DNA of 64,000 bases. It comes from Microcaldota archaeon. Lineage in GTDB: Archaea > Micrarchaeota > Micrarchaeia > Micrarchaeales > Micrarchaeaceae. The position numbers and the translations under genes were made by a program. Of this stretch, positions 1-64,000 are shown one piece after another (position 1 is the stretch's first letter; every line of letters starts with the position of its first letter). The DNA lies in contig JAJZAB010000001.1 in the NCBI GenBank assembly GCA_021799635.1, positions 94,505 to 158,504 on the forward strand. The letters run 5' to 3'. The notes under the pieces were generated by a model. The model worked only from the letters and a program-made list of their open reading frames with translations, was not told the DNA's origin and searched no databases.

Positions 1-2510
1 GTGCCGCTCTCCAGCCATGATGGTATTATGGTTCCGTTGGAGTAGAAGAACTCCACGTTGTCAAGGTTGGCTGCCTCGTAGCTGTTGTACGATATGGAGT
101 TTACAGCTAGCATCTGCTGGAAGGGAGATGGAGTTGGAGTGGTCTGGGAATTCGTCAGGGTGATGTTGACGTAGTATAATATATTGGAAGGCACTGTTAC
201 CCCAGAAGGATCTACCGCGGTGTAGTTTTTGTCCCCGGAAAAATCAAAAACAACGTTCGCGCTGATGTTGCGCGGTACTTTATAGTTGAACCTTAATTTT
301 ATTGCGTTTGCATCCTTTGTGGTATATGGCACAAGGAAGCTGCCGTTGGACAGCTGTATGTAGTAGCTGTAATTCCCGGAGTTGCCGCTTAGAAGCTTGG
401 ATGACATAGTCACGTTAATGTTATACCTTTGGTGTGGCCGCAGCAACGGAACTTTGACTACGGCAGCCTTTGATCCAGTTATTAGTGCCCCGTCCACATT
501 AAGCACAAGCCTTGGCTCCGCCTTTGTCACGTTTAGCTGCTGGGTTTCTTCTGCGCCTGTGTTGGCGTTGATCGCATTTACTGTATAGGAACCGATAGCG
601 CTTACCGGGAATTCATAGGAAGCGGTGCCTGCGCCGCTAGCCTCAAGCACCGAATTGACGAGCACCTCGCAGAGGTCTGTGGATGGAGTGCATGTAGAGG
701 TTATGTTTACACTTTGGCCATATGATATCTGATTTTGGCTTATTGCAAGGGACACGCCGCTGCTGGTGCTGTTGTACACCGCTGTGACTACCACGTTGCC
801 GTATACTGCAATGCTGGTGTTTTGTGACAGAACATTTGCTACGGTTGCGTTGAGTGAATTGCTTACCTGCCACATGATGAAAGTATATCCCGATGGGGCT
901 ATGGCGTTTATTGCTGAGGTGCCTATCGCCATAATCGAATTGCCGGACAGCTGGTATGACCCATCCGTATATATTTCGCCGCTTGATGGGCTGTCATTCA
1001 GTACAACGCTGTACGGTGAAAAGACGTATGCGGCTAGAGCCGTTGACCCCGGACCCGATGATGCGGTGCTTACGCTGTAGGTGCCGGCAGGTTGGTCCTG
1101 GCAGGCGGCAACGTACGCGGATTCAAAGGTGTCTGAGTTGTTTATAAACTGCTGTTTTGCGCAGCCGGAAGGAACGGTAACCCCGGTCAGATTGTAGTAC
1201 CCTGCGGCTGCCATTATTACAACAAACGAACCGTTTTCCAATACATTATAACTGAGTGCCGCGGAGTAAGCGCTGCTTGCGTTGTTTGAATACAACGAAT
1301 AATGCGTCTCGTTAAGCCCTATTCCTGCAACAGCCAGCCCTGGTGCCGCCGCACCAGCAGTTCTAGCTATGCACTTGTTTGTAGACTGGTGACCTATGCT
1401 TGCGTTGACACCCCCTTCCTCGGGTGCACCGGTTGGCGCAGCAGAATCCTGTGTCCAGCTAAACGGGGATGTTGAAGTTGAGAGTGTGTAGTTTGCGCCG
1501 GCTGCGCAGAGATATAGTTTGTAGCCTGCAGGCAGCACGACCTTTTCCGGGCTGGCGTCTCCTGCCGCAGCACCGGTGCTGAAAGAAACAACGTATGTTG
1601 AGAGCGAATTCGAAGCTGCCGAGTAGTAGTACATTCCAGAGCTGTTCCCTATGAGAGAGGTGGGCAGTGGGGTCCACGAGCCCCCGGTGAGCTTGTAGAG
1701 AGTAACCTGGTCCGGGCTTATGTTGTTCTCCATCACCCACGAATCTGGGACAGAGAAATTGTATTCAGCACTTGTCACGTTGGAATCCTGCAGCGTGCTG
1801 TTTATGCTGAACAGCGCATAGGCAGGGCTGCCGAGGCCTGGAACCGAAGGCTGTATTACCAAACTTATTCTTGTAATTATCGAATTTGCGCTCCCCGAAG
1901 CGCGCACAGTTATACCGGAAAGCGTGGAGTTCCTATCTAAAAATATCGGGACTCCTATCTTCCCAGGAATCGAAGGCGCGTATGAAACTGCGCCTGCGCC
2001 GGAAGCTGCCGAGTATATGTCAACGTATGATATGTTTGTGTACTGGGTTATGTTTGCTGCATAGATGCTTGCATCTGATGCGTTAAGCTTAGAGTTTGTG
2101 TATGCTATAGCAACGTTTTCGGCATAGACGCTTTGCTCCCCGCTGAACAGCGCCCCAAATGTACCAGGTAGGGTGGCTACGCTTGCAGTGCTATAGTTTA
2201 CTTCGGTAACCTCTATGGCGTTTCCGTGCCAGAATGATGACTTCTTTGACAGGTCATTGTGCACTTTGGCTCCGAGCGCGTTGTAGAGGTTCGAGGCTGT
2301 GCTGTTAGATCCTTCTGGCTGCGAATACGCGGTTGTGGTGGACTGGTTGCTTGTGGATGCGTTGCTCTGATTGCTGAAGGAAAACACAGCGCCGTACTGA
2401 ACTGCCACTCGAGGCATTGGGCTTGAAGTGGCCAGCAGCAGCATAGCTGCAGCAGCTATCGACAATGCAGCGATAATTTTAGCAATGTAAGCACATTTTC
2501 CCGAAAGCAT
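1..2510 (-). CDS. Large secreted surface protein, partial (runs off left edge), PGF-pre-PGF-like and DUF2341-like modules
   Basis: An open minus-strand frame starts at ATG 2510 and stays open to base 1, about 836 codons with the C-terminus missing. The ORF track omits it because no stop lies in the window. The N-terminus has a Lys-containing head and a hydrophobic stretch (IIAALSIAAAAMLLLA), consistent with a Sec signal peptide. Roughly 220-310 residues in, a segment reading NFSVPDSWVMENNISPDQV followed by LYKL..GSWTPLPT matches what I know of the PGF-pre-PGF domain of archaeal surface proteins. Ig-like beta-rich segments follow. The last visible part (PFQQM, EFFYSNGTIIPSWLES) is the start of a DUF2341-type module, the same module that repeats in the giant gene at the right edge. 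N-x-S/T sequons are very frequent, so the mature protein is probably heavily N-glycosylated. Envelope or adhesion role is inferred. Confidence 0.8.
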   Translation of the reverse strand, partial: MLSGKCAYIAKIIAALSIAAAAMLLLATSSPMPRVAVQYGAVFSFSNQSNASTSNQSTTTAYSQPEGSNSTASNLYNALGAKVHNDLSKKSSFWHGNAIEVTEVNYSTASVATLPGTFGALFSGEQSVYAENVAIAYTNSKLNASDASIYAANITQYTNISYVDIYSAASGAGAVSYAPSIPGKIGVPIFLDRNSTLSGITVRASGSANSIITRISLVIQPSVPGLGSPAYALFSINSTLQDSNVTSAEYNFSVPDSWVMENNISPDQVTLYKLTGGSWTPLPTSLIGNSSGMYYYSAASNSLSTYVVSFSTGAAAGDASPEKVVLPAGYKLYLCAAGANYTLSTSTSPFSWTQDSAAPTGAPEEGGVNASIGHQSTNKCIARTAGAAAPGLAVAGIGLNETHYSLYSNNASSAYSAALSYNVLENGSFVVIMAAAGYYNLTGVTVPSGCAKQQFINNSDTFESAYVAACQDQPAGTYSVSTASSGPGSTALAAYVFSPYSVVLNDSPSSGEIYTDGSYQLSGNSIMAIGTSAINAIAPSGYTFIMWQVSNSLNATVANVLSQNTSIAVYGNVVVTAVYNSTSSGVSLAISQNQISYGQSVNITSTCTPSTDLCEVLVNSVLEASGAGTASYEFPVSAIGSYTVNAINANTGAEETQQLNVTKAEPRLVLNVDGALITGSKAAVVKVPLLRPHQRYNINVTMSSKLLSGNSGNYSYYIQLSNGSFLVPYTTKDANAIKLRFNYKVPRNISANVVFDFSGDKNYTAVDPSGVTVPSNILYYVNITLTNSQTTPTPSPFQQMLAVNSISYNSYEAANLDNVEFFYSNGTIIPSWLESG

Positions 2511-2662
2511 CCGCTCACTGACTTATCAAGAGAATTAAAGAATAAATAACTATCTAAAAAACTATCTAAAACTTGAGACGGTCGTAAGGCTCCGGTGCCT
2601 AGATTTGATGGTTTTTCTGATGCAACAAAAATTAACCGTACAGACCCAGACGGGCAGCCTGC

Positions 2663-4591
2663 TCATCGGCCTCTTCTCCGTATGATAGGCATGATGACTG
2701 CCAGTACAAGCGCTATAAACAAAATAAGAATCAAGAACAGCATACCATAGACGCTAATTAGTATGGACCCGTAACTAACCTGCGGCACCGTTGTTGTAGC
2801 AGGCTTTATGGGTGTGGGCAGAGTTACGGCAGGCACTGAGTAGTTGAGCTCGGCGCCGTACGTGCTTACGTATATTCCAATGAGCTGGGTTCCGGTGGTA
2901 TGGGATGTCACCCTGAAGCTGGTTGTTATAATCTGGTTTGGGGATGCGTTTACATACTGCGAAGAGACCGGCATCGATATGCCGGGAGGAGGCGCAATGG
3001 ATACAAGAACCGGCTGCGGGGCTGTGCCTGTGTAAAGCACCTCCACTGTAATGTTGCTGGTGGAATTTTCGTATAGGTCAGGTATATTTATATCAAGCAC
3101 CTTCATAATGCTCCTTGGCTGCGGCTGAGATTGCTGTATGAAAATCACCTGCTGCGAAAGGAGCGCCTGCTGGTTGGACAGGTTTTCTATAGAATAGTAC
3201 GCGTACGCTGTAGTGTTCTCGTAGGACGGGCTCTCGTACCATTTTAAAACATAAGAGCCTGCGCTGGCGGTTACATGGTTGGGCAGGCCATACGCGCGTA
3301 TGTAAGAAACATTGCCTGCTACTCCTATAGGTATTAGAGATACAATCGTGTAGTTGCTAGGCTGGATGCCCGGGGCCTTTATTGATATTATACCTGACGC
3401 TGACCTAGAATTGTTGTACAGGTTCACCTGCATTGATATACTGGGCTTTGTTGCGTTTGATTGATACACTACTATGGTAAGATATTCGGTCTGGCTCTCA
3501 GCTACGCCGTCTACTGCGCTTACTGTTATGTTTATTGGTATCACGTACCTGCCAGGCAAGGCGTTCGCCGCGCTCCTGTATAGGACACCGACGTCAAGGC
3601 CCTCGCCCTGATAAAGGTACACGCTCTTTGCGGAAAGGTTGACCATCTCGGAGTACTGCGATGGGACGCTGAGGTTCACATATTCGGGAACGCTTGCCGT
3701 GCTTGTGACGCCAAGCTCATCCAGCGATGACTGGCCTGCCGCCATGGTAGTGTATAGTGGCACGGAGGACAGCACTATTCCAGGTATGCTGACTACGCTC
3801 TGCCTGTGCGCAGGTGCTGAGCTCTGTTGCGATGAGACTTCATAAGTTAGGTTTTTCTCTGATGAGGTTTTATTGGTAGAGTTGACCTCAAATTTGGCGT
3901 ACGCGCTTGCGGTATAGGCGCCGGCCTGGCTTGTGATGTTGCTAAATAGTACTGTCAATGTCTGGTTCTGCCCTGGCGAAAGCGCATTTATCGGATATGA
4001 GAAACTGAACTTTGCTGGACCAGTTATGTTTATGTAGAATATTACATTGCCTGATGCAAGCTGCCCGGTGTTCTTGAGCTGCGATGTGAAGCTTACTGGG
4101 GATCCTACGCTCAGCGTGCTCTGCGACACAGAAAAGCTCTGCAGCGTTATGTTGGCCTGCCTGATTATCTTGAACTGCGATGAGCTTTCGTTCTTGGTAT
4201 TGATGTACGTAAAGTTGATTGAGGCGGTGTACGTGCCGTTGTTAAAACTGTTGGAAGGTATGGTGAACCGGACGCTTGATGGCGTGTTGCCTACAGGGCC
4301 TGAAACAATGCCCTCAGAAAATACTATCCCGCCGCTCTGGTTGGTCACCACAAGCGACCCGTTCATGTCAGATATCGAGCACGCGGCGATGGTCCTTATG
4401 GTGTAGTTGCCGGCTGCGTTGCTGCCGAATAAGTATGCGGCCTGCGTGTTGACGTGGATTGAGAACGGGCACGCTACGCTTGCGTTTGCGATTATGCTGC
4501 CGCTCTGTGACATTGCGCCAGGTACAGCCATGAGCGCCAGCGTTATGATTACTGCTGCAATCGCAAAAATTCTCTTGACGGCGTGCTGCAA
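2663..4591 (-). CDS. Secreted surface protein with C-terminal membrane anchor (NEW3/CARDB-like beta domains)
   Basis: 642 residues. The start is TTG 4591, preceded by a good Shine-Dalgarno (AAGGTGA) a few bases upstream, so the non-ATG start is credible. N-terminal signal peptide (FAIAAVIITLALMAVPGAMS), a long Thr/Ser/Asn-rich extracellular part built of beta-sandwich-like segments, and a C-terminal transmembrane helix (MLFLILILFIALVLAVIMP) closed by the basic tail IIRRRGR. Topology is therefore outside with a C-terminal anchor, as in S-layer-associated proteins. The segments resemble CARDB/NEW3 adhesion repeats, but I cannot assign a named family. It precedes the other surface-protein gene on the same strand with a 152-base gap. 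Many N-glycosylation sequons. Confidence 0.8.
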   Translation of the reverse strand: MQHAVKRIFAIAAVIITLALMAVPGAMSQSGSIIANASVACPFSIHVNTQAAYLFGSNAAGNYTIRTIAACSISDMNGSLVVTNQSGGIVFSEGIVSGPVGNTPSSVRFTIPSNSFNNGTYTASINFTYINTKNESSSQFKIIRQANITLQSFSVSQSTLSVGSPVSFTSQLKNTGQLASGNVIFYINITGPAKFSFSYPINALSPGQNQTLTVLFSNITSQAGAYTASAYAKFEVNSTNKTSSEKNLTYEVSSQQSSAPAHRQSVVSIPGIVLSSVPLYTTMAAGQSSLDELGVTSTASVPEYVNLSVPSQYSEMVNLSAKSVYLYQGEGLDVGVLYRSAANALPGRYVIPINITVSAVDGVAESQTEYLTIVVYQSNATKPSISMQVNLYNNSRSASGIISIKAPGIQPSNYTIVSLIPIGVAGNVSYIRAYGLPNHVTASAGSYVLKWYESPSYENTTAYAYYSIENLSNQQALLSQQVIFIQQSQPQPRSIMKVLDINIPDLYENSTSNITVEVLYTGTAPQPVLVSIAPPPGISMPVSSQYVNASPNQIITTSFRVTSHTTGTQLIGIYVSTYGAELNYSVPAVTLPTPIKPATTTVPQVSYGSILISVYGMLFLILILFIALVLAVIMPIIRRRGR

Positions 4592-4677
4592 AGGTTCACC
4601 TTATTAATATACATCGCAATTATTTTTAATGTACTTTTTATATTTATATATACATTTCACTGCTATATGGATGAACG

Positions 4678-4751
4678 CGCCCCTGCCGGGATTTGAACCC
4701 GGATCACAGGCTCCGCAAGCCCGTGTTCTATCCAAGTTATACTACAGGGGC
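4678..4751 (-). tRNA. tRNA-Arg (anticodon GCG)
   Basis: Read on the minus strand, GCCCCTG at the 5' end pairs with CAGGGGC at the 3' end. The T-arm is CCGGG-TTCAAAT-CCCGG. The anticodon stem is CGGGC/GCCTG around the loop TTGCGGA, giving anticodon GCG (codons CGC/CGU). No intron is visible. It lies between the surface-protein gene and the glycosyl-1-phosphate transferase in an AT-rich spacer with TATA-like stretches on both sides. Confidence 0.93.
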
Positions 4752-4833
4752 AGCCAATAGGATTTTTAATATATGATTTTAATAATATGCATCTGTAAAT
4801 AAACATTATCGCAGAGGCCTGCACGGGTGTCTT

Positions 4834-5892
4834 TTGGTGTACCATTTTTATCTAACTCTTATAATACCATCATTGATTGCGTTTTTTGTAACAGTAATAG
4901 CCACCAAGTCTGTAATAAGCTACATGATGGATTCTGGGGTAACTGCTACTGATCACAATAAAAAGAGCAGGAGGACGCTTCCGAGCAGCGGAGGGCTGGC
5001 GGTCGCTTTCGGGTTCGCCATAGGAGTATTTGTTTATGTTTTTGGCGGCAATTTCCCTTCGCCGCTGCATCCGTTCTACGTCCCTGCGGCATCTATGCAG
5101 TACCTGCTCGCTACAGTGCTTTCGGTTTTGCTGATATCGCTTGTCGGCTTCATAGATGACATTAACGTAAAGAAGAAAATGATACGCGCCACTGACATGA
5201 TGGACACAAAGAAGGGGCTTAAGCAGTGGCACAAGCCGGTGCTCACGCTCATAGGCGCGATACCATTGATGGTGGTAAACGCCGGCGTATCTGTCGTCAG
5301 CATACCGTTCATAGGAATGGTCAACTTCGGGGTTTTTTACCCTTTGATAATCCTGCCTCTCGCAGTAATATTTGCAGCTAACTCATTCAACCTGCTCGGA
5401 GGGTTCGATGGCATAGCTACAGGCACAGGGCTCATCGCAAGCCTGGCGCTGCTTGTATACGGGATCTTCTTTGGGGCTTACGCAGGCACCCTTATAGCAG
5501 CAGTCCTGTTTGCTACCCTACTTGCATTTTTCATTTTTAATGTTTATCCGGCAAGGGTGATGCCTGGCGACAGCTTTACCTACGGGGTAGGGGCCGCGCT
5601 TGTGAGCGCCATGGTCCTCGGCAACATGGAGTCCTTTGGTATAATAATATTCATGCCGTGGATAGTGGAGTTCCTGCTCCACCTGAAAAGGAAGTTTATT
5701 GTTACAGATGTGGGCAAGAGAAGATCTGACGGGACGTTCGAGTCTCCTTACGGAAAAAAAATATACAGCTGGACGCACCTGATAATGAATGCAAAAAGGT
5801 GCAGGGAATGGGAGGTGTCCCTGTACATGTGGCTTATAGAGATAGGCTTTGTGCTCCTCGCCTTCGGGCTCAAGGCTCTGGCTCTGCTCTGA
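4834..5892 (+). CDS. UDP-GlcNAc:polyprenyl-phosphate GlcNAc-1-phosphate transferase-like (Alg7/AglH, GT4/MraY superfamily)
   Basis: 352 residues, start TTG 4834 (GTG 4837 is an alternative). Polytopic membrane enzyme of the MraY/WecA/ALG7 superfamily, which transfers a sugar-1-phosphate from UDP-sugar to a lipid phosphate, the first step of lipid-linked glycan assembly. Family motifs are visible in order: DHNKKSRRTLPSSGG near residue 40, the GFIDDI acidic pair near 110, NSFNLLGGFDGIATG near 190, and MPGDSFTYGVG near 245. About ten hydrophobic helices. It is closer to the eukaryote/archaeal ALG7 type than to MraY by the shape of these motifs. It fits with the cis-prenyltransferase (lipid carrier) and the several glycosyltransferases elsewhere in the window, pointing to N-glycosylation of the surface proteins. 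Confidence 0.87.
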   Translation: MVYHFYLTLIIPSLIAFFVTVIATKSVISYMMDSGVTATDHNKKSRRTLPSSGGLAVAFGFAIGVFVYVFGGNFPSPLHPFYVPAASMQYLLATVLSVLLISLVGFIDDINVKKKMIRATDMMDTKKGLKQWHKPVLTLIGAIPLMVVNAGVSVVSIPFIGMVNFGVFYPLIILPLAVIFAANSFNLLGGFDGIATGTGLIASLALLVYGIFFGAYAGTLIAAVLFATLLAFFIFNVYPARVMPGDSFTYGVGAALVSAMVLGNMESFGIIIFMPWIVEFLLHLKRKFIVTDVGKRRSDGTFESPYGKKIYSWTHLIMNAKRCREWEVSLYMWLIEIGFVLLAFGLKALALL

Positions 5893-5903
5893 AGCGCGGT
5901 TTC

Positions 5904-6212
5904 CTATCCTGTAAGATCACTGCTGAGCTGCTTTGCCGGCGCACGCCGGGGCTTCCTCCTTCCAAGCACAGCCCTTCTCCTTACCAGCCTGCTCCTGCCG
6001 TTGCTGCTTGTAAGCCTCACGTCTGATGCGGTGATCAGCTTTTTCCTGCCCGCGTAGTTGGCGTACACCTGCGCCTCGTTTATTATCTCTCCCACCATGT
6101 CCTCAAGCTCCCTCTCAAGGCTGACTATCGCGCCCTCATTTACCCTTTCCGCTCCCGCATCCCTGAGAAATTGCTCTATATCGTAAAGACTGAACCCCCT
6201 TGACTTCGCCAA
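5904..6212 (-). CDS. Archaeal histone with an added basic C-terminal tail
   Basis: 102 residues. Residues about 9-68 are a clear archaeal histone fold: DAGAERV early, AGRK before the last helix, and ITASDV at the second loop, all as in HMf-type histones. The core should dimerise and wrap DNA. Beyond the fold there is a tail of about 33 residues rich in Arg and Lys (RRRAVLGRRKPRRAPAK). Typical archaeal histones of about 67 residues lack such a tail. It is convergent with the GT4 gene (12-base gap) and divergent from endonuclease IV. Function as chromatin protein follows from the family; what the tail does is unknown. Confidence 0.9.
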   Translation of the reverse strand: MAKSRGFSLYDIEQFLRDAGAERVNEGAIVSLERELEDMVGEIINEAQVYANYAGRKKLITASDVRLTSSNGRSRLVRRRAVLGRRKPRRAPAKQLSSDLTG

Positions 6213-6323
6213 CCTAACACCAATGAAAGATTTATTAATCTATAATGTTTTTAAAACAATCTGCCGCGTGGCGATTAGCGGCATTCCTGAAATATGAGCC
6301 AAAAGCTGGCAAGGTTGCCGATT

Positions 6324-7169
6324 ATGATGAAGATAGGATTCCACCTTTCCATATCAGGCGGTGTATCGAGCTCGGCTGCGGAGGCGGCCGGGTCAGGCTA
6401 CAGCGCCTTCCAGATCTTCGTGAGCAGCTCGAGGTCGTGGAAGCACTCTGTGCTTGGGCGCGATGACATGGTAAAGTTCAAGCGCAGCGTTGCTGCGAGC
6501 GGCGCGCTGCCTAACGCGCACATACCTTACCTGTGCAACCCATCATCAACCAACAGGCTGGTCTTGGACAGGAGCCTCGGTATGCTTGTCAACAACATGA
6601 ATAGCTGCAGTGAGCTTGGCATCAGGTACCTGGTTGTCCATATGGGCTCGCACCTGGGCGCCGGCCGGGAGGCCGGGGAGGATAACCTCGTAAAGACTAT
6701 AGGCAGCGCCCTGGATATGGAAAAAAGGACTTCGCTACTGCTGGAAAACTCCGCCGGATACAAAAACAGCGTTGGCTCCAAGTTTGCTGAAATAGGCTCG
6801 ATAGTGGATAGGATAGCATCAAGCAGGGTAGGCGTATGCCTGGACACCTGCCACGCCTTTGCCGCAGGCTACGACCTGCACACCGATACCGGAACCCAGA
6901 AGTGCTATGATGAGTTCGACAGCAGCATAGGCATAGGAAAGCTGAAGCTCGTGCATCTCAATGACGCAAGGCATCCCCTGGGGAGCGGCTTGGACAGGCA
7001 CTGGCACATCGGAAAGGGATTCATAGGCATGCAGGGTTTCATAAATTTCTTCAGGAACAGGCATTTTGGGGCTGGGCCCTTCATAATGGAGACCCCTGTT
7101 GATGCACAGGGAAGCAGGATGACTGACATGCATGCGGCGCTGCTGGCGATGAAAAAGGCGCACTCCTAG
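6324..7169 (+). CDS. nfo: Endonuclease IV (AP endonuclease, Nfo)
   Basis: 281 residues from ATG 6324, or 280 from the adjacent ATG 6327. I prefer these to the track start at 6294 because the family begins with the strand KIGFHLSISGG. TIM-barrel zinc enzyme that cleaves 5' to abasic sites in base-excision repair. Visible metal-site motifs: the N-terminal His of HLSISGG, HMGSHLGAG near 115, the Glu of LLLENSAG, DTCHAFAAGYD near 180, HLNDARHPLGSGLDRHWHIGKG near 225, and the Glu of METPVD near the end. The length matches the family. Confidence 0.95.
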   Translation: MMKIGFHLSISGGVSSSAAEAAGSGYSAFQIFVSSSRSWKHSVLGRDDMVKFKRSVAASGALPNAHIPYLCNPSSTNRLVLDRSLGMLVNNMNSCSELGIRYLVVHMGSHLGAGREAGEDNLVKTIGSALDMEKRTSLLLENSAGYKNSVGSKFAEIGSIVDRIASSRVGVCLDTCHAFAAGYDLHTDTGTQKCYDEFDSSIGIGKLKLVHLNDARHPLGSGLDRHWHIGKGFIGMQGFINFFRNRHFGAGPFIMETPVDAQGSRMTDMHAALLAMKKAHS

Positions 7170-7174
7170 TCATT

Positions 7175-9010
7175 CTATATCAGCGATATTATCCATGCAG
7201 CTATTATGAAACCAGATATGACTATTAAGGTGCCAAGGGTCCTGGCTTCGGATACAACTGAGCCTGTTATGCTTGAAAGGTTCCTGCTAAGCTCCCGTCC
7301 CCATATGTCGAACCTGGCCATTACTACCCTCTTGTGGTACACGTTGACCTCTTCTACGCTATTGATCGCTTTATCCATGGCTTCATCCACTATCTTCTCT
7401 ATCATTTTGTATTTTGTATACCTGCCGAGGACGTTTTCCACGGTGTACTCTATGGAGTTGACAGAATGGGTGTCTGTGGTGTATACTTCGGCGCTAATGT
7501 GGTACTTCCGCCTCACGTGGGATATTATTTCATTCCTTATATAAGGCAGTATGTTGTTGGAGTTGAACTGGAGCATTGCGTACTTGAAGCTGCCGAACGA
7601 GAAGACCGCCGCGTTTAGATTGCCCTTGCCGATGTCCTTCGGCATGTTTAGCCTGTTGTAAATTTCCACGCTGGCAATCCCGGCCCTTACCTTTCTGGAG
7701 CTGTGGGCGTTCTTTATGTTGGCTATCGCGTTTATGTAATCCCTCATGAACCTGGACCCGAACCTTATGCCATCCAGTTCGCCCTTCGGTGCGCTTTCAT
7801 ACCTGGAGTTGTGCGCGTCTATGAGTATGGATTCGCCGTACCTGTTCTGAAGGCTCTTCCTGAACAGCTTGGCAGATTCGACGTCGATGTCATCGGTAAC
7901 CATCGGCGCCCTTGTGAATGTCGCCAGGGAAATGCTGCCAAAAGAGATCTTGTATACATTGCAGCTGCGGTAGCTGCCCTTCCCGAAGTACATCCCATTC
8001 CCGACGCGTGGTGCCCCCTTCATCCCTTCCTCCAGCGCAGCCATTACCCTTCCTACCTGCCTTGAGGATATAGGGTTGTTTTCGGCCGTCACGGCCGTGT
8101 GCATTATGAAGGCCGTTGCCCTGTACTTGGAGTTCACGTGCCTTTCCAGTATGTAGGGTATGTTGCTTCCGCCCATCGTGCCAGCTGGCCCGTAGTGCAC
8201 CTCTGGTATGAAGAAGATGCCCTTTATCCTTCCGTCCAGTGCCCTGAATATGATTGTGTTGGTCTCCACGTCGGCCTTGGTGCCCAGCTTGGAGCTGAAC
8301 GGAGATGAAGTATTTATGTCGAAGAGCCAGTTCTGCAGCATGCTTGAGAATATATCTATTCCACCAACTCCTACGCTCTTTTTCATAGGCCTGTCAAATA
8401 CGTAGAGCAGCACGTAGCTGACCAGCAAGAATATCAGTATGCCGGTATACAGCTTCAGTATCAGCAGGTTGAACGGTGTATCTATTCTGAAAAGGAACCT
8501 GCCGGCCGGTATGTAGAGCATTATGTTCAGCGTTGGCTGTATGAAGGCGAATAGGATGGCCTTTTTCTTGAACCCCAGGACCACCTTGTTTATGAAGAAC
8601 CACCAGCCGAATATGCTTGCATCGCCGACCAGTATGGTTATTGTGGCTGCGGTTATTCCAAACACTATGTACAGTATGCTGCCGAGGAGTATGAAAAAGG
8701 AGTAAGAAGCCGTAGTTATTATGGCTATGAATAGAGTATGCTTTACGCTTATTCTATGCCTTGACATCTTTATGAATATGACGGTAAGCACTGACGGCAG
8801 CAGCACGGCAATTATCCCAGCAAGGGACCCGTCCGCAACTAGGTACAGCAGGCCTCTGGGCAGCACGCGGTAGTGTATTATAGTAACAGACGCTATGCCG
8901 ACCACAGCGCTGAATAGCAAGAGCATGAAAAACAGTATTATGGTACCTGGGAGCCTTGTGGAGAATATTTCTGAATATCTAAACAGGCTGTTATCTTTCT
9001 TGGCCATCAA
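7175..9010 (-). CDS. DUF2070 family polytopic membrane protein
   Basis: 611 residues. The N-terminal ~220 residues hold about six or seven hydrophobic helices. A long soluble region follows, with conserved-looking motifs HYGPAGTMGGSNIPY and LIDAHNS, and a single hydrophobic helix ends the protein (LIVISGFIIAAWIISLI). This architecture and the G-P-x-G-x-GGS-x-P motif match the archaeal DUF2070 family as I know it. The function is unknown; His/Asp/Asn motifs in the soluble part hint at a metal-dependent hydrolase-like site, which is inference only. The 5' neighbour in the same orientation is the cis-prenyltransferase (19 bases), so the two may form an operon. Confidence 0.75.
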   Translation of the reverse strand: MMAKKDNSLFRYSEIFSTRLPGTIILFFMLLLFSAVVGIASVTIIHYRVLPRGLLYLVADGSLAGIIAVLLPSVLTVIFIKMSRHRISVKHTLFIAIITTASYSFFILLGSILYIVFGITAATITILVGDASIFGWWFFINKVVLGFKKKAILFAFIQPTLNIMLYIPAGRFLFRIDTPFNLLILKLYTGILIFLLVSYVLLYVFDRPMKKSVGVGGIDIFSSMLQNWLFDINTSSPFSSKLGTKADVETNTIIFRALDGRIKGIFFIPEVHYGPAGTMGGSNIPYILERHVNSKYRATAFIMHTAVTAENNPISSRQVGRVMAALEEGMKGAPRVGNGMYFGKGSYRSCNVYKISFGSISLATFTRAPMVTDDIDVESAKLFRKSLQNRYGESILIDAHNSRYESAPKGELDGIRFGSRFMRDYINAIANIKNAHSSRKVRAGIASVEIYNRLNMPKDIGKGNLNAAVFSFGSFKYAMLQFNSNNILPYIRNEIISHVRRKYHISAEVYTTDTHSVNSIEYTVENVLGRYTKYKMIEKIVDEAMDKAINSVEEVNVYHKRVVMARFDIWGRELSRNLSSITGSVVSEARTLGTLIVISGFIIAAWIISLI

Positions 9011-9029
9011 AACACTGGGAATGCCGCTT

Positions 9030-9749
9030 TTACCTGCCGAACCTTCTCTGCCTGCGTTTATACGTGCTTATGGCCCTCTTCAGATCCTGCTCCCCAAAAT
9101 CAGGCCAGTACTTCTTGGCAAAATACAGCTCCGAATAGTTTGATTGCCACGGAAGCAGGCCGGAAAGCCTCATCTCGCCAGATGTCCTTATTATGAGGTC
9201 GATATCTGGGATGCTAGCCGTCCTTAGCCTTGACCTTATGGTATCGTAGTCTATCTTGCCTGGTCTGCGCCCCCCTGCGTACAGGTTCTCTACGGCATAC
9301 TTTATGTCATCCCTGCCGCCGTACCCTACCAGTAGATTTATAGTAATCTCCTTGTACATCCTGGTCTGCCTCTCCAGGCCCCGAAAAGCTTCATTGAGCT
9401 TGCTTGGCAGCAGCGACATGTTGCCTATGACCTTTATCCTTGCCTGGTTGTCCTTCAGTATTTTGAGGATGTGCTTGTCCTTGCAAGCCTTTATGTAAAG
9501 GTTGTATAGTATACGCAGTTCCTGCTTGCTCCTGTTCTGCGCGTTCTCCGTTGATAGCGCCCATACTGACATTGTCTTGACCCCGCGCTTCTTGGCCCAT
9601 ATGCAGATATCCACTATTTTCTTTATTCCGGTGCTGTACCCGTTTATAAGGTTTAGCCTGTGGGTTCTTGACCATCTTCTGTTCCCGTCTGGTATAATTG
9701 CTACGTGCATCGGTCCTTGCTGGAGTTTGGCTTTGGGGGTTTTTCGCAT
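9030..9749 (-). CDS. uppS: Cis-prenyltransferase (polyprenyl diphosphate synthase, UppS/Rer2 family)
   Basis: 239 residues. It condenses isopentenyl diphosphate in cis to make the long polyprenyl diphosphate used as a glycan carrier lipid. Motifs: AIIPDGNRRW with the catalytic Asp near residue 20, SVWALSTENAQNRS near 70, and IDLIIRTSGEMRLSGLLPWQ followed by SELYF near 190-215. Length is normal for the family. It makes the lipid substrate for the GlcNAc-1-phosphate transferase at 4.8 kb. It is divergent from rfcL across an AT-rich spacer. Confidence 0.93.
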   Translation of the reverse strand: MRKTPKAKLQQGPMHVAIIPDGNRRWSRTHRLNLINGYSTGIKKIVDICIWAKKRGVKTMSVWALSTENAQNRSKQELRILYNLYIKACKDKHILKILKDNQARIKVIGNMSLLPSKLNEAFRGLERQTRMYKEITINLLVGYGGRDDIKYAVENLYAGGRRPGKIDYDTIRSRLRTASIPDIDLIIRTSGEMRLSGLLPWQSNYSELYFAKKYWPDFGEQDLKRAISTYKRRQRRFGR

Positions 9750-9808
9750 GAAGATACCACAAGTAATAATATAATTATAACTAAATATGTTTATAAAGAT
9801 GTTTGGTT

Positions 9809-9821
9809 GCAGGTCACCTGC
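9809..9821. promoter_or_regulatory. Small palindrome in the uppS/rfcL divergent spacer
   Basis: GCAGG-TCA-CCTGC is a perfect 5-bp inverted repeat inside an otherwise AT-rich divergent intergenic region. It could be an operator, or a weak hairpin. No T-run follows, so it does not look like a terminator. Short enough that chance cannot be excluded. Confidence 0.25.
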
Positions 9822-9864
9822 CTAAAAAAGATATAATACATAAAAATATAAACTTAGTGCTATT

Positions 9865-11106
9865 ATGCAGCTTTTTGACAATTCGTATGTCGAATCCATG
9901 AATGAGATAGTGGGGAACAGCGGCGCGCTGCTTTTCATCAAAAAATTCGCTGACGACATAGAGGCGGGAATTGCAAGAAAGCCGCTCATGATTCACGGGG
10001 CTACGGGCACAGGAAAGACCCTTGCGGCGCACACGCTCGCCAGGGAGAGAAGTTGGAATGTAATAGAGATGAACGCTGGGGATTATAGGGACAGGCAGTC
10101 GATAGAGAGGCTGCTCCGCTCCGCATCTAATAGCAGGAGCGTATTCGGCCAAAGGAATCTTATAATATTCGACGAGATAGACGAACTGGCCGGCAAGAAT
10201 GACTCCGGCGCCAGCGGCGCCATACTTGACCTTTTATCAAACTCGAAAAGCCCGATAATATTCATAGCAAACAACATGTGGGAGCAGAGCATATCTTTCC
10301 TGAGGGGAAGGACGGACAATGTAGAATTCAGGAGGCTTGGCATGGCGGATATAAGGGCGGTGCTGCGCAACGTACTCGCAAAGCTCGGCGAGAATGTGAG
10401 CGAAAACACTATAGAGACCATAGCCAAGGTGTCGTACGGCGATGCCAGGAGCGCGCTGAACGACCTGCTTGTAATGATAGGCTCTGATGAAAGCACAATA
10501 GAATCCATAGGCCTCAGGGACAGGAAGACCGACATATTCAACGCCCTGGACAAGGTGTTCCTATCCTACACCGTGGCAGGCCCGCTCAGGGCTCTGGCCA
10601 GCACAGATACAGACAACGACATGATGATAAACTGGATAGATGAGAACATACCTTTAAGATACAGGAAGCTTGAGGACATACACGGCGCATACCAGGCTCT
10701 GGCCATGGCGACCGTCTTCCATTCTAGGGCATCAAGGGCGAACTACTATGTATACTGGAGGTACATGAGCGCGCTGATGTCGGCCGGGGTTGCGCTGGCG
10801 AAGAGCCAGACACCGGATACGGCCAGGAGGTACTCCTTCCCGAAGCGCATATCCTATCTAAGCAGTTCAAAGCAGGTGAGGAAGGGCGAAATTGAGATTG
10901 CTAGGAAACTGCAGAAAAGGATACACCTTAGCGTGCGGGAGATAAGGTTCAGCGCAATGCAGCTGCTTTCGAACATGGCTAGGAGGGCGCTCGATGGAGA
11001 TGCGGAGAATGAGGAGGTGTACGACTTCTTCATGAATAAATTCGAGCTTACAAGGGCTGAGGTGAAGTACCTGGCTGGGCGTCAGGTAGCTTATCAAGCT
11101 CTTTGA
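9865..11106 (+). CDS. rfcL: Replication factor C large subunit (clamp loader)
   Basis: 413 residues. AAA+ ATPase that, with RfcS, loads the PCNA clamp. Walker A is GATGTGKT at residues 45-52, Walker B IIFDEID near 100-106, and sensor-1-like IIFIANNMW near 135. The C-terminal collar-like region is helical. N-terminal sequence FDNSYVESMNEIVGN is the usual archaeal RfcL opening. The 3' end overlaps the convergent DHH gene by 59 bases. No RfcS gene is in this window. Confidence 0.93.
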   Translation: MQLFDNSYVESMNEIVGNSGALLFIKKFADDIEAGIARKPLMIHGATGTGKTLAAHTLARERSWNVIEMNAGDYRDRQSIERLLRSASNSRSVFGQRNLIIFDEIDELAGKNDSGASGAILDLLSNSKSPIIFIANNMWEQSISFLRGRTDNVEFRRLGMADIRAVLRNVLAKLGENVSENTIETIAKVSYGDARSALNDLLVMIGSDESTIESIGLRDRKTDIFNALDKVFLSYTVAGPLRALASTDTDNDMMINWIDENIPLRYRKLEDIHGAYQALAMATVFHSRASRANYYVYWRYMSALMSAGVALAKSQTPDTARRYSFPKRISYLSSSKQVRKGEIEIARKLQKRIHLSVREIRFSAMQLLSNMARRALDGDAENEEVYDFFMNKFELTRAEVKYLAGRQVAYQAL

Positions 11107-12496
11107 GGAGCAGGTTCAGTACGTTTTTTATGCACCCTTCCTTCACCTTGATGCTCGCAGCCTCGTTGTGGCCACCCCCGGACTGGACATAATCCTCGTA
11201 GTTGATCAGCCTGTTTATTATCTTCAGCAGGCCTACGCTGCTGGATATCTGCTTGGCAAGCCTTATCGTTATATAGCTGCCGTAGTAGACTATTGTTATC
11301 GTATTTTGGCCGTTGACTGACTCCATGCGCTCCTGGAGCCTCGATGTGTACCTGCCCGGAAGGGGAAAGCCGCTCTCGCCCCTAGGCATCGCCTCGAAAT
11401 CAAGCACGAATGCTGTTATACCGCCCGCGCACCTGTGCTTCTTCACAGACCTGGTGCCGAGCTCCAGCAGCTCGCTCAGCGTGTTTGAGGCGTTGGAGAA
11501 AACGGACTCTGACATCTCCCTGCTTGCCAGCACGGAATCTATGTAGCCGGGTGTCAGCCTCTCTATGGATGAGCCCCGCCTGCCGGCTACGCTGGTCAGG
11601 TAGTCCAGTATTATGGCGTCCCTCTGGCCTGTCTTCAGTAGCCTGTTTGCGTATGTGCTGTAGTCACTTATCAGGGATGCGTTCTTCATGTCATCGGTGT
11701 AGACGTCGGCTAAGCACTCGGCAAATATGCAGGTGAGCAGGCCAGCGGTGAAGTTCGAATCAAGGCCGAAATCCCAGGAATTGATGTAGCTTCCCGCCGC
11801 CTCCCTGGGAAAGCCCTCGTATATTGGGTGGTGGTCCAGCCATATCAGCTTGTACTTCGATGCCGCCTTGTGGATCGAGCTTTCGCTCCCCTGGGCCGTG
11901 CCAAAATCAGTTATGAAAACCAGCGGTTTCTCTATGCTTTTAAAGGAGCTGAAAACCATCTCATCTAAGCGCAGCGACTCCTGGTCGTATTCTACGCCCC
12001 TGTGCATGCACCACGCCACGCTCCTCTCTCCAGAGAAGCACATGCCCATTATCTTTGCAAGAGCCCGGTGGAGAGCCACGGCGCCGCTGGCGCCGTCGCC
12101 GTCGTTGTGGAACCGCACCACCACCGGAGCGCCGCCAAGGAACGACCTGAGGAAGCTTATCCCAGCGTCCCTTATGCTCGGCATCATCATGTTTAAAGAA
12201 TCGTAGTACGGCTTGCCGATCGATTTTTGCATAGTCCTGCTTATGTTCTCCTCCAGCCCCAGGGCGGCTATCAGGGTGCTGATGCGGCTATCGTAATCCT
12301 TTGCAGTTGACCTGCCGAGCAGCTTGGGTCTGATCGCAATTCCATCCACAACATTGTTTACTTCCACGACATCGTTGATGTCGAGCACCGTGTCGCTCAT
12401 AAGCACGGTTGGCCTGTCCGAGATTATGGTGTAGGTGTTCTTCCTCTGGTCTGGTGCGACCTTCACCGAAGACACTACGCCTTTGAGCTTTGCCAT
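11048..12496 (-). CDS. DHH/DHHA1 family phosphoesterase (archaeal RecJ-like)
   Basis: 482 residues. An N-terminal OB-like beta segment (about 1-60) precedes the DHH domain: FHNDGDGASG near residue 120 (H-x-D-x-DG motif), FITDFG near 200, and WLDHHP near 225 as the signature DHH. The C-terminal DHHA1 domain has SGGGHNEAAS near 450. Family members are Mn-dependent nucleases or phosphoesterases; archaeal ones include GINS-associated nuclease, but I cannot say whether this is that paralogue. Its 3' end runs antisense into the last 59 bases of rfcL, an unusually long convergent overlap. Confidence 0.85.
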   Translation of the reverse strand: MAKLKGVVSSVKVAPDQRKNTYTIISDRPTVLMSDTVLDINDVVEVNNVVDGIAIRPKLLGRSTAKDYDSRISTLIAALGLEENISRTMQKSIGKPYYDSLNMMMPSIRDAGISFLRSFLGGAPVVVRFHNDGDGASGAVALHRALAKIMGMCFSGERSVAWCMHRGVEYDQESLRLDEMVFSSFKSIEKPLVFITDFGTAQGSESSIHKAASKYKLIWLDHHPIYEGFPREAAGSYINSWDFGLDSNFTAGLLTCIFAECLADVYTDDMKNASLISDYSTYANRLLKTGQRDAIILDYLTSVAGRRGSSIERLTPGYIDSVLASREMSESVFSNASNTLSELLELGTRSVKKHRCAGGITAFVLDFEAMPRGESGFPLPGRYTSRLQERMESVNGQNTITIVYYGSYITIRLAKQISSSVGLLKIINRLINYEDYVQSGGGHNEAASIKVKEGCIKNVLNLLLKELDKLPDAQPGTSPQPL

Positions 12497-12610
12497 TTAT
12501 ATCACACGGAAAATTGACGCTTGCGCGCTGCGGTACCCATCCTCTTTGTTGACATTTCTTTCTTATGCCGCTCTGCTTTAAGTAGGTTGTGGTCTGGTTA
12601 TAGGCTGGGC

Positions 12611-13690
12611 TCATCCGGTGGCGTTGTTTGATACATCGTAATTGCATGCGCCGCGCGCCGTTGAGTTTGATATGAAGGCGCAGTATTCATTGTCGTGGTA
12701 CTTTATCGCTATTGCAGCTATGCAGTTGTACTGGTATGATAGGTTGCTTATCTGTTCGCAGTCTGTATAATTCCTGTTTTTGATTGCAGCGTAGGAAAGA
12801 AATGAGTATCTGCATATGTTCTGCGCGTACGAAGGCACCTTCGAGCAGATGTAGCTCTCGTTCGTCAGGTTGAGACTGGTGTTCACGATTACCTTGTTGA
12901 AATTGTAATTGCACAGCAGCGATATTTCTCCGGCAGTGCTGCTGCACAGGGATTGGTTGTAGTTGAGAGTGGCCATGCTGTAGTAGCAGAAGCTCCTTGG
13001 AGTTGTGTTCAGATAATGAAGCAATATCGTGTAGTTGGCGGAGAGGCCGAGGATACCTGAAGCCGCACCTATCATGTAAGAGAGCGTGCTGGAGTTTGGT
13101 GCGCTTGGCTCGTACGAGCAGTAAGCGACATCTCTGTGGCTTATTGCCACATTGTAGTAATACCTATCCGCGCAGCCAGAGCTTTTGCTGGCATTTGGTA
13201 TATCGCCGCATATGGAAAGGCTGCTAAATCCTGTCAGGTTTGCCACGCCGTATGTGCAGTTTGAATCGTCCTGCGCCGGTAGGGTGCTGCAGTATGTTGC
13301 GTTCTTGAGCTCCAGGCTGACCGCGGTTACGCAACTTGGGTAATATGCGCTTGTTGAATTTATAAGGCTGCACGCCGCCGCGTTGCTTGTCTCAGTCGCT
13401 ATATCTGACACGCACTGGTTTTTGTACGAGCCGCCGAGATAACTGCAGATGGATATGTTTTTTGTAGAGTTTGCCATGCCGAGCAGGCAGGCGTACCTGT
13501 CGTTTAACAGAACGATGGACTTGCACCCGTCCAAGGTCGTGCCGTGAAAGGATGAAGCGATTACCGATATGGCTGCTATTATTACAAGTACTGCTGCAAA
13601 TGCAGCGAGGAGTAGCAGCCTTTCATTCTCTTTTATGCGCGGCCTCGCCCTCTCCTGTTTTTTTGCAGAGCTTTCGGTGCTATCTCGCAT
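12611..13690 (-). CDS. Membrane-anchored Cys-repeat surface protein
   Basis: 359 residues. A basic cytoplasmic head (about 25 residues) is followed by one transmembrane helix (LLLAAFAAVLVIIAAISVIA), then an extracellular part to the end. That part is a chain of about eight degenerate units of 25-40 residues, each with two cysteines in the pattern xxxYCxxI...xxxC..xxA, for example 'TDCEQISNLSYQYNCIA' and 'EYCAFISNSTARGACNY'. Cysteines are presumably disulfide-bonded. Many N-glycosylation sequons. I know no named family for it, though similar Cys-repeat ectodomains occur in DPANN archaea. The KaiC-like gene lies 9 bases downstream on the same strand. Confidence 0.7.
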   Translation of the reverse strand: MRDSTESSAKKQERARPRIKENERLLLLAAFAAVLVIIAAISVIASSFHGTTLDGCKSIVLLNDRYACLLGMANSTKNISICSYLGGSYKNQCVSDIATETSNAAACSLINSTSAYYPSCVTAVSLELKNATYCSTLPAQDDSNCTYGVANLTGFSSLSICGDIPNASKSSGCADRYYYNVAISHRDVAYCSYEPSAPNSSTLSYMIGAASGILGLSANYTILLHYLNTTPRSFCYYSMATLNYNQSLCSSTAGEISLLCNYNFNKVIVNTSLNLTNESYICSKVPSYAQNICRYSFLSYAAIKNRNYTDCEQISNLSYQYNCIAAIAIKYHDNEYCAFISNSTARGACNYDVSNNATG

Positions 13691-13699
13691 TTGAACATC

Positions 13700-14443
13700 T
13701 TACAGCTCGCTTACGGAGAACACCCTGAATCCCCTTGTGGTTATCTCGTACGGCGAAAGCGAAAGGCTGTGGTTCGATCCCCTCATCTTTATCACCTCTA
13801 TGTTCAGGGTCCTCTTATTCTCCTCCCAGCTTTGGTACATCACTATCGTGCCATCGAAAATGAAGAATTCGGGGCTGAATGTCATGGCGGTCCTTTCGGT
13901 GGAGGGCAGCTCTATTGTCAGGAAGCCGGTTACGTTCAGCCTCCTCAGGTTGGCCGAAAGCGCGACCATGGACTTCCTGTAGAGGAGGAGGTTTCCTAGC
14001 ATCAGTTTCATCAGAGAAATCGAGTCTATAACTACGCACTTGGAATTGTTCGATTTTACTATGCTCTCTATGTCCGACACCACGTTGCCGAAAGAGTATG
14101 CCTCAGAGTCGCTGCCGGCGTCCACTTTGGTTGTGATGTCCTCGCCGCCAACCACTATCGTTTCCTTTTCTATAAGCTCATCTATATCTGTAAAGCTGGT
14201 GAAAGTCTTTTTGACATTTTTTATTATTGAATTTGGCCTCTCCTCCAGGGCTATAAATGCGCCTGGAATGCCTTTTTTGGCGTTGTTGTACAGTATCTGG
14301 AATGACAACAGGGTTTTTCCAGATCCAGGGCCGCCTGCCACTATGGTCTGGTTGTTTATAGGGACGCCGCCGTAGAGCAGGGTGTCTAGTCCGTCTATGC
14401 CGGTAGAAATCCGGTCAGTGTTGGTCTGCTCAGCTTCATCCAT
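13700..14443 (-). CDS. KaiC/RadA-like RecA-fold ATPase
   Basis: About 247 residues from ATG 14443. The track start at 14656 would add 71 residues of poor quality and cover the divergent promoter, so I reject it. Single KaiC-like domain: DRISTGIDGLDTLLYGG opening, Walker A AGGPGSGKT near 35, and Walker B-like KCVVIDSISL near 130. Such single-domain archaeal KaiC homologues are signalling or regulatory ATPases of unknown target. TATATATAAAA-like sequence lies in the divergent spacer with the next gene. Confidence 0.83.
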   Translation of the reverse strand: MDEAEQTNTDRISTGIDGLDTLLYGGVPINNQTIVAGGPGSGKTLLSFQILYNNAKKGIPGAFIALEERPNSIIKNVKKTFTSFTDIDELIEKETIVVGGEDITTKVDAGSDSEAYSFGNVVSDIESIVKSNNSKCVVIDSISLMKLMLGNLLLYRKSMVALSANLRRLNVTGFLTIELPSTERTAMTFSPEFFIFDGTIVMYQSWEENKRTLNIEVIKMRGSNHSLSLSPYEITTRGFRVFSVSEL

Positions 14444-14595
14444 AAAATCACAAGTCGCTTTTCCTAATATGTAAATGTTGTTATTTAATACTTTTCTAAC
14501 ATTATATATAAAACGACTACCTAGTGAATATAGGTGCTGCAGGGCGGCGCCGTTATGTTTCTGCGTTCGCCTGCTTTTGGATAAAATGTGTTTTG

Positions 14596-15342
14596 ATGAA
14601 AAAGAAGTTTGTTTATATAGGAATTGTATTGCTGATTGCGGCCTTTGCCAGTGCAATAATTGGGGGGAGCGCTCTTAACCCGAACAAGCTGATTTCGGAA
14701 AAAAACCTTTCGGTAAGCGCCATGGGTTTCTCCTTCCTGTCTTTCTCCATACCTAACGGGTCCGCCATTTTCCTTATAGGAAACCTTACCAAGCCCGCCG
14801 ATTTCTACGTATTCAATTCGACAGGATTCACGGACTGGTCCCATGGGGTAGGCATCAATAGCTCAATAGACGGATATAACTACGCGCTGTCGCTCAAGGG
14901 CTTGGGGGTGTTCTACATATTCAGGAACGTCACCACCATAGTATTGCCTTCCATAACAAGCCTTTACAATTCAACGCCCGCGTATTCCTACAACTCACTT
15001 GGATACGTTCCTGGTGGCACCTACTACGCAGTCGTCGACAATACCAACGGCAGCAAGTCTGCCGGGTCTGCCCTTGGCGCGAAGATTGGATACATACCCG
15101 GATCTGCGCTTGCATCTGGGAAGTTCAAGAACTTTGTATATGAAGAGGCCTTTGTCGGCGTACTGTTTTTTGTGCTCCTCATATCAGCTATAATAATTAT
15201 AGTATACGGCCTCCTGAAAAGCGATGCGAGTGTGACGGGCGCCGGTGTGATTACAAAAGGCAAGGGCAAGAAGGGGGATGAGCTATCGAATGAAGAGATA
15301 GATGCGTTGTACAAAAACATAAAAAAGAAAAAGAACCAATAG
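14596..15342 (+). CDS. Bitopic membrane protein of unknown function
   Basis: 248 residues from ATG 14596 (MKKKFVYIGIVLLIAAFAS). The upstream in-frame start at 14524 adds 24 non-hydrophobic residues and sits at the predicted transcription start, so it is less likely. One N-terminal hydrophobic segment, an extracytoplasmic beta-rich middle with glycosylation sequons, a second helix near 205-225 (VGVLFFVLLISAIIIIVYGLL), then a Lys-rich cytoplasmic tail ending IKKKKNQ. No recognised family. The promoter TATATATAAAA at about 14503-14513 is well placed. The COG1709 regulator follows 21 bases downstream and may be co-transcribed. Confidence 0.65.
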   Translation: MKKKFVYIGIVLLIAAFASAIIGGSALNPNKLISEKNLSVSAMGFSFLSFSIPNGSAIFLIGNLTKPADFYVFNSTGFTDWSHGVGINSSIDGYNYALSLKGLGVFYIFRNVTTIVLPSITSLYNSTPAYSYNSLGYVPGGTYYAVVDNTNGSKSAGSALGAKIGYIPGSALASGKFKNFVYEEAFVGVLFFVLLISAIIIIVYGLLKSDASVTGAGVITKGKGKKGDELSNEEIDALYKNIKKKKNQ

Positions 15343-15363
15343 AATGCGAACGGGGTTATATAG

Positions 15364-16053
15364 ATGGATGAACTCAGAGAAAAAATAGCTGGCGAGATAG
15401 CGCTGTCGGAGAGCCCTGGAAGCGCGATGAAGAAATGGAGGGAGCTTTTTGGCATAACTCAGGTTGAGCTGGCAAAGCAGATAAAGATATCGACCTCTAC
15501 AATAAGCGACTACGAGAGCAACAGGAGGCTCAGCCCAGGCACCGGGGTAATAAAAAGATTCGTTGAGGCGCTCTTCACTATAGATGAAACTAAGGGGAAC
15601 ACCGTAGTGCAGGGCCTGGAGAAGCTATCACCTCTCAGGGCTGATGAGAAGTTCTACACTGTGCACGACTTCATAGCACCGATAAGCGGGATAGATTTCA
15701 ACAGGATAATAGAGGGCAAGATTATAGCAAATCCGAGCTACCTGGATTCGATAAAGCTGTTTGGGTATACCACAGTTGACAGCCTTAGGGTGATACTTGA
15801 GATGTCGCCATCTGAATACCCAAAGCTCTTCGGCTCCACCCTTGACAGGGCTTTCCTGTTTGACAGGGTTTCGACAGGCAGGTCTCCGATGGTGGTGATA
15901 AGGGTTGCACCTATAAAGCCGAAGCTCGTGGTTATGCACGGCATCACTTCGATAGACAAGCTAGCCATAAAGATAGCGCAGATAGAGAAGATACCGCTGC
16001 TGTCTACAAAGCTGGATATGAAGGACATATATGAAAGGCTGAACAAGATATGA
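15364..16053 (+). CDS. XRE-type HTH transcriptional regulator (COG1709-like)
   Basis: 229 residues. Residues about 20-75 are a lambda-repressor-type helix-turn-helix (WRELFGITQVELAKQIKIST then STISDYESNRR). The rest (about 100-229) is a mixed alpha/beta domain seen in the archaeal predicted regulators grouped in COG1709. The ligand and targets are unknown. The GGGGTTAT just before the ATG may serve as ribosome-binding site. Confidence 0.78.
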   Translation: MDELREKIAGEIALSESPGSAMKKWRELFGITQVELAKQIKISTSTISDYESNRRLSPGTGVIKRFVEALFTIDETKGNTVVQGLEKLSPLRADEKFYTVHDFIAPISGIDFNRIIEGKIIANPSYLDSIKLFGYTTVDSLRVILEMSPSEYPKLFGSTLDRAFLFDRVSTGRSPMVVIRVAPIKPKLVVMHGITSIDKLAIKIAQIEKIPLLSTKLDMKDIYERLNKI

Positions 16054-16079
16054 GGAAGTAGTCCTTGGCGCAGCGCTTC

Positions 16080-16829
16080 TCAGCCCCACACGTCAGCGCT
16101 TACCCTCTGCTGCTGCACGCCAATGGCGGCCAGAGAGTCCTTCACCGCCTTCACGAACGGAAGCGGGCCGCATATGTAGCACATTCTCTCCGCAAAGTCC
16201 GGGCAGTGCTTCTGAATCATTGCAGAGTCTATGTGCCCGGTCTGGCCGGTCCAGCCATCCCCTTCTGTAGGCCTGGTCACGGTGACAACAAGCTTGAGCT
16301 TGAGTGAATTGCTGAAAGATTCCAGCTCGTCCTTCCTTATTACCTCGGTTGGAAACTTTACGCTGTAGAGCATGATCGCGTCGGTCTGCGCCTTTGTCAC
16401 GTTCATGTGCCTCAGCATCGACATGAATGGAGCCAGCCCTGTGCCGCCGGCTATGAAAAGCACCTTGCTGTCCTTGCTCGGGTCGAATCTGAACTGTCCG
16501 TTCGGGCCCTTGAGCATAAACTGGTCCCCTATCTTGACATCTACGAAGTGCGACGTGCCTATGTGCTCGCCATGCGTTGGCTGCTTTATCACGAAGAACT
16601 CCATGTTTGGCGATGAGGGGTCTGAAGCTATCGAATAAGCGCGTGCAACGCACCTGGCGCCAGTGGTCTTGTCCAGGCCCGATATCATCATAAACATGCC
16701 AGGGTCAAAGGCTGACTTTTTCCCATCCTCCGGCTTAAATCCTATTATAAGGACCTCGGGGGTTTCATCTATCATCTCTGAAATGAAATATTTCCTATCA
16801 ACAACTGGTATCGCATCCGTGATAATCAC
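16080..16829 (-). CDS. Stand-alone FAD/NAD(P)H oxidoreductase of the ferredoxin reductase family
   Basis: 249 residues. FAD-binding beta-barrel with ARAYSIASDP near 65, followed by a nucleotide-binding domain with FIAGGTGLAPFMSMLR near 128-143 and MCYICGPLPFV near 218. It ends at the SADVWG terminus, with no C-terminal 2Fe-2S domain and no N-terminal extension. It therefore resembles ferredoxin/flavodoxin-NADP reductases, or the electron-transfer subunit of dihydroorotate dehydrogenase lacking its iron-sulfur tail. The partner is unknown and not encoded nearby. Confidence 0.82.
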   Translation of the reverse strand: MIITDAIPVVDRKYFISEMIDETPEVLIIGFKPEDGKKSAFDPGMFMMISGLDKTTGARCVARAYSIASDPSSPNMEFFVIKQPTHGEHIGTSHFVDVKIGDQFMLKGPNGQFRFDPSKDSKVLFIAGGTGLAPFMSMLRHMNVTKAQTDAIMLYSVKFPTEVIRKDELESFSNSLKLKLVVTVTRPTEGDGWTGQTGHIDSAMIQKHCPDFAERMCYICGPLPFVKAVKDSLAAIGVQQQRVSADVWG

Positions 16830-16844
16830 CTAAACCTCAGGCGC

Positions 16845-18263
16845 TCAGAGCAGCGTCTTGTCCGCGAGTGCGGAGTGCAGCATCTTGGCGTATCTTTCTG
16901 GCATGCTGTTCACGTATATGGCAGCGCCAGCCCTTTTTATATAAGAGGGAAAATTTATATTGTTTTGCAGCACTGCTGCCCTTAGAAATTCCTTTTGTGT
17001 CCTGTATCTCGGCCGTTCTATGGAGAATATCCTTTCCCCTTCCACGTACAACAGATAGGATTTCATGTGGGCGGATATGAATGAATCCGCGGCTTCTGGC
17101 ATAAAGGCGCTAGGTCCCTTCGCTTTGGTCGACCTGTTCTCCGCCTTCTCCATGAAAAAGCTGATTATCGCCTTGCCGCCCTGGATGTTCTGGACTGACA
17201 GTATGGGTAGGAAGCCGTTGCGCTCTAGCGCCCATTCAAGCGTTTTTCTTAGTTTCTTGAGCTGCTGCCACAGTATGTCTTCTGCCACCTCCTTGACTCC
17301 TAGGCATACGACATATATGTCAACACCCAGCTCTTTCCTGAGCCTTGATATGGAGCCCCTTGCGTTGATGTCCGAATGCCCTGGGCCAAAGAACACTTTT
17401 TTGCTCGGATCCCTGAGGAAGGCCCTGCACGATATGGAAAACTTTGCCAAGGATTCACCGGAGACGTTTGCTGCGACGTTCCTGTTGCGGTCCGTAGGGT
17501 CTACGACTACCATTTCTGAACCGAACCTCTTCGCGAGCTCCTCAATTTCTGGCTGCCCCTTCGCGCCTCCGAGCGGATCGATGGCAAGAGGCACTTTTAT
17601 TTCTGAAAAATTCTTTATGACTCCGATGAAGGAGCCGTAGTGATACACGAGCAGTTCGCACAGATAACCGGAGAACCCTTCAACCCTGGCGCTGGCGCCG
17701 TACACTCCATGGTAATTTAGGAAACCTTTCAGGAGGCGCACGTCGTCCCTCTGCTTCTTGGACAGCTTGGAGTTTACAAATAGGTTGTGGAGCTGCGTCC
17801 TGTCAACTGCGCTGCCCATCTCCTCTGCGCTGCTTATCTTGAACGCAGGGACTATGTCTGCTGTCATGTTTATGTCGTCCAGCAGCAGCTTGACGTATGG
17901 GTGCTCGGCGTACTTTATTACGTAGGACTCGTTCCTGTGGTTCTTGACTATGCTCTTCCCTATCTCCAGCCCCTTGTTCTCCATTTCCTCTTCGCTCATC
18001 TCCTTAGGAAAGAGTAGGAATATGTCTATGTCGTGGCTGCCCCTAACCTGCGTCCCCCTGGCAACAGACCCTGCAAGGATTATCTCAACGTATTCTGGCG
18101 ACGCCTTTTTCAGCCTCCCCATAAGCTGGTTGGCGTAGACTGTAGCTTCCTTTATCTCCCTGGCCGTAGGCTTCAGCTCCTTGAGCACCTCCCTCAGCGT
18201 GCTCCGGGCCTCCCTTAGCTTTTTTGCCTGGAGCGCACTCTGTTTTTTTGCCATGCAACACAT
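16845..18263 (-). CDS. cca: CCA-adding enzyme (archaeal class I tRNA nucleotidyltransferase)
   Basis: 472 residues (an internal ATG three codons in, at 18254, is equally good). Adds or repairs the 3' CCA of tRNA. The catalytic core reads LAGSVARGTQVRGSHDIDIF near residues 64-84, with the GS motif and the DxD metal ligands. The remaining archaeal class I tail and arm regions follow, and length fits. None of the three tRNA genes here encodes CCA at its 3' end, so the enzyme is needed. Confidence 0.93.
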   Translation of the reverse strand: MCCMAKKQSALQAKKLREARSTLREVLKELKPTAREIKEATVYANQLMGRLKKASPEYVEIILAGSVARGTQVRGSHDIDIFLLFPKEMSEEEMENKGLEIGKSIVKNHRNESYVIKYAEHPYVKLLLDDINMTADIVPAFKISSAEEMGSAVDRTQLHNLFVNSKLSKKQRDDVRLLKGFLNYHGVYGASARVEGFSGYLCELLVYHYGSFIGVIKNFSEIKVPLAIDPLGGAKGQPEIEELAKRFGSEMVVVDPTDRNRNVAANVSGESLAKFSISCRAFLRDPSKKVFFGPGHSDINARGSISRLRKELGVDIYVVCLGVKEVAEDILWQQLKKLRKTLEWALERNGFLPILSVQNIQGGKAIISFFMEKAENRSTKAKGPSAFMPEAADSFISAHMKSYLLYVEGERIFSIERPRYRTQKEFLRAAVLQNNINFPSYIKRAGAAIYVNSMPERYAKMLHSALADKTLL

Positions 18264-18380
18264 ACCTAGCGCAACTGAGCGCTGTATAAATACAATATAG
18301 ATAAAATAGATAAAAATAAGAAACCTTTATCCCTGCGTAATTTGGGCCCAGGCTGCTGCATATGGGATTTTTGCACCAAG

Positions 18381-19328
18381 CTACTTCTCCTTCCCTTTGT
18401 TATCAGACTTCTTGTCTTCGCCCTTTTGCATCGACATGTATTCCTTAAGACCTGATATCCCAAACGGCAGTGGCACGCTGAAGCCCTTGTTCTCCGTTGG
18501 TATGAAGACCATGACGTTCTTGCCTGCCAGACTTATCTCGTACATCATGTTCAGCGCGCGGAGCTGCATTGCATAAGGATCCATCTCGTATTTGTGCGCT
18601 GCCTCAAGCATTTTGTCCGCTGCGAGAGATTCACTCTCAGCCAGTATAACCCTTGCCTGCTTCTCCCTGTCCGATGTGGCTACCCTGGCCATTGCATTCT
18701 GAAGGTCGTTTGGTATTGTTACATCCCTTATCTCTACAGATATTGCGGCTATGCCCCACTCGGTCACCCTTTCCGATATAAGTTTCTGTATGTCCTTACC
18801 TATTATGTCCCTGCCAGCGAGCATGACGGACAGCTCGCTCTTTCCTATTATGTCGCGCATGGCCGTTTGTGATGCAAGGAGCACTGAATCATAGTAAGAC
18901 TGCACGTTGAGCACTGCGCTTTCGGGGTTTTTCACCTGCCAGAATAGTATTGCATCAACATCCACTGGGACGTTGTCCTTTGTCAGCGTTTTTTCGGCCT
19001 TGAACGCTGTGCTTATAACCCTAAGGTCCAGCTTTATCGGAGTCCTATCTATCGTAGGTATGATCATGTACAGGCCTGGCCCTATCACTCCAGCATACTT
19101 CCCGAGCCTGAGCACAGCCATCCTGTTCCACTGGTTCAGTATCCTTACAGATAGGCTCAGCACTATTATTAATATAAAAATGAAGGCTATTATAGTAGCA
19201 ACAGCGCTCAGGGTCGCAGCGTATGCCAGGCCTGTTATAACAGCAATGATCAATATGTCAGCTACTACGGCCTTGCTAAATGCGTAGGGTCTCGCGCCTT
19301 TATCCTTGGCTTCGTTGTTGTCATCCAT
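18381..19328 (-). CDS. SPFH/slipin (stomatin-prohibitin) membrane protein
   Basis: 315 residues. A charged head, two closely spaced hydrophobic segments (about 22-70), then the SPFH domain (RLGKYAGVIGPGLYMIIPTI to about residue 230) and a helical region with the stomatin-like DREKQARVILAESESLAA. A Lys/Asp-rich hydrophilic tail ends the protein. Slipins form membrane scaffolds; in other prokaryotes they are often encoded beside an NfeD-type protease, but none is adjacent here. The 117-base gap to cca holds no gene. Confidence 0.9.
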   Translation of the reverse strand: MDDNNEAKDKGARPYAFSKAVVADILIIAVITGLAYAATLSAVATIIAFIFILIIVLSLSVRILNQWNRMAVLRLGKYAGVIGPGLYMIIPTIDRTPIKLDLRVISTAFKAEKTLTKDNVPVDVDAILFWQVKNPESAVLNVQSYYDSVLLASQTAMRDIIGKSELSVMLAGRDIIGKDIQKLISERVTEWGIAAISVEIRDVTIPNDLQNAMARVATSDREKQARVILAESESLAADKMLEAAHKYEMDPYAMQLRALNMMYEISLAGKNVMVFIPTENKGFSVPLPFGISGLKEYMSMQKGEDKKSDNKGKEK

Positions 19329-19352
19329 AGCAATAAAGCTTCTGCCCTTAGA

Positions 19353-19363
19353 ATATATTTAAA
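19353..19363 (+). promoter_or_regulatory. TATA box of tRNA-Ala
   Basis: ATATATTTAAA is centred about 27 bases before the mature tRNA 5' end, the standard archaeal TATA position. Confidence 0.6.
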
Positions 19364-19384
19364 CCTTCGCTCCTCATCAGAATA

Positions 19385-19456
19385 GGGCTCTTAGCTCAGG
19401 AGTAGAGCGTTCCGTTCGCAACGGAAAGGCCGCGGGTGCGATTCCCGCAGAGTCCA
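19385..19456 (+). tRNA. tRNA-Ala (anticodon CGC)
   Basis: Acceptor GGGCTCT pairs with AGAGTCC and includes the G3:U70 wobble pair, the identity element of alanine tRNA. D-arm GCTC/GAGC, anticodon stem TTCCG/CGGAA with loop TTCGCAA (anticodon CGC), T-arm GCGGG/CCCGC. Discriminator A. No intron. Its 3' end is the left border of the AT-rich island, and its last 12 bases recur at 20636. Confidence 0.95.
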
Positions 19457-19489
19457 AATTGATTTTTACGATGACAAATATTGATATTT

Positions 19490-20557
19490 ATGAAAGAGAT
19501 TAAAATTCTTGGTGCTGGGATATCAGGACTCGCAGCAGCAATAACATTAGCCGATGCTGGATACTCTGTAAACGTTTTTGAGAGGTTTGATACCTGCGGT
19601 AAAAGATTTGGAGGAGATCTGCAAGGAATCGAAAATTGGTCTTCAAATACTGATGCAATCGAAGAGCTGAAAAGTATTGGTATTGATACAGACTTCCACT
19701 ACAAGCGATTTGATAAAATCAGTTTGACAAATGGTGATAGGATAGTAAAAGCTGGTCTAAGCAAACCATTATTTTACGTAGTAAAAAGAGGTCCAATGAA
19801 AGGGAGCTTGGATTATTCGTTGATGCAGCAGGCATTAAAGAAAGGGGTAAAGATAATATTTAATTCGAAGGCAACTGAAAAGGACGTGAATATTGTAGCT
19901 ACTGGACCATCCCACAAAGGAAATATCCCTGGGATAGTAAAGGGAATAGTATTCGATACAAAAATGAAAAATACTGCTGTGGCTTTGCTCAATACCAAGG
20001 CCGCATATTTGGGTTACGCCTATCTTCTCGTAGTAGACGGATATGGATGTATTTGTACTGTCGCTACAACTAGTAAATCAGAGTCCATAAATAACGCGTG
20101 GGATAATACTTTCAGTACGTTCAAAAAAATGTTTAATTTGGATATAGCAAACCCGAGAAACGTTAGTGGTATAGGCTGTTTTAACATCGAAACAAGATTT
20201 CGCGGAGATGGTGTTTTAAACGTTGGCGAGGCAGCAGGAATACAAGATTTTCTATGGGGATTTGGGATAAGAAGTGCTATCATATCTGGTTATTGTGCTG
20301 CAAAAAGCATTTCAACTGGAGAAAATTATGAAAAACTAGTAAAACAAAGGCTAGGTAAATATATGTATTCTTCAATAGTAAATCGTTTTGTTTGGGAGAA
20401 GTTAGGCTTAGAAAATGTGTATCGAATTCTTGAGAGATTAGCTAAAGCAGGGTATGCCTATGGTCTAATCAAAAGATTATATAACTATCCTCTTTACCAG
20501 AGAGCATTGTTTCCAGTAGCTAAAATAATGTTAAATAAAGATTACCCAAAACTTTGA
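19490..20557 (+). CDS. FAD-dependent oxidoreductase, geranylgeranyl-reductase/FixC-like
   Basis: 355 residues from ATG 19490 (TTG 19481 is the track start). N-terminal dinucleotide-binding motif ILGAGISGLAAAITLADAG and a glutamate at the end of strand 2 (VFERFDTCG). A late FAD-contacting motif NVGEAAGIQDFLWGFGIRSA is typical of the geranylgeranyl reductase / lycopene-cyclase-like flavoproteins. The substrate cannot be told; archaeal lipid or isoprenoid reduction is possible. It is the first gene of the island, only 33 bases after the tRNA-Ala 3' end. Its A/T-rich codon use contrasts with the genes to its left, consistent with acquisition by transfer. Confidence 0.75.
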   Translation: MKEIKILGAGISGLAAAITLADAGYSVNVFERFDTCGKRFGGDLQGIENWSSNTDAIEELKSIGIDTDFHYKRFDKISLTNGDRIVKAGLSKPLFYVVKRGPMKGSLDYSLMQQALKKGVKIIFNSKATEKDVNIVATGPSHKGNIPGIVKGIVFDTKMKNTAVALLNTKAAYLGYAYLLVVDGYGCICTVATTSKSESINNAWDNTFSTFKKMFNLDIANPRNVSGIGCFNIETRFRGDGVLNVGEAAGIQDFLWGFGIRSAIISGYCAAKSISTGENYEKLVKQRLGKYMYSSIVNRFVWEKLGLENVYRILERLAKAGYAYGLIKRLYNYPLYQRALFPVAKIMLNKDYPKL

Positions 20558-20635
20558 TTAATGTGTCAATAACTATTGATATATCTTCATGCATATAAAC
20601 ATACACGAAGTCCACACCACTTGACGTGGGCTTGA

Positions 20636-20647
20636 CGCAGAGTCCAA
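20636..20647 (+). repeat. Repeat of the tRNA-Ala 3' end (att-like)
   Basis: CGCAGAGTCCAA matches the last ten bases of tRNA-Ala and the two after it (19446-19457) exactly. A one-mismatch copy is at 21869, and copies 2 and 3 also share flanking TGACGC and TAA. Such repeats of a tRNA 3' end are what successive site-specific integrations leave behind. Confidence 0.5.
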
Positions 20648-20719
20648 TAATATTTCCATCGTGGTAGGGTGCAATGGACCCCCTGAAAGTTATTAAACAT
20701 TGAATTGTGTTATTGCAAC

Positions 20720-21131
20720 ATGAAGAAATAAATAACGCAAGAAGACTCTTTCGGATGTGGTATAGTTTGCGTAGCTTGGATAACCAATAAGAGCTACAAA
20801 GGAGCTAAAAAGAAATATTTCAAAGATAAATATAGTGCACATATTTTTGGTTATTTATGTAAGGATTTAGTCGCCGCATTAGCCAAATCAAAAAAAGCAG
20901 TATAGTTACAAATATGTAAAAGGAGAAATAAGGTTCCATAGTGACTCTATCGTATTCATAAAAAGATCTAAGCGATATCCAGCAGGTCATTATCTTGTTA
21001 AGACAAGAAAAGGCTGGATGGATCCTTGGATAAACTTCAATTATAGAAATGTAAACCTTAAGATGGCGAATTCTGGTTTTCGTAAAAGATTACCAGGCAA
21101 ACCAATCTACGTAATACTACCGCGTGTATAA
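20720..21131 (+). pseudogene. Decayed papain-like/C39-like cysteine protease
   Basis: Reading from ATG 20720: three codons, an in-frame TAA, then ITQEDSFGCGIVCVAWITN with the expected catalytic Cys region. The frame continues to a stop at about 20905, where a frameshift is needed to continue as SYKYVKGEIRFHSDSIVF. After it come GHYLVKT (catalytic His) and GWMDPWINF (Asp/Asn), and the protein closes at 21131 with PGKPIYVILPRV. The Cys-His-Asn/Asp order and the GHYLV/DPW pattern are those of papain-fold C39-like peptidases. One premature stop and one frameshift argue for a pseudogene, unless sequencing errors are involved. It lies in the AT-rich island and is too broken for the ORF track. Confidence 0.6.
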
Positions 21132-21134
21132 AAT

Positions 21135-21152
21135 AGATATATTTATATATCT
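21135..21152 (+). promoter_or_regulatory. Perfect inverted repeat over the toxin-antitoxin promoter
   Basis: AGATATAT-TT-ATATATCT is an 8-bp perfect palindrome covering the likely TATA element about 27 bases before ATG 21172. The gene would then be leaderless. Palindromes in this position are typical operators for autoregulated toxin-antitoxin operons; here that is an inference. Confidence 0.45.
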
Positions 21153-21171
21153 AATTAGCATATAAATAACT

Positions 21172-21441
21172 ATGAAACAAATGCAAACACAAATAATGCA
21201 CTCGCCAACATTGGATACTGTACTAATGGTAGAACATACACTGCAGGATGCAAAGGAAGTTATCAAGATAGCCGAGCTTAAGCGCAGATTGCCCCGCAAG
21301 GTAATGCACCAGACATTGATGAGGATACTTGATTATCTTCAGGAGAGCGGCAAGATACTGATTACAACAAAGGGAGTTGTCTGGACTTACACGCCTAGGG
21401 ATATGATGGAGAGACTGAAGAGAAGAGGATTGGAGCTATGA
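21172..21441 (+). CDS. Winged-helix antitoxin-like protein
   Basis: 89 residues. Opens SPTLDTVLMVEHTLQDAKEV and continues ELKRRLPRKVMHQTLMRILD then ESGKIL and a beta-wing (TTKGVVWTYTP). This is the small archaeal wHTH protein commonly found just upstream of a RelE/ParE-type toxin. It overlaps the next gene by four bases (ATGA), so the pair is translationally coupled. Expected role is DNA-binding antitoxin and autorepressor. Confidence 0.8.
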   Translation: MKQMQTQIMHSPTLDTVLMVEHTLQDAKEVIKIAELKRRLPRKVMHQTLMRILDYLQESGKILITTKGVVWTYTPRDMMERLKRRGLEL

Positions 21442-21803
21442 AACCATCAAAGACAATAAGGGTAATTCTTCGGGATCAGGCTAGAGAAGAGTATGAAACC
21501 TTATCCAGAGTTGTTGAAGAACAGAAGAAGAAACGCAAGACAAACTCGGAAGAGATGCAACTTCTCAAATCCATAGACAAGAAAGTTGCATTGTTGAAAT
21601 ATAACCCCGCATATGGACAGAACATATCCAAAGACCTCATTCCAAAAACATTGGATGTAGATAACCTTTTCAGAGTTGAGCTAACGCATTATTGGAGAAT
21701 GCTTTACACAATTCGAACAAATGAAGTGGAAATAGTAAGCTTTGTGCTTTACATTATAGACCATCCTGCTTACGACAAACTCTTTGGATATAAAGGCAGA
21801 TAG
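21438..21803 (+). CDS. RelE/ParE-family toxin
   Basis: 121 residues. Archaeal RelE-superfamily pattern: N-terminal helix region (LRDQAREEYETLSRVVEEQ), LLKYNPAYGQNISKDLIPK in the middle, FRVELTHYWRMLYTI as the core strand, and a C-terminal HPAYDKLFGYKGR. RelE members cleave mRNA on the ribosome while ParE members act on gyrase; which applies is not decidable here. Coupled to the upstream wHTH gene by ATGA overlap. A stabilising module inside the island. Confidence 0.8.
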   Translation: MKPSKTIRVILRDQAREEYETLSRVVEEQKKKRKTNSEEMQLLKSIDKKVALLKYNPAYGQNISKDLIPKTLDVDNLFRVELTHYWRMLYTIRTNEVEIVSFVLYIIDHPAYDKLFGYKGR

Positions 21804-21868
21804 GCTAGCAAACGTAAGCACTTGCATAATAATGTTATCGAGTGGGACTGCATGAAAAGCTGCAGTGA

Positions 21869-21903
21869 CGCCGAGTCCAATAAACTTCTTGAGAAGAAGT
21901 TTA
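21869..21903 (+). repeat. Third att-like copy followed by a strong hairpin
   Basis: CGCCGAGTCCAA (21869-21880) differs from the tRNA-Ala 3' end repeat by one base. It is directly followed by TAAACTTCTT-GAG-AAGAAGTTTA (21881-21903), a 10-bp perfect hairpin with a three-base loop. The rest of 21804-22070 contains an open coding-like scrap (KKIVEKLKSSGQEVDMEKLT) with no recognisable start, and a TATA-rich promoter region before 22071. Confidence 0.45.
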
Positions 21904-22070
21904 ATTAAGAAGATAGTGGAGAAGCTTAAGAGCTCAGGCCAAGAAGTTGATATGGAGAAGCTGACTGACCGAAGTCACGCTCGGTGCTACTCACTTGGAG
22001 ACGTTACGCACATACATATAAGTAGATAATATATATTTTGCATGTAAATTCTTCTTAATATGGTGTGTAG

Positions 22071-23081
22071 ATGACAGATGCTAATACAGATATAAGGCCA
22101 AAACTTGAAGTATATCTACCTGACTTTACACTCCAAGGTCAAAAGATACCATTTTACATCATCTGGCCAAACTCTCTTAAATTACAAATAAAGATAAAAA
22201 TACCCAAGTCCTTTAAAATATTGGAACTCTATAATCTAAGCGAAAGTAACTTTAGTACAGTTGATTCTGAAATAGTCATCAAAAATGTTGACGTGAACGG
22301 CTACCTCGGTGGCACATTTCAGACTAGCTTAGATCCCGTACCAGACCGCATTGAGCATATAGAATTTTTAATTAATGATGGTTCTTCAGAACAAAAATAT
22401 TTCAAAGATGTAGAATTATTTAGACAAGATGTAAAACTTACCGAGTCTAGAAATAACAAAATTGTAGAGTATGAAGATAATAAAATAAAGCTAAGTAGCA
22501 CGAATAAGATAGAAAACTTAGGTAAAGGCACTGCGATAGTCGGTTTTGAAATATTAAAAGAAAGTGAAGTAAAGGAATCGTTACCAGAAGGTTTTGAAGA
22601 GTTTAGAAACAATTTAGTTAAAGATTTATCAGTTGAATTAAAAGCTTTACAAGAGAAATTCCCTCAGTACGAAGAAGGCATCTCGGGTTTTTCCAGTGCA
22701 TTGAATATACCTCTACCTCCCCGTGAAGAGGATATTAAAAAATTCAATGAAGATATTGGATTGATAGACAGTTACATACGTTCAGATGTACAGTTTTTAG
22801 CATCTTTCTCAGAGGCTATAAAGATGGCTTATATTAAAAATTTCTCCTTACTTGTAGGAGTAGAAGAGCTAGTCTCTTATCTTAAATCATTAAAGTCAGC
22901 TAGAATAATACTTTATGATCCACTTAAGACCATACAGGTAGAAAAAGGATCACACAAGTTAAAATTGAATATGGTTATCGGCGATTTGGCTAACAATGCA
23001 TATCAGCCCATACCTTTATCTGATATAACAATAGAATCTGATAAGAATTGCAGGATACCATTTTATAAGTTGTTGGATTAA
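22071..23081 (+). CDS. Unknown protein, first gene of a two-gene island cassette
   Basis: 336 residues, no family recognised. No signal peptide or membrane segment. Residues about 1-120 look like a beta-rich domain (LEVYLPDFTLQGQKIPFYII), residues 160-250 are helical and Lys/Glu-rich, and the C-terminus returns to strands (KGSHKLKLNMVIGDLANNAY). Codon use is strongly A/T-biased like the rest of the island. A TATA-rich stretch (AGATAATATATATTTTGC) about 40 bases upstream is a plausible promoter. One base separates its stop from the next gene's ATG, so the two are surely one operon. Cytoplasmic, likely acting with its partner. Confidence 0.6.
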   Translation: MTDANTDIRPKLEVYLPDFTLQGQKIPFYIIWPNSLKLQIKIKIPKSFKILELYNLSESNFSTVDSEIVIKNVDVNGYLGGTFQTSLDPVPDRIEHIEFLINDGSSEQKYFKDVELFRQDVKLTESRNNKIVEYEDNKIKLSSTNKIENLGKGTAIVGFEILKESEVKESLPEGFEEFRNNLVKDLSVELKALQEKFPQYEEGISGFSSALNIPLPPREEDIKKFNEDIGLIDSYIRSDVQFLASFSEAIKMAYIKNFSLLVGVEELVSYLKSLKSARIILYDPLKTIQVEKGSHKLKLNMVIGDLANNAYQPIPLSDITIESDKNCRIPFYKLLD

Positions 23082-23082
23082 G

Positions 23083-24099
23083 ATGAGTGATAATATGTTG
23101 ACAGGGTTAGAAGGTGAAGCAGCTAAAATTGGTTCTGGTATAGTATTTAGCGGTGGTAAAGATGTGGTTAAAAAAGCAATGGAAGGAGTCATGGACAAAG
23201 CTGGCCATGTTGAATCTAAACTATCTGAACACTTTGATATTGTAGGACAGGAAATAATTATAAAATGTCCAGAAAGGATACAAGAATATTCTTTGGCTCT
23301 AACACCAAAGGAGTCATCCTTTCTTCATCTTAATAGTGTGGTAAATTTCGATTATGGGAGAGTAAACAAGGCAACAGTAACACAGCTTCGTGGTTATGTG
23401 CCAATGTCACAAGCAGTAGTGATAAAGGATTCAGGTTTTGCCATAGATTTTAAGCAGCTAAGAAAAGGCGAAACATATTTAGTAGATGTCGAATATGGAA
23501 TAGAGTATGATAACTTCACAGAGGCTCTGGTCACTTTAGAAAGTGCAGAAGAAACACCCAATGAAGACAACCAGCAATATTGGATGCTCGCCCAACTAAA
23601 ACAATTAGATGCATTAAAGGGCAAGTATGGTAGGATAGATTTAAGAGATCTTGATTTTAGTGTAAATGTCGGCATTGCACAGGACATAAAGACAGCCCTC
23701 CCATCACAATTTCGTAACGGGTTGGAATTACTCAACAGTGCAGTCAAAAAATCAGGTAGAGGCGAAACATGGAATGTAGCAAGAGATTTCACTTCTCTGC
23801 AACAAGAAAAATACGGCCCTGAAACACTTAAACTTATAAGAGAACTAGTGAAAGTCTTTGAACCAGAAACTTTCAAAGACTATGTACGTCTTGGCAACAA
23901 TGAGTTTAGATATTGGGGCTGTAGAAAAGGAGCCTCTATCTATGATATACCTTTTGTATCGTGGCCTAGGACTATGGTAGTAACTTCTAGAACAAGTCTA
24001 GGATTCGACAAGCCTACCGCCAAAGGCACTCTAATATACGAGAAGAAGGGCTTTACTAAGAGAATAAGTTCTATTTTTGATAGCAAAAGTCAGAGTTAG
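23083..24099 (+). CDS. Unknown protein, second gene of the island cassette
   Basis: 338 residues, no family recognised. The start ATG 23083 follows the upstream stop at once. An amphipathic, Gly/Ala-rich head (LEGEAAKIGSGIVFSGGKD) leads into a mixed alpha/beta middle (NVVNFDYGRVNKATV-like strands). Near 290-320 comes YWGCRKGASIYDIPFVSWPR with a Trp/Cys motif. No signal peptide, no clear transmembrane helix and no nuclease, ATPase or protease motif that I can name. Its 3' end leads directly into a highly palindromic region. Similar length, composition and strand to the gene before suggest a two-component module; defence, conflict or plasmid maintenance are guesses. Confidence 0.6.
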   Translation: MSDNMLTGLEGEAAKIGSGIVFSGGKDVVKKAMEGVMDKAGHVESKLSEHFDIVGQEIIIKCPERIQEYSLALTPKESSFLHLNSVVNFDYGRVNKATVTQLRGYVPMSQAVVIKDSGFAIDFKQLRKGETYLVDVEYGIEYDNFTEALVTLESAEETPNEDNQQYWMLAQLKQLDALKGKYGRIDLRDLDFSVNVGIAQDIKTALPSQFRNGLELLNSAVKKSGRGETWNVARDFTSLQQEKYGPETLKLIRELVKVFEPETFKDYVRLGNNEFRYWGCRKGASIYDIPFVSWPRTMVVTSRTSLGFDKPTAKGTLIYEKKGFTKRISSIFDSKSQS

Positions 24100-24109
24100 C
24101 ATTTTTCCT

Positions 24110-24353
24110 TGGGGTCGACCTGAAACTTTTCAAGTTTCACAGGCGAAGCCTGCAAGGGTCTCCCACGCTCCAACGAGCTTAAGCTTAGCTACTAAGCAAA
24201 TCAAGGAACCTTAGCGACCGATTTGGGTGGGGGCAAATCGGTCTATTAGAGTAAGCTTTCTATCGGGGGTTGAAAGCATAGCCCGCAGCCACCGCAGGTG
24301 GCGGTAGACCACGAACAGCTTTAGCTGTTCGGGGCGTAGCGGGCGTTACTCTA
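24110..24353 (+). ncRNA. Highly structured palindromic region, candidate structured RNA
   Basis: Starting just after the cassette: CCTGAAACTT/AAGTTTCACAGG hairpin, CAGGC-GAA-GCCTG, CCGATTTG (24218-24225) with CAAATCGG (24234-24241). Then a nested multibranch fold follows: TAGAGTAA (24247) with TTACTCTA (24346) encloses GCTTTC/GAAAGC and GCCCGC (24281)/GCGGGC (24339). The latter encloses GCCACC-GCA-GGTGGC and CGAACAGC-TTTA-GCTGTTCG. Nested stems of this order are what a stable RNA gives. No open frame is present. Cruciform DNA (origin, IS end) is the alternative, and strand is assumed from the upstream operon. Confidence 0.45.
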
Positions 24354-24398
24354 CACACTTTTTGAAAAAGTATGCAAAATCAGGTAGTTTCCAACTAA

Positions 24399-24460
24399 TG
24401 GGGAGTTTTCCCTCATAAAACGACTAAAAACGACGTAAAATGAGGTCATTTTACTCCCCA
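24399..24460. repeat. Long inverted repeat with nested stem
   Basis: TGGGGAGT (24399-24406) pairs with ACTCCCCA (24453-24460), enclosing CCTCAT (24411-24416) and ATGAGG (24440-24445). A partial direct repeat of its right arm, TACTCCC-ACGT, recurs about 20 bases downstream. It sits between the structured region and the iteron-like repeats. Confidence 0.5.
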
Positions 24461-24562
24461 CGTATGAGCAAAATACTCCCTACGTCTTATATTTGCTCCA
24501 AATTTATGATTTTGTGAGGGGTTCGGATTTTATACAAAATCGCACCAGATGTGTATATTAAT

Positions 24563-24631
24563 TCGGGGTTGCTAATAATAGTAAATAATCGGGGTTCATT
24601 TGCAAGCAAATGTGTTTAATCGGGGTTGCTA
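24563..24631 (+). repeat. Three iteron-like repeats of TCGGGGTT(GCTA)
   Basis: TCGGGGTTGCTA at 24563 and 24620, and the shorter TCGGGGTT at 24589, all in the same orientation, 26 and 31 bases apart, in an AT-rich context. A palindrome CATTTGC-AA-GCAAATG lies between copies two and three. Arrays like this bind replication initiators or recombinases; that reading is inference. Confidence 0.5.
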
Positions 24632-24655
24632 TGTCTAACTCAAATTTACGAGGTA

Positions 24656-24706
24656 AATTTTCGGCTTCGGACCCGAGGATTGCGGGTTCAAATCCCGCAG
24701 AGTCTA
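24656..24706 (+). pseudogene. tRNA 3'-half remnant (probably tRNA-Arg, anticodon TCG), right border of the island
   Basis: The sequence has an anticodon-loop-like CTTCGGA followed by CCCGA, a five-base variable loop, a perfect T-arm GCGGG-TTCAAAT-CCCGC, and an acceptor strand AGAGTCT plus A. The 5' half (acceptor strand and D-arm) is absent. Archaeal integrative elements typically carry exactly such a 3' half, from the anticodon loop to the end, as their attachment site. The T-arm and acceptor resemble but are not identical to those of tRNA-Ala at the left border. Base composition returns to the chromosomal type right after it. Confidence 0.6.
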
Positions 24707-24710
24707 CAAG

Positions 24711-24909
24711 CCAGCTGGGCGCTGCGGTTGCACTGGATTTGAACTAGGGGATTAACAGCTCAGACTGAATGCGCCTGGGCGCAATGGATGCTACGCCGCG
24801 GCTGATAGAAAAATTCCTGACACCCTCAGCTTGTGGCGTTGGTTCGCCAGGGCTGCGCTGATTTGTTGAACGAAATCCATATAAAGCGTTACGTCATAAA
24901 TAGGCTATT
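24711..24909 (+). promoter_or_regulatory. Intergenic spacer with leaderless promoter for the K+ channel gene
   Basis: No gene is visible in this ~200-base spacer. CCATATAAAG at 24878-24887 is centred about 27 bases before ATG 24910, implying a leaderless transcript. The rest shows no convincing RNA or coding feature. Confidence 0.45.
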
Positions 24910-25650
24910 ATGATAAGGACACAGATTATAATAGCGTACGTAATAGCCCTGGTTGCCGTAGTCATTTTCGGCATAGTGGGAACGCTTTTAATAAGCGGTT
25001 CGGGAGGCTTCAACGTCCATGTGGACAACGTACCGACCGCCTTGTATTTCACCGTGGCGACCATATCCACAGTCGGCTATGGTGATATATACCCGGTATC
25101 TACCGAGGCGATGATGTTTGTGGTGGTCCTTATACTCACGGGGCTGGGCACCTTCTTCAGCGCCATAACGCTGATAACTGGCGAATTCATAAACACCAGG
25201 ATAGCGGAAAGGCTTTCGGCAAGGCTGTCCTTCAATGAAAGGAGGCTGCTGAACAAGCACATACTGCTGATAGGTTATGGCCCTACCAACGCACTCCTTG
25301 CTGATATGCTGGAGCGCAAAAAGCAGCTTTTTATAATACTGGATAAAGATGTAGACTTGGTTGAAAAGCTTAGGAACCGGGGCCGCAAAGCCTACGTAGC
25401 AGATGCAACCCAGGAATCAGACATAAAGCAGATAAACATAGCTAAGGCAAAGATGGCAGTGGTGGACCTTTCAGACCCATCTGTGACAATGCACGCAGTC
25501 ATAGTTATGAAGGCACTGTCAAAAAATACGAACATAATAATAGTTACATCATCCCCGGAGACGGAGCGCTATATGTTGGACATGGGTGTAAAGCACATAG
25601 TTGACCCTGCAAGGATGGCTGCCGTGAAAATAGGCAGCATGATAGAGTAG
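24910..25650 (+). CDS. Two-TM potassium channel with RCK/TrkA-N domain
   Basis: 246 residues. First transmembrane helix about 5-30, pore helix, selectivity filter TVGYGD near residue 57, second helix about 68-92. A cytoplasmic Rossmann RCK domain follows with ILLIGYGPTNALLADML near 120, the GxGxxx nucleotide-binding loop. Resembles MthK-type channels but lacks a clear C-terminal RCK-C lobe, so it is a minimal form. It passes K+ and is gated by a ligand at the RCK domain. Convergent with the MFS gene. Confidence 0.92.
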   Translation: MIRTQIIIAYVIALVAVVIFGIVGTLLISGSGGFNVHVDNVPTALYFTVATISTVGYGDIYPVSTEAMMFVVVLILTGLGTFFSAITLITGEFINTRIAERLSARLSFNERRLLNKHILLIGYGPTNALLADMLERKKQLFIILDKDVDLVEKLRNRGRKAYVADATQESDIKQINIAKAKMAVVDLSDPSVTMHAVIVMKALSKNTNIIIVTSSPETERYMLDMGVKHIVDPARMAAVKIGSMIE

Positions 25651-25662
25651 CTGCATTTCAAT

Positions 25663-26907
25663 TCAGCACTTGCTGAACACAGAGAGGGAAACGACCGTTA
25701 GCGCCGCTGCTAACAGGAATGTATATGGATAGCTGAAGCCTGCAGATATCACTCCGGAAACAAATGCACCTATGACTGAGGAAAGCCCTATTATTGCGGC
25801 CCACATGCCGAGGTAGTAGCCCTTGTGGCCGCCCCTTACGTTGTTGTAGACCATTACGCTTGATGATATATTCCAGTATGCGTAGGCTATGCCAGCCATG
25901 AAGTAGAGTATTATGTTAAGTTGCAGGAATACCCCGGTTAATACAAATATTGGCACTATGGCGATCAGGTAGGATGCGCTCCTGAGTGCAGTTGCGGTTT
26001 TGTAGTAGTTGCCTATGTCTATCCTCTTCGCAATGACCAGCACTACAGCGTATATTAAAAGCTGCGCCAGGCCGTTCAGCAGGTTTATTAGGAAGACATT
26101 GCCGTAGGCGATGCCAAAACTCCTTAGGTATGGTATATATGATGTATTGAACACAGCGCTGCCAAGGTTGAATAGGGATATTGCTATGAACAGCGTGTAT
26201 ATCCTCTTTACCCTTTTGATCCTTGCGGAGCGCTGTATCCTCTCTACAAGAGGCGTGCCTGTCATGAGGTGCGGGAGGAAGCTCAGGGAGTTTAACAGGG
26301 CAAACATCCTGCTTGCCATGCTAAGCCGCTCCTTTGATACTGCCTTTTTGGGTATGCTTTTCACAAAAATATATGAAAGCACCAAGGCCACGATGTTCAG
26401 GGCGAGCAGGAAATCCAGGTAGTAGTGAATGTAGTCATAAGATACAAAAATCCCTGCAGCAAATGCTATTATAGTACCAATAATTGAGATGATGCTGTAC
26501 CGGCTGAAATATTTCGGCAGGTTTGGGTTTTTCCTTGTGCCCATAACAAGTATGTTTAGTGATGGGGAGGCTGCAGTTGCGACTAGGGCATAAAGACCGT
26601 AGTCAAATTCGAGCAGCACTATGTGCGCCATCAGATATATTATTAGTATTACAGGGAGGGTGCCAAAGAGGGACAGGAGTATGAACATCCTCGCCCTGCC
26701 AATTTTATCGGTTAGCCTTCCCCAGATTATGGATGAAGGCACGCTGACAAGGTAGTATATGGAAAGGGCAATTCCTACATCGAATACTGTGCCTTTCAGC
26801 GATAGTATGTACAGTGGTATTATTACGGAAAGGCCGCTGCCTATGGCAGCGTATGGCATCACTGTATACATCCATTTTTGGTGAAGTCCTTTTCCCATCA
26901 GCTCCAC
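25663..26907 (-). CDS. Major facilitator superfamily transporter
   Basis: 414 residues with about twelve hydrophobic helices in two halves of six. The loop between helices 2 and 3 carries the MFS signature-like GRLTDKIGRARMF. A central basic loop (about 195-225) separates the halves. The substrate is not identifiable. The HAD-like gene ends 5 bases upstream on the same strand, so both are probably one operon. Confidence 0.83.
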   Translation of the reverse strand: MELMGKGLHQKWMYTVMPYAAIGSGLSVIIPLYILSLKGTVFDVGIALSIYYLVSVPSSIIWGRLTDKIGRARMFILLSLFGTLPVILIIYLMAHIVLLEFDYGLYALVATAASPSLNILVMGTRKNPNLPKYFSRYSIISIIGTIIAFAAGIFVSYDYIHYYLDFLLALNIVALVLSYIFVKSIPKKAVSKERLSMASRMFALLNSLSFLPHLMTGTPLVERIQRSARIKRVKRIYTLFIAISLFNLGSAVFNTSYIPYLRSFGIAYGNVFLINLLNGLAQLLIYAVVLVIAKRIDIGNYYKTATALRSASYLIAIVPIFVLTGVFLQLNIILYFMAGIAYAYWNISSSVMVYNNVRGGHKGYYLGMWAAIIGLSSVIGAFVSGVISAGFSYPYTFLLAAALTVVSLSVFSKC

Positions 26908-26912
26908 CTGTC

Positions 26913-27596
26913 CTATTCTGATAATTTCTTCATTATTTTGCCTTTCTCCTTAAGGCTGCTGACTACTATTTCTGCACCAGCTTTCTCAAGCTCCTCTTTT
27001 TTGTATTTTCCTGTCGCTACGCCTATGCCATTGAACCCGAGCTCTTTTGCAGCTGATAGTATGCCTGGATAGCTGGCAATTACATATACAGTCCTAGGGT
27101 CACTGATGCCATATTCGCGTACAGCCCTTTCAAAAGCCATTTTCAGTATCTCCTTTACGCTGGTTCCTGTGTTGCCATAGCTGCCGAACTTGAAATAATC
27201 TAGCATACCGGCCCTCTCCAGCCTGTTCTTTACAAGCTCTTCGACCTCTCCTGTCGCTATGCCGATCAGAAACCCTCTTTTCGACATTTCATCAAGAAGC
27301 TGCTTTGAGCCGTCCATTATTGATATTGCCTCCCTGCCGGCTACGTTGTAGTACGAGTACCCAAGTTCCTCAGCGCAGCCGTCTAATCTCTTTGCTATTT
27401 CCTCATCGTCAAGGCCTACCTTTTTCAGGATGTCTATAATCATCTCCTTTGAAGTCATTCCTTCATAATCCTCGAGCCTCACCTCTGGCTGCATGCCGTA
27501 CCTGCTCCTTATCGCTTCGGATACGTACTCAGATACATCCCGCTGGTCTGTAACCAAAACCTTGTTGACTTCAATCAAAACCAACTTTTCCTTCAT
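26913..27596 (-). CDS. HAD-superfamily-like protein with a degenerate catalytic motif
   Basis: 227 residues from ATG 27596, chosen because GAGGTGA lies at ribosome-binding distance. The longer track start at 27641 is unneeded. The fold follows phosphoglycolate-phosphatase-like HAD proteins: cap domain about 15-90, FLIGIATGEVEELVKNRLE as motif II (Thr retained), and a C-terminal Rossmann end (VYVIASYPGILSAAKELGFN). Motif I, normally DxDGT, reads LIEVNKVLVT, so the nucleophilic Asp and the second Asp are both replaced. Motif IV has lost its Asp pair as well. The protein is therefore probably not a phosphatase and may be a binding or regulatory HAD. Operon with the MFS transporter. Confidence 0.7.
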   Translation of the reverse strand: MKEKLVLIEVNKVLVTDQRDVSEYVSEAIRSRYGMQPEVRLEDYEGMTSKEMIIDILKKVGLDDEEIAKRLDGCAEELGYSYYNVAGREAISIMDGSKQLLDEMSKRGFLIGIATGEVEELVKNRLERAGMLDYFKFGSYGNTGTSVKEILKMAFERAVREYGISDPRTVYVIASYPGILSAAKELGFNGIGVATGKYKKEELEKAGAEIVVSSLKEKGKIMKKLSE

Positions 27597-27720
27597 TCGT
27601 TTCACCTCATTGATCCATTGATAAAACTGCACAATAATCATATTCCTTATATATGCATGTCTTTTTTGGGGTGACCATCTTCTTTACACCATCAATGTTT
27701 ATACGCACTGCTATCACGCG

Positions 27721-27765
27721 ATTCGCTTTCATCCCGCCCAGAAGTGAGTGGTTTTTTCCGCTCAC
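27721..27765 (-). mobile_element. Solo IS200/IS605 left-end remnant
   Basis: Read on the minus strand, GGGATGAAAGCGAAT (27735-27721) matches GGGATGAACGCGAAT at the left end of the IS at 41.6 kb with one mismatch. It is preceded by a GC-rich, imperfect hairpin in the same relative position. The segment GTGAGCGGAAAA (27765-27754) also resembles the GTGAGCGGGAAA at the left end of the 48.4 kb element. No transposase remains. The rest of the 27.65-27.9 kb spacer holds promoters for the flanking genes only. Confidence 0.4.
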
Positions 27766-27905
27766 CTTGTCAAAATGGACTCCAGAGCGGCCTTATTTAT
27801 TATAACTATCCATAGTTAAATATATCGCGTTGGTTTGCTCGCGCCGCGGCGTTGAAGAGTGCGATGGCTTTCGCTCCCGGATTATAGCTGCATTTGGTTG
27901 GTAAA

Positions 27906-28496
27906 ATGGAGTCACTGTACCTTGAAAATGAGGAGAGATTCGGGCGAATTTCTTCCTTCTTGTATTCAATTGTGGTTAGGATAAGGCCGATACAGGAATT
28001 GTACGATTTTATAGTCGAAGACCTTGAAGGCAGGGGATACAATTCGGTCCTGGACGTCGGCACCGGGACCGGCGCGGTTCCTATAATGCTGTCAAATGTT
28101 AGCAGCGCCCCAATATGCGCAATAGACCCTTCTGTTTATATGATAAACATAGCTAAGAGGAAGGCAGGCAAAGGAACCAAAATAAGATTCAGGATAGGCT
28201 CGAGCAGGCACGTCCCATTCAAAGAGAAGTTTGATGTTATAATATCGTCGTTTTCATTCCACCATTGGGCTGAGAAGGAGAAGTCGCTGATCTACCTGAA
28301 GGGTTTCCTTGCAAAGGGAGGGGAGATAAGGATATACGAGAACGAAGCCTCTGGAAGGCGGGGCCTCTTCAATCCTATAAGCAGCCACAGCATTGATGTT
28401 TCTGAGGTATACAGAATAGCCAAAAATTGCGGGCTTAGGGTGGCAGGGGTGAAGAGGCATGGAAGGTACGTAAGGATAAGCATCAAGCCAAAATAA
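27906..28496 (+). CDS. Class I SAM-dependent methyltransferase
   Basis: 196 residues from ATG 27906 (TTG 27894 adds four). Motif I is SVLDVGTGTGAVPIML near residue 46, acidic residue after strand 2 in CAIDPSVYM, and FDVIISSFSFHHW as motif IV/post-IV, typical of the UbiE/Methyltransf_11 group. The substrate is unknown. The C-terminus is basic (RHGRYVRISIKPK). Confidence 0.82.
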   Translation: MESLYLENEERFGRISSFLYSIVVRIRPIQELYDFIVEDLEGRGYNSVLDVGTGTGAVPIMLSNVSSAPICAIDPSVYMINIAKRKAGKGTKIRFRIGSSRHVPFKEKFDVIISSFSFHHWAEKEKSLIYLKGFLAKGGEIRIYENEASGRRGLFNPISSHSIDVSEVYRIAKNCGLRVAGVKRHGRYVRISIKPK

Positions 28497-28579
28497 AGAA
28501 GGTTTTCACATATCAGTTTATAGTGTTTATTGTATTCATCTATTTAGCAGCATTTTAATACGCTGTTCTGTGTGATGGT

Positions 28580-28930
28580 ATGATACCAAATGTTGACCCT
28601 AGGACAATGAAGGCAATGATGACAAAGATGGGCATAAAGTCGAGCGAGATTGACGCAAAGAGGGTTATTATAGAATGCAACGGCGCCGATATTGTGATAG
28701 ACAACCCACAGGTTACCAAGATAGAGATGCAGGGCATAACAACATTTCAGGTGGCTGGGGATGTGTCTGAGACATTGAAAAGTGAAGACATAAAGATAAG
28801 CGATGAGGATATAGAGCTTGTAAAGGAAAAGACCGGGATAAATGACGCTGATCTTGTAAGGAAGGCGCTGGAGGACGCCAACGGGGACATCGCACAGGCA
28901 ATAGTTGAGCTTGAGAATGACGATGAATGA
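28580..28930 (+). CDS. nac: Nascent polypeptide-associated complex protein (archaeal NAC)
   Basis: 116 residues. N-terminal MKAMMTKMGIKSSEIDAKRV and the NAC beta domain ending TTFQVAGDV. A C-terminal UBA domain (about 75-113: DIELVKEKTGINDADLVRKA) follows. It binds ribosomes and nascent chains as a homodimer in archaea. Length and domain order are standard. Confidence 0.95.
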   Translation: MIPNVDPRTMKAMMTKMGIKSSEIDAKRVIIECNGADIVIDNPQVTKIEMQGITTFQVAGDVSETLKSEDIKISDEDIELVKEKTGINDADLVRKALEDANGDIAQAIVELENDDE

Positions 28931-28956
28931 AGGTCTGAGCATGGCTGGACTAAACC

Positions 28957-29265
28957 CTAGTATATCTTGTAAGCATGCGCGTATGGCACGCCGTTGACTG
29001 TCTTTACGCGGCTTCCATCTATTACCTTGCTGCCTATGGCTGCGTCCACAGATTCCCGGCCTATTACATTGGCAGATACTATTTCGTTAGCTGAGACTAT
29101 GACGCTGAGTTCCTTGGATGGTATCAGGTCGCCCTTGTAAAAGTCCGAATAGTTCTTTATGTCTATTACTATCTCCTTATCCTCAAGGACCTTGTCTATC
29201 AGCGACTCATCACACAGGGCAACCATCTTCCCGTTGTCCGTCTTGTGTATTTTTATGTAAATCAA
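28957..29265 (-). CDS. DUF424 family small protein
   Basis: 102 residues. Opens MIYIKIHKTDNGKMVALCDE with FYKGDLI in the middle and SANVIGRESVDAAI, as in the archaeal DUF424 proteins, whose function is unknown. It lies 4 bases downstream of the GT2 gene on the same strand. Confidence 0.78.
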   Translation of the reverse strand: MIYIKIHKTDNGKMVALCDESLIDKVLEDKEIVIDIKNYSDFYKGDLIPSKELSVIVSANEIVSANVIGRESVDAAIGSKVIDGSRVKTVNGVPYAHAYKIY

Positions 29266-29269
29266 TCAA

Positions 29270-30832
29270 TTACCCATACTTGTAGAGCAGTATGGTAGCA
29301 AAAAAATAGAGTACGCCATATGTGGTCAGCCATATCCATCCAGCTATGTTGCTGTTCATGAGGGCCACGTATCCCAGGACAAATAGGGTTGCTGCGAGCG
29401 TTATCTCTGTTTTTGTGTTCCTTACTGCAAATATGAGGTTGTTTTTGTTCTTGTCCGTGCTCCTTATCCAGTGTATGGAAGGATCCTTCATAAAGATAGC
29501 TGCGATTGCTGCCTTGGTCCTGACCACCGCCAGGGCAAAGTTTAGCACAAATATCATAAATCCCTTCTTTACGGACTTGAAGTATATCTTCGTCAGTATG
29601 ACAGGCGCAAGGAATGAGAGCACGAAGGCTATGCCGCCAAATATCTCAAGGTCTGCGCTCAGATAGCTCGCCTGGAAGAATTCCTTTATGGTCATGTGAG
29701 CAAACGGTATGGTTGAGAAGGATATGAATACAGAAAGTATGGTGAACATTATCAGTATGACAGAGAGGTAGTTTAGGCCCAAGCCGTGGGTCCAGTAGTC
29801 CATCATGGACATCGATGATATCTTGCCTGTGTTCATAGACCTTTTAAAGAAGTACTTTATGAACTGCGTATCTCCGTAATTGTACCTCCACTGCTGCTTT
29901 ACAAGTGCGGTGTAGGTGCTTATCGGGGCACCCAGTGCATACACCTCTGGAACGTAAAGGCCCTTGAAGTTGTGGAGGTCTGACTCCAGGCTGAAGAAGG
30001 TATCCTCTATTACATATTCTGGGAAACCGCCTATCTTAACTAGCGCAGATTTTCTTATTATGCCGCACGAGCCTGCGAAAAGCGCTGTGTTGTTCAGCGC
30101 CCTGTGAGGCTGTATAAACTTGAAGAAGAACGCATCAAAAAGGTCGACTGCATCGGAAAAGAACGTTCCCTTGGCATACCTTTTCTCCGTCTGGAGATAC
30201 GACAGCGCGGGGTCTTCGAAATATGGCAGCAGCTCCTTTAGGAACCTCTTGTTGGTAAGATATTCATCAGAGTCGAAGATTGCTATGAATTCCTCCTTTG
30301 ATTTATTAAGCATGTTGTTAAGGGCTCCGGCCTTGTATCCAGCCCGGTCATCTCTATGTATATATGCTATGCCATTTTTCCTGCTGAACAGGCTGAGTTC
30401 CTTACTTATATTTTCCTTTGTGGAGTCGTCAAGGAGGTACAGCTTCATCTTATCCTTTGGATAATCCATTTCCATTAGCCTTTCCATATTCTTTTTTACA
30501 TTGGATGGATCCTCGTTGTATGTGGGCACCACCACGGCCACGGTTGGATACTTCCTGAGCGGTTTTAGGCTTTTCTTTATTCTTTCCAGGTAGCTGGTGT
30601 AGTAGTATGACCTGAAGTATGATACGGAGGCGTAAACGTTGAAGAACCCTGCAAAGAGCGACAATGAAAGGAATATTGACGCAAGTACAAACGTGTAGGT
30701 AGAGTTAGCTTCGATGAACATGTATGCCGAGAATACGAACCCTGCAATGGATAGGATAACAAATATGATTACTGTAATGAATCTTATAACAAGCCCGTCA
30801 GATATTGAAACAGTGCGCATCGTAACCATCAA
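29270..30832 (-). CDS. Membrane glycosyltransferase family 2 (cellulose-synthase-like)
   Basis: 520 residues. Two N-terminal helices (about 15-65), a cytosolic GT-A domain, and about four or five C-terminal helices. Catalytic motifs: VVVPTYNEDP near 107, LLDDST near 145, FDSDEYL (DxD-type) near 185, the acidic ED in YVIEDTFFS near 275, and QQWRYNYGD (Q-x-x-R-W-like, with Tyr for Trp) near 315. Processive or single-sugar transfer to an extracellular polysaccharide or glycolipid is likely. The product is unknown. Confidence 0.85.
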   Translation of the reverse strand: MMVTMRTVSISDGLVIRFITVIIFVILSIAGFVFSAYMFIEANSTYTFVLASIFLSLSLFAGFFNVYASVSYFRSYYYTSYLERIKKSLKPLRKYPTVAVVVPTYNEDPSNVKKNMERLMEMDYPKDKMKLYLLDDSTKENISKELSLFSRKNGIAYIHRDDRAGYKAGALNNMLNKSKEEFIAIFDSDEYLTNKRFLKELLPYFEDPALSYLQTEKRYAKGTFFSDAVDLFDAFFFKFIQPHRALNNTALFAGSCGIIRKSALVKIGGFPEYVIEDTFFSLESDLHNFKGLYVPEVYALGAPISTYTALVKQQWRYNYGDTQFIKYFFKRSMNTGKISSMSMMDYWTHGLGLNYLSVILIMFTILSVFISFSTIPFAHMTIKEFFQASYLSADLEIFGGIAFVLSFLAPVILTKIYFKSVKKGFMIFVLNFALAVVRTKAAIAAIFMKDPSIHWIRSTDKNKNNLIFAVRNTKTEITLAATLFVLGYVALMNSNIAGWIWLTTYGVLYFFATILLYKYG

Positions 30833-30939
30833 ATATGCTGTCTAACTACTATATATTAACAACATATTAAATTATAGCAATTCTTAAATAGGTATTGCTA
30901 GTATTCAGCCTTTGGTGGTAAAAAGGCTTGATTGTTTAT

Positions 30940-31038
30940 GCCGGGATGGCGGAACTAGGCAACGCGCCAGAACCTTTGTGGCGAAACTCGAGATCTGGTT
31001 TCCCTCGGGAAGTTTGGGTTCGAATCCCAATCCCGGCG
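30940..31038 (+). tRNA. tRNA-Ser (anticodon CGA) with a 15-base non-canonical intron
   Basis: Type II tRNA: acceptor GCCGGGA/TCCCGGC, D-stem GCG/CGC, anticodon stem CCAGA/TCTGG, long variable arm TTCCC-TC-GGGAA, T-arm TTGGG-TTCGAAT-CCCAA. The loop CTCGAGA gives anticodon CGA. Between CCAGA and the loop are 15 extra bases (30972-30986, ACCTTTGTGGCGAAA), at the 31/32 boundary instead of the canonical 37/38. Intron bases TGGCG can pair with exon CGCCA, forming a relaxed bulge-helix-loop. The splice site is ambiguous by one base. The tRNA ends 18 bases before the convergent truD. Confidence 0.88.
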
Positions 31039-31056
31039 CACCCTTACGAACGGAGC

Positions 31057-32307
31057 CTAGCCCTGGTTTTTCATGAACTCGTTGATAAATATTGTGGCGT
31101 ATGCCCCGGATTGCAGAGAGAACGAGAACAGCGCATCGGCCCCGGCTGCCTCGTATTTTAGGTCAACGTATGGAGAGAACATGACGCGGTACGATCCGCC
31201 GCTGCTCAGCTCTGGCAGCCCCTTTATCCTAAAGGACTCGTTGCTTATGCCCAGGCGCTCCATTATCCGCGCAGCCGCCTCGCCAGCTTGCCCGGATCTG
31301 TACCCTGGTAGGCTGCAGACCGGGAAGCAAGGCCACGCCTGGTCTGAGGGGTCGTATTTCTGCATCTTGGACATATCCGGAAAGCCCATGCCATCAACGC
31401 CGCAGAAAAGCTCGCCCTTCTCAGGCAGGACTGCGCGCGCTTCCACCCTATCTTCCAGCTCTGTGTTGAATATAAGGCTCTCCACCGAGTGCACGAACAT
31501 TAGGGAAAGCTGCCTTGGTAGCCTCCTGATAGCATTCGCGTAGTTTTCAGGGAACTTTGAAAGGTATTCAAGCATCGATCTCTCGTACTTCAGATATGTT
31601 GGGAAGTACGAATACGCCTTGTCAAAATCTCCCTCTTCTGCCAGTCTCTTCCTTGCAGCTATGGCTTGCTCGTTGGTCTCGTTCTCAGTGTTTGTCAGGA
31701 ACTCCGCTGCCGCAGCCTCGAAGTCGCCCCTGAGTATGGCCAGCCCTATCTTTACGTTGTTGCTCCTGAAGCCGAAGCGCTGGCTGCCGAAATAGTTTGG
31801 AAATACGCCGCCAAGCTCATTTATTGTGTCTTCGATTACGTTTCTGGCTGCGACCGCTTCCCTTACGTGCACCGTGAACCTGTTACCGCGCAGGTCACCA
31901 AGATGCACACCCTCTTTGCTTTTCCATGCCCCGTTTATTGATGTGTCCTTTATCGCGGCTCCCAAAACCTGCTGCGGGGCGGCGCCGAATATGCTGCACA
32001 GCTGCGTTGACACCGCGTTCCTGTCCTTGGTGCCTGCGAACCCGACAGACCTTATTCCACGGCCGCACTTCCTAGCTATCTCCTTCAGCGCCTGTATGGT
32101 GTTCCAGCCCTTCTTCTGCAATACAAAAAGCGTGAATTCCCCTTCTGTGCAGGTAGTGAAGCTAAGGTCTGGCCCGCCGTACCTTTTACCAGCTGAAACT
32201 ACCTTTCCAGCGGTGGTTATTTCCTCCACCACAAAGTCTTCAGGCCGGCTCTTTATGGCGCCTCCAATGCCTATAGACGAGGAAAGGGTCTTCATTTTAG
32301 CATCCAC
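31057..32307 (-). CDS. truD: tRNA pseudouridine synthase D
   Basis: 416 residues. TruD makes pseudouridine 13 in tRNA. N-terminal FVVEEI near residue 25, catalytic-Asp motif VGFAGTKDRNAVSTQ near 95, and PNYFGSQRFG near 165, followed by the TRUD insertion domain. Length is normal for archaeal members. The D-arm position it modifies exists in the tRNAs of this window. Confidence 0.95.
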   Translation of the reverse strand: MDAKMKTLSSSIGIGGAIKSRPEDFVVEEITTAGKVVSAGKRYGGPDLSFTTCTEGEFTLFVLQKKGWNTIQALKEIARKCGRGIRSVGFAGTKDRNAVSTQLCSIFGAAPQQVLGAAIKDTSINGAWKSKEGVHLGDLRGNRFTVHVREAVAARNVIEDTINELGGVFPNYFGSQRFGFRSNNVKIGLAILRGDFEAAAAEFLTNTENETNEQAIAARKRLAEEGDFDKAYSYFPTYLKYERSMLEYLSKFPENYANAIRRLPRQLSLMFVHSVESLIFNTELEDRVEARAVLPEKGELFCGVDGMGFPDMSKMQKYDPSDQAWPCFPVCSLPGYRSGQAGEAAARIMERLGISNESFRIKGLPELSSGGSYRVMFSPYVDLKYEAAGADALFSFSLQSGAYATIFINEFMKNQG

Positions 32308-32385
32308 AGCGGCTCGTGCGCATAGCCAAAGCGCATTAAACTAAAACTATTTAAATAAGTGTTATTATATATTATCGGTGTTTGT

Positions 32386-32799
32386 ATGACTGCATTTACA
32401 AGCGATATTTCAACAAGCGACTTTTGGCTTCTGCAGGACGCCGGATATGTGCCGGTTGCGCTGGTAGTTGGTAACTCTGTGTTCAGCATGGGCGTGATAG
32501 GCGGCGTTGCCACAGGACTGAAGGGGCTGGCCAAGGGCGAACTTACGCAGATAACAGAGCTTATGTACAACGCAAGGGAGATGGCTTTGGGAAGGATGCA
32601 GTCGGAGGCTGACAAGCTTGGGGCGGACGGCGTGATAGGGGTAAAGCTGAACGTTACATACATGCACAACAATGAGTGGATGGAAATAACAGCAATAGGC
32701 ACTGCGGTAAAGTATACTGGAGCGAGGGGCAAGGGCAAAAGCGGAGGGCCCACTGTGGTTATACCAGTAAGGAGCGATGAAGTGACTACAAACGTCTGA
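32386..32799 (+). CDS. YbjQ/UPF0145 family protein
   Basis: 137 residues from ATG 32386. The track start at 32359 would lie within the promoter. Middle reads YNAREMALGRMQSEADKLGA then DGVIGVKLNV, the typical YbjQ pattern (pentameric, function unclear, once proposed heavy-metal binding). TTTAAATA at 32350-32357 is about 30 bases before the ATG, so the gene is nearly leaderless. A CATGC/GCATG hairpin near 32855-32880 may act as a weak terminator before the 23S promoter. Confidence 0.82.
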   Translation: MTAFTSDISTSDFWLLQDAGYVPVALVVGNSVFSMGVIGGVATGLKGLAKGELTQITELMYNAREMALGRMQSEADKLGADGVIGVKLNVTYMHNNEWMEITAIGTAVKYTGARGKGKSGGPTVVIPVRSDEVTTNV

Positions 32800-32900
32800 G
32801 GTCGCTGGACTGCGGCGCGTTTGGCGGCTTGGTGCAGAAGATTTGGTAACGCTCGTGCATGCTGTTTTCATGCATGTTAAGAAAAGCAAAAAATCAAAAG

Positions 32901-32910
32901 CTATTTATAT
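32901..32910 (+). promoter_or_regulatory. Probable TATA box of the 23S rRNA gene
   Basis: CTATTTATAT in an A/T-rich block is the only strong TATA-like element between the YbjQ-like gene and 23S. It implies a transcription start near 32935 and a ~140-base 5' leader containing the processing stem. Confidence 0.5.
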
Positions 32911-33073
32911 CTTATTTTGCGTAAATATTGCTTGGTGCTATTATGACGGCAGAGCTCTTATAGGCTCATTTTGTATTTGAAAGCTTTTCCTGCTTGATGA
33001 AAATACTGTGATAGAGGCTGTAATCTGTGCCGTTTTAAGTATCATGATATCGTGTGTTTCACGATTGATTTGA

Positions 33074-33089
33074 GGAGAAGAAGTTTGCA
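33074..33089 (+). other. 5' arm of the 23S processing stem
   Basis: GGAGAAGAAGTTTGCA is the perfect reverse complement of TGCAAACTTCTTCTCC at 35925-35940. The two bring the ends of pre-23S together as a 16-bp helix, the substrate form cut by the archaeal splicing endonuclease at a bulge-helix-bulge. Confidence 0.8.
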
Positions 33090-35924
33090 ATTTTAAACCA
33101 CCTAGGGGATGGCTTGGCTGTAGCAGCGACGACGGACGTGGCAAGCTGCGATAAGCCCAGGGTAGCCGCAAGTCGGGCTTTGAACCTGGGATTTCCCAAT
33201 TGCACGCCAGCAATGGCGTGCGCGCACCCGGGGAACTGAAATATCTTAGTACCCGGAGGAGAAGAAAGCATAAGCGATGTGGTAAGTAAAGCGATTGAAA
33301 GCCACACAGGGCGAGCCGAATCCTTGCAGGCAACTGCGGGGAGATGTGGTGCAGCGTTTCATCCGATGCGCGAGCCGAACGTTCTGGAAAGAACGGCTAT
33401 AGAGAGTGACAGCCTCGTAGGCGAAAACGCACCGGAGATTGCTGTAAGAGAGTAACTCTGCCTGAATACGCAGAGTGAATATGGGGGCATTAAACTCCAA
33501 CCCTAAATATTGACTACAGACCGATAGCGCACAAGTAGCGTGAGCGAAAGCTGAAAAGAACCCACACCTGTGGGATTGAAAAGATCTGAAACTAGGTGGT
33601 GACATGAAGGTAAGGCGTGGAAGGAATGAAGTGCGCCGAAGAGAAGATGCGAAAGCATCAATCGAGGTGCATGAACCAATGTCTTATCATTCTTCTTGAA
33701 GCAAGAGCCAGGGAGTGTATAGGAGTGGCGAGCCGAAAGGCACAGCGAAAGCGAGAGCGCGCAGATCCGAGGCGCATGGTATGAAAATGCCAAAGTCACT
33801 TTTATACGACCCGAAGCCACTGCGATCTACTCGTGGTCAGGACGAAGCTAGGCTAACGCCTGGTGGAGGTCCGCATCCTGTCATGGCATGTCCTGTTGGG
33901 TGAACTACGAGTAGCGGCGATATACCACTCGAGCGTGGCAATAGCGGGTCCCCTCTGAAGTATCTTTAGGATAGCTCCGGCTGAGCTTGCGTATGCGGTA
34001 GAGCTACCGAATAGTGGGTAAGGATCCGAAAGGGTCCACCTACTTATCAAACTCCGAATGCATATGCTGCGTAGACGCCGGGAGTCGGCCGTGTTGGGTA
34101 AGCTAGCGCGGCGAGACTGCAAAGATAGTGACTAAGGTTAAGGTCCCCAAATCCTAGTTAAGTGTAGCAAAGGCTGGAAGTTTCTTAGACAGCTGGGAGG
34201 TAGGCTCAGAAGCAGCCATCCTTTAAAAAACGCGTTATAGCGTACCAGTTGAGGAGCATCTGGCCGAAAATATACGGGGCTAAACTAGGTACCGATACCT
34301 TAGAGACGAGAGTCTGGTAAGAGGGCGTGCTGGACGGCAGGAAGTATGCTCCAAAGAGCGTATGGACCGTCCCGCAGTGAAAATCCTGGTATTAGTAACA
34401 TCAATTATGGGTGAGAATCCCATACACCGAAAGCACACGGTTTTCTTCGCGACGCTCGTCAGCGGAGAGTTAGGCGATCCTAAGGTTCAGGCCAACCACC
34501 ATGAACCAAAAGGGAAGCTGGTTAATATTCCAGCCCCTGACGTGTAGGCGCGGCAACGCAAGGTAGATTTCTGACGCTTGGGGATAGTTCCGAAAGACAG
34601 TGCAAATGGCTGCGGAGTCTCGTTATGAGGAGAAGCAGCTAAATGAACTAATGGAATGAGTTCCTGAGCCCGTGAAAAGGGAATCTGCAACGATCACGTC
34701 AGTCCGTACCTAGAACTAGTACAAGTGTTGCTGGCTGAAAAGGCCAAGGTGTGACGGAATAACCAAAGTTAGGGAAATCGGCAAGCTAGTGGCGTAAGTT
34801 ATCGATAAGCCATGTCTGCGTATTGTATGCGCAGATAGCATTTACAAGGGGACAGCGACTGTTTATCAAAAACACAACTCACCGCAAAGCCGAAAGGCTT
34901 AGTACAGTGGGTGACGCCTGCTCACCGCCAGTACGTGAATACCCGTTTCAACGGGGGTAAGCGCTGGCAAAGAGCGGGAGTAACTCTGACTCTCTTGAGG
35001 TAGCGTAATACCTCGTCACTTAATAGGTGACTTGCATGAATGGCGTAACGACTGTCCCACTGTCCCAACTTTGGATCCGGCGAACTTACTGCGCGGTGAA
35101 TATGCCGCGATCTCTCAGTGGGAAATGAAGTCTCCATGAAGCTTGACTATAGCCTGCAGTTGTTGTGCGATGGGTTATGCATAGAGTAAGTGGGAGCATC
35201 GAAGCAGGGGCTGCGGCCCCTGTGGAGCGACAATGTAACACCACTCTTAACCTGTCTCGCAGCTAACCCGGAAGGGAACAGCTACAGGTGGATAGTTAGA
35301 CTGGACGGTCAATTTCGATAAGGAAACGAAACTGACCTACGCTCTGCTTAGTCGGGTTGGAAACCCGATGGTAAGCATAAAGGCAAATGCAGGGCTGACT
35401 GTATTCTGAAAAGCGTGGAATGCAGACACGAAAGTGGGGCTTAACGAACGTTGATGGCCCTTTTAATGGGGCCTCAAGCTGTCAAACAAGTTACTCTGGA
35501 GGTAACCGATTCGTCGCGGGTGAGAGTTCACATCGACCTCGCGGATTGATACATCGATATGGGCCTTCGTTATCCTGGCGGTGCACAAGCCGCCAAGGGT
35601 TGGACTGCTCGTCCATTAAAAACGAACACGAGCTGAGTTCAGTACGTCGCGAGACAGTACGGTAATATCTACTGGGAGTGTCAGTGCCAGAGGATAAGAT
35701 CCCCTCAATACGAGAGGAACAGGGGATCGGCGCCTCTAGTGTACCGGTTGTGATTGCACTGCCGGGTAGCCACGCGCCAAAAGGATAAGTCCTGAAAGCA
35801 TCTAAGGACGAAGCTATACCCGAAACGAGGCACTAGGCCGGTCCAATTATAGGACTTTGATAGGACGGGTGCGTAAACAGGGAGCTCACGCGACCTGTGA
35901 ACATACCGTTACTAAAGGCTAACC
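33090..35924 (+). rRNA. rrl: 23S ribosomal RNA, unlinked
   Basis: Universal 23S landmarks in order: CCACCTAGGGGATGGCTTGGC at the 5' end, the GTGCATGAA-like domain I-II region, GACAGCGACTGTTTA and TGACGCCTGCTC in domain IV, TAGCGTAATACCTCG near the H69-71 region, GTTCAGTACGTCGCGAGACAG, and the sarcin-ricin-type AGTACGAGAGGAAC (as ATACGAGAGGAACAGG). About 2.83 kb, so no large intron is present. The exact mature ends are estimated from the flanking processing stem. No 16S, tRNA or 5S lies beside it. ORFs predicted inside are artefacts. Confidence 0.95.
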
Positions 35925-35940
35925 TGCAAACTTCTTCTCC
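35925..35940 (+). other. 3' arm of the 23S processing stem
   Basis: TGCAAACTTCTTCTCC, perfect complement of 33074-33089. Confidence 0.8.
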
Positions 35941-35958
35941 GTCTTTTTTGTTTTTAAC
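35941..35958 (+). terminator. T-run terminator after 23S
   Basis: GTCTTTTTTGTTTTTAAC: two T-tracts immediately after the processing stem, the usual archaeal intrinsic termination signal. Confidence 0.6.
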
Positions 35959-36016
35959 AAAGCCCAGCGTGAGCCATGCATATTTATTTGTTTTTTGTGT
36001 AATACGCTTGGTATAA

Positions 36017-36292
36017 ATGACTGCTGTAAAGATCATGCACAGCAAGGGGAGGTTCTACGCCAGGACAGCGCACGGCGAAGCCGAGCTCCTTTATAGGAAG
36101 GTTGGTGAGGGCAAAATAAGCATATTCCACACCTACGTTCCTGAGGAAGAGAGGGGCAGGAGGATAGCTGAGGCGTTGGCGCGGAAGGCCTTTGATTTTG
36201 CGAATAGGAGCGGCCTTGCAGTTATACCTGACTGCGATTACATAAAGCACTTCGTCCTAAAGCACACCGAGTTGGTGAAGCATACTGCGTGA
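36017..36292 (+). CDS. Small GNAT-like acetyltransferase (YjdJ type)
   Basis: 91 residues. Contains AELLYRKVGEGKISIFHTYV and PEEERGRRIAEALARKAFDF, the acetyl-CoA-binding R-G-x-G-I/A-like loop, ending with PDCDYIKHFVLKH. These are marks of the short YjdJ-like GNAT family, whose substrates are unknown. The Cgi121 gene starts four bases after its stop, so they are probably co-transcribed. Confidence 0.82.
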   Translation: MTAVKIMHSKGRFYARTAHGEAELLYRKVGEGKISIFHTYVPEEERGRRIAEALARKAFDFANRSGLAVIPDCDYIKHFVLKHTELVKHTA

Positions 36293-36296
36293 TTGT

Positions 36297-36794
36297 GTGG
36301 GCGCATATCCCTTTGATTTGGACACATCAAAATTATTTATAAGAAGCGTTTCATCTCGGCTGGAGCTGGATGCGTTCCTTGCGAGGTTGGACGCTATAAA
36401 CAGCTGCGCGGGCTGCACTGTGCAGGTTTTCCACCCTGGCAGCATAGTTAGCAGGCTGCACGTCGAAGGCGCGTACGTCAACGCGGTTGCTGCGTTCAGG
36501 ACCAAAACCAATATATCCAAAAAAATACATGTGGAGATGCTGCTCTTCGCCGCTATGACGAGGCAGATATCCAAGGCGGTTGGAGCTGTTGGGGTCCGGT
36601 CGACCGGCAGCATGGTTCTTTTTGCAAACGGCGGAGCAGCTTACTCCAAAGCAAAAGTACTGCTTGCGCGGGATTCAGACCTGATCATATCCAGAAGCGA
36701 ATCGATAGCGAAGTCGAGGAGGCTTGGGATAGGTGCTGGGCAGGATGCCGATGCGCTTCTGCTCCAGAGAATGGTGGTATCGCGGCTTGACTAG
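36297..36794 (+). CDS. KEOPS complex subunit Cgi121-like
   Basis: 165 residues, GTG start 4 bases after the GNAT stop. Contains NISKKIHVEMLLFAAMTRQI then SKAVGAVGVRSTGSMV, matching the Cgi121 core (S-K-x-L-x-E-x-L-x-x-x-A-x-x-R-Q-I). Cgi121 binds tRNA 3' ends for the KEOPS complex that makes t6A37. Other KEOPS genes are not in the window. Its 3' end overlaps the convergent XPF gene by four bases. Confidence 0.72.
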   Translation: MGAYPFDLDTSKLFIRSVSSRLELDAFLARLDAINSCAGCTVQVFHPGSIVSRLHVEGAYVNAVAAFRTKTNISKKIHVEMLLFAAMTRQISKAVGAVGVRSTGSMVLFANGGAAYSKAKVLLARDSDLIISRSESIAKSRRLGIGAGQDADALLLQRMVVSRLD

Positions 36795-37432
36795 GTTGCC
36801 CCGTACTCCATGTTTACTGTTTTGTGTATCATCTCTGCTTTCTTCCTGCCTATCTTCTCCACGCACATCAGCTCATCTACGCTTGCGTTGGCTATTCCCC
36901 TAACGCTCTTGAAATGCACCAGCAACGACCTCGCAAGCTTTGGGCCTATGCCTGGCAGGTTGCCTATAATGTATTCCTGGGATTGCCTGCCGGTGTACGC
37001 CCTCGCCGATCCCTTCATTGACGGCTCCCTGCGCACGGGGGATTGCTCCCTCTTGGCTAAAGAGGCTATTATCTCTGCGGTGTCGCTCTGCCCGTCTGAC
37101 GCGAGCACCTGCAGCCCATAGTCTATGTAGACGGCCGCTATGGCCCCCCTTATTACGGCGCTGGGAAGCCTGAAGTCGCCGTTGTCTTCTATTATAAGTA
37201 TTGGCGACTTGTACGCCTCCTTCATCCTGGCCATCTGGCTGAACAGCCTTCCGCTGATTATCGAGCTTTCAAAATCGCTGGAGGTCTTCCTCTCTATGCA
37301 GACCCTATCTGAGACTATGTAGTCGCCCACAGGCAGCGGCTTTACCGAGACTACCATGCCGATGGACTCTAGGGAGTCTATTAGCCCGGATTGCCTCTCC
37401 CTGTAATCTGCAATCACCTTTATCCCTTTCAT
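36791..37432 (-). CDS. ERCC4/XPF-family structure-specific nuclease, short form
   Basis: 213 residues. ERCC4 nuclease domain: IADYRERQSG at the start and VCIERKTSSDF (the E-R-K-x-x-x-D signature) near 45. C-terminal tandem helix-hairpin-helix: LPGIGPKLARSLLVHF and VEKIGRKKAEMI. No helicase domain, so it is the crenarchaeal-like short XPF rather than the euryarchaeal Hef. Cleaves branched DNA, usually with PCNA. Its ATG overlaps... the next gene starts four bases before its end on the 5' side (37429-37432 shared with the large membrane gene). Confidence 0.9.
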   Translation of the reverse strand: MKGIKVIADYRERQSGLIDSLESIGMVVSVKPLPVGDYIVSDRVCIERKTSSDFESSIISGRLFSQMARMKEAYKSPILIIEDNGDFRLPSAVIRGAIAAVYIDYGLQVLASDGQSDTAEIIASLAKREQSPVRREPSMKGSARAYTGRQSQEYIIGNLPGIGPKLARSLLVHFKSVRGIANASVDELMCVEKIGRKKAEMIHKTVNMEYGAT

Positions 37433-39810
37433 TGCCTTTCACTAATTGTTATATTTGATATGCCTACCCCGCTCTTACCGTTGCTTATGAAGAACATCGT
37501 GTTGCCCTGCGGACCGGATACCATGCTCACGTTGAGGCTGTACATCCTTGTGCTGCTCGTCAGGTTTATCTCCGCGAGGTACTGGACCGTTGTCGGTGAG
37601 GTTGGAGTTTCTATGTACAGCGTAGCAGGGCCGCCCAGCGACATGGCACCAAAACTTATCGTAGTGTTTATCCTGCTAGCCGACCCTGAATATATCTTGC
37701 TGTATATGTTTGTGGTGTTCTGGTATGGGGCAAATGTGGTTATCTCTCCGGTGCCCAAAGGCTCCCACATATCTGCTATCTTTCCATTTACGAAGCCAGA
37801 TATCGGATACCACTCGTTTGCCAGCGGATAGGAGACATAGGACCTGAATATGGAGGAATTGATGGCGTTTGAGGTTGAGAAAGCTACGGTCGTGTTTCCG
37901 ACATACACCGGATTGCCGAATATACCTATCATGTACAGCGCCAGCTGATCAAGCTCGCTGGTGTTGTACGCCTGCTTGTTTATCGTTATGAAAGCGGTCT
38001 TGTAGTTGTATAGGGTAAGCAGCGTTTCGTTGGCGTAGTTCTCTACTACAGGTGAGGCGTAGCTGAAGTTCCCGCCTTCCAGGTTTGTAGATGCCGCGGC
38101 AAGCGGCAGGTAAGAGAGCGATAGCTCCTGGGTGAGGTTTTCCCTGCCTACGTATCCTCCGACTATGGGTTTGTGCGATACGCTGGTGTAGTACGTCGCC
38201 TGGCCTATCGCCAATGCGGGGAAGCTGACGTTGCTGCTCTGCAGCGATGGAAGCTGCATGACTGAAAAGTTTTGCGTCAGGTTGCTTATCAGATAGTAGA
38301 ACCTGGGAACGTAGATCGGAGTTGTTGCCACCTGCGCCAGCTGGCTGGTCATGAAGCCGGTGCTTTCGATCAGGAATATTATAGAAAAAACTGAGAGGAG
38401 GCCAATGCACATGTACCTGTAATTCCGGCCTTGTCCTGCCGCTGTCCTTTCTTTTACAAGCTCAAGGAGGCTTTTGAAACCTATGGCAGCCAGTATTGCT
38501 GTGGCTACACTGAAGACTAGATAGAACCTATCAGGCTCCCTGACTACGTTGAGGCCAGGTATCGAATGGTACAGGTAGTATAACCCAGGTATTCCTCCGG
38601 TACTGCTTGGGTTGAATGCGCCGAGCTGGACATATGGGCCTAGCGTCATCCATCCAAACAGCAGCCCGATCACCAGCCAGAGCCTCGTCTCCTTGAAGTT
38701 TTTGTAAATGCCGATAGCCATCAGCAGAATTACAGAGTAGCCTATGTATGCAACTCTTTCTGGTGGGTCACCGGCAAATATGTTGTAGTAGCCCAGCGAT
38801 GCGTCGTGGAATATCCCGTTGAAATAGCTGGGCAGGAAGAACGACAGTATCGGATCGCTCCACAGCTCGTTTTCCTGTATAGTATTCAGGTAATTTGCGT
38901 TTGAAAGGCCGCCTGGCGAGGTTATTGTCCTTATTATGGGTATGAAGCCGAACGACCCGATTACGAAAGCGAGCACTATGAAAATAGCGGCGGCGTACCA
39001 GAACCTCCTGTCAAGCAGCAGGCGCCTGGTGTTTTTGTAAACAGCGTACATTACGAAAACAACAGCGAGCAGCAGCACGAGCATTACTCCCTGCTCTATG
39101 TCACCCATGAAGGTTGCAAGCACGAACGACGCCGCGAGCCCTATTCCATAGATGTATTTGTTCTTGTCCTTCACCATCCTTATGAAGAAGTATAGCGCAA
39201 GAGGCACCCACTCTATGTTCATCCAGTCTATGTGCCCTAGCGCCTGGGCAACGTGGAATGAACTGAACGCGAAGACCAGTCCTGCGAAAAATGATGCGTA
39301 CGGGTTTCCTGTTATGTAATCCGCTAGTATGAACATTGCGATGCCGGAAAGCACAAAGCCGGTAAAGAACAATACGTTGTACGCAAACGGGACGCTGATT
39401 GCCTGGAATGGGGATGTAAGTATTGCGCCGATTGGCGCCATCGTCTGGTAAGCCAGGTTTGTGCCTACAGGCCAGAACAGCAGGTTTGTAAACCAGATGC
39501 TCGTGTGCAGCTTGAAAGTTGCATACGGCACCCACCAGAGGCCCCAGAGGTTCTGGTAGGTGTCGCCGCCTGTGCCAGGCGCAAGTGAGGACATGTGCGC
39601 CGTGATCGGCGCAAAAACAATTAGGGCAAGAAGCAGGTAAACCACGATTGAGATGCAGTGCTTTGGCCTTATCTTGCTGGCTAAGAGCCTTGCTGCTGCA
39701 CTGACATTTCTCTCGGAGCCATGGCTCGCTTCCGCGCTGTGCTGCCCGTGCTGCGCACCATCTTCGTTGGCATGCGCACCACCTTTTGCCATGCTTGTTT
39801 CCGCGCTCAT
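37429..39810 (-). CDS. Large polytopic membrane protein, probable GT-C-type glycosyltransferase
   Basis: 793 residues. A hydrophilic Ala/His-rich head of about 50 residues precedes about twelve hydrophobic helices (to about residue 500). An extracellular beta-rich domain with many N-sequons ends the protein. The first loop after helix 1 holds SLAPGTGGDTYQNLWGLWW, where the acidic residue after the first helix is the hallmark of GT-C enzymes that use lipid-phosphate sugars. YfhO/DUF-type membrane GTs have similar layout. The acceptor is unknown; the surface proteins are obvious candidates. Its stop overlaps the XPF start by 4 bases (ATGA), so the two are coupled. Confidence 0.72.
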   Translation of the reverse strand: MSAETSMAKGGAHANEDGAQHGQHSAEASHGSERNVSAAARLLASKIRPKHCISIVVYLLLALIVFAPITAHMSSLAPGTGGDTYQNLWGLWWVPYATFKLHTSIWFTNLLFWPVGTNLAYQTMAPIGAILTSPFQAISVPFAYNVLFFTGFVLSGIAMFILADYITGNPYASFFAGLVFAFSSFHVAQALGHIDWMNIEWVPLALYFFIRMVKDKNKYIYGIGLAASFVLATFMGDIEQGVMLVLLLAVVFVMYAVYKNTRRLLLDRRFWYAAAIFIVLAFVIGSFGFIPIIRTITSPGGLSNANYLNTIQENELWSDPILSFFLPSYFNGIFHDASLGYYNIFAGDPPERVAYIGYSVILLMAIGIYKNFKETRLWLVIGLLFGWMTLGPYVQLGAFNPSSTGGIPGLYYLYHSIPGLNVVREPDRFYLVFSVATAILAAIGFKSLLELVKERTAAGQGRNYRYMCIGLLSVFSIIFLIESTGFMTSQLAQVATTPIYVPRFYYLISNLTQNFSVMQLPSLQSSNVSFPALAIGQATYYTSVSHKPIVGGYVGRENLTQELSLSYLPLAAASTNLEGGNFSYASPVVENYANETLLTLYNYKTAFITINKQAYNTSELDQLALYMIGIFGNPVYVGNTTVAFSTSNAINSSIFRSYVSYPLANEWYPISGFVNGKIADMWEPLGTGEITTFAPYQNTTNIYSKIYSGSASRINTTISFGAMSLGGPATLYIETPTSPTTVQYLAEINLTSSTRMYSLNVSMVSGPQGNTMFFISNGKSGVGISNITISERQ

Positions 39811-39862
39811 TCATAACCCGTTTTGTTTTTATTTCATGCAGCTGTAGACTAACTGACATCCT

Positions 39863-39883
39863 CCCACGAATAAAATTCGTGGG
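39863..39883. repeat. Right-end hairpin of the IS200/IS605 element
   Basis: CCCACGAAT-AAA-ATTCGTGGG, perfect 9-bp stem with a three-base loop, directly next to TGACATCCTCC (the GGAGGATGTCA end motif on the minus strand). It would also be the 3' end of a guide (omega) RNA. Confidence 0.8.
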
Positions 39884-39910
39884 GTTCCTTTTGGTTCGGT
39901 GTCTCTGCGT

Positions 39911-40930
39911 TCATAGAGTTGCCCCTTGGGGCGTATCAGTGCTGCCCTTGCACACATCCCTGTCTGTATGCAATTGACTTCTGCCTTCTCCTATTGGAGG
40001 ACGCTGCGATATATTGAACGATGCATTTGCGTCAGCATGGTCTACGTGTCCACACGACTGGCACACGAATTTCTTTGAATCTCTAATTCCTTCATTTCCG
40101 CACCTTGAACAGTCCTTTGACGTGTTTTTAGGCTCCACGTAGGTTAGAGGTATTCCACATAATTTTGCCTTATATTCTATGAATGTCTGCAATTGGTAGA
40201 AAGACCAGCTATGCAGACTATAATTGAAGTTCCTTGAATGTTTCCTGTTCTTTCCTATTCCTTCCAATTTTTCAAGTTTGATTCCTACATTGTTTTCCTT
40301 TGCAGTTTCTACTATTGCCTTTGAGATGTTATGGTTGATGTTCTTGATTATCCTTGACTCCCTGTTCCTTATCCTCTTGACTACCCCATACTTCCCCTGT
40401 TTCTGCATCTTCTTTCTTATATTTCTGTATTTTGTGTGGATGTGCAGAGCCTCCTTTCCGAGTTTCAGAATCTTTCCTGTGTCTGGATTTCCGACTACTG
40501 CAATATGTCCTGTCGTGTTTCTGTCCACTCCTATCCATGTCTGTGGAACTATCTGTGGTTCTTCCTTTATATTGACCGACACATAAGCGTATTCGTTGTC
40601 CAGTTCTATCTGGTTTATTTTCTCATAGTCGTTCCTGAAGTTGTATGGAACTTTGAAACTGAGGCATGGGATTTCTATCGTTCTGTTTTCCTTGTCTGGA
40701 TTGATTGACTGGGAAGGAACTGTGAGTTTTATCCTAGTGACGTTCTTAATTGTCTCATTGTTTCCATACTTCCTGAGTATCTGATTTGCGATTGCAGATT
40801 TTAGACCGAATTGTTTCACATCCTTTGAAGACCTTGTTTTGTGGGTTAGAGCAAACTCAGCAATCTGCTTTGCCTTTCCTAACTCTGAGGAGAAGTCCCT
40901 GTTATGTCTTATCTTGAAGGTTAGAATCAT
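39911..40930 (-). CDS. tnpB: TnpB RNA-guided nuclease of IS200/IS605
   Basis: 339 residues from ATG 40930, which overlaps the stop of the membrane gene (ATGA). The longer track start at 41014 is inside that gene. RuvC-I Asp in WIGVDRNTTG near 140, RuvC-II Glu in IKLEKLEGIG near 220, zinc ribbon CSRCGN...CQSCGH near 285-300, RuvC-III Asp in DHADANASFN near 307. All catalytic residues are present, so it is predicted active as an omegaRNA-guided DNA nuclease that favours retention of the element. Confidence 0.92.
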   Translation of the reverse strand: MILTFKIRHNRDFSSELGKAKQIAEFALTHKTRSSKDVKQFGLKSAIANQILRKYGNNETIKNVTRIKLTVPSQSINPDKENRTIEIPCLSFKVPYNFRNDYEKINQIELDNEYAYVSVNIKEEPQIVPQTWIGVDRNTTGHIAVVGNPDTGKILKLGKEALHIHTKYRNIRKKMQKQGKYGVVKRIRNRESRIIKNINHNISKAIVETAKENNVGIKLEKLEGIGKNRKHSRNFNYSLHSWSFYQLQTFIEYKAKLCGIPLTYVEPKNTSKDCSRCGNEGIRDSKKFVCQSCGHVDHADANASFNISQRPPIGEGRSQLHTDRDVCKGSTDTPQGATL

Positions 40931-41157
40931 GCTGATTTCCTCTTTCTCTTTAGAATGAAATATGCACAGAGAATTGCAATTATTATGACTATGATAAATA
41001 TAACAATCCACCAAAAATTAGAAATCCCAAAATAACTCGGACTTGCTATCCAAGATGAAAGACTTTGAGCACATGGTTGTCCATTAGTTCCTATACAGGA
41101 ACCTCCTGGCTGGAAAGTCGAGGTATTGATAGGTGTTGCATTGGTTGATACGTTCAT
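40927..41157 (-). CDS. Single-pass membrane protein encoded inside the IS200/IS605 operon
   Basis: 76 residues. The first ~45 are hydrophilic and Thr/Ser/Asn-rich with sequons (NVS, NAT, NTS) and two cysteines (SCIGTNGQPC). A strong helix WWIVIFIIVIIIAILCAYFI and a basic tail LKRKRKSA follow, so the N-terminus should be outside. It starts at the ATGA overlapping the tnpA stop and ends at the ATGA overlapping the tnpB start. It is therefore translated as the middle gene of the transposition operon. No family recognised. Such a gene is not part of canonical IS200/IS605 elements. Confidence 0.75.
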   Translation of the reverse strand: MNVSTNATPINTSTFQPGGSCIGTNGQPCAQSLSSWIASPSYFGISNFWWIVIFIIVIIIAILCAYFILKRKRKSA

Positions 41158-41546
41158 ATCTTATCCCATTGTTGTTCTATATATTTCTTTATCGTTGAAG
41201 CACTTACGTTTCCTGCTGTTGAAAGGAAGTATGAACGTGTCCAGAGAGTAGGCATCTTGAGGAGTTCTGGAAATTCATTTCTTAAATATCTTGAACTTCT
41301 GCCTTTGAATCTCTTGACTACTATTTCTGGTCTTGACCTTACGTCAGCAGAAATGAAGAGATGAACATGGTCTGGCATTACTTCTCTTGAGATAATTTCC
41401 CATCCATTTTCAAGTGCTACATCAAACATGATTTCTTCAAGTCTTTTCTTTATGCCTCCTACCAATAACTTTCTCCTATATTTTGGACAGAATACAATGT
41501 GGTAGTTTACCATTGTTATACTTGTTTTGTTATGTTTGTATTCCAT
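41154..41546 (-). CDS. tnpA: TnpA Y1 (HUH) transposase of IS200/IS605
   Basis: 130 residues. HUH motif in MPDHVHLFISA near 58-68 and catalytic Tyr in STIKKYIEQQWD near the C-terminus. N-terminal YHIVFCPKYRRKLL is the classic IS200-type opening. It cuts and rejoins single-stranded DNA at the element's ends. Full length and intact; overlaps the passenger gene by ATGA. Confidence 0.95.
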   Translation of the reverse strand: MEYKHNKTSITMVNYHIVFCPKYRRKLLVGGIKKRLEEIMFDVALENGWEIISREVMPDHVHLFISADVRSRPEIVVKRFKGRSSRYLRNEFPELLKMPTLWTRSYFLSTAGNVSASTIKKYIEQQWDKI

Positions 41547-41623
41547 TTAATCATTAGATACTATATATCCCTTCTAATTTATATACATATGCTTCTATCA
41601 AATTACAATACATTCGCGTTCAT

Positions 41624-41644
41624 CCCACGATTGGAAATCGTGGG
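41624..41644. repeat. Left-end hairpin of the IS200/IS605 element
   Basis: CCCACGATT-GGA-AATCGTGGG, a perfect 9-bp stem similar but not identical to the right-end hairpin. The adjoining ATTCGCGTTCATCCC (41612-41626) recurs with one mismatch at 27721. Confidence 0.8.
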
Positions 41645-41762
41645 CTTTCTGCTATGGGCTTTGGTAAAATCAATATTATATTTTGTACTTATATACCTTA
41701 CTGCGGCTGCCTTTACATCAGTGCGCAGGCGCAGCGCAGGCTAAGGCCCATGCATTTACATC

Positions 41763-42950
41763 CTAATTTCCGCCTCCTCTTGCTCTGTCGGCTGTGTGTT
41801 CAATGGTAGCAACTCTCTTCAGTATCAGATATATCGCAGCGCAGGTTGGCAGCTCCGCCTTTTCACCGTTGAAAGGGCCGTATTCCTGCCCGCACATATT
41901 GAATTTTGGCACCCTTGAGGTCAAAACTACAATGTGCCCGTCATTGAATACGACCGAATCCTTCATGGGATCAAACCTGCTGAGCTCGTTCATCGAGCCG
42001 ATGGTCTTGCCTATAAGTCCGGTGTCTCCATGTATGGTGTTTGGCATCCTGATGAGGTGATGGATATCATTAGTGACATTCCTGTCTATTGAATCCCCCT
42101 GGGCTATCGCCATGCTCCTGAGGGCATTGCTCCAAAACTCCGCCTTCTTTGGTATGTTCACCTTATCCCAATTCCCGGTAGTTATGCCAAAAATCACATC
42201 GGCCCTGCTGTCTGAAAGCTTTTTTGCTGTCTTTTTGTCTATACCGAGCTTTACCAGCTCGGCCTCGCCGGAGTTGAGCGCGTGTATTATGCCCTTGGCC
42301 AGCTTGCCCCCCCAGCCGTAGTCTGAAGGCTTGGGCCCTATCAGCCGCTTGGCCCTCTGGCCCATGGTCGGAAAGAACGATGCTATGTCCATGTTCATAC
42401 CAGATATGTATTCTGTTATGCTCCTTCTTTCCGCCGGCCCTAGGCTGAACACGGTATTGTTGCTTACCCTTACATGATATCCCCTGTTGCCGCTGAAGTT
42501 TATTTTTATTTCGCTGCTTGAAAAGCCGAAGTCAGGTATCAGGAAGTCTTCCACAAGCTTCACTGTCTCTTCTTTGACCATGCTTAGGCAGTTTTCGCAG
42601 ACCCACGCCCTCCCGTGCACAGCCTGGCAGTCTAGGTGCAGGTCGCTGGCGTCAAGGTCGAATATAAGGTCTGAGCCTATCCAAACCTTCTTTTCCATTG
42701 GCCTTGCAGCCGGGTTCTTGTAGATTGAGCTTGAGAATGATATGAAAGCCGGCACGTGATCCAGTATATACCTCTTGAAGGAAGCAGCATCGCTGAATGC
42801 GTAGTGCCTGAAGGCTATCTTCTTATCGAAGTCGCCAAAACCAAACTCCCTCCGTGATAGATCCTGGAACTCCGGCTGATATCCCTCATAATACTTTTTG
42901 AACAGCTGCCTCGCCGCACTTGAATCTTTGGCATCAAGCATCAGAATCAC
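41763..42950 (-). CDS. priS: DNA primase small (catalytic) subunit
   Basis: 395 residues. Archaeo-eukaryotic primase: catalytic DLIFDLDASD near residues 94-103 with the DxD pair, followed by the zinc-binding set DCQAVH...CENC (about 108-122), and GNRGYHVRV near 165. Length is normal. It synthesises RNA/DNA primers with PriL, which is not in the window. Confidence 0.93.
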   Translation of the reverse strand: MILMLDAKDSSAARQLFKKYYEGYQPEFQDLSRREFGFGDFDKKIAFRHYAFSDAASFKRYILDHVPAFISFSSSIYKNPAARPMEKKVWIGSDLIFDLDASDLHLDCQAVHGRAWVCENCLSMVKEETVKLVEDFLIPDFGFSSSEIKINFSGNRGYHVRVSNNTVFSLGPAERRSITEYISGMNMDIASFFPTMGQRAKRLIGPKPSDYGWGGKLAKGIIHALNSGEAELVKLGIDKKTAKKLSDSRADVIFGITTGNWDKVNIPKKAEFWSNALRSMAIAQGDSIDRNVTNDIHHLIRMPNTIHGDTGLIGKTIGSMNELSRFDPMKDSVVFNDGHIVVLTSRVPKFNMCGQEYGPFNGEKAELPTCAAIYLILKRVATIEHTADRARGGGN

Positions 42951-43050
42951 GACCAGTTTATTTTATTACCATAAAAGTATAAATATGGAAATACGGCTTC
43001 GCGGGGATGTTAGACAATTGCTGTATCATTTGCTGTGTATTTAAGCCTTC

Positions 43051-43728
43051 TTGTTGATGCATCTATCGCTGCATGCGTCAGATGACGCATTGCTGTTAGA
43101 TGTATGTCAAATGGCCAACAAGACGCACGACAATAGGAAAACAGCAGGGCCCACGATTGTTGTTGACAATGACGGGGTGCTGCGTGACGATATTAATCCA
43201 GCTGTAGACAGGCGCTTCCCGAGAATAAAATCCATGCTCAGGGATGGTTATGTTGAGGCGGTGTTCGTACTAATGCACATGGCGCCAAATACATCCTCGT
43301 GCAGACTGATAGACCAGGAGGAGATGGAACCTGGCCCACTATCGTATATGAAGAGCATGCAGGACTCTGGAGCATGCGTAAAGGTATGCACGTCCAATCA
43401 GGCTGTGAACAAGGAGATTACTGAAAAATTGCTGCGCGCCAACGGTGTTGATGCTGTGGTCATTAAGATTGGCGGTTACGACAAGTCAAAGGCTTTCGGG
43501 TCGGATGGCGTTTCGGGTGTACGCCAAAAATATATACTTGTTGAGGACGATCCGGCAGTAGCGCTCGGGGTTGCAAATAAGGGAATAGATGTCATACTGC
43601 TTAGGACGCAGTACAATCGTTTCTCTTCCATGTTGTTAGACAAGATAAATGGAAGGATACACCTCGCAGACGACTGGGGTGCAGTTGAATCTATAACGCA
43701 CCGGCTGATAGGACTGCAGCAACGGTGA
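43051..43728 (+). CDS. HAD-superfamily hydrolase
   Basis: 225 residues, or 205 from ATG 43111 (MANKTHDNRK). Motif I IVVDNDGVLRDD with both Asp, motif II VCTSNQAV, and motif IV ILVEDDPAVALGVANKGIDV. These make a complete active site, unlike the HAD-like protein at 27 kb. Looks like a small phosphatase or nucleotidase; the substrate is unknown. No operon partner on its strand is certain; pth2 follows 45 bases later. Confidence 0.72.
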   Translation: MLMHLSLHASDDALLLDVCQMANKTHDNRKTAGPTIVVDNDGVLRDDINPAVDRRFPRIKSMLRDGYVEAVFVLMHMAPNTSSCRLIDQEEMEPGPLSYMKSMQDSGACVKVCTSNQAVNKEITEKLLRANGVDAVVIKIGGYDKSKAFGSDGVSGVRQKYILVEDDPAVALGVANKGIDVILLRTQYNRFSSMLLDKINGRIHLADDWGAVESITHRLIGLQQR

Positions 43729-43773
43729 GGGCTTTCAGATACGTATAAAAACATAATTTCCTTAATTTTATTT

Positions 43774-44145
43774 ATGGATGACTCCGCAGAGGATGGGATA
43801 AAGCAGGCAATAATAATAAGAACCGACCTTGAGATGGGCAGGGGAAAGATGGTAGCACAGGGTTCCCACGCCTCTTTGATGAGCTTCTTCGAGGCGGAGA
43901 AGGCTGACAAGTCCCTGGTTTCAGCGTGGATAATGGGCGGGGAGAAGAAGATAGTGCTCAAGGTTGCAGACGAAGAGGCGCTGCTCAAGCTTTACAAAGC
44001 CTTCCAGTACAAAGGGATTCCGTGCGCGCTTGTCAGCGACGCTGGCCTCACTGAGCTGCAGCCTGGCACCAAGACTGCTCTTGGAGTGGGGCCGTGGCAT
44101 GCTGCCGAAATAAACCAGTTCACCGGAAAGCTTAAGCTCCTATAG
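43774..44145 (+). CDS. pth2: Peptidyl-tRNA hydrolase 2
   Basis: 123 residues. AIIIRTDLEMGRGKMVAQGSHAS at the N-terminus and GTKTALGVGPWHAAEINQFTG at the C-terminus are the Pth2 signatures. It releases peptides from stalled peptidyl-tRNA. Standard length; convergent with ilvE, overlapping it by six bases. Confidence 0.95.
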   Translation: MDDSAEDGIKQAIIIRTDLEMGRGKMVAQGSHASLMSFFEAEKADKSLVSAWIMGGEKKIVLKVADEEALLKLYKAFQYKGIPCALVSDAGLTELQPGTKTALGVGPWHAAEINQFTGKLKLL

Positions 44146-45093
44146 CAGCTTGACTACAGTCAGCCACGAGGAGAATACACTGTCATCGCCGTGGACAACC
44201 TTGTAGAACCTTTCTGAGATTAGCTTGGTTACTGGGCCAGTGCTCCCGCTGCCGACTTTTATGCCATCTACGTTCACTATAGGAGTTATCTCAGCCGCGG
44301 TGCCGGTGAAAAATGCCTCGTCTGCGGTGTACACCTCCTCCTTGTGCACCTGCCTCTGCTCCACTATAAGCCCTATTTCCTCGGCAATCTTTATAACCGA
44401 ATCCCTAGTTATCCCGAGCAGTATGTCGGAACCGGTATCCGGGGTTATAAGCCTCGAATCCTTTACAAGGAAGATGTTCTCACCAGGGCCTTCGGCAATG
44501 TATCCATTGTACGATATCATTATTGCCTCGTCAAAACCAGACATCTTTGCTTCTGTGCTGGCTATTATGGAATTTATGTAGTTGCCGCTGGCCTTTGCCT
44601 CTACAGGAAGTATTCCGGAGTTTATCCTCCTCCACGAAGATATCTTGCACTTGATGCCCTTCTCCTTGTTATCCCCGAAGTAGCTGCCGAAGGGCACCGC
44701 GGCTATGAATAGGCTGGACGGTTTGCCGAAGGTGCTTAACCCTATCTTATCTGAATTTATGAACGCGAACGGCCTTATGTAGCACGAGCTAAGCCCGTTC
44801 CTCCTAACAACATCAATTATTGCGTTCCTTATCTCCTTTTCGGTGTAGCCCAGATCCATTGAATATATGTGTGCGCTGCGAATGAACCTCTGCACGTGGT
44901 CGTCCAGCCTGAATATGGCGGTGCCCTTTCCCTTCTGATAAGCACGGATCCCTTCGAATACACCGCTGCCATACTGGACCGGATGGAGCAGTATCGGAAC
45001 CTTTGCATCCTTGTAGCTCATTATCTTTCCATTAAGCCATACCTTCATAGATTCTCTATACTCAGATTTTACTGTCATGTTCTCTACCGGCAT
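44140..45093 (-). CDS. ilvE: Branched-chain amino acid aminotransferase
   Basis: 317 residues. PLP fold-type IV: LHPVQYGSGVFEGIRAYQ near 40, the Schiff-base Lys in PVEAKASGNYINS near 165, and GPGENIFLVKD near 210. It interconverts Leu, Ile and Val with their 2-oxo acids. Met 6 or Met 16 may be the actual start. No other branched-chain biosynthetic gene is nearby. Confidence 0.92.
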   Translation of the reverse strand: MPVENMTVKSEYRESMKVWLNGKIMSYKDAKVPILLHPVQYGSGVFEGIRAYQKGKGTAIFRLDDHVQRFIRSAHIYSMDLGYTEKEIRNAIIDVVRRNGLSSCYIRPFAFINSDKIGLSTFGKPSSLFIAAVPFGSYFGDNKEKGIKCKISSWRRINSGILPVEAKASGNYINSIIASTEAKMSGFDEAIMISYNGYIAEGPGENIFLVKDSRLITPDTGSDILLGITRDSVIKIAEEIGLIVEQRQVHKEEVYTADEAFFTGTAAEITPIVNVDGIKVGSGSTGPVTKLISERFYKVVHGDDSVFSSWLTVVKLL

Positions 45094-45140
45094 TTATATC
45101 ACTGGAAAGTATTTTAATATTTGATGTAAAGAAGACATGG

Positions 45141-45443
45141 ATGGACAGGGCATACGTTATGAGGAGGTTGCGGAAGTACAGGCTCACCGAATTCCAGGAG
45201 AGGGTGCTTATGGCAACCTATTCCATACCCAGGGGCCAGACAAGAACCTATGCGCAGGTGGCGCGCCTGGCTGGATACCCAAATGCCTACAGGGCAGTAG
45301 GAACTGCGCTTAGGAAAAATCCAATGGCACCCATAATACCGTGCCACAGGGTGATAAAAAGCGATGGTACCCTTGGAAACTATTCATCGGGAGGCACAAA
45401 AAGAAAGGAGGTTATGCTTAGAAGGGAGCGTGCGCTAGCTTAG
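45141..45443 (+). CDS. ogt: Methylated-DNA-[protein]-cysteine S-methyltransferase (short)
   Basis: 100 residues. Only the C-terminal DNA-binding methyltransferase domain: FQERVLMATYSIPRGQTRTY, YRAVGTALRKNP with the Arg finger, then IIPCHRVIKSDGTLGNYSSG with the acceptor Cys. Because the Cys is present it should repair O6-alkylguanine rather than act as an alkyltransferase-like protein. The N-terminal ribonuclease-H-like domain of longer Ogt proteins is missing. Confidence 0.9.
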   Translation: MDRAYVMRRLRKYRLTEFQERVLMATYSIPRGQTRTYAQVARLAGYPNAYRAVGTALRKNPMAPIIPCHRVIKSDGTLGNYSSGGTKRKEVMLRRERALA

Positions 45444-45508
45444 ATTATTAGTCCTGGCTGGATAGGCTCCAGCCGCGCCGCTTTATATCCAACCCACCCG
45501 CGTGCAAT

Positions 45509-45886
45509 TCATCCCACTCCCTGACTGGAGTGCGTTTTCCCGCTCACGTTGATAACGTATGCGCTTGTGAAGTGTTCTATCAGCTTGTTCCTCCCTGAGC
45601 TTATTGAACGCATCTGCGCCTTCCCAAGGCTGGTCAGTTCCAGAGCCTTCCCTGGATCGTCCTTTGTGGCAAAATCCAGGGCTCCCTTATCCTTTAGCCT
45701 TTTCAGTATGTACCAGACCGAGCTCCTGGAGAACATGTAAGATTCGCTCATGTATTCTACGAAACTTGAGGCTGTGTCTATCTTGTCCAGGCCAATTTCA
45801 ACAAGCACAAGCTCCTCCCTGCTTGTAAGCCTTAACCCAGAGGCATATCTACCAGTATTATATTCCATTTGGACCACACAAAACAC
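45509..45886 (-). CDS. Winged-helix protein, MarR/PadR-like
   Basis: 125 residues (or 119 from ATG 45868). Residues about 20-95 form a winged helix: LTSREELVLVEIGL, a recognition-helix region SRSSVWYILKRLKDKG and a wing ALDFATKDDPGKALELT. Likely a transcriptional regulator with unknown targets. The tail beyond 105 is low in structure. Confidence 0.62.
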   Translation of the reverse strand: MFCVVQMEYNTGRYASGLRLTSREELVLVEIGLDKIDTASSFVEYMSESYMFSRSSVWYILKRLKDKGALDFATKDDPGKALELTSLGKAQMRSISSGRNKLIEHFTSAYVINVSGKTHSSQGVG

Positions 45887-46428
45887 CTAAAAAATTTGAA
45901 GAGTTTTATGCACCCAAATGGATATATGGGGTATTAAACTTCATGCAGATGCCTATAATGCTTGCGCTGCCTATAACTATAGAATCAGACCTCCACTGCG
46001 GCACAAGCGTCTGCACTTATATCACATCAATTCTTTGCAACTATAGGTATTGCGGCGCAATAGTTATTTAAAGGTTATGTGCAGCACCAGCGAAGACTTT
46101 ATTACACCATACATGCCAGGTAGTGAGTACTATAACCCAATATGGCGGCGTGCTGTTGTTTGTGCTGCCAGTGCCGGTGCCAGCCTCGCCGTTGGCTCCG
46201 GTGTTCTGCCATCAAAGGCCTAGGATTTGGTATGGCGACCAATGCAAAAATAAATATAGTTGTTTCCGGTAAGGTGAAGACGCTCCCGTTTTAGACTTGT
46301 GAGGTCTTAGAAACTCTCTGCTGTTGGCGGACATTCCCACCATTGGGATGTCGTACAGATCCCATAAGCTTCTATCAACAGGATGAACGTTGCTGACATG
46401 CTTGGAGTGGCTACGGATGCAACGATAT
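45887..46428. other. Intergenic stretch, no clear gene; possible decayed IS end
   Basis: About 540 bases without a convincing gene. A small stem TATTGC-GGC-GCAATA lies near 46045. Near 46333-46353, ATTCCCACCATTGGGATGTCG vaguely resembles the hairpin plus GGATGTC right end of the IS elements here. The minus ORF 46212-46460 has no family match and poor start context, so it is not called. Confidence 0.3.
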
Positions 46429-47322
46429 CTACTGCTGGGCGTCATCGACCTTATTTCCAAACAGGCCGCCGGACGCTGCTTTTTTCCTTATGCTGCCGTC
46501 CACAAGATTCTTGTCAATGCCAGGAGGCAGCGCTCCGCCGTTGGAGTATTCGTACAGGATAAGTTTGTAGATGTTGACGAGTACGAAATTGATGATTATG
46601 CCAGCCACAAGTAGGACGAAGCCCGCAACCAGGACTACAACTCCAGCAACTATGCTAAAAGCAGAGAGGAAACCGCCAAGTGCCATGGCAGCTATGCCGC
46701 CCAGGATAAAGCCGAGTGCGTAGAGGTCACTGTACACTATGCCGCCAAAGGTCTTGCCGAACTTGGCGATTATGAACTTTGTACTCTCCTTGACAGCGCC
46801 GACCGGCCCCAGCCTTTTGTCAAGTATTATCTGGATGGCGAAGAAGGTGGCGAGCGCGACTACCATGGAGGCTATAGTCCCTATCAACACCCTGCCGATG
46901 CCCCTGAACCGCGACTCAAGTATCTGGATCAACATTATCACAAACGTGTAGAAGAGCGCCCACTGGACTATAAGCTTTGTGTACTGCGCGGTCTGGGACA
47001 TAGCCTCCCCAATGCTTATCCTATTGCCTTTCAAGTAGCCCTTGAATGCTATCATCATCGCCATGAGGAAATAAGTTGAGGTAAAGATGACTATGAAATA
47101 GTATATTACTAGCGCCACGATGAATGCAGCGGTGTTCGCAGAGCCGTTAGCCGCCGCTCCTACGGAAAATGTGGATAGCACAAGGCTTCCGAATATCGCG
47201 AGGAACTCGATGAAACTTATTATGGCCGCGAGCACAGGGTAGATGAAGAGGCCCCTGTCCCCGAACACCAGCTTGCGCGTAGCCCTGGCGAGCGCCCATC
47301 CTTTCTTCATATTCTCGAACAT
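46429..47322 (-). CDS. DUF6159-like polytopic membrane protein
   Basis: About 297 residues from ATG 47322 (MFENMKKGWALARATRKLVF). The track start at 47352 would overlap the pelota stop region. Five or six hydrophobic helices, opening with the KGWALA..T.KLV.GDRGLF-like segment typical of DUF6159 proteins. Function unknown. The C-terminus is hydrophilic. It lies just downstream of pelA on the same strand, probably co-transcribed. Confidence 0.7.
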   Translation of the reverse strand: MFENMKKGWALARATRKLVFGDRGLFIYPVLAAIISFIEFLAIFGSLVLSTFSVGAAANGSANTAAFIVALVIYYFIVIFTSTYFLMAMMIAFKGYLKGNRISIGEAMSQTAQYTKLIVQWALFYTFVIMLIQILESRFRGIGRVLIGTIASMVVALATFFAIQIILDKRLGPVGAVKESTKFIIAKFGKTFGGIVYSDLYALGFILGGIAAMALGGFLSAFSIVAGVVVLVAGFVLLVAGIIINFVLVNIYKLILYEYSNGGALPPGIDKNLVDGSIRKKAASGGLFGNKVDDAQQ

Positions 47323-47338
47323 CTGCGCACCGCATCTA

Positions 47339-48373
47339 TTATATGCAGGCAATATCCTTAAAAGAATTTAGTTGCTTGCCAGCTTCGTCGTTTGCGTTGA
47401 ATATCTCTATCTTGACCTTTAGCCGCTCTGCTTCGTTGAGCACTTTTTTTATGCTTTCGTCGCCAAGCACGCTGTCGTTTACCATCACGGTTGAAGCCGA
47501 GTACCCCTCTATGGCCCTGCTCACGCCGTCTGCGCCAAAGCTTGACCTGCCGGTACCCAGGCCTTCCAGGAATTCGGCCATTAGTCTGAACTCCTGCCTT
47601 ATCCTTTCCCCTTCCAGTATGTCTGACACCCTGTCGCTTCTTATCAGTTCATATACTCCGGAGCGCTCTACGTTGCTTATGTTGAAAAATAGGAAATGTT
47701 TCTTTGTTTTCTGCAGCATTCCCTTGCTTTCCCAATATTTCTTCATATCATCCCTTGTGAACCCTGGACCAGCAACGACTATAGTATCCACATCCATCTG
47801 CTCCGCGATGCCTAGTATGCTATCGAAGTACTTGGCCTGCTGCTCGGCAAATTCCTTCTGGCTCATCCTCTTGCTCAGGTGGCTATAGATTTCGCTCTTG
47901 AACTCCACCCCGTATCCTAGGAGCAGCGCCGGTAGGGTTTTTTCATCGTCGACTGCTAGCACCCCAAGCCTTGGCTTCTTGGAATCGTTGACTGCGTTCT
48001 TTATCACGCTCCTCAAGTAATCGTGCCATTCAGCCTTGGTTATCTCCATGGTGTCCCCCGGAGCTATGTTGAGCGTGTGGTAACTGTTCAATTTTATATA
48101 CTCAAGCGGGCTGCCCTCCACTATCTTGCCCATTATCCTGAGCCTGGCCGCATTCCTGTCCAGCTCCGTCTTCTCGACCCTGAGCCTTATTACCACGTCC
48201 TTGAGCTCTCCTACGTCCCTTTCGCTGCCCCTGAACCTCCTGACGCTTTCGGATTTGACCAGGTCCCCGGCAAAAAGAATCCTTTGCACTGCCCACAAAT
48301 CATCCAGGCTGTCCACCCTAAGCTTGAGGGACCCTGAACTTTCGTAAAACTTTAAGACCTTCATCTTCAACAC
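47339..48373 (-). CDS. pelA: Pelota (Dom34), ribosome rescue factor
   Basis: 344 residues (start Met 1 or Met 4). N-terminal Sm-like domain with DDLWAVQRIL...GDLVKSESVRR near 25-50, a middle eRF1-like domain with VDTIVVAGPGFTRDD near 205, and a C-terminal domain with ERSGVYELIRSDRVSDIL and the final FNANDEAGKQL. With aABCE1 it splits stalled ribosomes. Standard length. Confidence 0.95.
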   Translation of the reverse strand: MLKMKVLKFYESSGSLKLRVDSLDDLWAVQRILFAGDLVKSESVRRFRGSERDVGELKDVVIRLRVEKTELDRNAARLRIMGKIVEGSPLEYIKLNSYHTLNIAPGDTMEITKAEWHDYLRSVIKNAVNDSKKPRLGVLAVDDEKTLPALLLGYGVEFKSEIYSHLSKRMSQKEFAEQQAKYFDSILGIAEQMDVDTIVVAGPGFTRDDMKKYWESKGMLQKTKKHFLFFNISNVERSGVYELIRSDRVSDILEGERIRQEFRLMAEFLEGLGTGRSSFGADGVSRAIEGYSASTVMVNDSVLGDESIKKVLNEAERLKVKIEIFNANDEAGKQLNSFKDIACI

Positions 48374-48410
48374 TTAGAAATATTGAGGGCTGGCAAGATA
48401 TTTAACACCG

Positions 48411-49324
48411 TGAGCGGGAAATCCCACACGCTTTAGCGGTGTGAGAGCGAGCCGCAGAACAAGAAGGTATAAAAATTTAGGAATACGTAGACAAACAAAA
48501 GGGAATCTAATGGAACTGACAAGAGCCTACAAATTCAGGATCTATCCTGATGCCAAAAGGCAGGAAGAGATAGACGAAAGGCTAATCCTTGCACAACAGT
48601 TCTACAACAAGATCCTTGAGAAGTCAATCGCATCCTATCGGAACGGAAAGACAAAAGCCTCAATGGCGCAATTCAATAAATTTGTCAGAGAAATAATCCA
48701 AGAGGACAAGAAATACCTAAAACTGTACTCGCAGACAAGATGCGAGATAGAATTCAGGCTTCTGAGGGCGTACCAGAACTTCTTCAGGAGAATCAGGGAA
48801 GGAAACAGAAGGGAAGGATTTCCAAGATTTCGCTCAAGGGACAGATACAAGTCAATAACGTATCCGCAGGACAATGGTTCTTTCTCAATAAGGAAGGACA
48901 GGCTGCGGGTCTCTAGGATAGGCACTGTGAGAATCAAACTTCACAGGAAGATAGAAGGCGCAATAAAGACGCTTTCATGCAAGGCTGAAAGTGCTGGTAT
49001 GAAAGTGACGAAAGTGGATGCAAGGAACACCTCAAGGGAATGTAGCAACTGTGGCAACATTCAGGATATACCGCTATCCATCAGAGAACACAACTGCAGC
49101 AGATGCGGCATGCAGATGGACAGGGACATCAACGCATCAATAAACATATTGCATAGGACAACTGCCCTCGGACAGAGGGGAAGTCACGCTCAGGGAGAGA
49201 GTGTAAGACCTCAAGAGAAGGCAGTTCTCGAGGAACTGAGAACCGATAAAACACGTCCTTTGCTGGATGCAGTGATTGAATGACGCAAAGAAAGCCCACA
49301 CCGTTTACGGGTAGGAGGATGTCA
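48411..49324 (+). mobile_element. TnpB-only IS200/IS605-type element with shared right end
   Basis: Left end near GTGAGCGGGAAATCCCACAC with hairpin CACACGC-TTTA-GCGGTGTG. Right end CCGTTTACGG hairpin followed by GGAGGATGTCA (49314-49324) and CTTAGT. The GGAGGATGTCA-x-TTAGT right end is the same as in the 39.85 kb element on its own strand, so this element could be mobilised in trans by that TnpA. It contains no tnpA. Borders are approximate. Confidence 0.65.
48510..49283 (+). CDS. Internally deleted TnpB-like protein lacking RuvC-I and RuvC-II
   Basis: 257 residues from ATG 48510 (MELTRAYKFRIYP, the standard TnpB start). The N-terminal helical lobe is complete up to LHRKIEGAIKTL. The sequence then jumps to SCKAESAGMKVTKVDARNTS, the zinc ribbon CSNCGN...CSRCG, and RuvC-III Asp in MDRDINASIN. 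The missing ~120 residues contain the RuvC-I Asp and the RuvC-II Glu, so it cannot cut DNA. The deletion is in frame and the ORF has no stop. It is either a recently dead transposon gene or a retained nuclease-dead TnpB-like protein. Confidence 0.8.
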   Translation: MELTRAYKFRIYPDAKRQEEIDERLILAQQFYNKILEKSIASYRNGKTKASMAQFNKFVREIIQEDKKYLKLYSQTRCEIEFRLLRAYQNFFRRIREGNRREGFPRFRSRDRYKSITYPQDNGSFSIRKDRLRVSRIGTVRIKLHRKIEGAIKTLSCKAESAGMKVTKVDARNTSRECSNCGNIQDIPLSIREHNCSRCGMQMDRDINASINILHRTTALGQRGSHAQGESVRPQEKAVLEELRTDKTRPLLDAVIE

Positions 49325-49361
49325 CTTAGTTTTAGGACAACAATGTCTTATTGGTGTTGCT

Positions 49362-49991
49362 TTGGCTGGAATTAACCCTTTGATGCTGTCAATCTTCGGC
49401 TCGTCGTACTCTGCAATATCGGCGCTTGTGAAATCTTACGGGTATGCTGCCATATTCGGGCTAATGCTTCTTGAGGGGTCATCGCTCCCTGTCCCGAGCG
49501 AGGTGGTGATGCCGCTCGCCGGGCTATTTTCGCACCAGGGGCTTCTGAGCTTTTACGCTGCGCTTGGGGCTGGGCTGCTTGGAAGCGTAGGCGGCTTGGC
49601 GATAGATTACTATATAGGATACTTTTTTGGCAAGGATGTAATTTACAAACACCTCAGGACGTTCCACGTTAAAAAGGAGTCGCTGGATTCATTTGATACA
49701 TGGTTCGCAAGGAACGGCGACGTCGCGGTATTTGTATCAAGGCTAGTCCCGGTGATAAGGACCTTCATGAGCTTCCCGGCTGGTTTCGCCAGGATGGACC
49801 AGAGGAGGTTCTTCGCATATTCTATAGCAGGAACCTTCATATGGGACGCGGTGCTTATGGCGTTTGGCTTCTACGCACTCTCTTCGAGGAGCGCCGTGTT
49901 GATACTAATATCAGTAGCGGCCTTTGCTATAGTAATATATGTAGTATACTACCTTTCAATGAAGAGCATGGGAAAGCACCGGAATGGCTAG
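49362..49991 (+). CDS. DedA family membrane protein
   Basis: 209 residues, TTG start at 49362 or ATG at 49383. GYAAIFGLMLLEGSSLPVPS with the E-x-x-x-P-x-P signature, then G..YYIGYFFGKD, FVSRLVPVIRTFMSFPAG (the F-x-R-x-x-P-x-x-R motif) and about five helices. DedA/SNARE-associated proteins scramble or recycle lipid carriers, which would fit the polyprenyl-phosphate chemistry encoded nearby. Confidence 0.88.
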   Translation: MAGINPLMLSIFGSSYSAISALVKSYGYAAIFGLMLLEGSSLPVPSEVVMPLAGLFSHQGLLSFYAALGAGLLGSVGGLAIDYYIGYFFGKDVIYKHLRTFHVKKESLDSFDTWFARNGDVAVFVSRLVPVIRTFMSFPAGFARMDQRRFFAYSIAGTFIWDAVLMAFGFYALSSRSAVLILISVAAFAIVIYVVYYLSMKSMGKHRNG

Positions 49992-50094
49992 CGTTGTTGG
50001 GATTTTGCACAATTAGAAACATCGGCATGGCGCCACTACGGATTCCTTCCATGCGCACTGAAGGGTTATTAAGCTTCATCGGTATAGATTAACT

Positions 50095-50149
50095 GTGATG
50101 AACGAGGTAATCGCTGAGCAAACGCTATGACGATAGGTAGGCGGGCTGA
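50095..50149 (+). ncRNA. Probable C/D box sRNA (2'-O-methylation guide)
   Basis: Box C GTGATGA (50095-50101), 12-base guide ACGAGGTAATCG, box D' CTGA (50114-50117), short spacer, box C' ATGACGA (50127-50133, one change from consensus), 12-base guide TAGGTAGGCGGG, box D CTGA (50146-50149). Box order, sequences and both 12-base guides agree with archaeal C/D sRNAs. The first guide is complementary over eight bases (ACGAGGTA/TACCTCGT) to the 23S gene at 35009-35016. The flanking terminal stem is weak. It ends six bases before the start codon of the next gene. Confidence 0.6.
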
Positions 50150-50154
50150 TTTGA

Positions 50155-51021
50155 TTGAACGTCCTCGAAAAATTGAATAAGGGAAGCATACGCGCTTCAG
50201 ACATAGCCGCGCAGTATTGGTGTGAGAGGCAGATGGAGCTGAACTACATCCACGGCGCCAAGATAACAGCTGAAATCAGGAAGGGCAAGGAGATGCACGG
50301 CAACCTTGAGGCTGAGACGAATGTACCCATAGTCTTGATGCCGAGGAGCTATGCTGACGCAATGTACAAGGGCCTTTACACCAGCTACAGCGGCTTGAGT
50401 ACCATTGGCAAAAATAAGAAGACAAGGGAGGTGCAGGTGTACGGTTCCCTGAATGGCTTCAAATTTGTCGGAAAGGTCGACCAGATGGAAGTAATGGATG
50501 GAGGTGTTGTAATAGTGGAGGATAAAACTCGGTCGAGCGATAGGATGCCGTCAGAGTCGCAGCTCACCACCCACAAGGTACAGGTGATGCTGTACAAGAA
50601 GGCCATGGACGACATACAGATGGGCAGGTACACCGCAGGCACCTTCGAGCAGTCATACCATGCATCAAAGCTAAGGATAACCTGGGAATTTGACAGGCAG
50701 TTGGAGGCGCTGGGAGTTGAGAGTCAGATCCGCAGCGTAAGCGCGATCGCCGAAAGGCTTTTCTCCTCTATAAAGTCGGTAGGAAGGATAAGCGATACGC
50801 TTTACATAAGGTATATAAACCAGGCAACAGGAAATATTATAGAGACGCACAAGATAAGGTACGACGAAAACGAGATGTCATCGATCTTGGACTTTTCACT
50901 CAAATACTGGAAGGGTGAGAGGGAGTCGCTCCCCGTGCCGGAAAAGGAGAAATGGAAGTGCAACTTCTGCGCCTTCTTCGGCAAGGAGTGCAAGGTGTGG
51001 TGGCCGCAGAAGGTGCTGTGA
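50155..51021 (+). CDS. Cas4/Exo5-like PD-(D/E)XK nuclease with Fe-S-type cysteines
   Basis: 288 residues, TTG start. N-terminal RASDIAAQYWCERQMELNYI with the first Cys, IRKGKEMHGNLE (RecB-like His region), FVGKVDQMEVMDG and VVIVEDKTR forming D...E-x-K, QVMLYKKAM as motif QxxxY, and a C-terminal CNFCAFFGKEC cluster. One upstream plus three downstream cysteines are the pattern of the iron-sulfur nucleases Cas4, AddB, Dna2 and Exo5. No cas genes or CRISPR array are nearby, so a repair or replication 5' exonuclease is more likely. Its stop overlaps the AlaRS start (TGATG). Confidence 0.78.
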   Translation: MNVLEKLNKGSIRASDIAAQYWCERQMELNYIHGAKITAEIRKGKEMHGNLEAETNVPIVLMPRSYADAMYKGLYTSYSGLSTIGKNKKTREVQVYGSLNGFKFVGKVDQMEVMDGGVVIVEDKTRSSDRMPSESQLTTHKVQVMLYKKAMDDIQMGRYTAGTFEQSYHASKLRITWEFDRQLEALGVESQIRSVSAIAERLFSSIKSVGRISDTLYIRYINQATGNIIETHKIRYDENEMSSILDFSLKYWKGERESLPVPEKEKWKCNFCAFFGKECKVWWPQKVL

Positions 51022-53687
51022 TGCTGAGCAAGAGCGAGCTTATAAAGGGTTTCTCTAAGGATTACAAAAAGTACTACTCCACTGCGCTTTTTGAGTCCGA
51101 GGGTTTTGAGAGGAAGAAGTGCAGGGAGTGCGGAATGTTTTTCTGGACAACAGATTCCGATAGGGAGCTCTGTGGGGACTCTGCCCATGAGCCGTATTCA
51201 TTCATAAGGGAGAATCCGTCAAGCGTAGGATATGAGGAGTTTTGGAACAGGTTCTCCGATTTCTTCAAGAAGAACGGGCACGCCGTTATAGGTAGATATC
51301 CTGTTGTGAGCAGGTGGAGGCCTGACCTTTATTTTACAATAGCCGGCATACAGGACTTCCAGAGGATTGAGAACGGTAAGATGAGCTTTGAGTACCCTGC
51401 CAATCCGCTGCTCGTGCCGCAGATGTGCATGCGGTTCAGCGACATAGCAAACGTTGGCGTCACGGGTAGGCACCTCACCTCGTTCATGATGGCAAACCAG
51501 ACTTCGTTCAACTATCCGAAAGAGGGCTACTGGAGGGACAGGACGATAAAGATCAATTACGAATACCTGACTAAAGTGCTAGGTGCGGATAAGGACGCCA
51601 TAACGTACATAGAGGATGTATGGGCGATGGGCGACTTCTCCGAGTTCGGACCCTCTTTGGAGTTTTATTCCAAAGGCCTGGAGCTCGGCAACAATGTGTT
51701 CACAGAATTCGAGTACGATGGAGTGAAGACAAACGAGCTTGAAGGGAAGGTTGTTGACGTTGGATGGGGATTTGAGAGGCTCATATGGTACTACACTGGG
51801 GAGCCTACGCTCTACGATGCGGTTTTCAGGAACCAGCTCAGGTATATCTACGACAACGCCCATTTCAGCCCGGACAAGGGCATGTACTACAGGGTGGCGC
51901 CTGTCCTTGGCGGAATGGACCTCACAGACAGCAAGGTCCAGAAATCGGAATCTGACATAGCCAAAATGGCGGGGATACACAAGGATGATTACACCAAGAT
52001 TATAAAACCCATGCAGGCGGCGTATGCGATTGCAGACCATACAAGGACGCTGCTATTCGCAATAAGCGACGGCGCGCTTCCGAGCAATGTCGGCGGCGGA
52101 TACAACCTTAGGGTGATACTCAGGAGGGTTTTTGACTTTATTGACCGGTACAAGATAGACATAGATGTAATAAAGCTCATGGAGATGCACGCTGACGAAG
52201 TGATGAACCTGTACAAAGGCCTCCGCAGCAATATGGATGAGATAAACGAGATAGTTTCCATTGAGAGGGAGAGGTATACGAACACAAAGGCTTCCGCGCG
52301 CAAGATAGTAAGCACTATAATAGAAAAAAAGGAGGAGCTGACGGCAGGTAGGTTGAGGCTGCTCTACGAAAGCAACGGCATAACTCCGGAGTTTATATCT
52401 GCTGTGGCGCTTGAGAGGGGCGTACGCATCGACATGCCAGACGAAGCGTACTTTGACATAATAAATGGGGATTTCGCTAAAAAGGAAAAGAAGCGTGACC
52501 CTATAGTCATTGATACAAAGGGACTTGAAAAGACCGAGCAGCTTTTCTACAGTTTCGTTAGTGCTGTCGAAGCAAAGGTCGTGCGGATAGAAGGCAATAT
52601 AGTGGTGCTTGACAGGAGCCCGTTCTATCCTGAAGGAGGAGGCCAGGAGGCAGATAATGGTACAGTAGGGGGAATTCGGGTGGCCGACGTCGCAAGCCTT
52701 GACGGAGTGATACTGCATCTTCTTGCGGAAAAGCCGAATTTCAGCGAGGGAGAGCAGGTTAAATGTGCAGTTGACATAGATAGAAGGATAAGACTAATGG
52801 CGCACCACACGGCAACCCATCTGATAAACGCATCGGCTAGGAGCGTCCTAGGGGAGCATGCCTGGCAGGAGGGAGCCAGGAAGGGGCCTACAAAGGCACA
52901 CATAGATCTGTCGCACTATGAGAAGCTTAGCGACGAACAGACTAGGAGGATAGAGGACATTGCAAACGGCCACATACTCCGCGGCATAAAAGTAAAGATG
53001 CAGGAGATGGACAGAAAGGCGGCCGAGTCTAAATACGGCTTCGGCATATATCAGGGGCACGGGGTGCCTGCCAGCAGGCTCAGGATAGTCACGATACATG
53101 ACCTGAAGGGCAACTTGATAGATGCACAGGCATGCGGCGGACTGCACATCATGGACAGGGAGACGATGATAGGACTCATTAAGATAGTTTCCTCGTCGAG
53201 ACCGCACGACGGGATAGTCAGGCTTGATTTCGTGGCAGGACCTGCTGCGCTGCACTACATAAATTCCATGGAGGATACCCTGAATGGAATTGCCAAAGCA
53301 TCTGGTATAGACCTTGACAAGCTTGGCAAGGGAATTGAACAGCAGGTCATGGAGCTCCAGCGCTACAGGAAAGAATATAGGAATATGGCTGACGAGCTGG
53401 CTGGCTACATCGCAGAGAAGATGGTCAAGGAATCACGATCCGATGTTATACGGGCTGAACTAGGCTACGACAGGCTTATGCTTAGATCGATAGCCACCAA
53501 AATCGTTGAAAGTGATGAGAAGCTGGCCGTCGTGCTCTGGAACAGGACTGGAGAGTATGTATGCATAGCAGGAAGCAGGTCTGGCAAGAGCGCCGACGAG
53601 GTGCTCAGGGCTGAAGCCTCTAAAGCCAGGGTGACGCTGGTAGGAGGCGGATCCAAGAGGATAGCCGAGGGTAGGGTAGGAGGTTAG
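51021..53687 (+). CDS. alaS: Alanyl-tRNA synthetase (archaeal type)
   Basis: 888 residues from ATG 51021, which overlaps the upstream stop as TGATG. The longer track start at 50952 lies in the nuclease gene. N-terminal zinc-binding insertion CRECGMFFWTTDSDRELCG typical of archaeal AlaRS, class II catalytic core with RWRPDLYFTIAGIQDFQRIE and VGWGFERLIWYYTG. The editing domain has AHHTATHLINASARSVLG and QACGGLHI, followed by the C-Ala-type tail. It reads the G3:U70 pair present in tRNA-Ala of this window. Confidence 0.96.
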   Translation: MLSKSELIKGFSKDYKKYYSTALFESEGFERKKCRECGMFFWTTDSDRELCGDSAHEPYSFIRENPSSVGYEEFWNRFSDFFKKNGHAVIGRYPVVSRWRPDLYFTIAGIQDFQRIENGKMSFEYPANPLLVPQMCMRFSDIANVGVTGRHLTSFMMANQTSFNYPKEGYWRDRTIKINYEYLTKVLGADKDAITYIEDVWAMGDFSEFGPSLEFYSKGLELGNNVFTEFEYDGVKTNELEGKVVDVGWGFERLIWYYTGEPTLYDAVFRNQLRYIYDNAHFSPDKGMYYRVAPVLGGMDLTDSKVQKSESDIAKMAGIHKDDYTKIIKPMQAAYAIADHTRTLLFAISDGALPSNVGGGYNLRVILRRVFDFIDRYKIDIDVIKLMEMHADEVMNLYKGLRSNMDEINEIVSIERERYTNTKASARKIVSTIIEKKEELTAGRLRLLYESNGITPEFISAVALERGVRIDMPDEAYFDIINGDFAKKEKKRDPIVIDTKGLEKTEQLFYSFVSAVEAKVVRIEGNIVVLDRSPFYPEGGGQEADNGTVGGIRVADVASLDGVILHLLAEKPNFSEGEQVKCAVDIDRRIRLMAHHTATHLINASARSVLGEHAWQEGARKGPTKAHIDLSHYEKLSDEQTRRIEDIANGHILRGIKVKMQEMDRKAAESKYGFGIYQGHGVPASRLRIVTIHDLKGNLIDAQACGGLHIMDRETMIGLIKIVSSSRPHDGIVRLDFVAGPAALHYINSMEDTLNGIAKASGIDLDKLGKGIEQQVMELQRYRKEYRNMADELAGYIAEKMVKESRSDVIRAELGYDRLMLRSIATKIVESDEKLAVVLWNRTGEYVCIAGSRSGKSADEVLRAEASKARVTLVGGGSKRIAEGRVGG

Positions 53688-53695
53688 GTGGGTTT

Positions 53696-54202
53696 TTGTC
53701 GGCCTTTTATCTCTTTTATCTGATCATAATATACCCGATTATATACATCTTTCCAGCCTACGCTGCAAACGGTGCCCCGGTGATATTCGGCGGCGGCAGG
53801 CCCCTGGATCTAGGCAGAAAATTCATGGGCCGCAGGATATTTGGACAGAACAAGACGATAAGAGGCACGGCATCGAGCGTCATAGCCGGTGTTGCGGTAG
53901 GCCTTATAGAGTACCCGTTCCTGCACTACATGCTGCCAATTTCAATAGCCATGGCGTTCGGAGCCGTGGCAGGAGACCTGATCGGTAGCTTCGCAAAGAG
54001 GCAGATGTCTCTGAAACCTGGGGATAGTGTGCCGCTACTGGACCAGTACGGCTTCTTCCTGCTGGCGCTGGCTTTCGCATACCCTTTGAGCCACCAACCC
54101 GGATTATATGGAATTATATTCCTAGTCATCCTTACCGGTGTGCTGCACGTGCTGACCAATAGAGGGGCGCACAGGCTGAAGCTCAAGAAGGTACCGTGGT
54201 AG
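53696..54202 (+). CDS. carS: CDP-archaeol synthase
   Basis: 168 residues, TTG start 8 bases after alaS. PAYAANGAPVIFGGGRPLD at the N-terminus, GQNKTIRG near 52, AGDLIGSFAKRQMSLKPGDS near 95-115 and LDQYGFF. These are the signatures of CarS, which makes CDP-archaeol from CTP and unsaturated archaetidic acid precursor. Five hydrophobic helices. Probably in one transcript with alaS. Confidence 0.92.
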   Translation: MSAFYLFYLIIIYPIIYIFPAYAANGAPVIFGGGRPLDLGRKFMGRRIFGQNKTIRGTASSVIAGVAVGLIEYPFLHYMLPISIAMAFGAVAGDLIGSFAKRQMSLKPGDSVPLLDQYGFFLLALAFAYPLSHQPGLYGIIFLVILTGVLHVLTNRGAHRLKLKKVPW

Positions 54203-54283
54203 GCTGCAACCTACCTGGTGGTTGCGCTTTTATTAAAAATATGCATGATTTTATAAAAGGAATAAACAATCCATTATGATGCA

Positions 54284-55072
54284 ATGCAGCTCTGGATAAT
54301 ATTGCCGGCTTACAATGAAGGCAAGAGAATTTATGCTACTCTTGAAGATTATTCAAAGGCTTCTTGGCCCAGCGGAATCTCTTCACGCATAGTGGTAGTT
54401 TCCGATAGTACGGATGAAACAAACAGCATAGTGACCAAGTTCGCAAAGAGGGCAGGCAGCATAACGCTGATAAAAAATAAGGTAAGGAAAGGTAAGGGAT
54501 ACGCCATTCTTAAGGGCTTCAGATACGCTATAAAAAATGCTGATCATAGAAGTCTTATAGGCTTTGTTGATGCTGACGACGCAGTGCCATCAAAGGAATA
54601 CAGTAGGATGATAAAAATCATGATTAATAAAAATGCCGATGGGATTGTTGCTTCCAGGTACGCGAGGAACAGCGTGAATGTTGTTAAGCTCAAGACGCAG
54701 AGGGTTCTGGCTTCCAGATGCTACAACCTGTTGGTCAGGGCCATTTTTGGGATCAACCTTAGCGACACACAGTGTGGGGCCAAGATATTCAGGTACGATG
54801 CACTGAGAAAGGTAATCGGCCGCATCGTGCTTCTTGACGTGAGCTTTGATCTAAACATACTCTACGAGATGAAAAGAGCTGGATTTAATATTATAGAAGC
54901 AGGGATTGTATACTTGGATAAAAAGGGGAGCAGCATGAACATAAAGCTGCCGCTGAGGAGCGCCCAGATGTTCATAGTAGCTATAGGTTTCAGGATATAC
55001 CACTCCAGATTTAATTTTATCCTTGGCAGTTCCGTTGCGTCATTTATACATAGTCACATAAAAGATTGGTAG
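54284..55072 (+). CDS. Family 2 glycosyltransferase (dolichyl-phosphate hexose synthase-like)
   Basis: 262 residues. LWIILPAYNEGKRIYATLED, VVVSDSTDET, and GFVDADDAVP give the GT-A nucleotide- and metal-binding motifs, and KLKTQRVLASRCYNLLVRAI with SDTQCGAKIFRYDAL is typical of dolichyl-phosphate mannose/glucose synthases. It would charge the polyprenyl-phosphate carrier used by GT-C enzymes such as its overlapping neighbour (seven-base overlap). Confidence 0.88.
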   Translation: MQLWIILPAYNEGKRIYATLEDYSKASWPSGISSRIVVVSDSTDETNSIVTKFAKRAGSITLIKNKVRKGKGYAILKGFRYAIKNADHRSLIGFVDADDAVPSKEYSRMIKIMINKNADGIVASRYARNSVNVVKLKTQRVLASRCYNLLVRAIFGINLSDTQCGAKIFRYDALRKVIGRIVLLDVSFDLNILYEMKRAGFNIIEAGIVYLDKKGSSMNIKLPLRSAQMFIVAIGFRIYHSRFNFILGSSVASFIHSHIKDW

Positions 55073-56778
55073 TTGAGTTAGTGGAAGCAGACTACAAAAA
55101 GAGCCATTACGGCATTGGTGGTAAGAGGAGGATTGTAGTCATCGCAATGATTGCGATGCTCATAATTGCAGTCAGGCTGTCCTACTACACCGGTCCGATA
55201 TTCGCAAACACCCAAGACGAAGGTATATACTATAGCCAGATAGCGAGCAATGTTATATTCAAGAACCCGATATCCTTTTCCCAATACAGAAATGCAAATT
55301 TCAGCAATGTTACCAGCGGCCTCTTCAACCCTGCAGAGGCGTTCCAGTTCTACGTTGGGCTTTTGTATCCTATCATATTCATGGCAAGGCTTTTCGGATT
55401 TTCAGCTTCCCTTCCAATAGCATATGTGATGCTAACCTCGGTTGTTGAGGGTGTATTCATATTCTTTATAATAGAGAAAATCTCGGGCGCTAGGGCGGCC
55501 GTTATCGGCGGAGTACTGTTTGCCTTCCTTCCAGTAGACGTGCTCTTCTCTGACCAGCTTCAGCCTTTGGTGCCGGCCGCAATGGCGTTGGCAATATCGG
55601 TATATGTTTTCATAAGCGCCGGGGAGGTTTTTGCTAAGAAAAAGCAGAAGGCTTCTACTTGGCTATGCCTTTATGCGGTTGCTGGCTTCTTCATAGGCGT
55701 ATCATACATAACAAATCCCATAGGGATATCTATGCTTATTTTCCTTGCGCTTGTTGTAATCGCAGGGATGATAATTGAGAGAGAGGCAAAGCACCATCTT
55801 GGGATGCTGTTAATGATGGTCATTGGATTTGCCATAGCCTATTCCATGATTGGTATACTGTTTTTTGCGCAGTCTGGTAACTACCTTCTCTTCCCGATGG
55901 TTGATAGTGCAATATACAAATACCAGCTTGCAACGCAACCGGTGCTAAACCAGACCATAGCAAAAACAATAACGCTCCAGTATACCGTTGGGCCTGTTGC
56001 GTCATATGTGCCTGTCATATTTGACTTCCCAATGTCCTTCTACCTGCCCTACCTGAGGTACTTCGGGGTTTTTGGGTACGCCCTGATATCCATGGCAATA
56101 ATTGCGCTGAATCCAGGGTCCAGGAACAGGTATGCATTCTTCTTTGTATCGATGTTTGCATTCCTGTTCCTTGAAATCAGCGCGGCCCCAACGCTGATAT
56201 CATTCAAAAATGGGATGCTTTACCTTAACCTGGTGCCCCACCTACCATACGTAATGGTCATACTCGGCTTACCTATGATAGTGGTTATCGCGCTAGGATT
56301 GGAGACTATCATATCAGGCGGCAGTAGATACTCCAAGTACGCAGTAGTGGTGATAATGGCCGTAATCCTTATCAGCGCAAACCTTGATCTTCTGCGCGAT
56401 ACTTCATACTACAATGCATCAACATTCACTTTGCACAGGTTTGTTGATTTTGTGCAGCAGCAGCCTGGCTCTGTATTCTACGCAGAGTGGCTTTTCGCCG
56501 GCAACGCAAACCTACTTACGGGATATAGGTACAATGTAGAGCCGCTTTCCAACTGCAGCTATGCATACCTGGCAGCTTTAAACACCACGTACATAGCGCT
56601 AGGTGGCACGATAAGCCTTGACATATCCCCTTACACCATAACCTCGTTTGACAGTTGCGCGGAGCCAAACATAACCACAGATTACAGGCTAGTTTACTAT
56701 TCCGGCAACCCGCTTTCTTACTACAATGACTACGGTCCAACCCCACAGCTGGAGATATACCAAAAAATAGCTAGATGA
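55066..56778 (+). CDS. Membrane glycosyltransferase, GT-C (PMT/ArnT-like)
   Basis: 570 residues, TTG start overlapping the GT2 gene by seven bases. About eleven to twelve hydrophobic helices. The first extracellular loop reads FANTQDEGIYYSQIASNV, with the acidic pair expected for GT39/ArnT-like enzymes that use polyprenyl-phosphate sugars. A C-terminal extracytoplasmic part has glycosylation sequons. Paired with the dolichyl-phosphate-sugar synthase, it likely adds that sugar to a protein or glycan outside the cell. Confidence 0.82.
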   Translation: MVVELVEADYKKSHYGIGGKRRIVVIAMIAMLIIAVRLSYYTGPIFANTQDEGIYYSQIASNVIFKNPISFSQYRNANFSNVTSGLFNPAEAFQFYVGLLYPIIFMARLFGFSASLPIAYVMLTSVVEGVFIFFIIEKISGARAAVIGGVLFAFLPVDVLFSDQLQPLVPAAMALAISVYVFISAGEVFAKKKQKASTWLCLYAVAGFFIGVSYITNPIGISMLIFLALVVIAGMIIEREAKHHLGMLLMMVIGFAIAYSMIGILFFAQSGNYLLFPMVDSAIYKYQLATQPVLNQTIAKTITLQYTVGPVASYVPVIFDFPMSFYLPYLRYFGVFGYALISMAIIALNPGSRNRYAFFFVSMFAFLFLEISAAPTLISFKNGMLYLNLVPHLPYVMVILGLPMIVVIALGLETIISGGSRYSKYAVVVIMAVILISANLDLLRDTSYYNASTFTLHRFVDFVQQQPGSVFYAEWLFAGNANLLTGYRYNVEPLSNCSYAYLAALNTTYIALGGTISLDISPYTITSFDSCAEPNITTDYRLVYYSGNPLSYYNDYGPTPQLEIYQKIAR

Positions 56779-56817
56779 AACAAGCAGTATTTAAATATAG
56801 TGCTGCAAATCTAATTT

Positions 56818-57330
56818 ATGCAACGGCTGTTTCCGGCGAGCGCCAAGTTCGGGCAGCTCAAGGGGACCATAAAGATAATCAGAGAGCATCGAGGCACCAT
56901 AAGCATATCCTCACTTGCTAAAAAAGCACACCAGAACATCGACCAGCTTCTGCCAGTTGTAGATGCGTGCGTTGCACTTGACATCGCAAAGACCAGCAAC
57001 GGCTCTATAAGCCTTACTCCTTATGGAAAGAAGCTGAACATATCAAACACCAAGAAGCTTGTAACTGACAAGATTGTATTGGTGGAGCCGTTCAAGAGTA
57101 CAGTGCAGATACTTAAGACTCAAGGAGACTTACGTACAGATAAGCTGTCAAGGCTGCTGTTTGACAGGGGCATAGCCATGTACAGGGACAATGATATCAA
57201 CACCGGGGTGCTTAGGGAGCTGCTTCTAAGATGGGGGGTTAGATGCGGGCTGCTGCGGCACAACGCCAGGCTGGATGAATGGAGCCTTGGAACGGTGGCC
57301 AGGTCGACTGGGACCAAAGAGTATGCATGA
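56818..57330 (+). CDS. Stand-alone AAA-associated C-terminal domain protein (ABC transporter partner)
   Basis: 170 residues. Opens MQRLFPASAKFGQLKGTIKI and has an N-terminal winged-helix-like segment, then the LVTDKIVLVEPFKSTVQILK and LRELLLRWGVRCGLL motifs of the AAA_assoc_C domain. In many archaea and bacteria this domain is fused to a NitT/TauT-type ABC ATPase. Here it is separate and convergent with the ATPase gene, four bases apart. TATTTAAATATA about 25 bases before the ATG indicates a leaderless transcript. Confidence 0.72.
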   Translation: MQRLFPASAKFGQLKGTIKIIREHRGTISISSLAKKAHQNIDQLLPVVDACVALDIAKTSNGSISLTPYGKKLNISNTKKLVTDKIVLVEPFKSTVQILKTQGDLRTDKLSRLLFDRGIAMYRDNDINTGVLRELLLRWGVRCGLLRHNARLDEWSLGTVARSTGTKEYA

Positions 57331-57334
57331 ATGG

Positions 57335-58078
57335 CTAGCCCGTCAGGATAGCATAAACCTTATCTACAGTGTGCAGGAAATTCTTGCTCTCTCTATTCCT
57401 CGGCCTCTTTATGTCTACCTGTATCCTGTCCTTTACGTGTGAGGGCTTGTTTGACAGCACCACTATTGAATCGGAAAGCTCGACTGCCTCCTCTACATTG
57501 TGGGTAACCATGACTACCGAGTTTATTGGTATGCTCTTGTCCTTAAGCATGTAGATAACTTCATCTCTAAGGGCATTTGCGGTGAGCTCATCAAGGGAGC
57601 TGAAAGGCTCATCCATAAGCAATACGTTTGGGTTTGATGCTACCGCCCTTGCTATCCCAACCCTCTGCTTCATCCCGCCGCTTAGGATGTTTGGATAGGA
57701 ATCTTCAAATCCCTCAAGGCCGAATTTGTGCAGCAGGGCCTTTGCTGCTTTGTCCTTTGCCTCTTCGCTAATCTCCATGCGCTCCATTCCTAGCTTCACA
57801 TTCTCGATATTTGTGAGCCATGGCATAAGCCCGAAGTCCTGGAATACAAATGATATTCCATTTACCGGTTCTGTTACTTTCCTTCCATGGAAAAGGGTCT
57901 CTCCGTGCGACGGTGGTATCAACCCGGCCATTATCCTTAGCAGGGTGCTCTTACCGCACCCAGATGGGCCTATTATTGATAGGAATTCCAGTTTATCTGC
58001 GTGAAGTGAGACGCCGTCAATTATCTTAAACCCGTCACCGTATGTGAAGTTTATATCCCTTGCCTCTATCTCATGCAT
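57335..58078 (-). CDS. ABC transporter ATP-binding protein (NitT/TauT/SsuB-like)
   Basis: 247 residues. Walker [15 protein letters not shown] near 38, Q-loop [12 protein letters not shown], signature [14 protein letters not shown] near 138, Walker [15 protein letters not shown], and H-loop [12 protein letters not shown]. It belongs to the nitrate/sulfonate/taurine-type importers by sequence shape. It ends without the C-terminal AAA-associated domain, which is encoded by the convergent gene. The permease is 12 bases upstream on the same strand. Confidence 0.92.
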
Positions 58079-58090
58079 TGGATCATCAAG

Positions 58091-59656
58091 TCATGCATTT
58101 ACCGCAGCTACTTTCCTGTACATCCTTTTCCATAAAAATGTGTTGATTATTATTATCATTACTGTAAGATTTATTAATGATGTTACCATCAGCACTATGT
58201 TGCCGTTAGACAGTGATACATCAAGCAGTTTCCCTATGCCTATGCCTACCGAACTTACAACGTTTGTACCGCTTATCCCAGAAGTTGTGAAATACTCCGC
58301 CACTATGCTGGCGTTCCATTCTGCGGCTATTGCTGTTATCCCTCCAGTTATTATGCCTGGCTCCAGCGCGCTTATGTAGACCTTTTTCCACGCCCTTGCG
58401 CCCTTCAACCCGAATATGTTCTTTACTTCAATTATCTCCTTGCTCAGCGTCTTTGAATTTGATACGGCGCTGAACAGTATATACCATATTCCGCTGAGAA
58501 AGAACACAATAAATGCGACAAGTTCACCGTGCGCTGGGAATTGCTTTAGGCTTATGACTATTACTGGGAGTAGTACTGTTGCTGGTATCGATGCGATTAC
58601 CTGGAAAATGAGCAGGTATGCGGAGCTTCTTTTTGTCATAAAAACAAGGTAGACTGACACTGGGACTGCCACTGCAAGCGCGATGATAAAGGCGATCCAC
58701 ACCCTTACAAAAGAGAAAGCCAGCGCTAGCAGCACCGTTGCCTCGTATCCTCTGAGATATGCTTCGGTTGCAAATAGGTATATGATTATAAGAAGGGCAA
58801 CGGCAAAAAAACCCGCATAATATGCGCTTTTGTGCCTAGGCGTGCCAATCCCACCTATGTTATTTACGGTCTTTTGGCGGTTTAATCCTTTCTTCCTTCT
58901 AACAATGCTCGGCATGTGTATGTATGATATAGTAGGAAAGACCTTTCTGTGAGAAACAATGTGGCTTGGCGCTCTTTTTTGCTGCTGCTCCGAGTTAAAC
59001 CTTGTAACCCTCCTTTCCAGTGGCATGAAGAAGAGAAACCTTGTCAGCACTACAAAGATTATGAATATAATTATACCAATAATATAGTATACAAAATTGT
59101 CAGAAAATGCCAGTTTTGTTAGTGCGACTCCGATCCCGTATTTTACTGCATAGTTGGCGTTGCCTGTTGAAAAAACCTCGCTTGTAACCAGATAAAAAAG
59201 CCCTATCGACCACGATAGGATCGACTGCTCAACAACTCGCGGCATGCAAGCCGGTATGTATATCTTCTTGAGCCTCGCAGCCAATCGCATCTTGTAGAGC
59301 TCTGCAACCTCAACTATCTCTTTCGGTAGGGCAACTATGGATTCGTAGACCCCAAATGATATGTTCCATACCATGCTCGTTATTATTAAGAATATAACCG
59401 AGGCGTTTATGCCTATGTATCCCGGCAGCGTAGCGACAACTAGGTATATAACAAGAGGAAAGAAAGCCAGTATCGGCAGGGTCTGCAGTATATCTAGCAC
59501 AGGTATTATCACCAGACCGGCGCGTTTTGACCTGGCGGCGTATATTCCTACGAATATGCTGATAAGTATTGAGAAGAAAAGTGCTATGAACATCCTTATC
59601 CATGAGAAAGAGGTATCTAGGAGAAGCAGCAGTATTACACTCAGAAGGCTTTGCAT
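58091..59656 (-). CDS. Fused double-domain ABC permease (NitT/TauT-like)
   Basis: 521 residues from ATG 59656. The track start at 59746 would run over the start codon of the divergent surface gene, so it is rejected. Two BPD-type permease halves sit in tandem: the first carries the EAA-like loop KEIVEVAELYKMRLAARLKK near 125, the second KEIIEVKNIFGLKGARAWKK near 425. A basic linker of about 60 residues joins them. About eleven to twelve helices in all. No substrate-binding protein gene is adjacent, so direction and substrate are unknown. Confidence 0.83.
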   Translation of the reverse strand: MQSLLSVILLLLLDTSFSWIRMFIALFFSILISIFVGIYAARSKRAGLVIIPVLDILQTLPILAFFPLVIYLVVATLPGYIGINASVIFLIITSMVWNISFGVYESIVALPKEIVEVAELYKMRLAARLKKIYIPACMPRVVEQSILSWSIGLFYLVTSEVFSTGNANYAVKYGIGVALTKLAFSDNFVYYIIGIIIFIIFVVLTRFLFFMPLERRVTRFNSEQQQKRAPSHIVSHRKVFPTISYIHMPSIVRRKKGLNRQKTVNNIGGIGTPRHKSAYYAGFFAVALLIIIYLFATEAYLRGYEATVLLALAFSFVRVWIAFIIALAVAVPVSVYLVFMTKRSSAYLLIFQVIASIPATVLLPVIVISLKQFPAHGELVAFIVFFLSGIWYILFSAVSNSKTLSKEIIEVKNIFGLKGARAWKKVYISALEPGIITGGITAIAAEWNASIVAEYFTTSGISGTNVVSSVGIGIGKLLDVSLSNGNIVLMVTSLINLTVMIIIINTFLWKRMYRKVAAVNA

Positions 59657-59728
59657 AATAAAAGATAAATACAATATTTTATATTTGTGTGGTATTATAC
59701 TACTAATTCCCACTCTAGGTGGTATTTT
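59657..59728 (+). promoter_or_regulatory. Divergent promoter between permease and giant surface gene
   Basis: A 72-base A/T-rich spacer with TATA-like stretches (AATATTTTATATTTG) and a ribosome-binding-like TAGGTGGT six bases before ATG 59729. Confidence 0.45.
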
Positions 59729-62700
59729 ATGCCTAAACGCTCGCAAAGTGCCATAGAATACCTTATAACCTACGGGTGGGCTGTGCTGATGCTTGGAATC
59801 CTTATTGGTGGGCTTGTAGCCCTAGGAACTTTCAATTCATCCCAGTACGTAACTGTAGGAAGCTGTACCATAAGCGGGTTCTACTGCAACGCTATACTTT
59901 CTGCAAATGGCATACTTTTTATAAACATCAGGCAGCTAACCACCTCTTCCATAAATATAACATCAGTTGCGTGTGGAACGGCTGCCTCAAATGCAAGATT
60001 CACTCCGGTAAGGCCTGAGGCGAGCCTCGCACCTGCAGAGAATGCAACTTTAGATGTGGCGTGCTACTCTGGCACAAGCCAGTTTTCTGGAAGCATCGGC
60101 GACGTTTACCATGGTTACATAATAATAAATTACACAAACACGCAGGAGGATGTAAAACTGATCGCAAAAGGCAGCATACTTGTAAAGGTACAGGTTGCTG
60201 CTCCTGTAACAACCTCAACACCCACTACAACCTCAACTACAACCTCTGTCCTGCAGACCATTTCATCCTCAACTACATCTACGTCCACGTCCACCTCTTC
60301 GACAACATCGGTATCTTTCACGCCAGTGCAGCTAATGGCGGGGCAGCCTTCGCCGCAATCGCAGATTATCTATCAGGGTGGCACTGCAATTATATCAGAC
60401 TCGAATGCGTCTGGGGGCAAGCCTCCGTATTCGTACCAATGGCTGGCAACAGGTGCGAACGGAGACATTCTCAACGCAACTATGGCGGACCGCCTGTGCG
60501 GTTCATCTGCAGAAACGCTGCACTGCAATTTTGTATCTACCAACTCCACACCCGTAGGATTATACAGGTTTCAGGTGGCTGTTCAAGACTCCAGGGGCGG
60601 GATTGCCTACTCTGGTGTGGTTGATGTTAATGTACTTGCACGGTACCCAATACCTTATGGCATAATTTACTACAAGCCGATAAACCTTGTAAACAAGCAA
60701 ACCGTTGCGACTCCTTCGCCATTTCAGCAGAATATAAATCTGACTGAAGGGTCGTTCCTTGGGTATATTTCATACAATGACAGCAGTGCAAACTTCGAGT
60801 ATTTCTACGCAAATGGAACGATAATCCCTGCTTGGATAGAGAGTAACAGCTCAGGCACGCTGATAACCTGGGTAAAGCTTGCTGGAGGGATACCTGCGTC
60901 TTCGAATATTACAATATATGTGGGATTTGCATCTAAAACGGCAAACCTGCTGAACAAAAGCGGGACGGTTGGGATAGGCGAGGCGCCGCAGCTCAGCCCT
61001 ACCTACGGAGAATACGACAACGGGGCGAGCGTTTTCAATTTTTATGACAATTTTGCAGGGACTACGATAAATTCTGAATGGACCCAAGTAATCCCTTCAA
61101 ATGCATTAATAACACAAAACAACAGGATTACCATAAGCACAAATCAATCCTCTTCTTATGGTGGACTAATCTTAACAAATGGATATACTGGAATTCAAAT
61201 CTTTGAAGGATATATTACTGCAGTTAGTGGCATTGCGGCCGGACTTGCTTTGCAAACAGGAAAATCAGCAACGAGTGGAGGATATGACTTCGATTATTGG
61301 TCTGGTAGTGTTGCATATGGAAGTATGGAAGGTGGAATGATTGGTAATAAAAACCCGAATCTACAAGTATCGATAGGAATTGATGGTGGCGCTTGGCTTT
61401 CATCTTCATCACAAGTATGGTATAAAAACTATGTTGCAACCACAGGTTCTCAAACATCATATTCTTTGCCATCAACAGTATATCCATCGATAGGCATTTA
61501 TCAACATTCTTCATCAACTTCGATAACCTACCAGTGGGTTCGCACCCGTGCCTACCCGCCCAACGGCGTGATGCCTACGGCCTCATTCGGTTCAACAGTA
61601 AATGGAGCTCCGAACCTGACGATAAACTATTATTACGTTCACAATGTAACAATAAATGCCACTGGCAACCCGAACACGGATGAGATAGAGATTTTAATGA
61701 ATGGGACTCTGCTGACAGGGCCGTCTACTGGTAAACTTACTTACGTTTCAAACAATTTTAGTGTAGGGAAATACAACATAACGGCGCGCGACATTACAAC
61801 AGGTTCTCAGATTAGTAAGATACTGACAGTCTATCCTCCTGTGCCTGGAATAGAGTATTACATCCCTATACGGATTTTAAACAACGAAACTAAAGCCACT
61901 CCTGCACCATTTCAACAAATGATAAACATAACAGAAAGCACATACTCAAGCTACCTTGCTTATAACAACAGCCTCGCAAACTTTGAGTACTTCTATTCTA
62001 ACGGCACAATAATACCAGCGTGGATAGAGGGCAACTCCTCTGGTAAATTAATAACATGGGTTAAGATTGTAGGTGGCATACCCGCGAACTCCCAGATTAC
62101 CATTTATCTCGGCTTCGCTCCAAAGACCACTAACCTGCTTTCAAGCTCTGGCACAGGTGGAATGGGCGAGGCTCCGCAGCTGAGCCCTACCTACGGAGAA
62201 TACGATGATGGAGCTAATGTGTTTATCCAATACGGAGGTAAATCTTGGTCTTCATTTACTTTTGTTGGAGGTAATTGGATAACTACTAATGGTTATTTGC
62301 AACAAACAGCAACAACTGGTAGCTATAGCGGAGGCCCAGCAGCATTGATAGAAAGTACAAGTTATCCAGCAACAGGAAATTATATTTTAGGTATGGCTTT
62401 CAACTATACGACAGTCGCAGATGCAAGAGTAGGAATAATAGCAGTAGCAACACCAACAACTACTCCTGACGTTTTTGGATATAGATTTATAGGGCAACAA
62501 GCTGATAATGGAGCGGGATTTATTTCGTTTCTTAATGACCTAATTACCTGGGTAGTAAGTAATACATATCAAGGAGCAGTTTCAACTGCTTATACAATGA
62601 CAATTACCGATGCAGGCGGAACTTGGAGTGGAAATCTTTATTCTGGTTATACTGAAAGCGGAACGCCTTTGACTTCTTTGGCAGCCAAAACATATACAGC

Positions 62701-64000
62701 AGATAATAAAGAAGGAAATAATATTGGCTACGTTGGTATATCCGCTGCTCGCTTTGATACTGCAAATCCTATAAATGTTATGTGGTTTTACATGCGTGCC
62801 TACCCGCCCAACGGGGTGATACCAAGCGTCAGCTTCGGAGCTGTGCAGACAGTTTCGAGCTTAACAGCAGGCGCACCAACCCCCTCTGCTCCAACAATAG
62901 ACAGTGGTCAGAGCATAACACTCACAGCTAACCCTTCAAGCGGCACAAAACCTTACTCCTACCAGTGGTATACTGCCTCATCTTCAGGAACATGCTCTAC
63001 TTCAGACACAGCAATCTCAGGTGCAACATCCTCAACATATGCAGCAAGCCCAACCTCAAGCGCTTATTACTGCTATATAGTGACTGATTCAGAAAGCCCA
63101 GCAAAGACCGCAGACAGCCCAACAGGCTTAGTTACAGTGAATCCAGCACTCGGAACACCATCAATATCTCCCTCTTCCGCCACTTATGATTCAGGGCAAA
63201 CAATAACGCTTACAGCCTCTGCATCAGGAGGAACAGCACCATACTCCTACCAATGGTACAACGACACAACAGGGACCCCAACAGCAATAAGTGGGGCCAC
63301 CTCTGCCACATTTACAGAGACTGCAGGCGCAACAGCCCAGACAGTAAAGTATTACGTCAAAGTCACAGATTCTGCAACAACTCCAGAAAGCACCGCCTCT
63401 GCGACAGAATCATATATAATTACTCATAACTCCATACCATCTGGCATTAACTATTACGTTCCTATAAACCTTACCAACAGCCAAACTACAGCCACGCCAG
63501 CCCCCTTCCAACAAATGATAAACCTCTCGGAAAGCAACGCAATCTACGGCTCTTACATCGCATATTCAGGCTCTTTAGCGAACTTTGAATACTTTTACTC
63601 CAATGGCACCATAATCCCTGCTTGGATAGAGAGTAACAGCTCAGGCAAATTAATAACTTGGGCAAATACAATAAGTATACCAGCTTCCTCAAAGATAACA
63701 ATATACCTTGGCTTCGCTCCAAAGACCACTAACCTTCTCTCAAGCTCAGGCACATCAGGCATAGGCGAGGCCCCGCAGCTCAGCTCAACCTATGCACAAT
63801 ACGACGATGGTGCGAGTGTGTTCAACAACTATTGGAACTTTGCTGGAACGAGCTTGCCGTCTTCGTTCTCAACAGATATTTCTGGCGGAACGATAACAGT
63901 AAATAACGGACTTACTTTTTCACAATCCGCAAGAACAGATTACACTCTATTGCAGACAGTTTCAACTATATCAGAACCACAAGTAATGGATGCATATATA
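59729..64000 (+). CDS. Giant modular adhesin with type IV pilin-like (class III) signal peptide, partial
   Basis: At least 1424 residues; the frame is open to the right edge, which is why the ORF track lacks it. The N-terminus KRSQSAIEYLITYGWAVLML is a class III/archaeal pilin signal: cleavage before QSAIEYL is expected and the hydrophobic stretch would pack into a pilus-like core or anchor. A Thr/Ser linker (about 155-190) follows. Then come modules: Ig-like (SGGKPPYSYQWL), DUF2341-like (ANFEYFYANGTIIPAWIES and ITIYVGFA), ConA-like (DNFAGTTINSEW), and further Ig-like units. The DUF2341-plus-ConA pair occurs three times (from about 60650, 61850 and 63440). Sequons are frequent. Adhesion or host-contact role is inferred. 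Confidence 0.85.
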   Translation, partial: MPKRSQSAIEYLITYGWAVLMLGILIGGLVALGTFNSSQYVTVGSCTISGFYCNAILSANGILFINIRQLTTSSINITSVACGTAASNARFTPVRPEASLAPAENATLDVACYSGTSQFSGSIGDVYHGYIIINYTNTQEDVKLIAKGSILVKVQVAAPVTTSTPTTTSTTTSVLQTISSSTTSTSTSTSSTTSVSFTPVQLMAGQPSPQSQIIYQGGTAIISDSNASGGKPPYSYQWLATGANGDILNATMADRLCGSSAETLHCNFVSTNSTPVGLYRFQVAVQDSRGGIAYSGVVDVNVLARYPIPYGIIYYKPINLVNKQTVATPSPFQQNINLTEGSFLGYISYNDSSANFEYFYANGTIIPAWIESNSSGTLITWVKLAGGIPASSNITIYVGFASKTANLLNKSGTVGIGEAPQLSPTYGEYDNGASVFNFYDNFAGTTINSEWTQVIPSNALITQNNRITISTNQSSSYGGLILTNGYTGIQIFEGYITAVSGIAAGLALQTGKSATSGGYDFDYWSGSVAYGSMEGGMIGNKNPNLQVSIGIDGGAWLSSSSQVWYKNYVATTGSQTSYSLPSTVYPSIGIYQHSSSTSITYQWVRTRAYPPNGVMPTASFGSTVNGAPNLTINYYYVHNVTINATGNPNTDEIEILMNGTLLTGPSTGKLTYVSNNFSVGKYNITARDITTGSQISKILTVYPPVPGIEYYIPIRILNNETKATPAPFQQMINITESTYSSYLAYNNSLANFEYFYSNGTIIPAWIEGNSSGKLITWVKIVGGIPANSQITIYLGFAPKTTNLLSSSGTGGMGEAPQLSPTYGEYDDGANVFIQYGGKSWSSFTFVGGNWITTNGYLQQTATTGSYSGGPAALIESTSYPATGNYILGMAFNYTTVADARVGIIAVATPTTTPDVFGYRFIGQQADNGAGFISFLNDLITWVVSNTYQGAVSTAYTMTITDAGGTWSGNLYSGYTESGTPLTSLAAKTYTADNKEGNNIGYVGISAARFDTANPINVMWFYMRAYPPNGVIPSVSFGAVQTVSSLTAGAPTPSAPTIDSGQSITLTANPSSGTKPYSYQWYTASSSGTCSTSDTAISGATSSTYAASPTSSAYYCYIVTDSESPAKTADSPTGLVTVNPALGTPSISPSSATYDSGQTITLTASASGGTAPYSYQWYNDTTGTPTAISGATSATFTETAGATAQTVKYYVKVTDSATTPESTASATESYIITHNSIPSGINYYVPINLTNSQTTATPAPFQQMINLSESNAIYGSYIAYSGSLANFEYFYSNGTIIPAWIESNSSGKLITWANTISIPASSKITIYLGFAPKTTNLLSSSGTSGIGEAPQLSSTYAQYDDGASVFNNYWNFAGTSLPSSFSTDISGGTITVNNGLTFSQSARTDYTLLQTVSTISEPQVMDAYI

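What the first reader, a model, noticed from the sequence alone, without database searches (positions are those of the whole stretch)
40927..41157. Membrane-protein passenger translationally coupled between tnpA and tnpB of an IS200/IS605 element
Seen: a 76-residue Nout/Cin single-pass protein begins at the ATGA overlapping the tnpA stop and ends at the ATGA overlapping the tnpB start, inside perfect subterminal hairpins. Known: IS200/IS605 elements normally carry only tnpA and/or tnpB. Inference: double coupling means the gene travels and is expressed with the transposition machinery, perhaps as a membrane-located regulator, a host-fitness passenger or a DNA-uptake/transfer aid.
Basis: partly seen in the sequence, partly recalled or inferred. 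Interest (0 to 1): 0.78.

Follow-up and report, generated by a model that had tools for sequence, protein, structure and literature searches.

The report
Swappable gene slot in archaeal transposon
A small "jumping gene" of tiny acid-mine archaea has, locked between its two transposition genes, a slot that holds a different small gene in different copies, so it probably ferries spare genes between species; the gene in this copy is one such passenger, of unknown function.

Summary
On the - strand tnpA (41546-41154), a 76-aa one-helix membrane protein X (41157-40927) and tnpB (40930-39911) are joined by two ATGA overlaps inside an about 1.81-kb IS200/IS605 element. It has perfect 9-bp subterminal hairpins and is absent from the same site in seven congeners. 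X itself was found nowhere else, but its slot is not a one-off. Elements with 75-96% identical TnpA in other Micrarchaeota carry unrelated genes at the same point: a two-helix four-cysteine protein (7 copies), a 54-aa soluble protein (4), a 153-aa exported protein (1), a PH-like protein (1), or nothing (6). A second TnpA subfamily carries another two-helix protein (3). The window element and its closest relative are 90-95% identical in both ends, tnpA and tnpB; their slots are 58% identical, the value for shuffled sequence, so the slot was exchanged as a cassette. Slot families with more than one copy show purifying selection, and three have chromosomal homologues with no tnpA beside them. Best reading: a translationally coupled, interchangeable passenger slot. 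The regulator and DNA-uptake ideas have no support. What X does is unknown. New variant of a known kind.

The parts
39854..41663 (-). whole IS200/IS605 element, about 1.81 kb; left end after (T)TTAC, right end ...GGATGTCA
   Evidence: ends conserved in about 20 related elements with diverging flanks; site empty in 7 congeners
41664..41669 (-). flank TTTTAC at the left end, presumed target site and, by analogy, TnpB target-adjacent motif
   Evidence: TTAC/TTTAC precedes the left end in most relatives; role inferred
41624..41644 (-). left subterminal hairpin, perfect 9-bp stem
41154..41546 (-). tnpA, Y1 HUH transposase, 130 aa
   Evidence: Y1_Tnp 9.5e-39; matches solved IS200/IS605 transposases 2ec2, 2f4f, ISHp608
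40927..41157 (-). X, slot gene of type C, 76-aa single-pass membrane protein, coupled by ATGA to tnpA and to tnpB
   Evidence: no homologue found
39911..40930 (-). tnpB, RNA-guided nuclease family, 339 aa
   Evidence: guided_TnpB 3.4e-50, Cas12f1-like TNB
39863..39883 (-). right subterminal hairpin, perfect 9-bp stem, in the region expected to give the TnpB guide-RNA scaffold
   Evidence: guide RNA inferred, no Rfam match above threshold

Best explanation
The region between tnpA and tnpB in a lineage of Micrarchaeota IS200/IS605 elements is an interchangeable passenger slot. Shown: in close relatives the slot holds one of five mutually unrelated small genes, or nothing, while both ends, tnpA and tnpB stay homologous. 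Shown: slot families with more than one copy are under purifying selection, and three families have chromosomal homologues with no tnpA beside them. Inferred: ribosomes that finish tnpA at UGA restart at the overlapping AUG of the slot gene and again at tnpB, so any gene in the slot is expressed with the transposition genes and moves with them. Inferred: existing cassettes are exchanged by recombination through the conserved tnpA and tnpB flanks, and new ones are captured from chromosomes. X is one such passenger, a small membrane protein probably facing outward; its benefit is not known, an envelope trait useful to the host being my first guess.
For: Same slot filled by types A, B, C, D, E or empty behind 75-96% identical TnpA. 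Window versus L036: left end 90, tnpA 94, slot 58 (shuffled mean 57.8), tnpB 92, right end 95% identity; L040 versus L042: tnpA 95, slot 35. At least 12 changes of slot type on the TnpA tree. dN/dS mostly 0.2-0.5 for type A, 0.04 for the one measurable type B pair, 0.05-0.21 for type E. Chromosomal homologues for A, D and E. Type B intact in a deleted 577-bp element, type E intact behind a decayed tnpA tail.
Against: X has no homologue, so selection on X and its source cannot be tested. No chromosomal source for type B. Coupling and expression not measured. Many inner branches of the TnpA tree are weak. L252 and L276 slot genes look degraded, so passengers are not always kept.
Confidence: 0.8

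Rival explanations
1. The slot proteins serve the element itself, for example as membrane-located regulators, partners of TnpA or TnpB, or helpers of DNA transfer.
For: Fixed position and tight coupling to both transposition genes; most slot families are membrane proteins.
Against: Families are unrelated, two are soluble, and six close elements have none while keeping tnpA and tnpB; A, D and E have chromosomal kin.
Confidence: 0.08
2. Slot genes act in conflict or retention, for example as toxins, exclusion proteins or defence and counter-defence factors that favour cells or replicons carrying the element.
For: Fast replacement between near-identical elements; small membrane proteins predominate.
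Against: No match to defence families for the five slot proteins tested apart from one weak JAB hit to type B, E 0.014; no antitoxin-like partner gene; homologues are chromosomal genes under purifying selection.
Confidence: 0.1
3. X alone is a chance open frame or a dead capture, though other slot genes are real.
For: No homologue of X anywhere searched; 76 codons is short.
Against: Exact ATGA overlaps at both ends as in other slot types; 1.5% of shuffles open, none of 876 with such a helix; positive tail after the helix.
Confidence: 0.06

Closest known systems
IS200/IS605 elements with tnpA and tnpB (IS608, ISDra2)
   Same: Y1 transposase, TnpB, subterminal hairpins, TTAC-like left flank, no inverted terminal repeats used, tnpA overlapping tnpB in many relatives
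   Different: a third, exchangeable gene between tnpA and tnpB
Insertion sequences with passenger genes (transporter IS, known for other IS families; general knowledge)
   Same: a non-transposition gene carried inside an IS
   Different: IS200/IS605 type; one fixed coupled slot refilled with unrelated genes
Integron gene cassettes (by analogy only)
   Same: interchangeable genes at one expressed position
   Different: no cassette recombinase or attC-like site seen; one gene at a time; mechanism of exchange unknown

Membership tests
IS200/IS605 family element | Y1 HUH transposase TnpA with HUH motif and catalytic tyrosine | tested here: met
   Y1_Tnp and NCBIfam match above cut-off; PDHVHLF and KKYIEQQ conserved
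IS200/IS605 family element | subterminal imperfect or perfect palindromes at both ends | tested here: met
   two perfect 9-bp hairpins, conserved position in relatives
IS200/IS605 family element | insertion 3' of a short fixed target, no target duplication | tested here: inconclusive
   TTAC/TTTAC flank in most relatives; empty site seen but too diverged for the exact junction
TnpB RNA-guided nuclease | RuvC/zinc-ribbon TnpB protein | tested here: met
   guided_TnpB 3.4e-50, TNB domain
TnpB RNA-guided nuclease | guide RNA from the right end and cleavage activity | not testable with these tools
   right end conserved; no RNA or activity data
IS with passenger gene | carried gene lies inside the element ends and is not needed for transposition | tested here: inconclusive
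   inside the ends; six relatives lack any slot gene, but activity was not measured
IS with passenger gene | carried gene derives from a host gene | tested here: inconclusive
   chromosomal homologues for types A, D, E; none for X or B

The most novel reading that the evidence does not exclude
Micrarchaeota IS200/IS605 elements form a gene-shuttle system: a fixed, translationally coupled slot repeatedly captures small host genes, swaps them between elements by recombination, carries them between families of these episymbiotic archaea, and leaves some behind intact when the element decays.
Probability: 0.45. Interest if true: 0.78.

Novelty: new variant of a known kind. Interest (0 to 1): 0.62.

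Why it matters
IS200/IS605 elements are treated as minimal one- or two-gene elements. A reusable, coupled third-gene slot would show that they can carry and exchange genes, give a concrete route for gene flow between DPANN archaea, and point to small selected proteins of unknown function. It also makes testable how genes enter an operon at an ATGA overlap.

Tried and rejected
Homologues of X by protein in its own genome, 295 genomes of the phylum and viral contigs: none beyond generic Ser/Thr-stalk-plus-helix matches. X as a truncated type A protein: hhalign probability 3.9 over 14 columns, rejected. Second two-helix type as kin of type A: probability 75, left open. Pfam, PHROG, NCBIfam and PADLOC for X and slot proteins: nothing convincing. 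Long tnpA-tnpB gaps outside Micrarchaeota: the four inspected were misread starts, a frameshifted tnpB or a nested IS; two more (L101, L119) were not resolved. L257 type E copy as an element relic: no signal. Type A in viral contigs: none. Type E fold resembles PH domains, but the best E-value is 0.055, so only a suggestion. My first gap count used profile starts and overstated gaps; it was redone.

Full report
What is there. On the - strand of about 39854-41663 lies an IS200/IS605 element of about 1.81 kb: tnpA (130 aa), X (76 aa), tnpB (339 aa), joined by two ATGA overlaps. TnpA matches Y1_Tnp and solved IS200/IS605 transposases and keeps PDHVHLF and the tyrosine in KKYIEQQ; TnpB matches the Cas12f/TnpB families. 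Both subterminal hairpins are perfect 9-bp stems. Comparison with about 20 relatives places the left end just after (T)TTAC and the right end at GGATGTCA, beyond which flanks diverge. In seven congeners the primase gene and the 793-aa membrane-protein gene that flank the element are neighbours with no element between them. They are too divergent to resolve the junction to the base.

X. It has a Ser/Thr-rich head with two cysteines, one very hydrophobic helix at about 40-73 and a KRKRK tail; AlphaFold without an alignment gives only that helix with confidence. No homologue was found in its own genome, 295 genomes of the phylum or viral contigs; weak hits are generic stalk-plus-helix anchors. 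Shuffles of the slot stay open in 1.5% of cases and none of 876 open shuffles had such a helix. X is probably a real gene, but selection on X itself cannot be tested.

The slot. The informative result came from relatives. In close elements (TnpA 75-96% identical), all in Micrarchaeota genomes, the same position holds: type A, a roughly 79-aa two-helix protein with a cysteine-rich loop (CxCPA...CC or CxC), seven copies; type B, a 54-aa soluble protein, four; type D, a 153-aa protein with an N-terminal signal or anchor, one; type E, a 121-aa soluble protein with a PH-like predicted fold, one; type C, window X, one; and nothing in six, where tnpA overlaps tnpB directly. In a second Micrarchaeota TnpA subfamily (about 49% identical) three elements carry another two-helix protein and at least five carry none. 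Of 125 tnpA-tnpB pairs from bacteria, archaea and viral contigs, 103 are 60 nt or less apart; four longer gaps outside Micrarchaeota were inspected and proved to be misread starts, a frameshift or a nested IS, and two were left unresolved. The sample is centred on TnpAs like this one, so slots in remote IS605 lineages could have been missed.

Exchange. The window element and L036, whose genome (G103) belongs to another archaeal family of the same order, are 90, 94, 92 and 95% identical in left end, tnpA, tnpB and right end, but their slots are 58% identical, as for shuffled sequence (57.8). L040 and L042 are 95% identical in tnpA with slots at 35%. On the TnpA tree slot type changes at least 12 times where 6 is the minimum, though many inner branches are weak. 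Type B occurs before two different TnpB subfamilies. In L036 the 3' junction carries a tandem ATGATTCT, a possible trace of insertion.

Selection and fate. dN/dS of type A is mostly 0.2-0.5, of type B 0.04 in the one pair that can be measured well, of type E 0.05-0.21. L251 is a 577-bp deleted element with both ends, most of tnpA and tnpB lost, but an intact type B gene. In L255/L256 an intact type E gene follows a decayed tnpA tail (alignment score 70, best of 500 shuffles 36 and 42). Counter-examples: the slot genes of L252 and L276 look degraded. Types A, D and E have chromosomal homologues with no tnpA beside them.

How it works. Shown: the overlaps, the exchange of slot contents, purifying selection on families with more than one copy. 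Inferred: termination-reinitiation coupling, capture from chromosomes, exchange by recombination through tnpA and tnpB, spread between archaeal families with the element. Unknown: what X does. Because unrelated genes and empty slots occur in otherwise intact close relatives, a regulator or DNA-uptake role specific to X is unlikely.

Comparison with what is known. The element meets the IS200/IS605 criteria that could be tested. Passenger genes in insertion sequences are known for other IS families (general knowledge, not looked up). Searches of the held papers for passenger, cargo or accessory genes in IS605/TnpB elements and for IS605 in Micrarchaeota found no description of such a slot. The library lacks most subscription journals, so novelty is likely but not proven. 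I rate it a new variant of a known kind.

Noticed in passing
L251 about 1245-1822 (- strand): A 577-bp deleted element keeps both ends and an intact type B gene while tnpA and tnpB are mostly gone: a MITE-like carrier of one passenger.
   Followed up: partly
L255 and L256, 1360-1872: Intact type E gene behind a decayed tnpA tail; about 1400-2450 is 93-100% identical between the two genomes while flanks are 80-92%, suggesting a recent recombination tract.
   Followed up: partly
L235 1468-1960: A chromosomal type A homologue lies just upstream of the left end of a TnpB-only element, a layout that could precede capture.
   Followed up: no
L036, end of the slot gene: Tandem ATGATTCT-ATGATTCT at the slot-tnpB junction, possible scar of cassette insertion.
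   Followed up: no
L268/L271/L272 (G098 contig 3): Tandem paralogues of the type D exported protein family on a chromosome.
   Followed up: no
L126: One IS200/IS605 element appears nested inside the tnpB start of another.
   Followed up: no
window genome G000:C1:51625-52011: A second, distant IS200-type TnpA (27% identity) elsewhere in the same genome.
   Followed up: no
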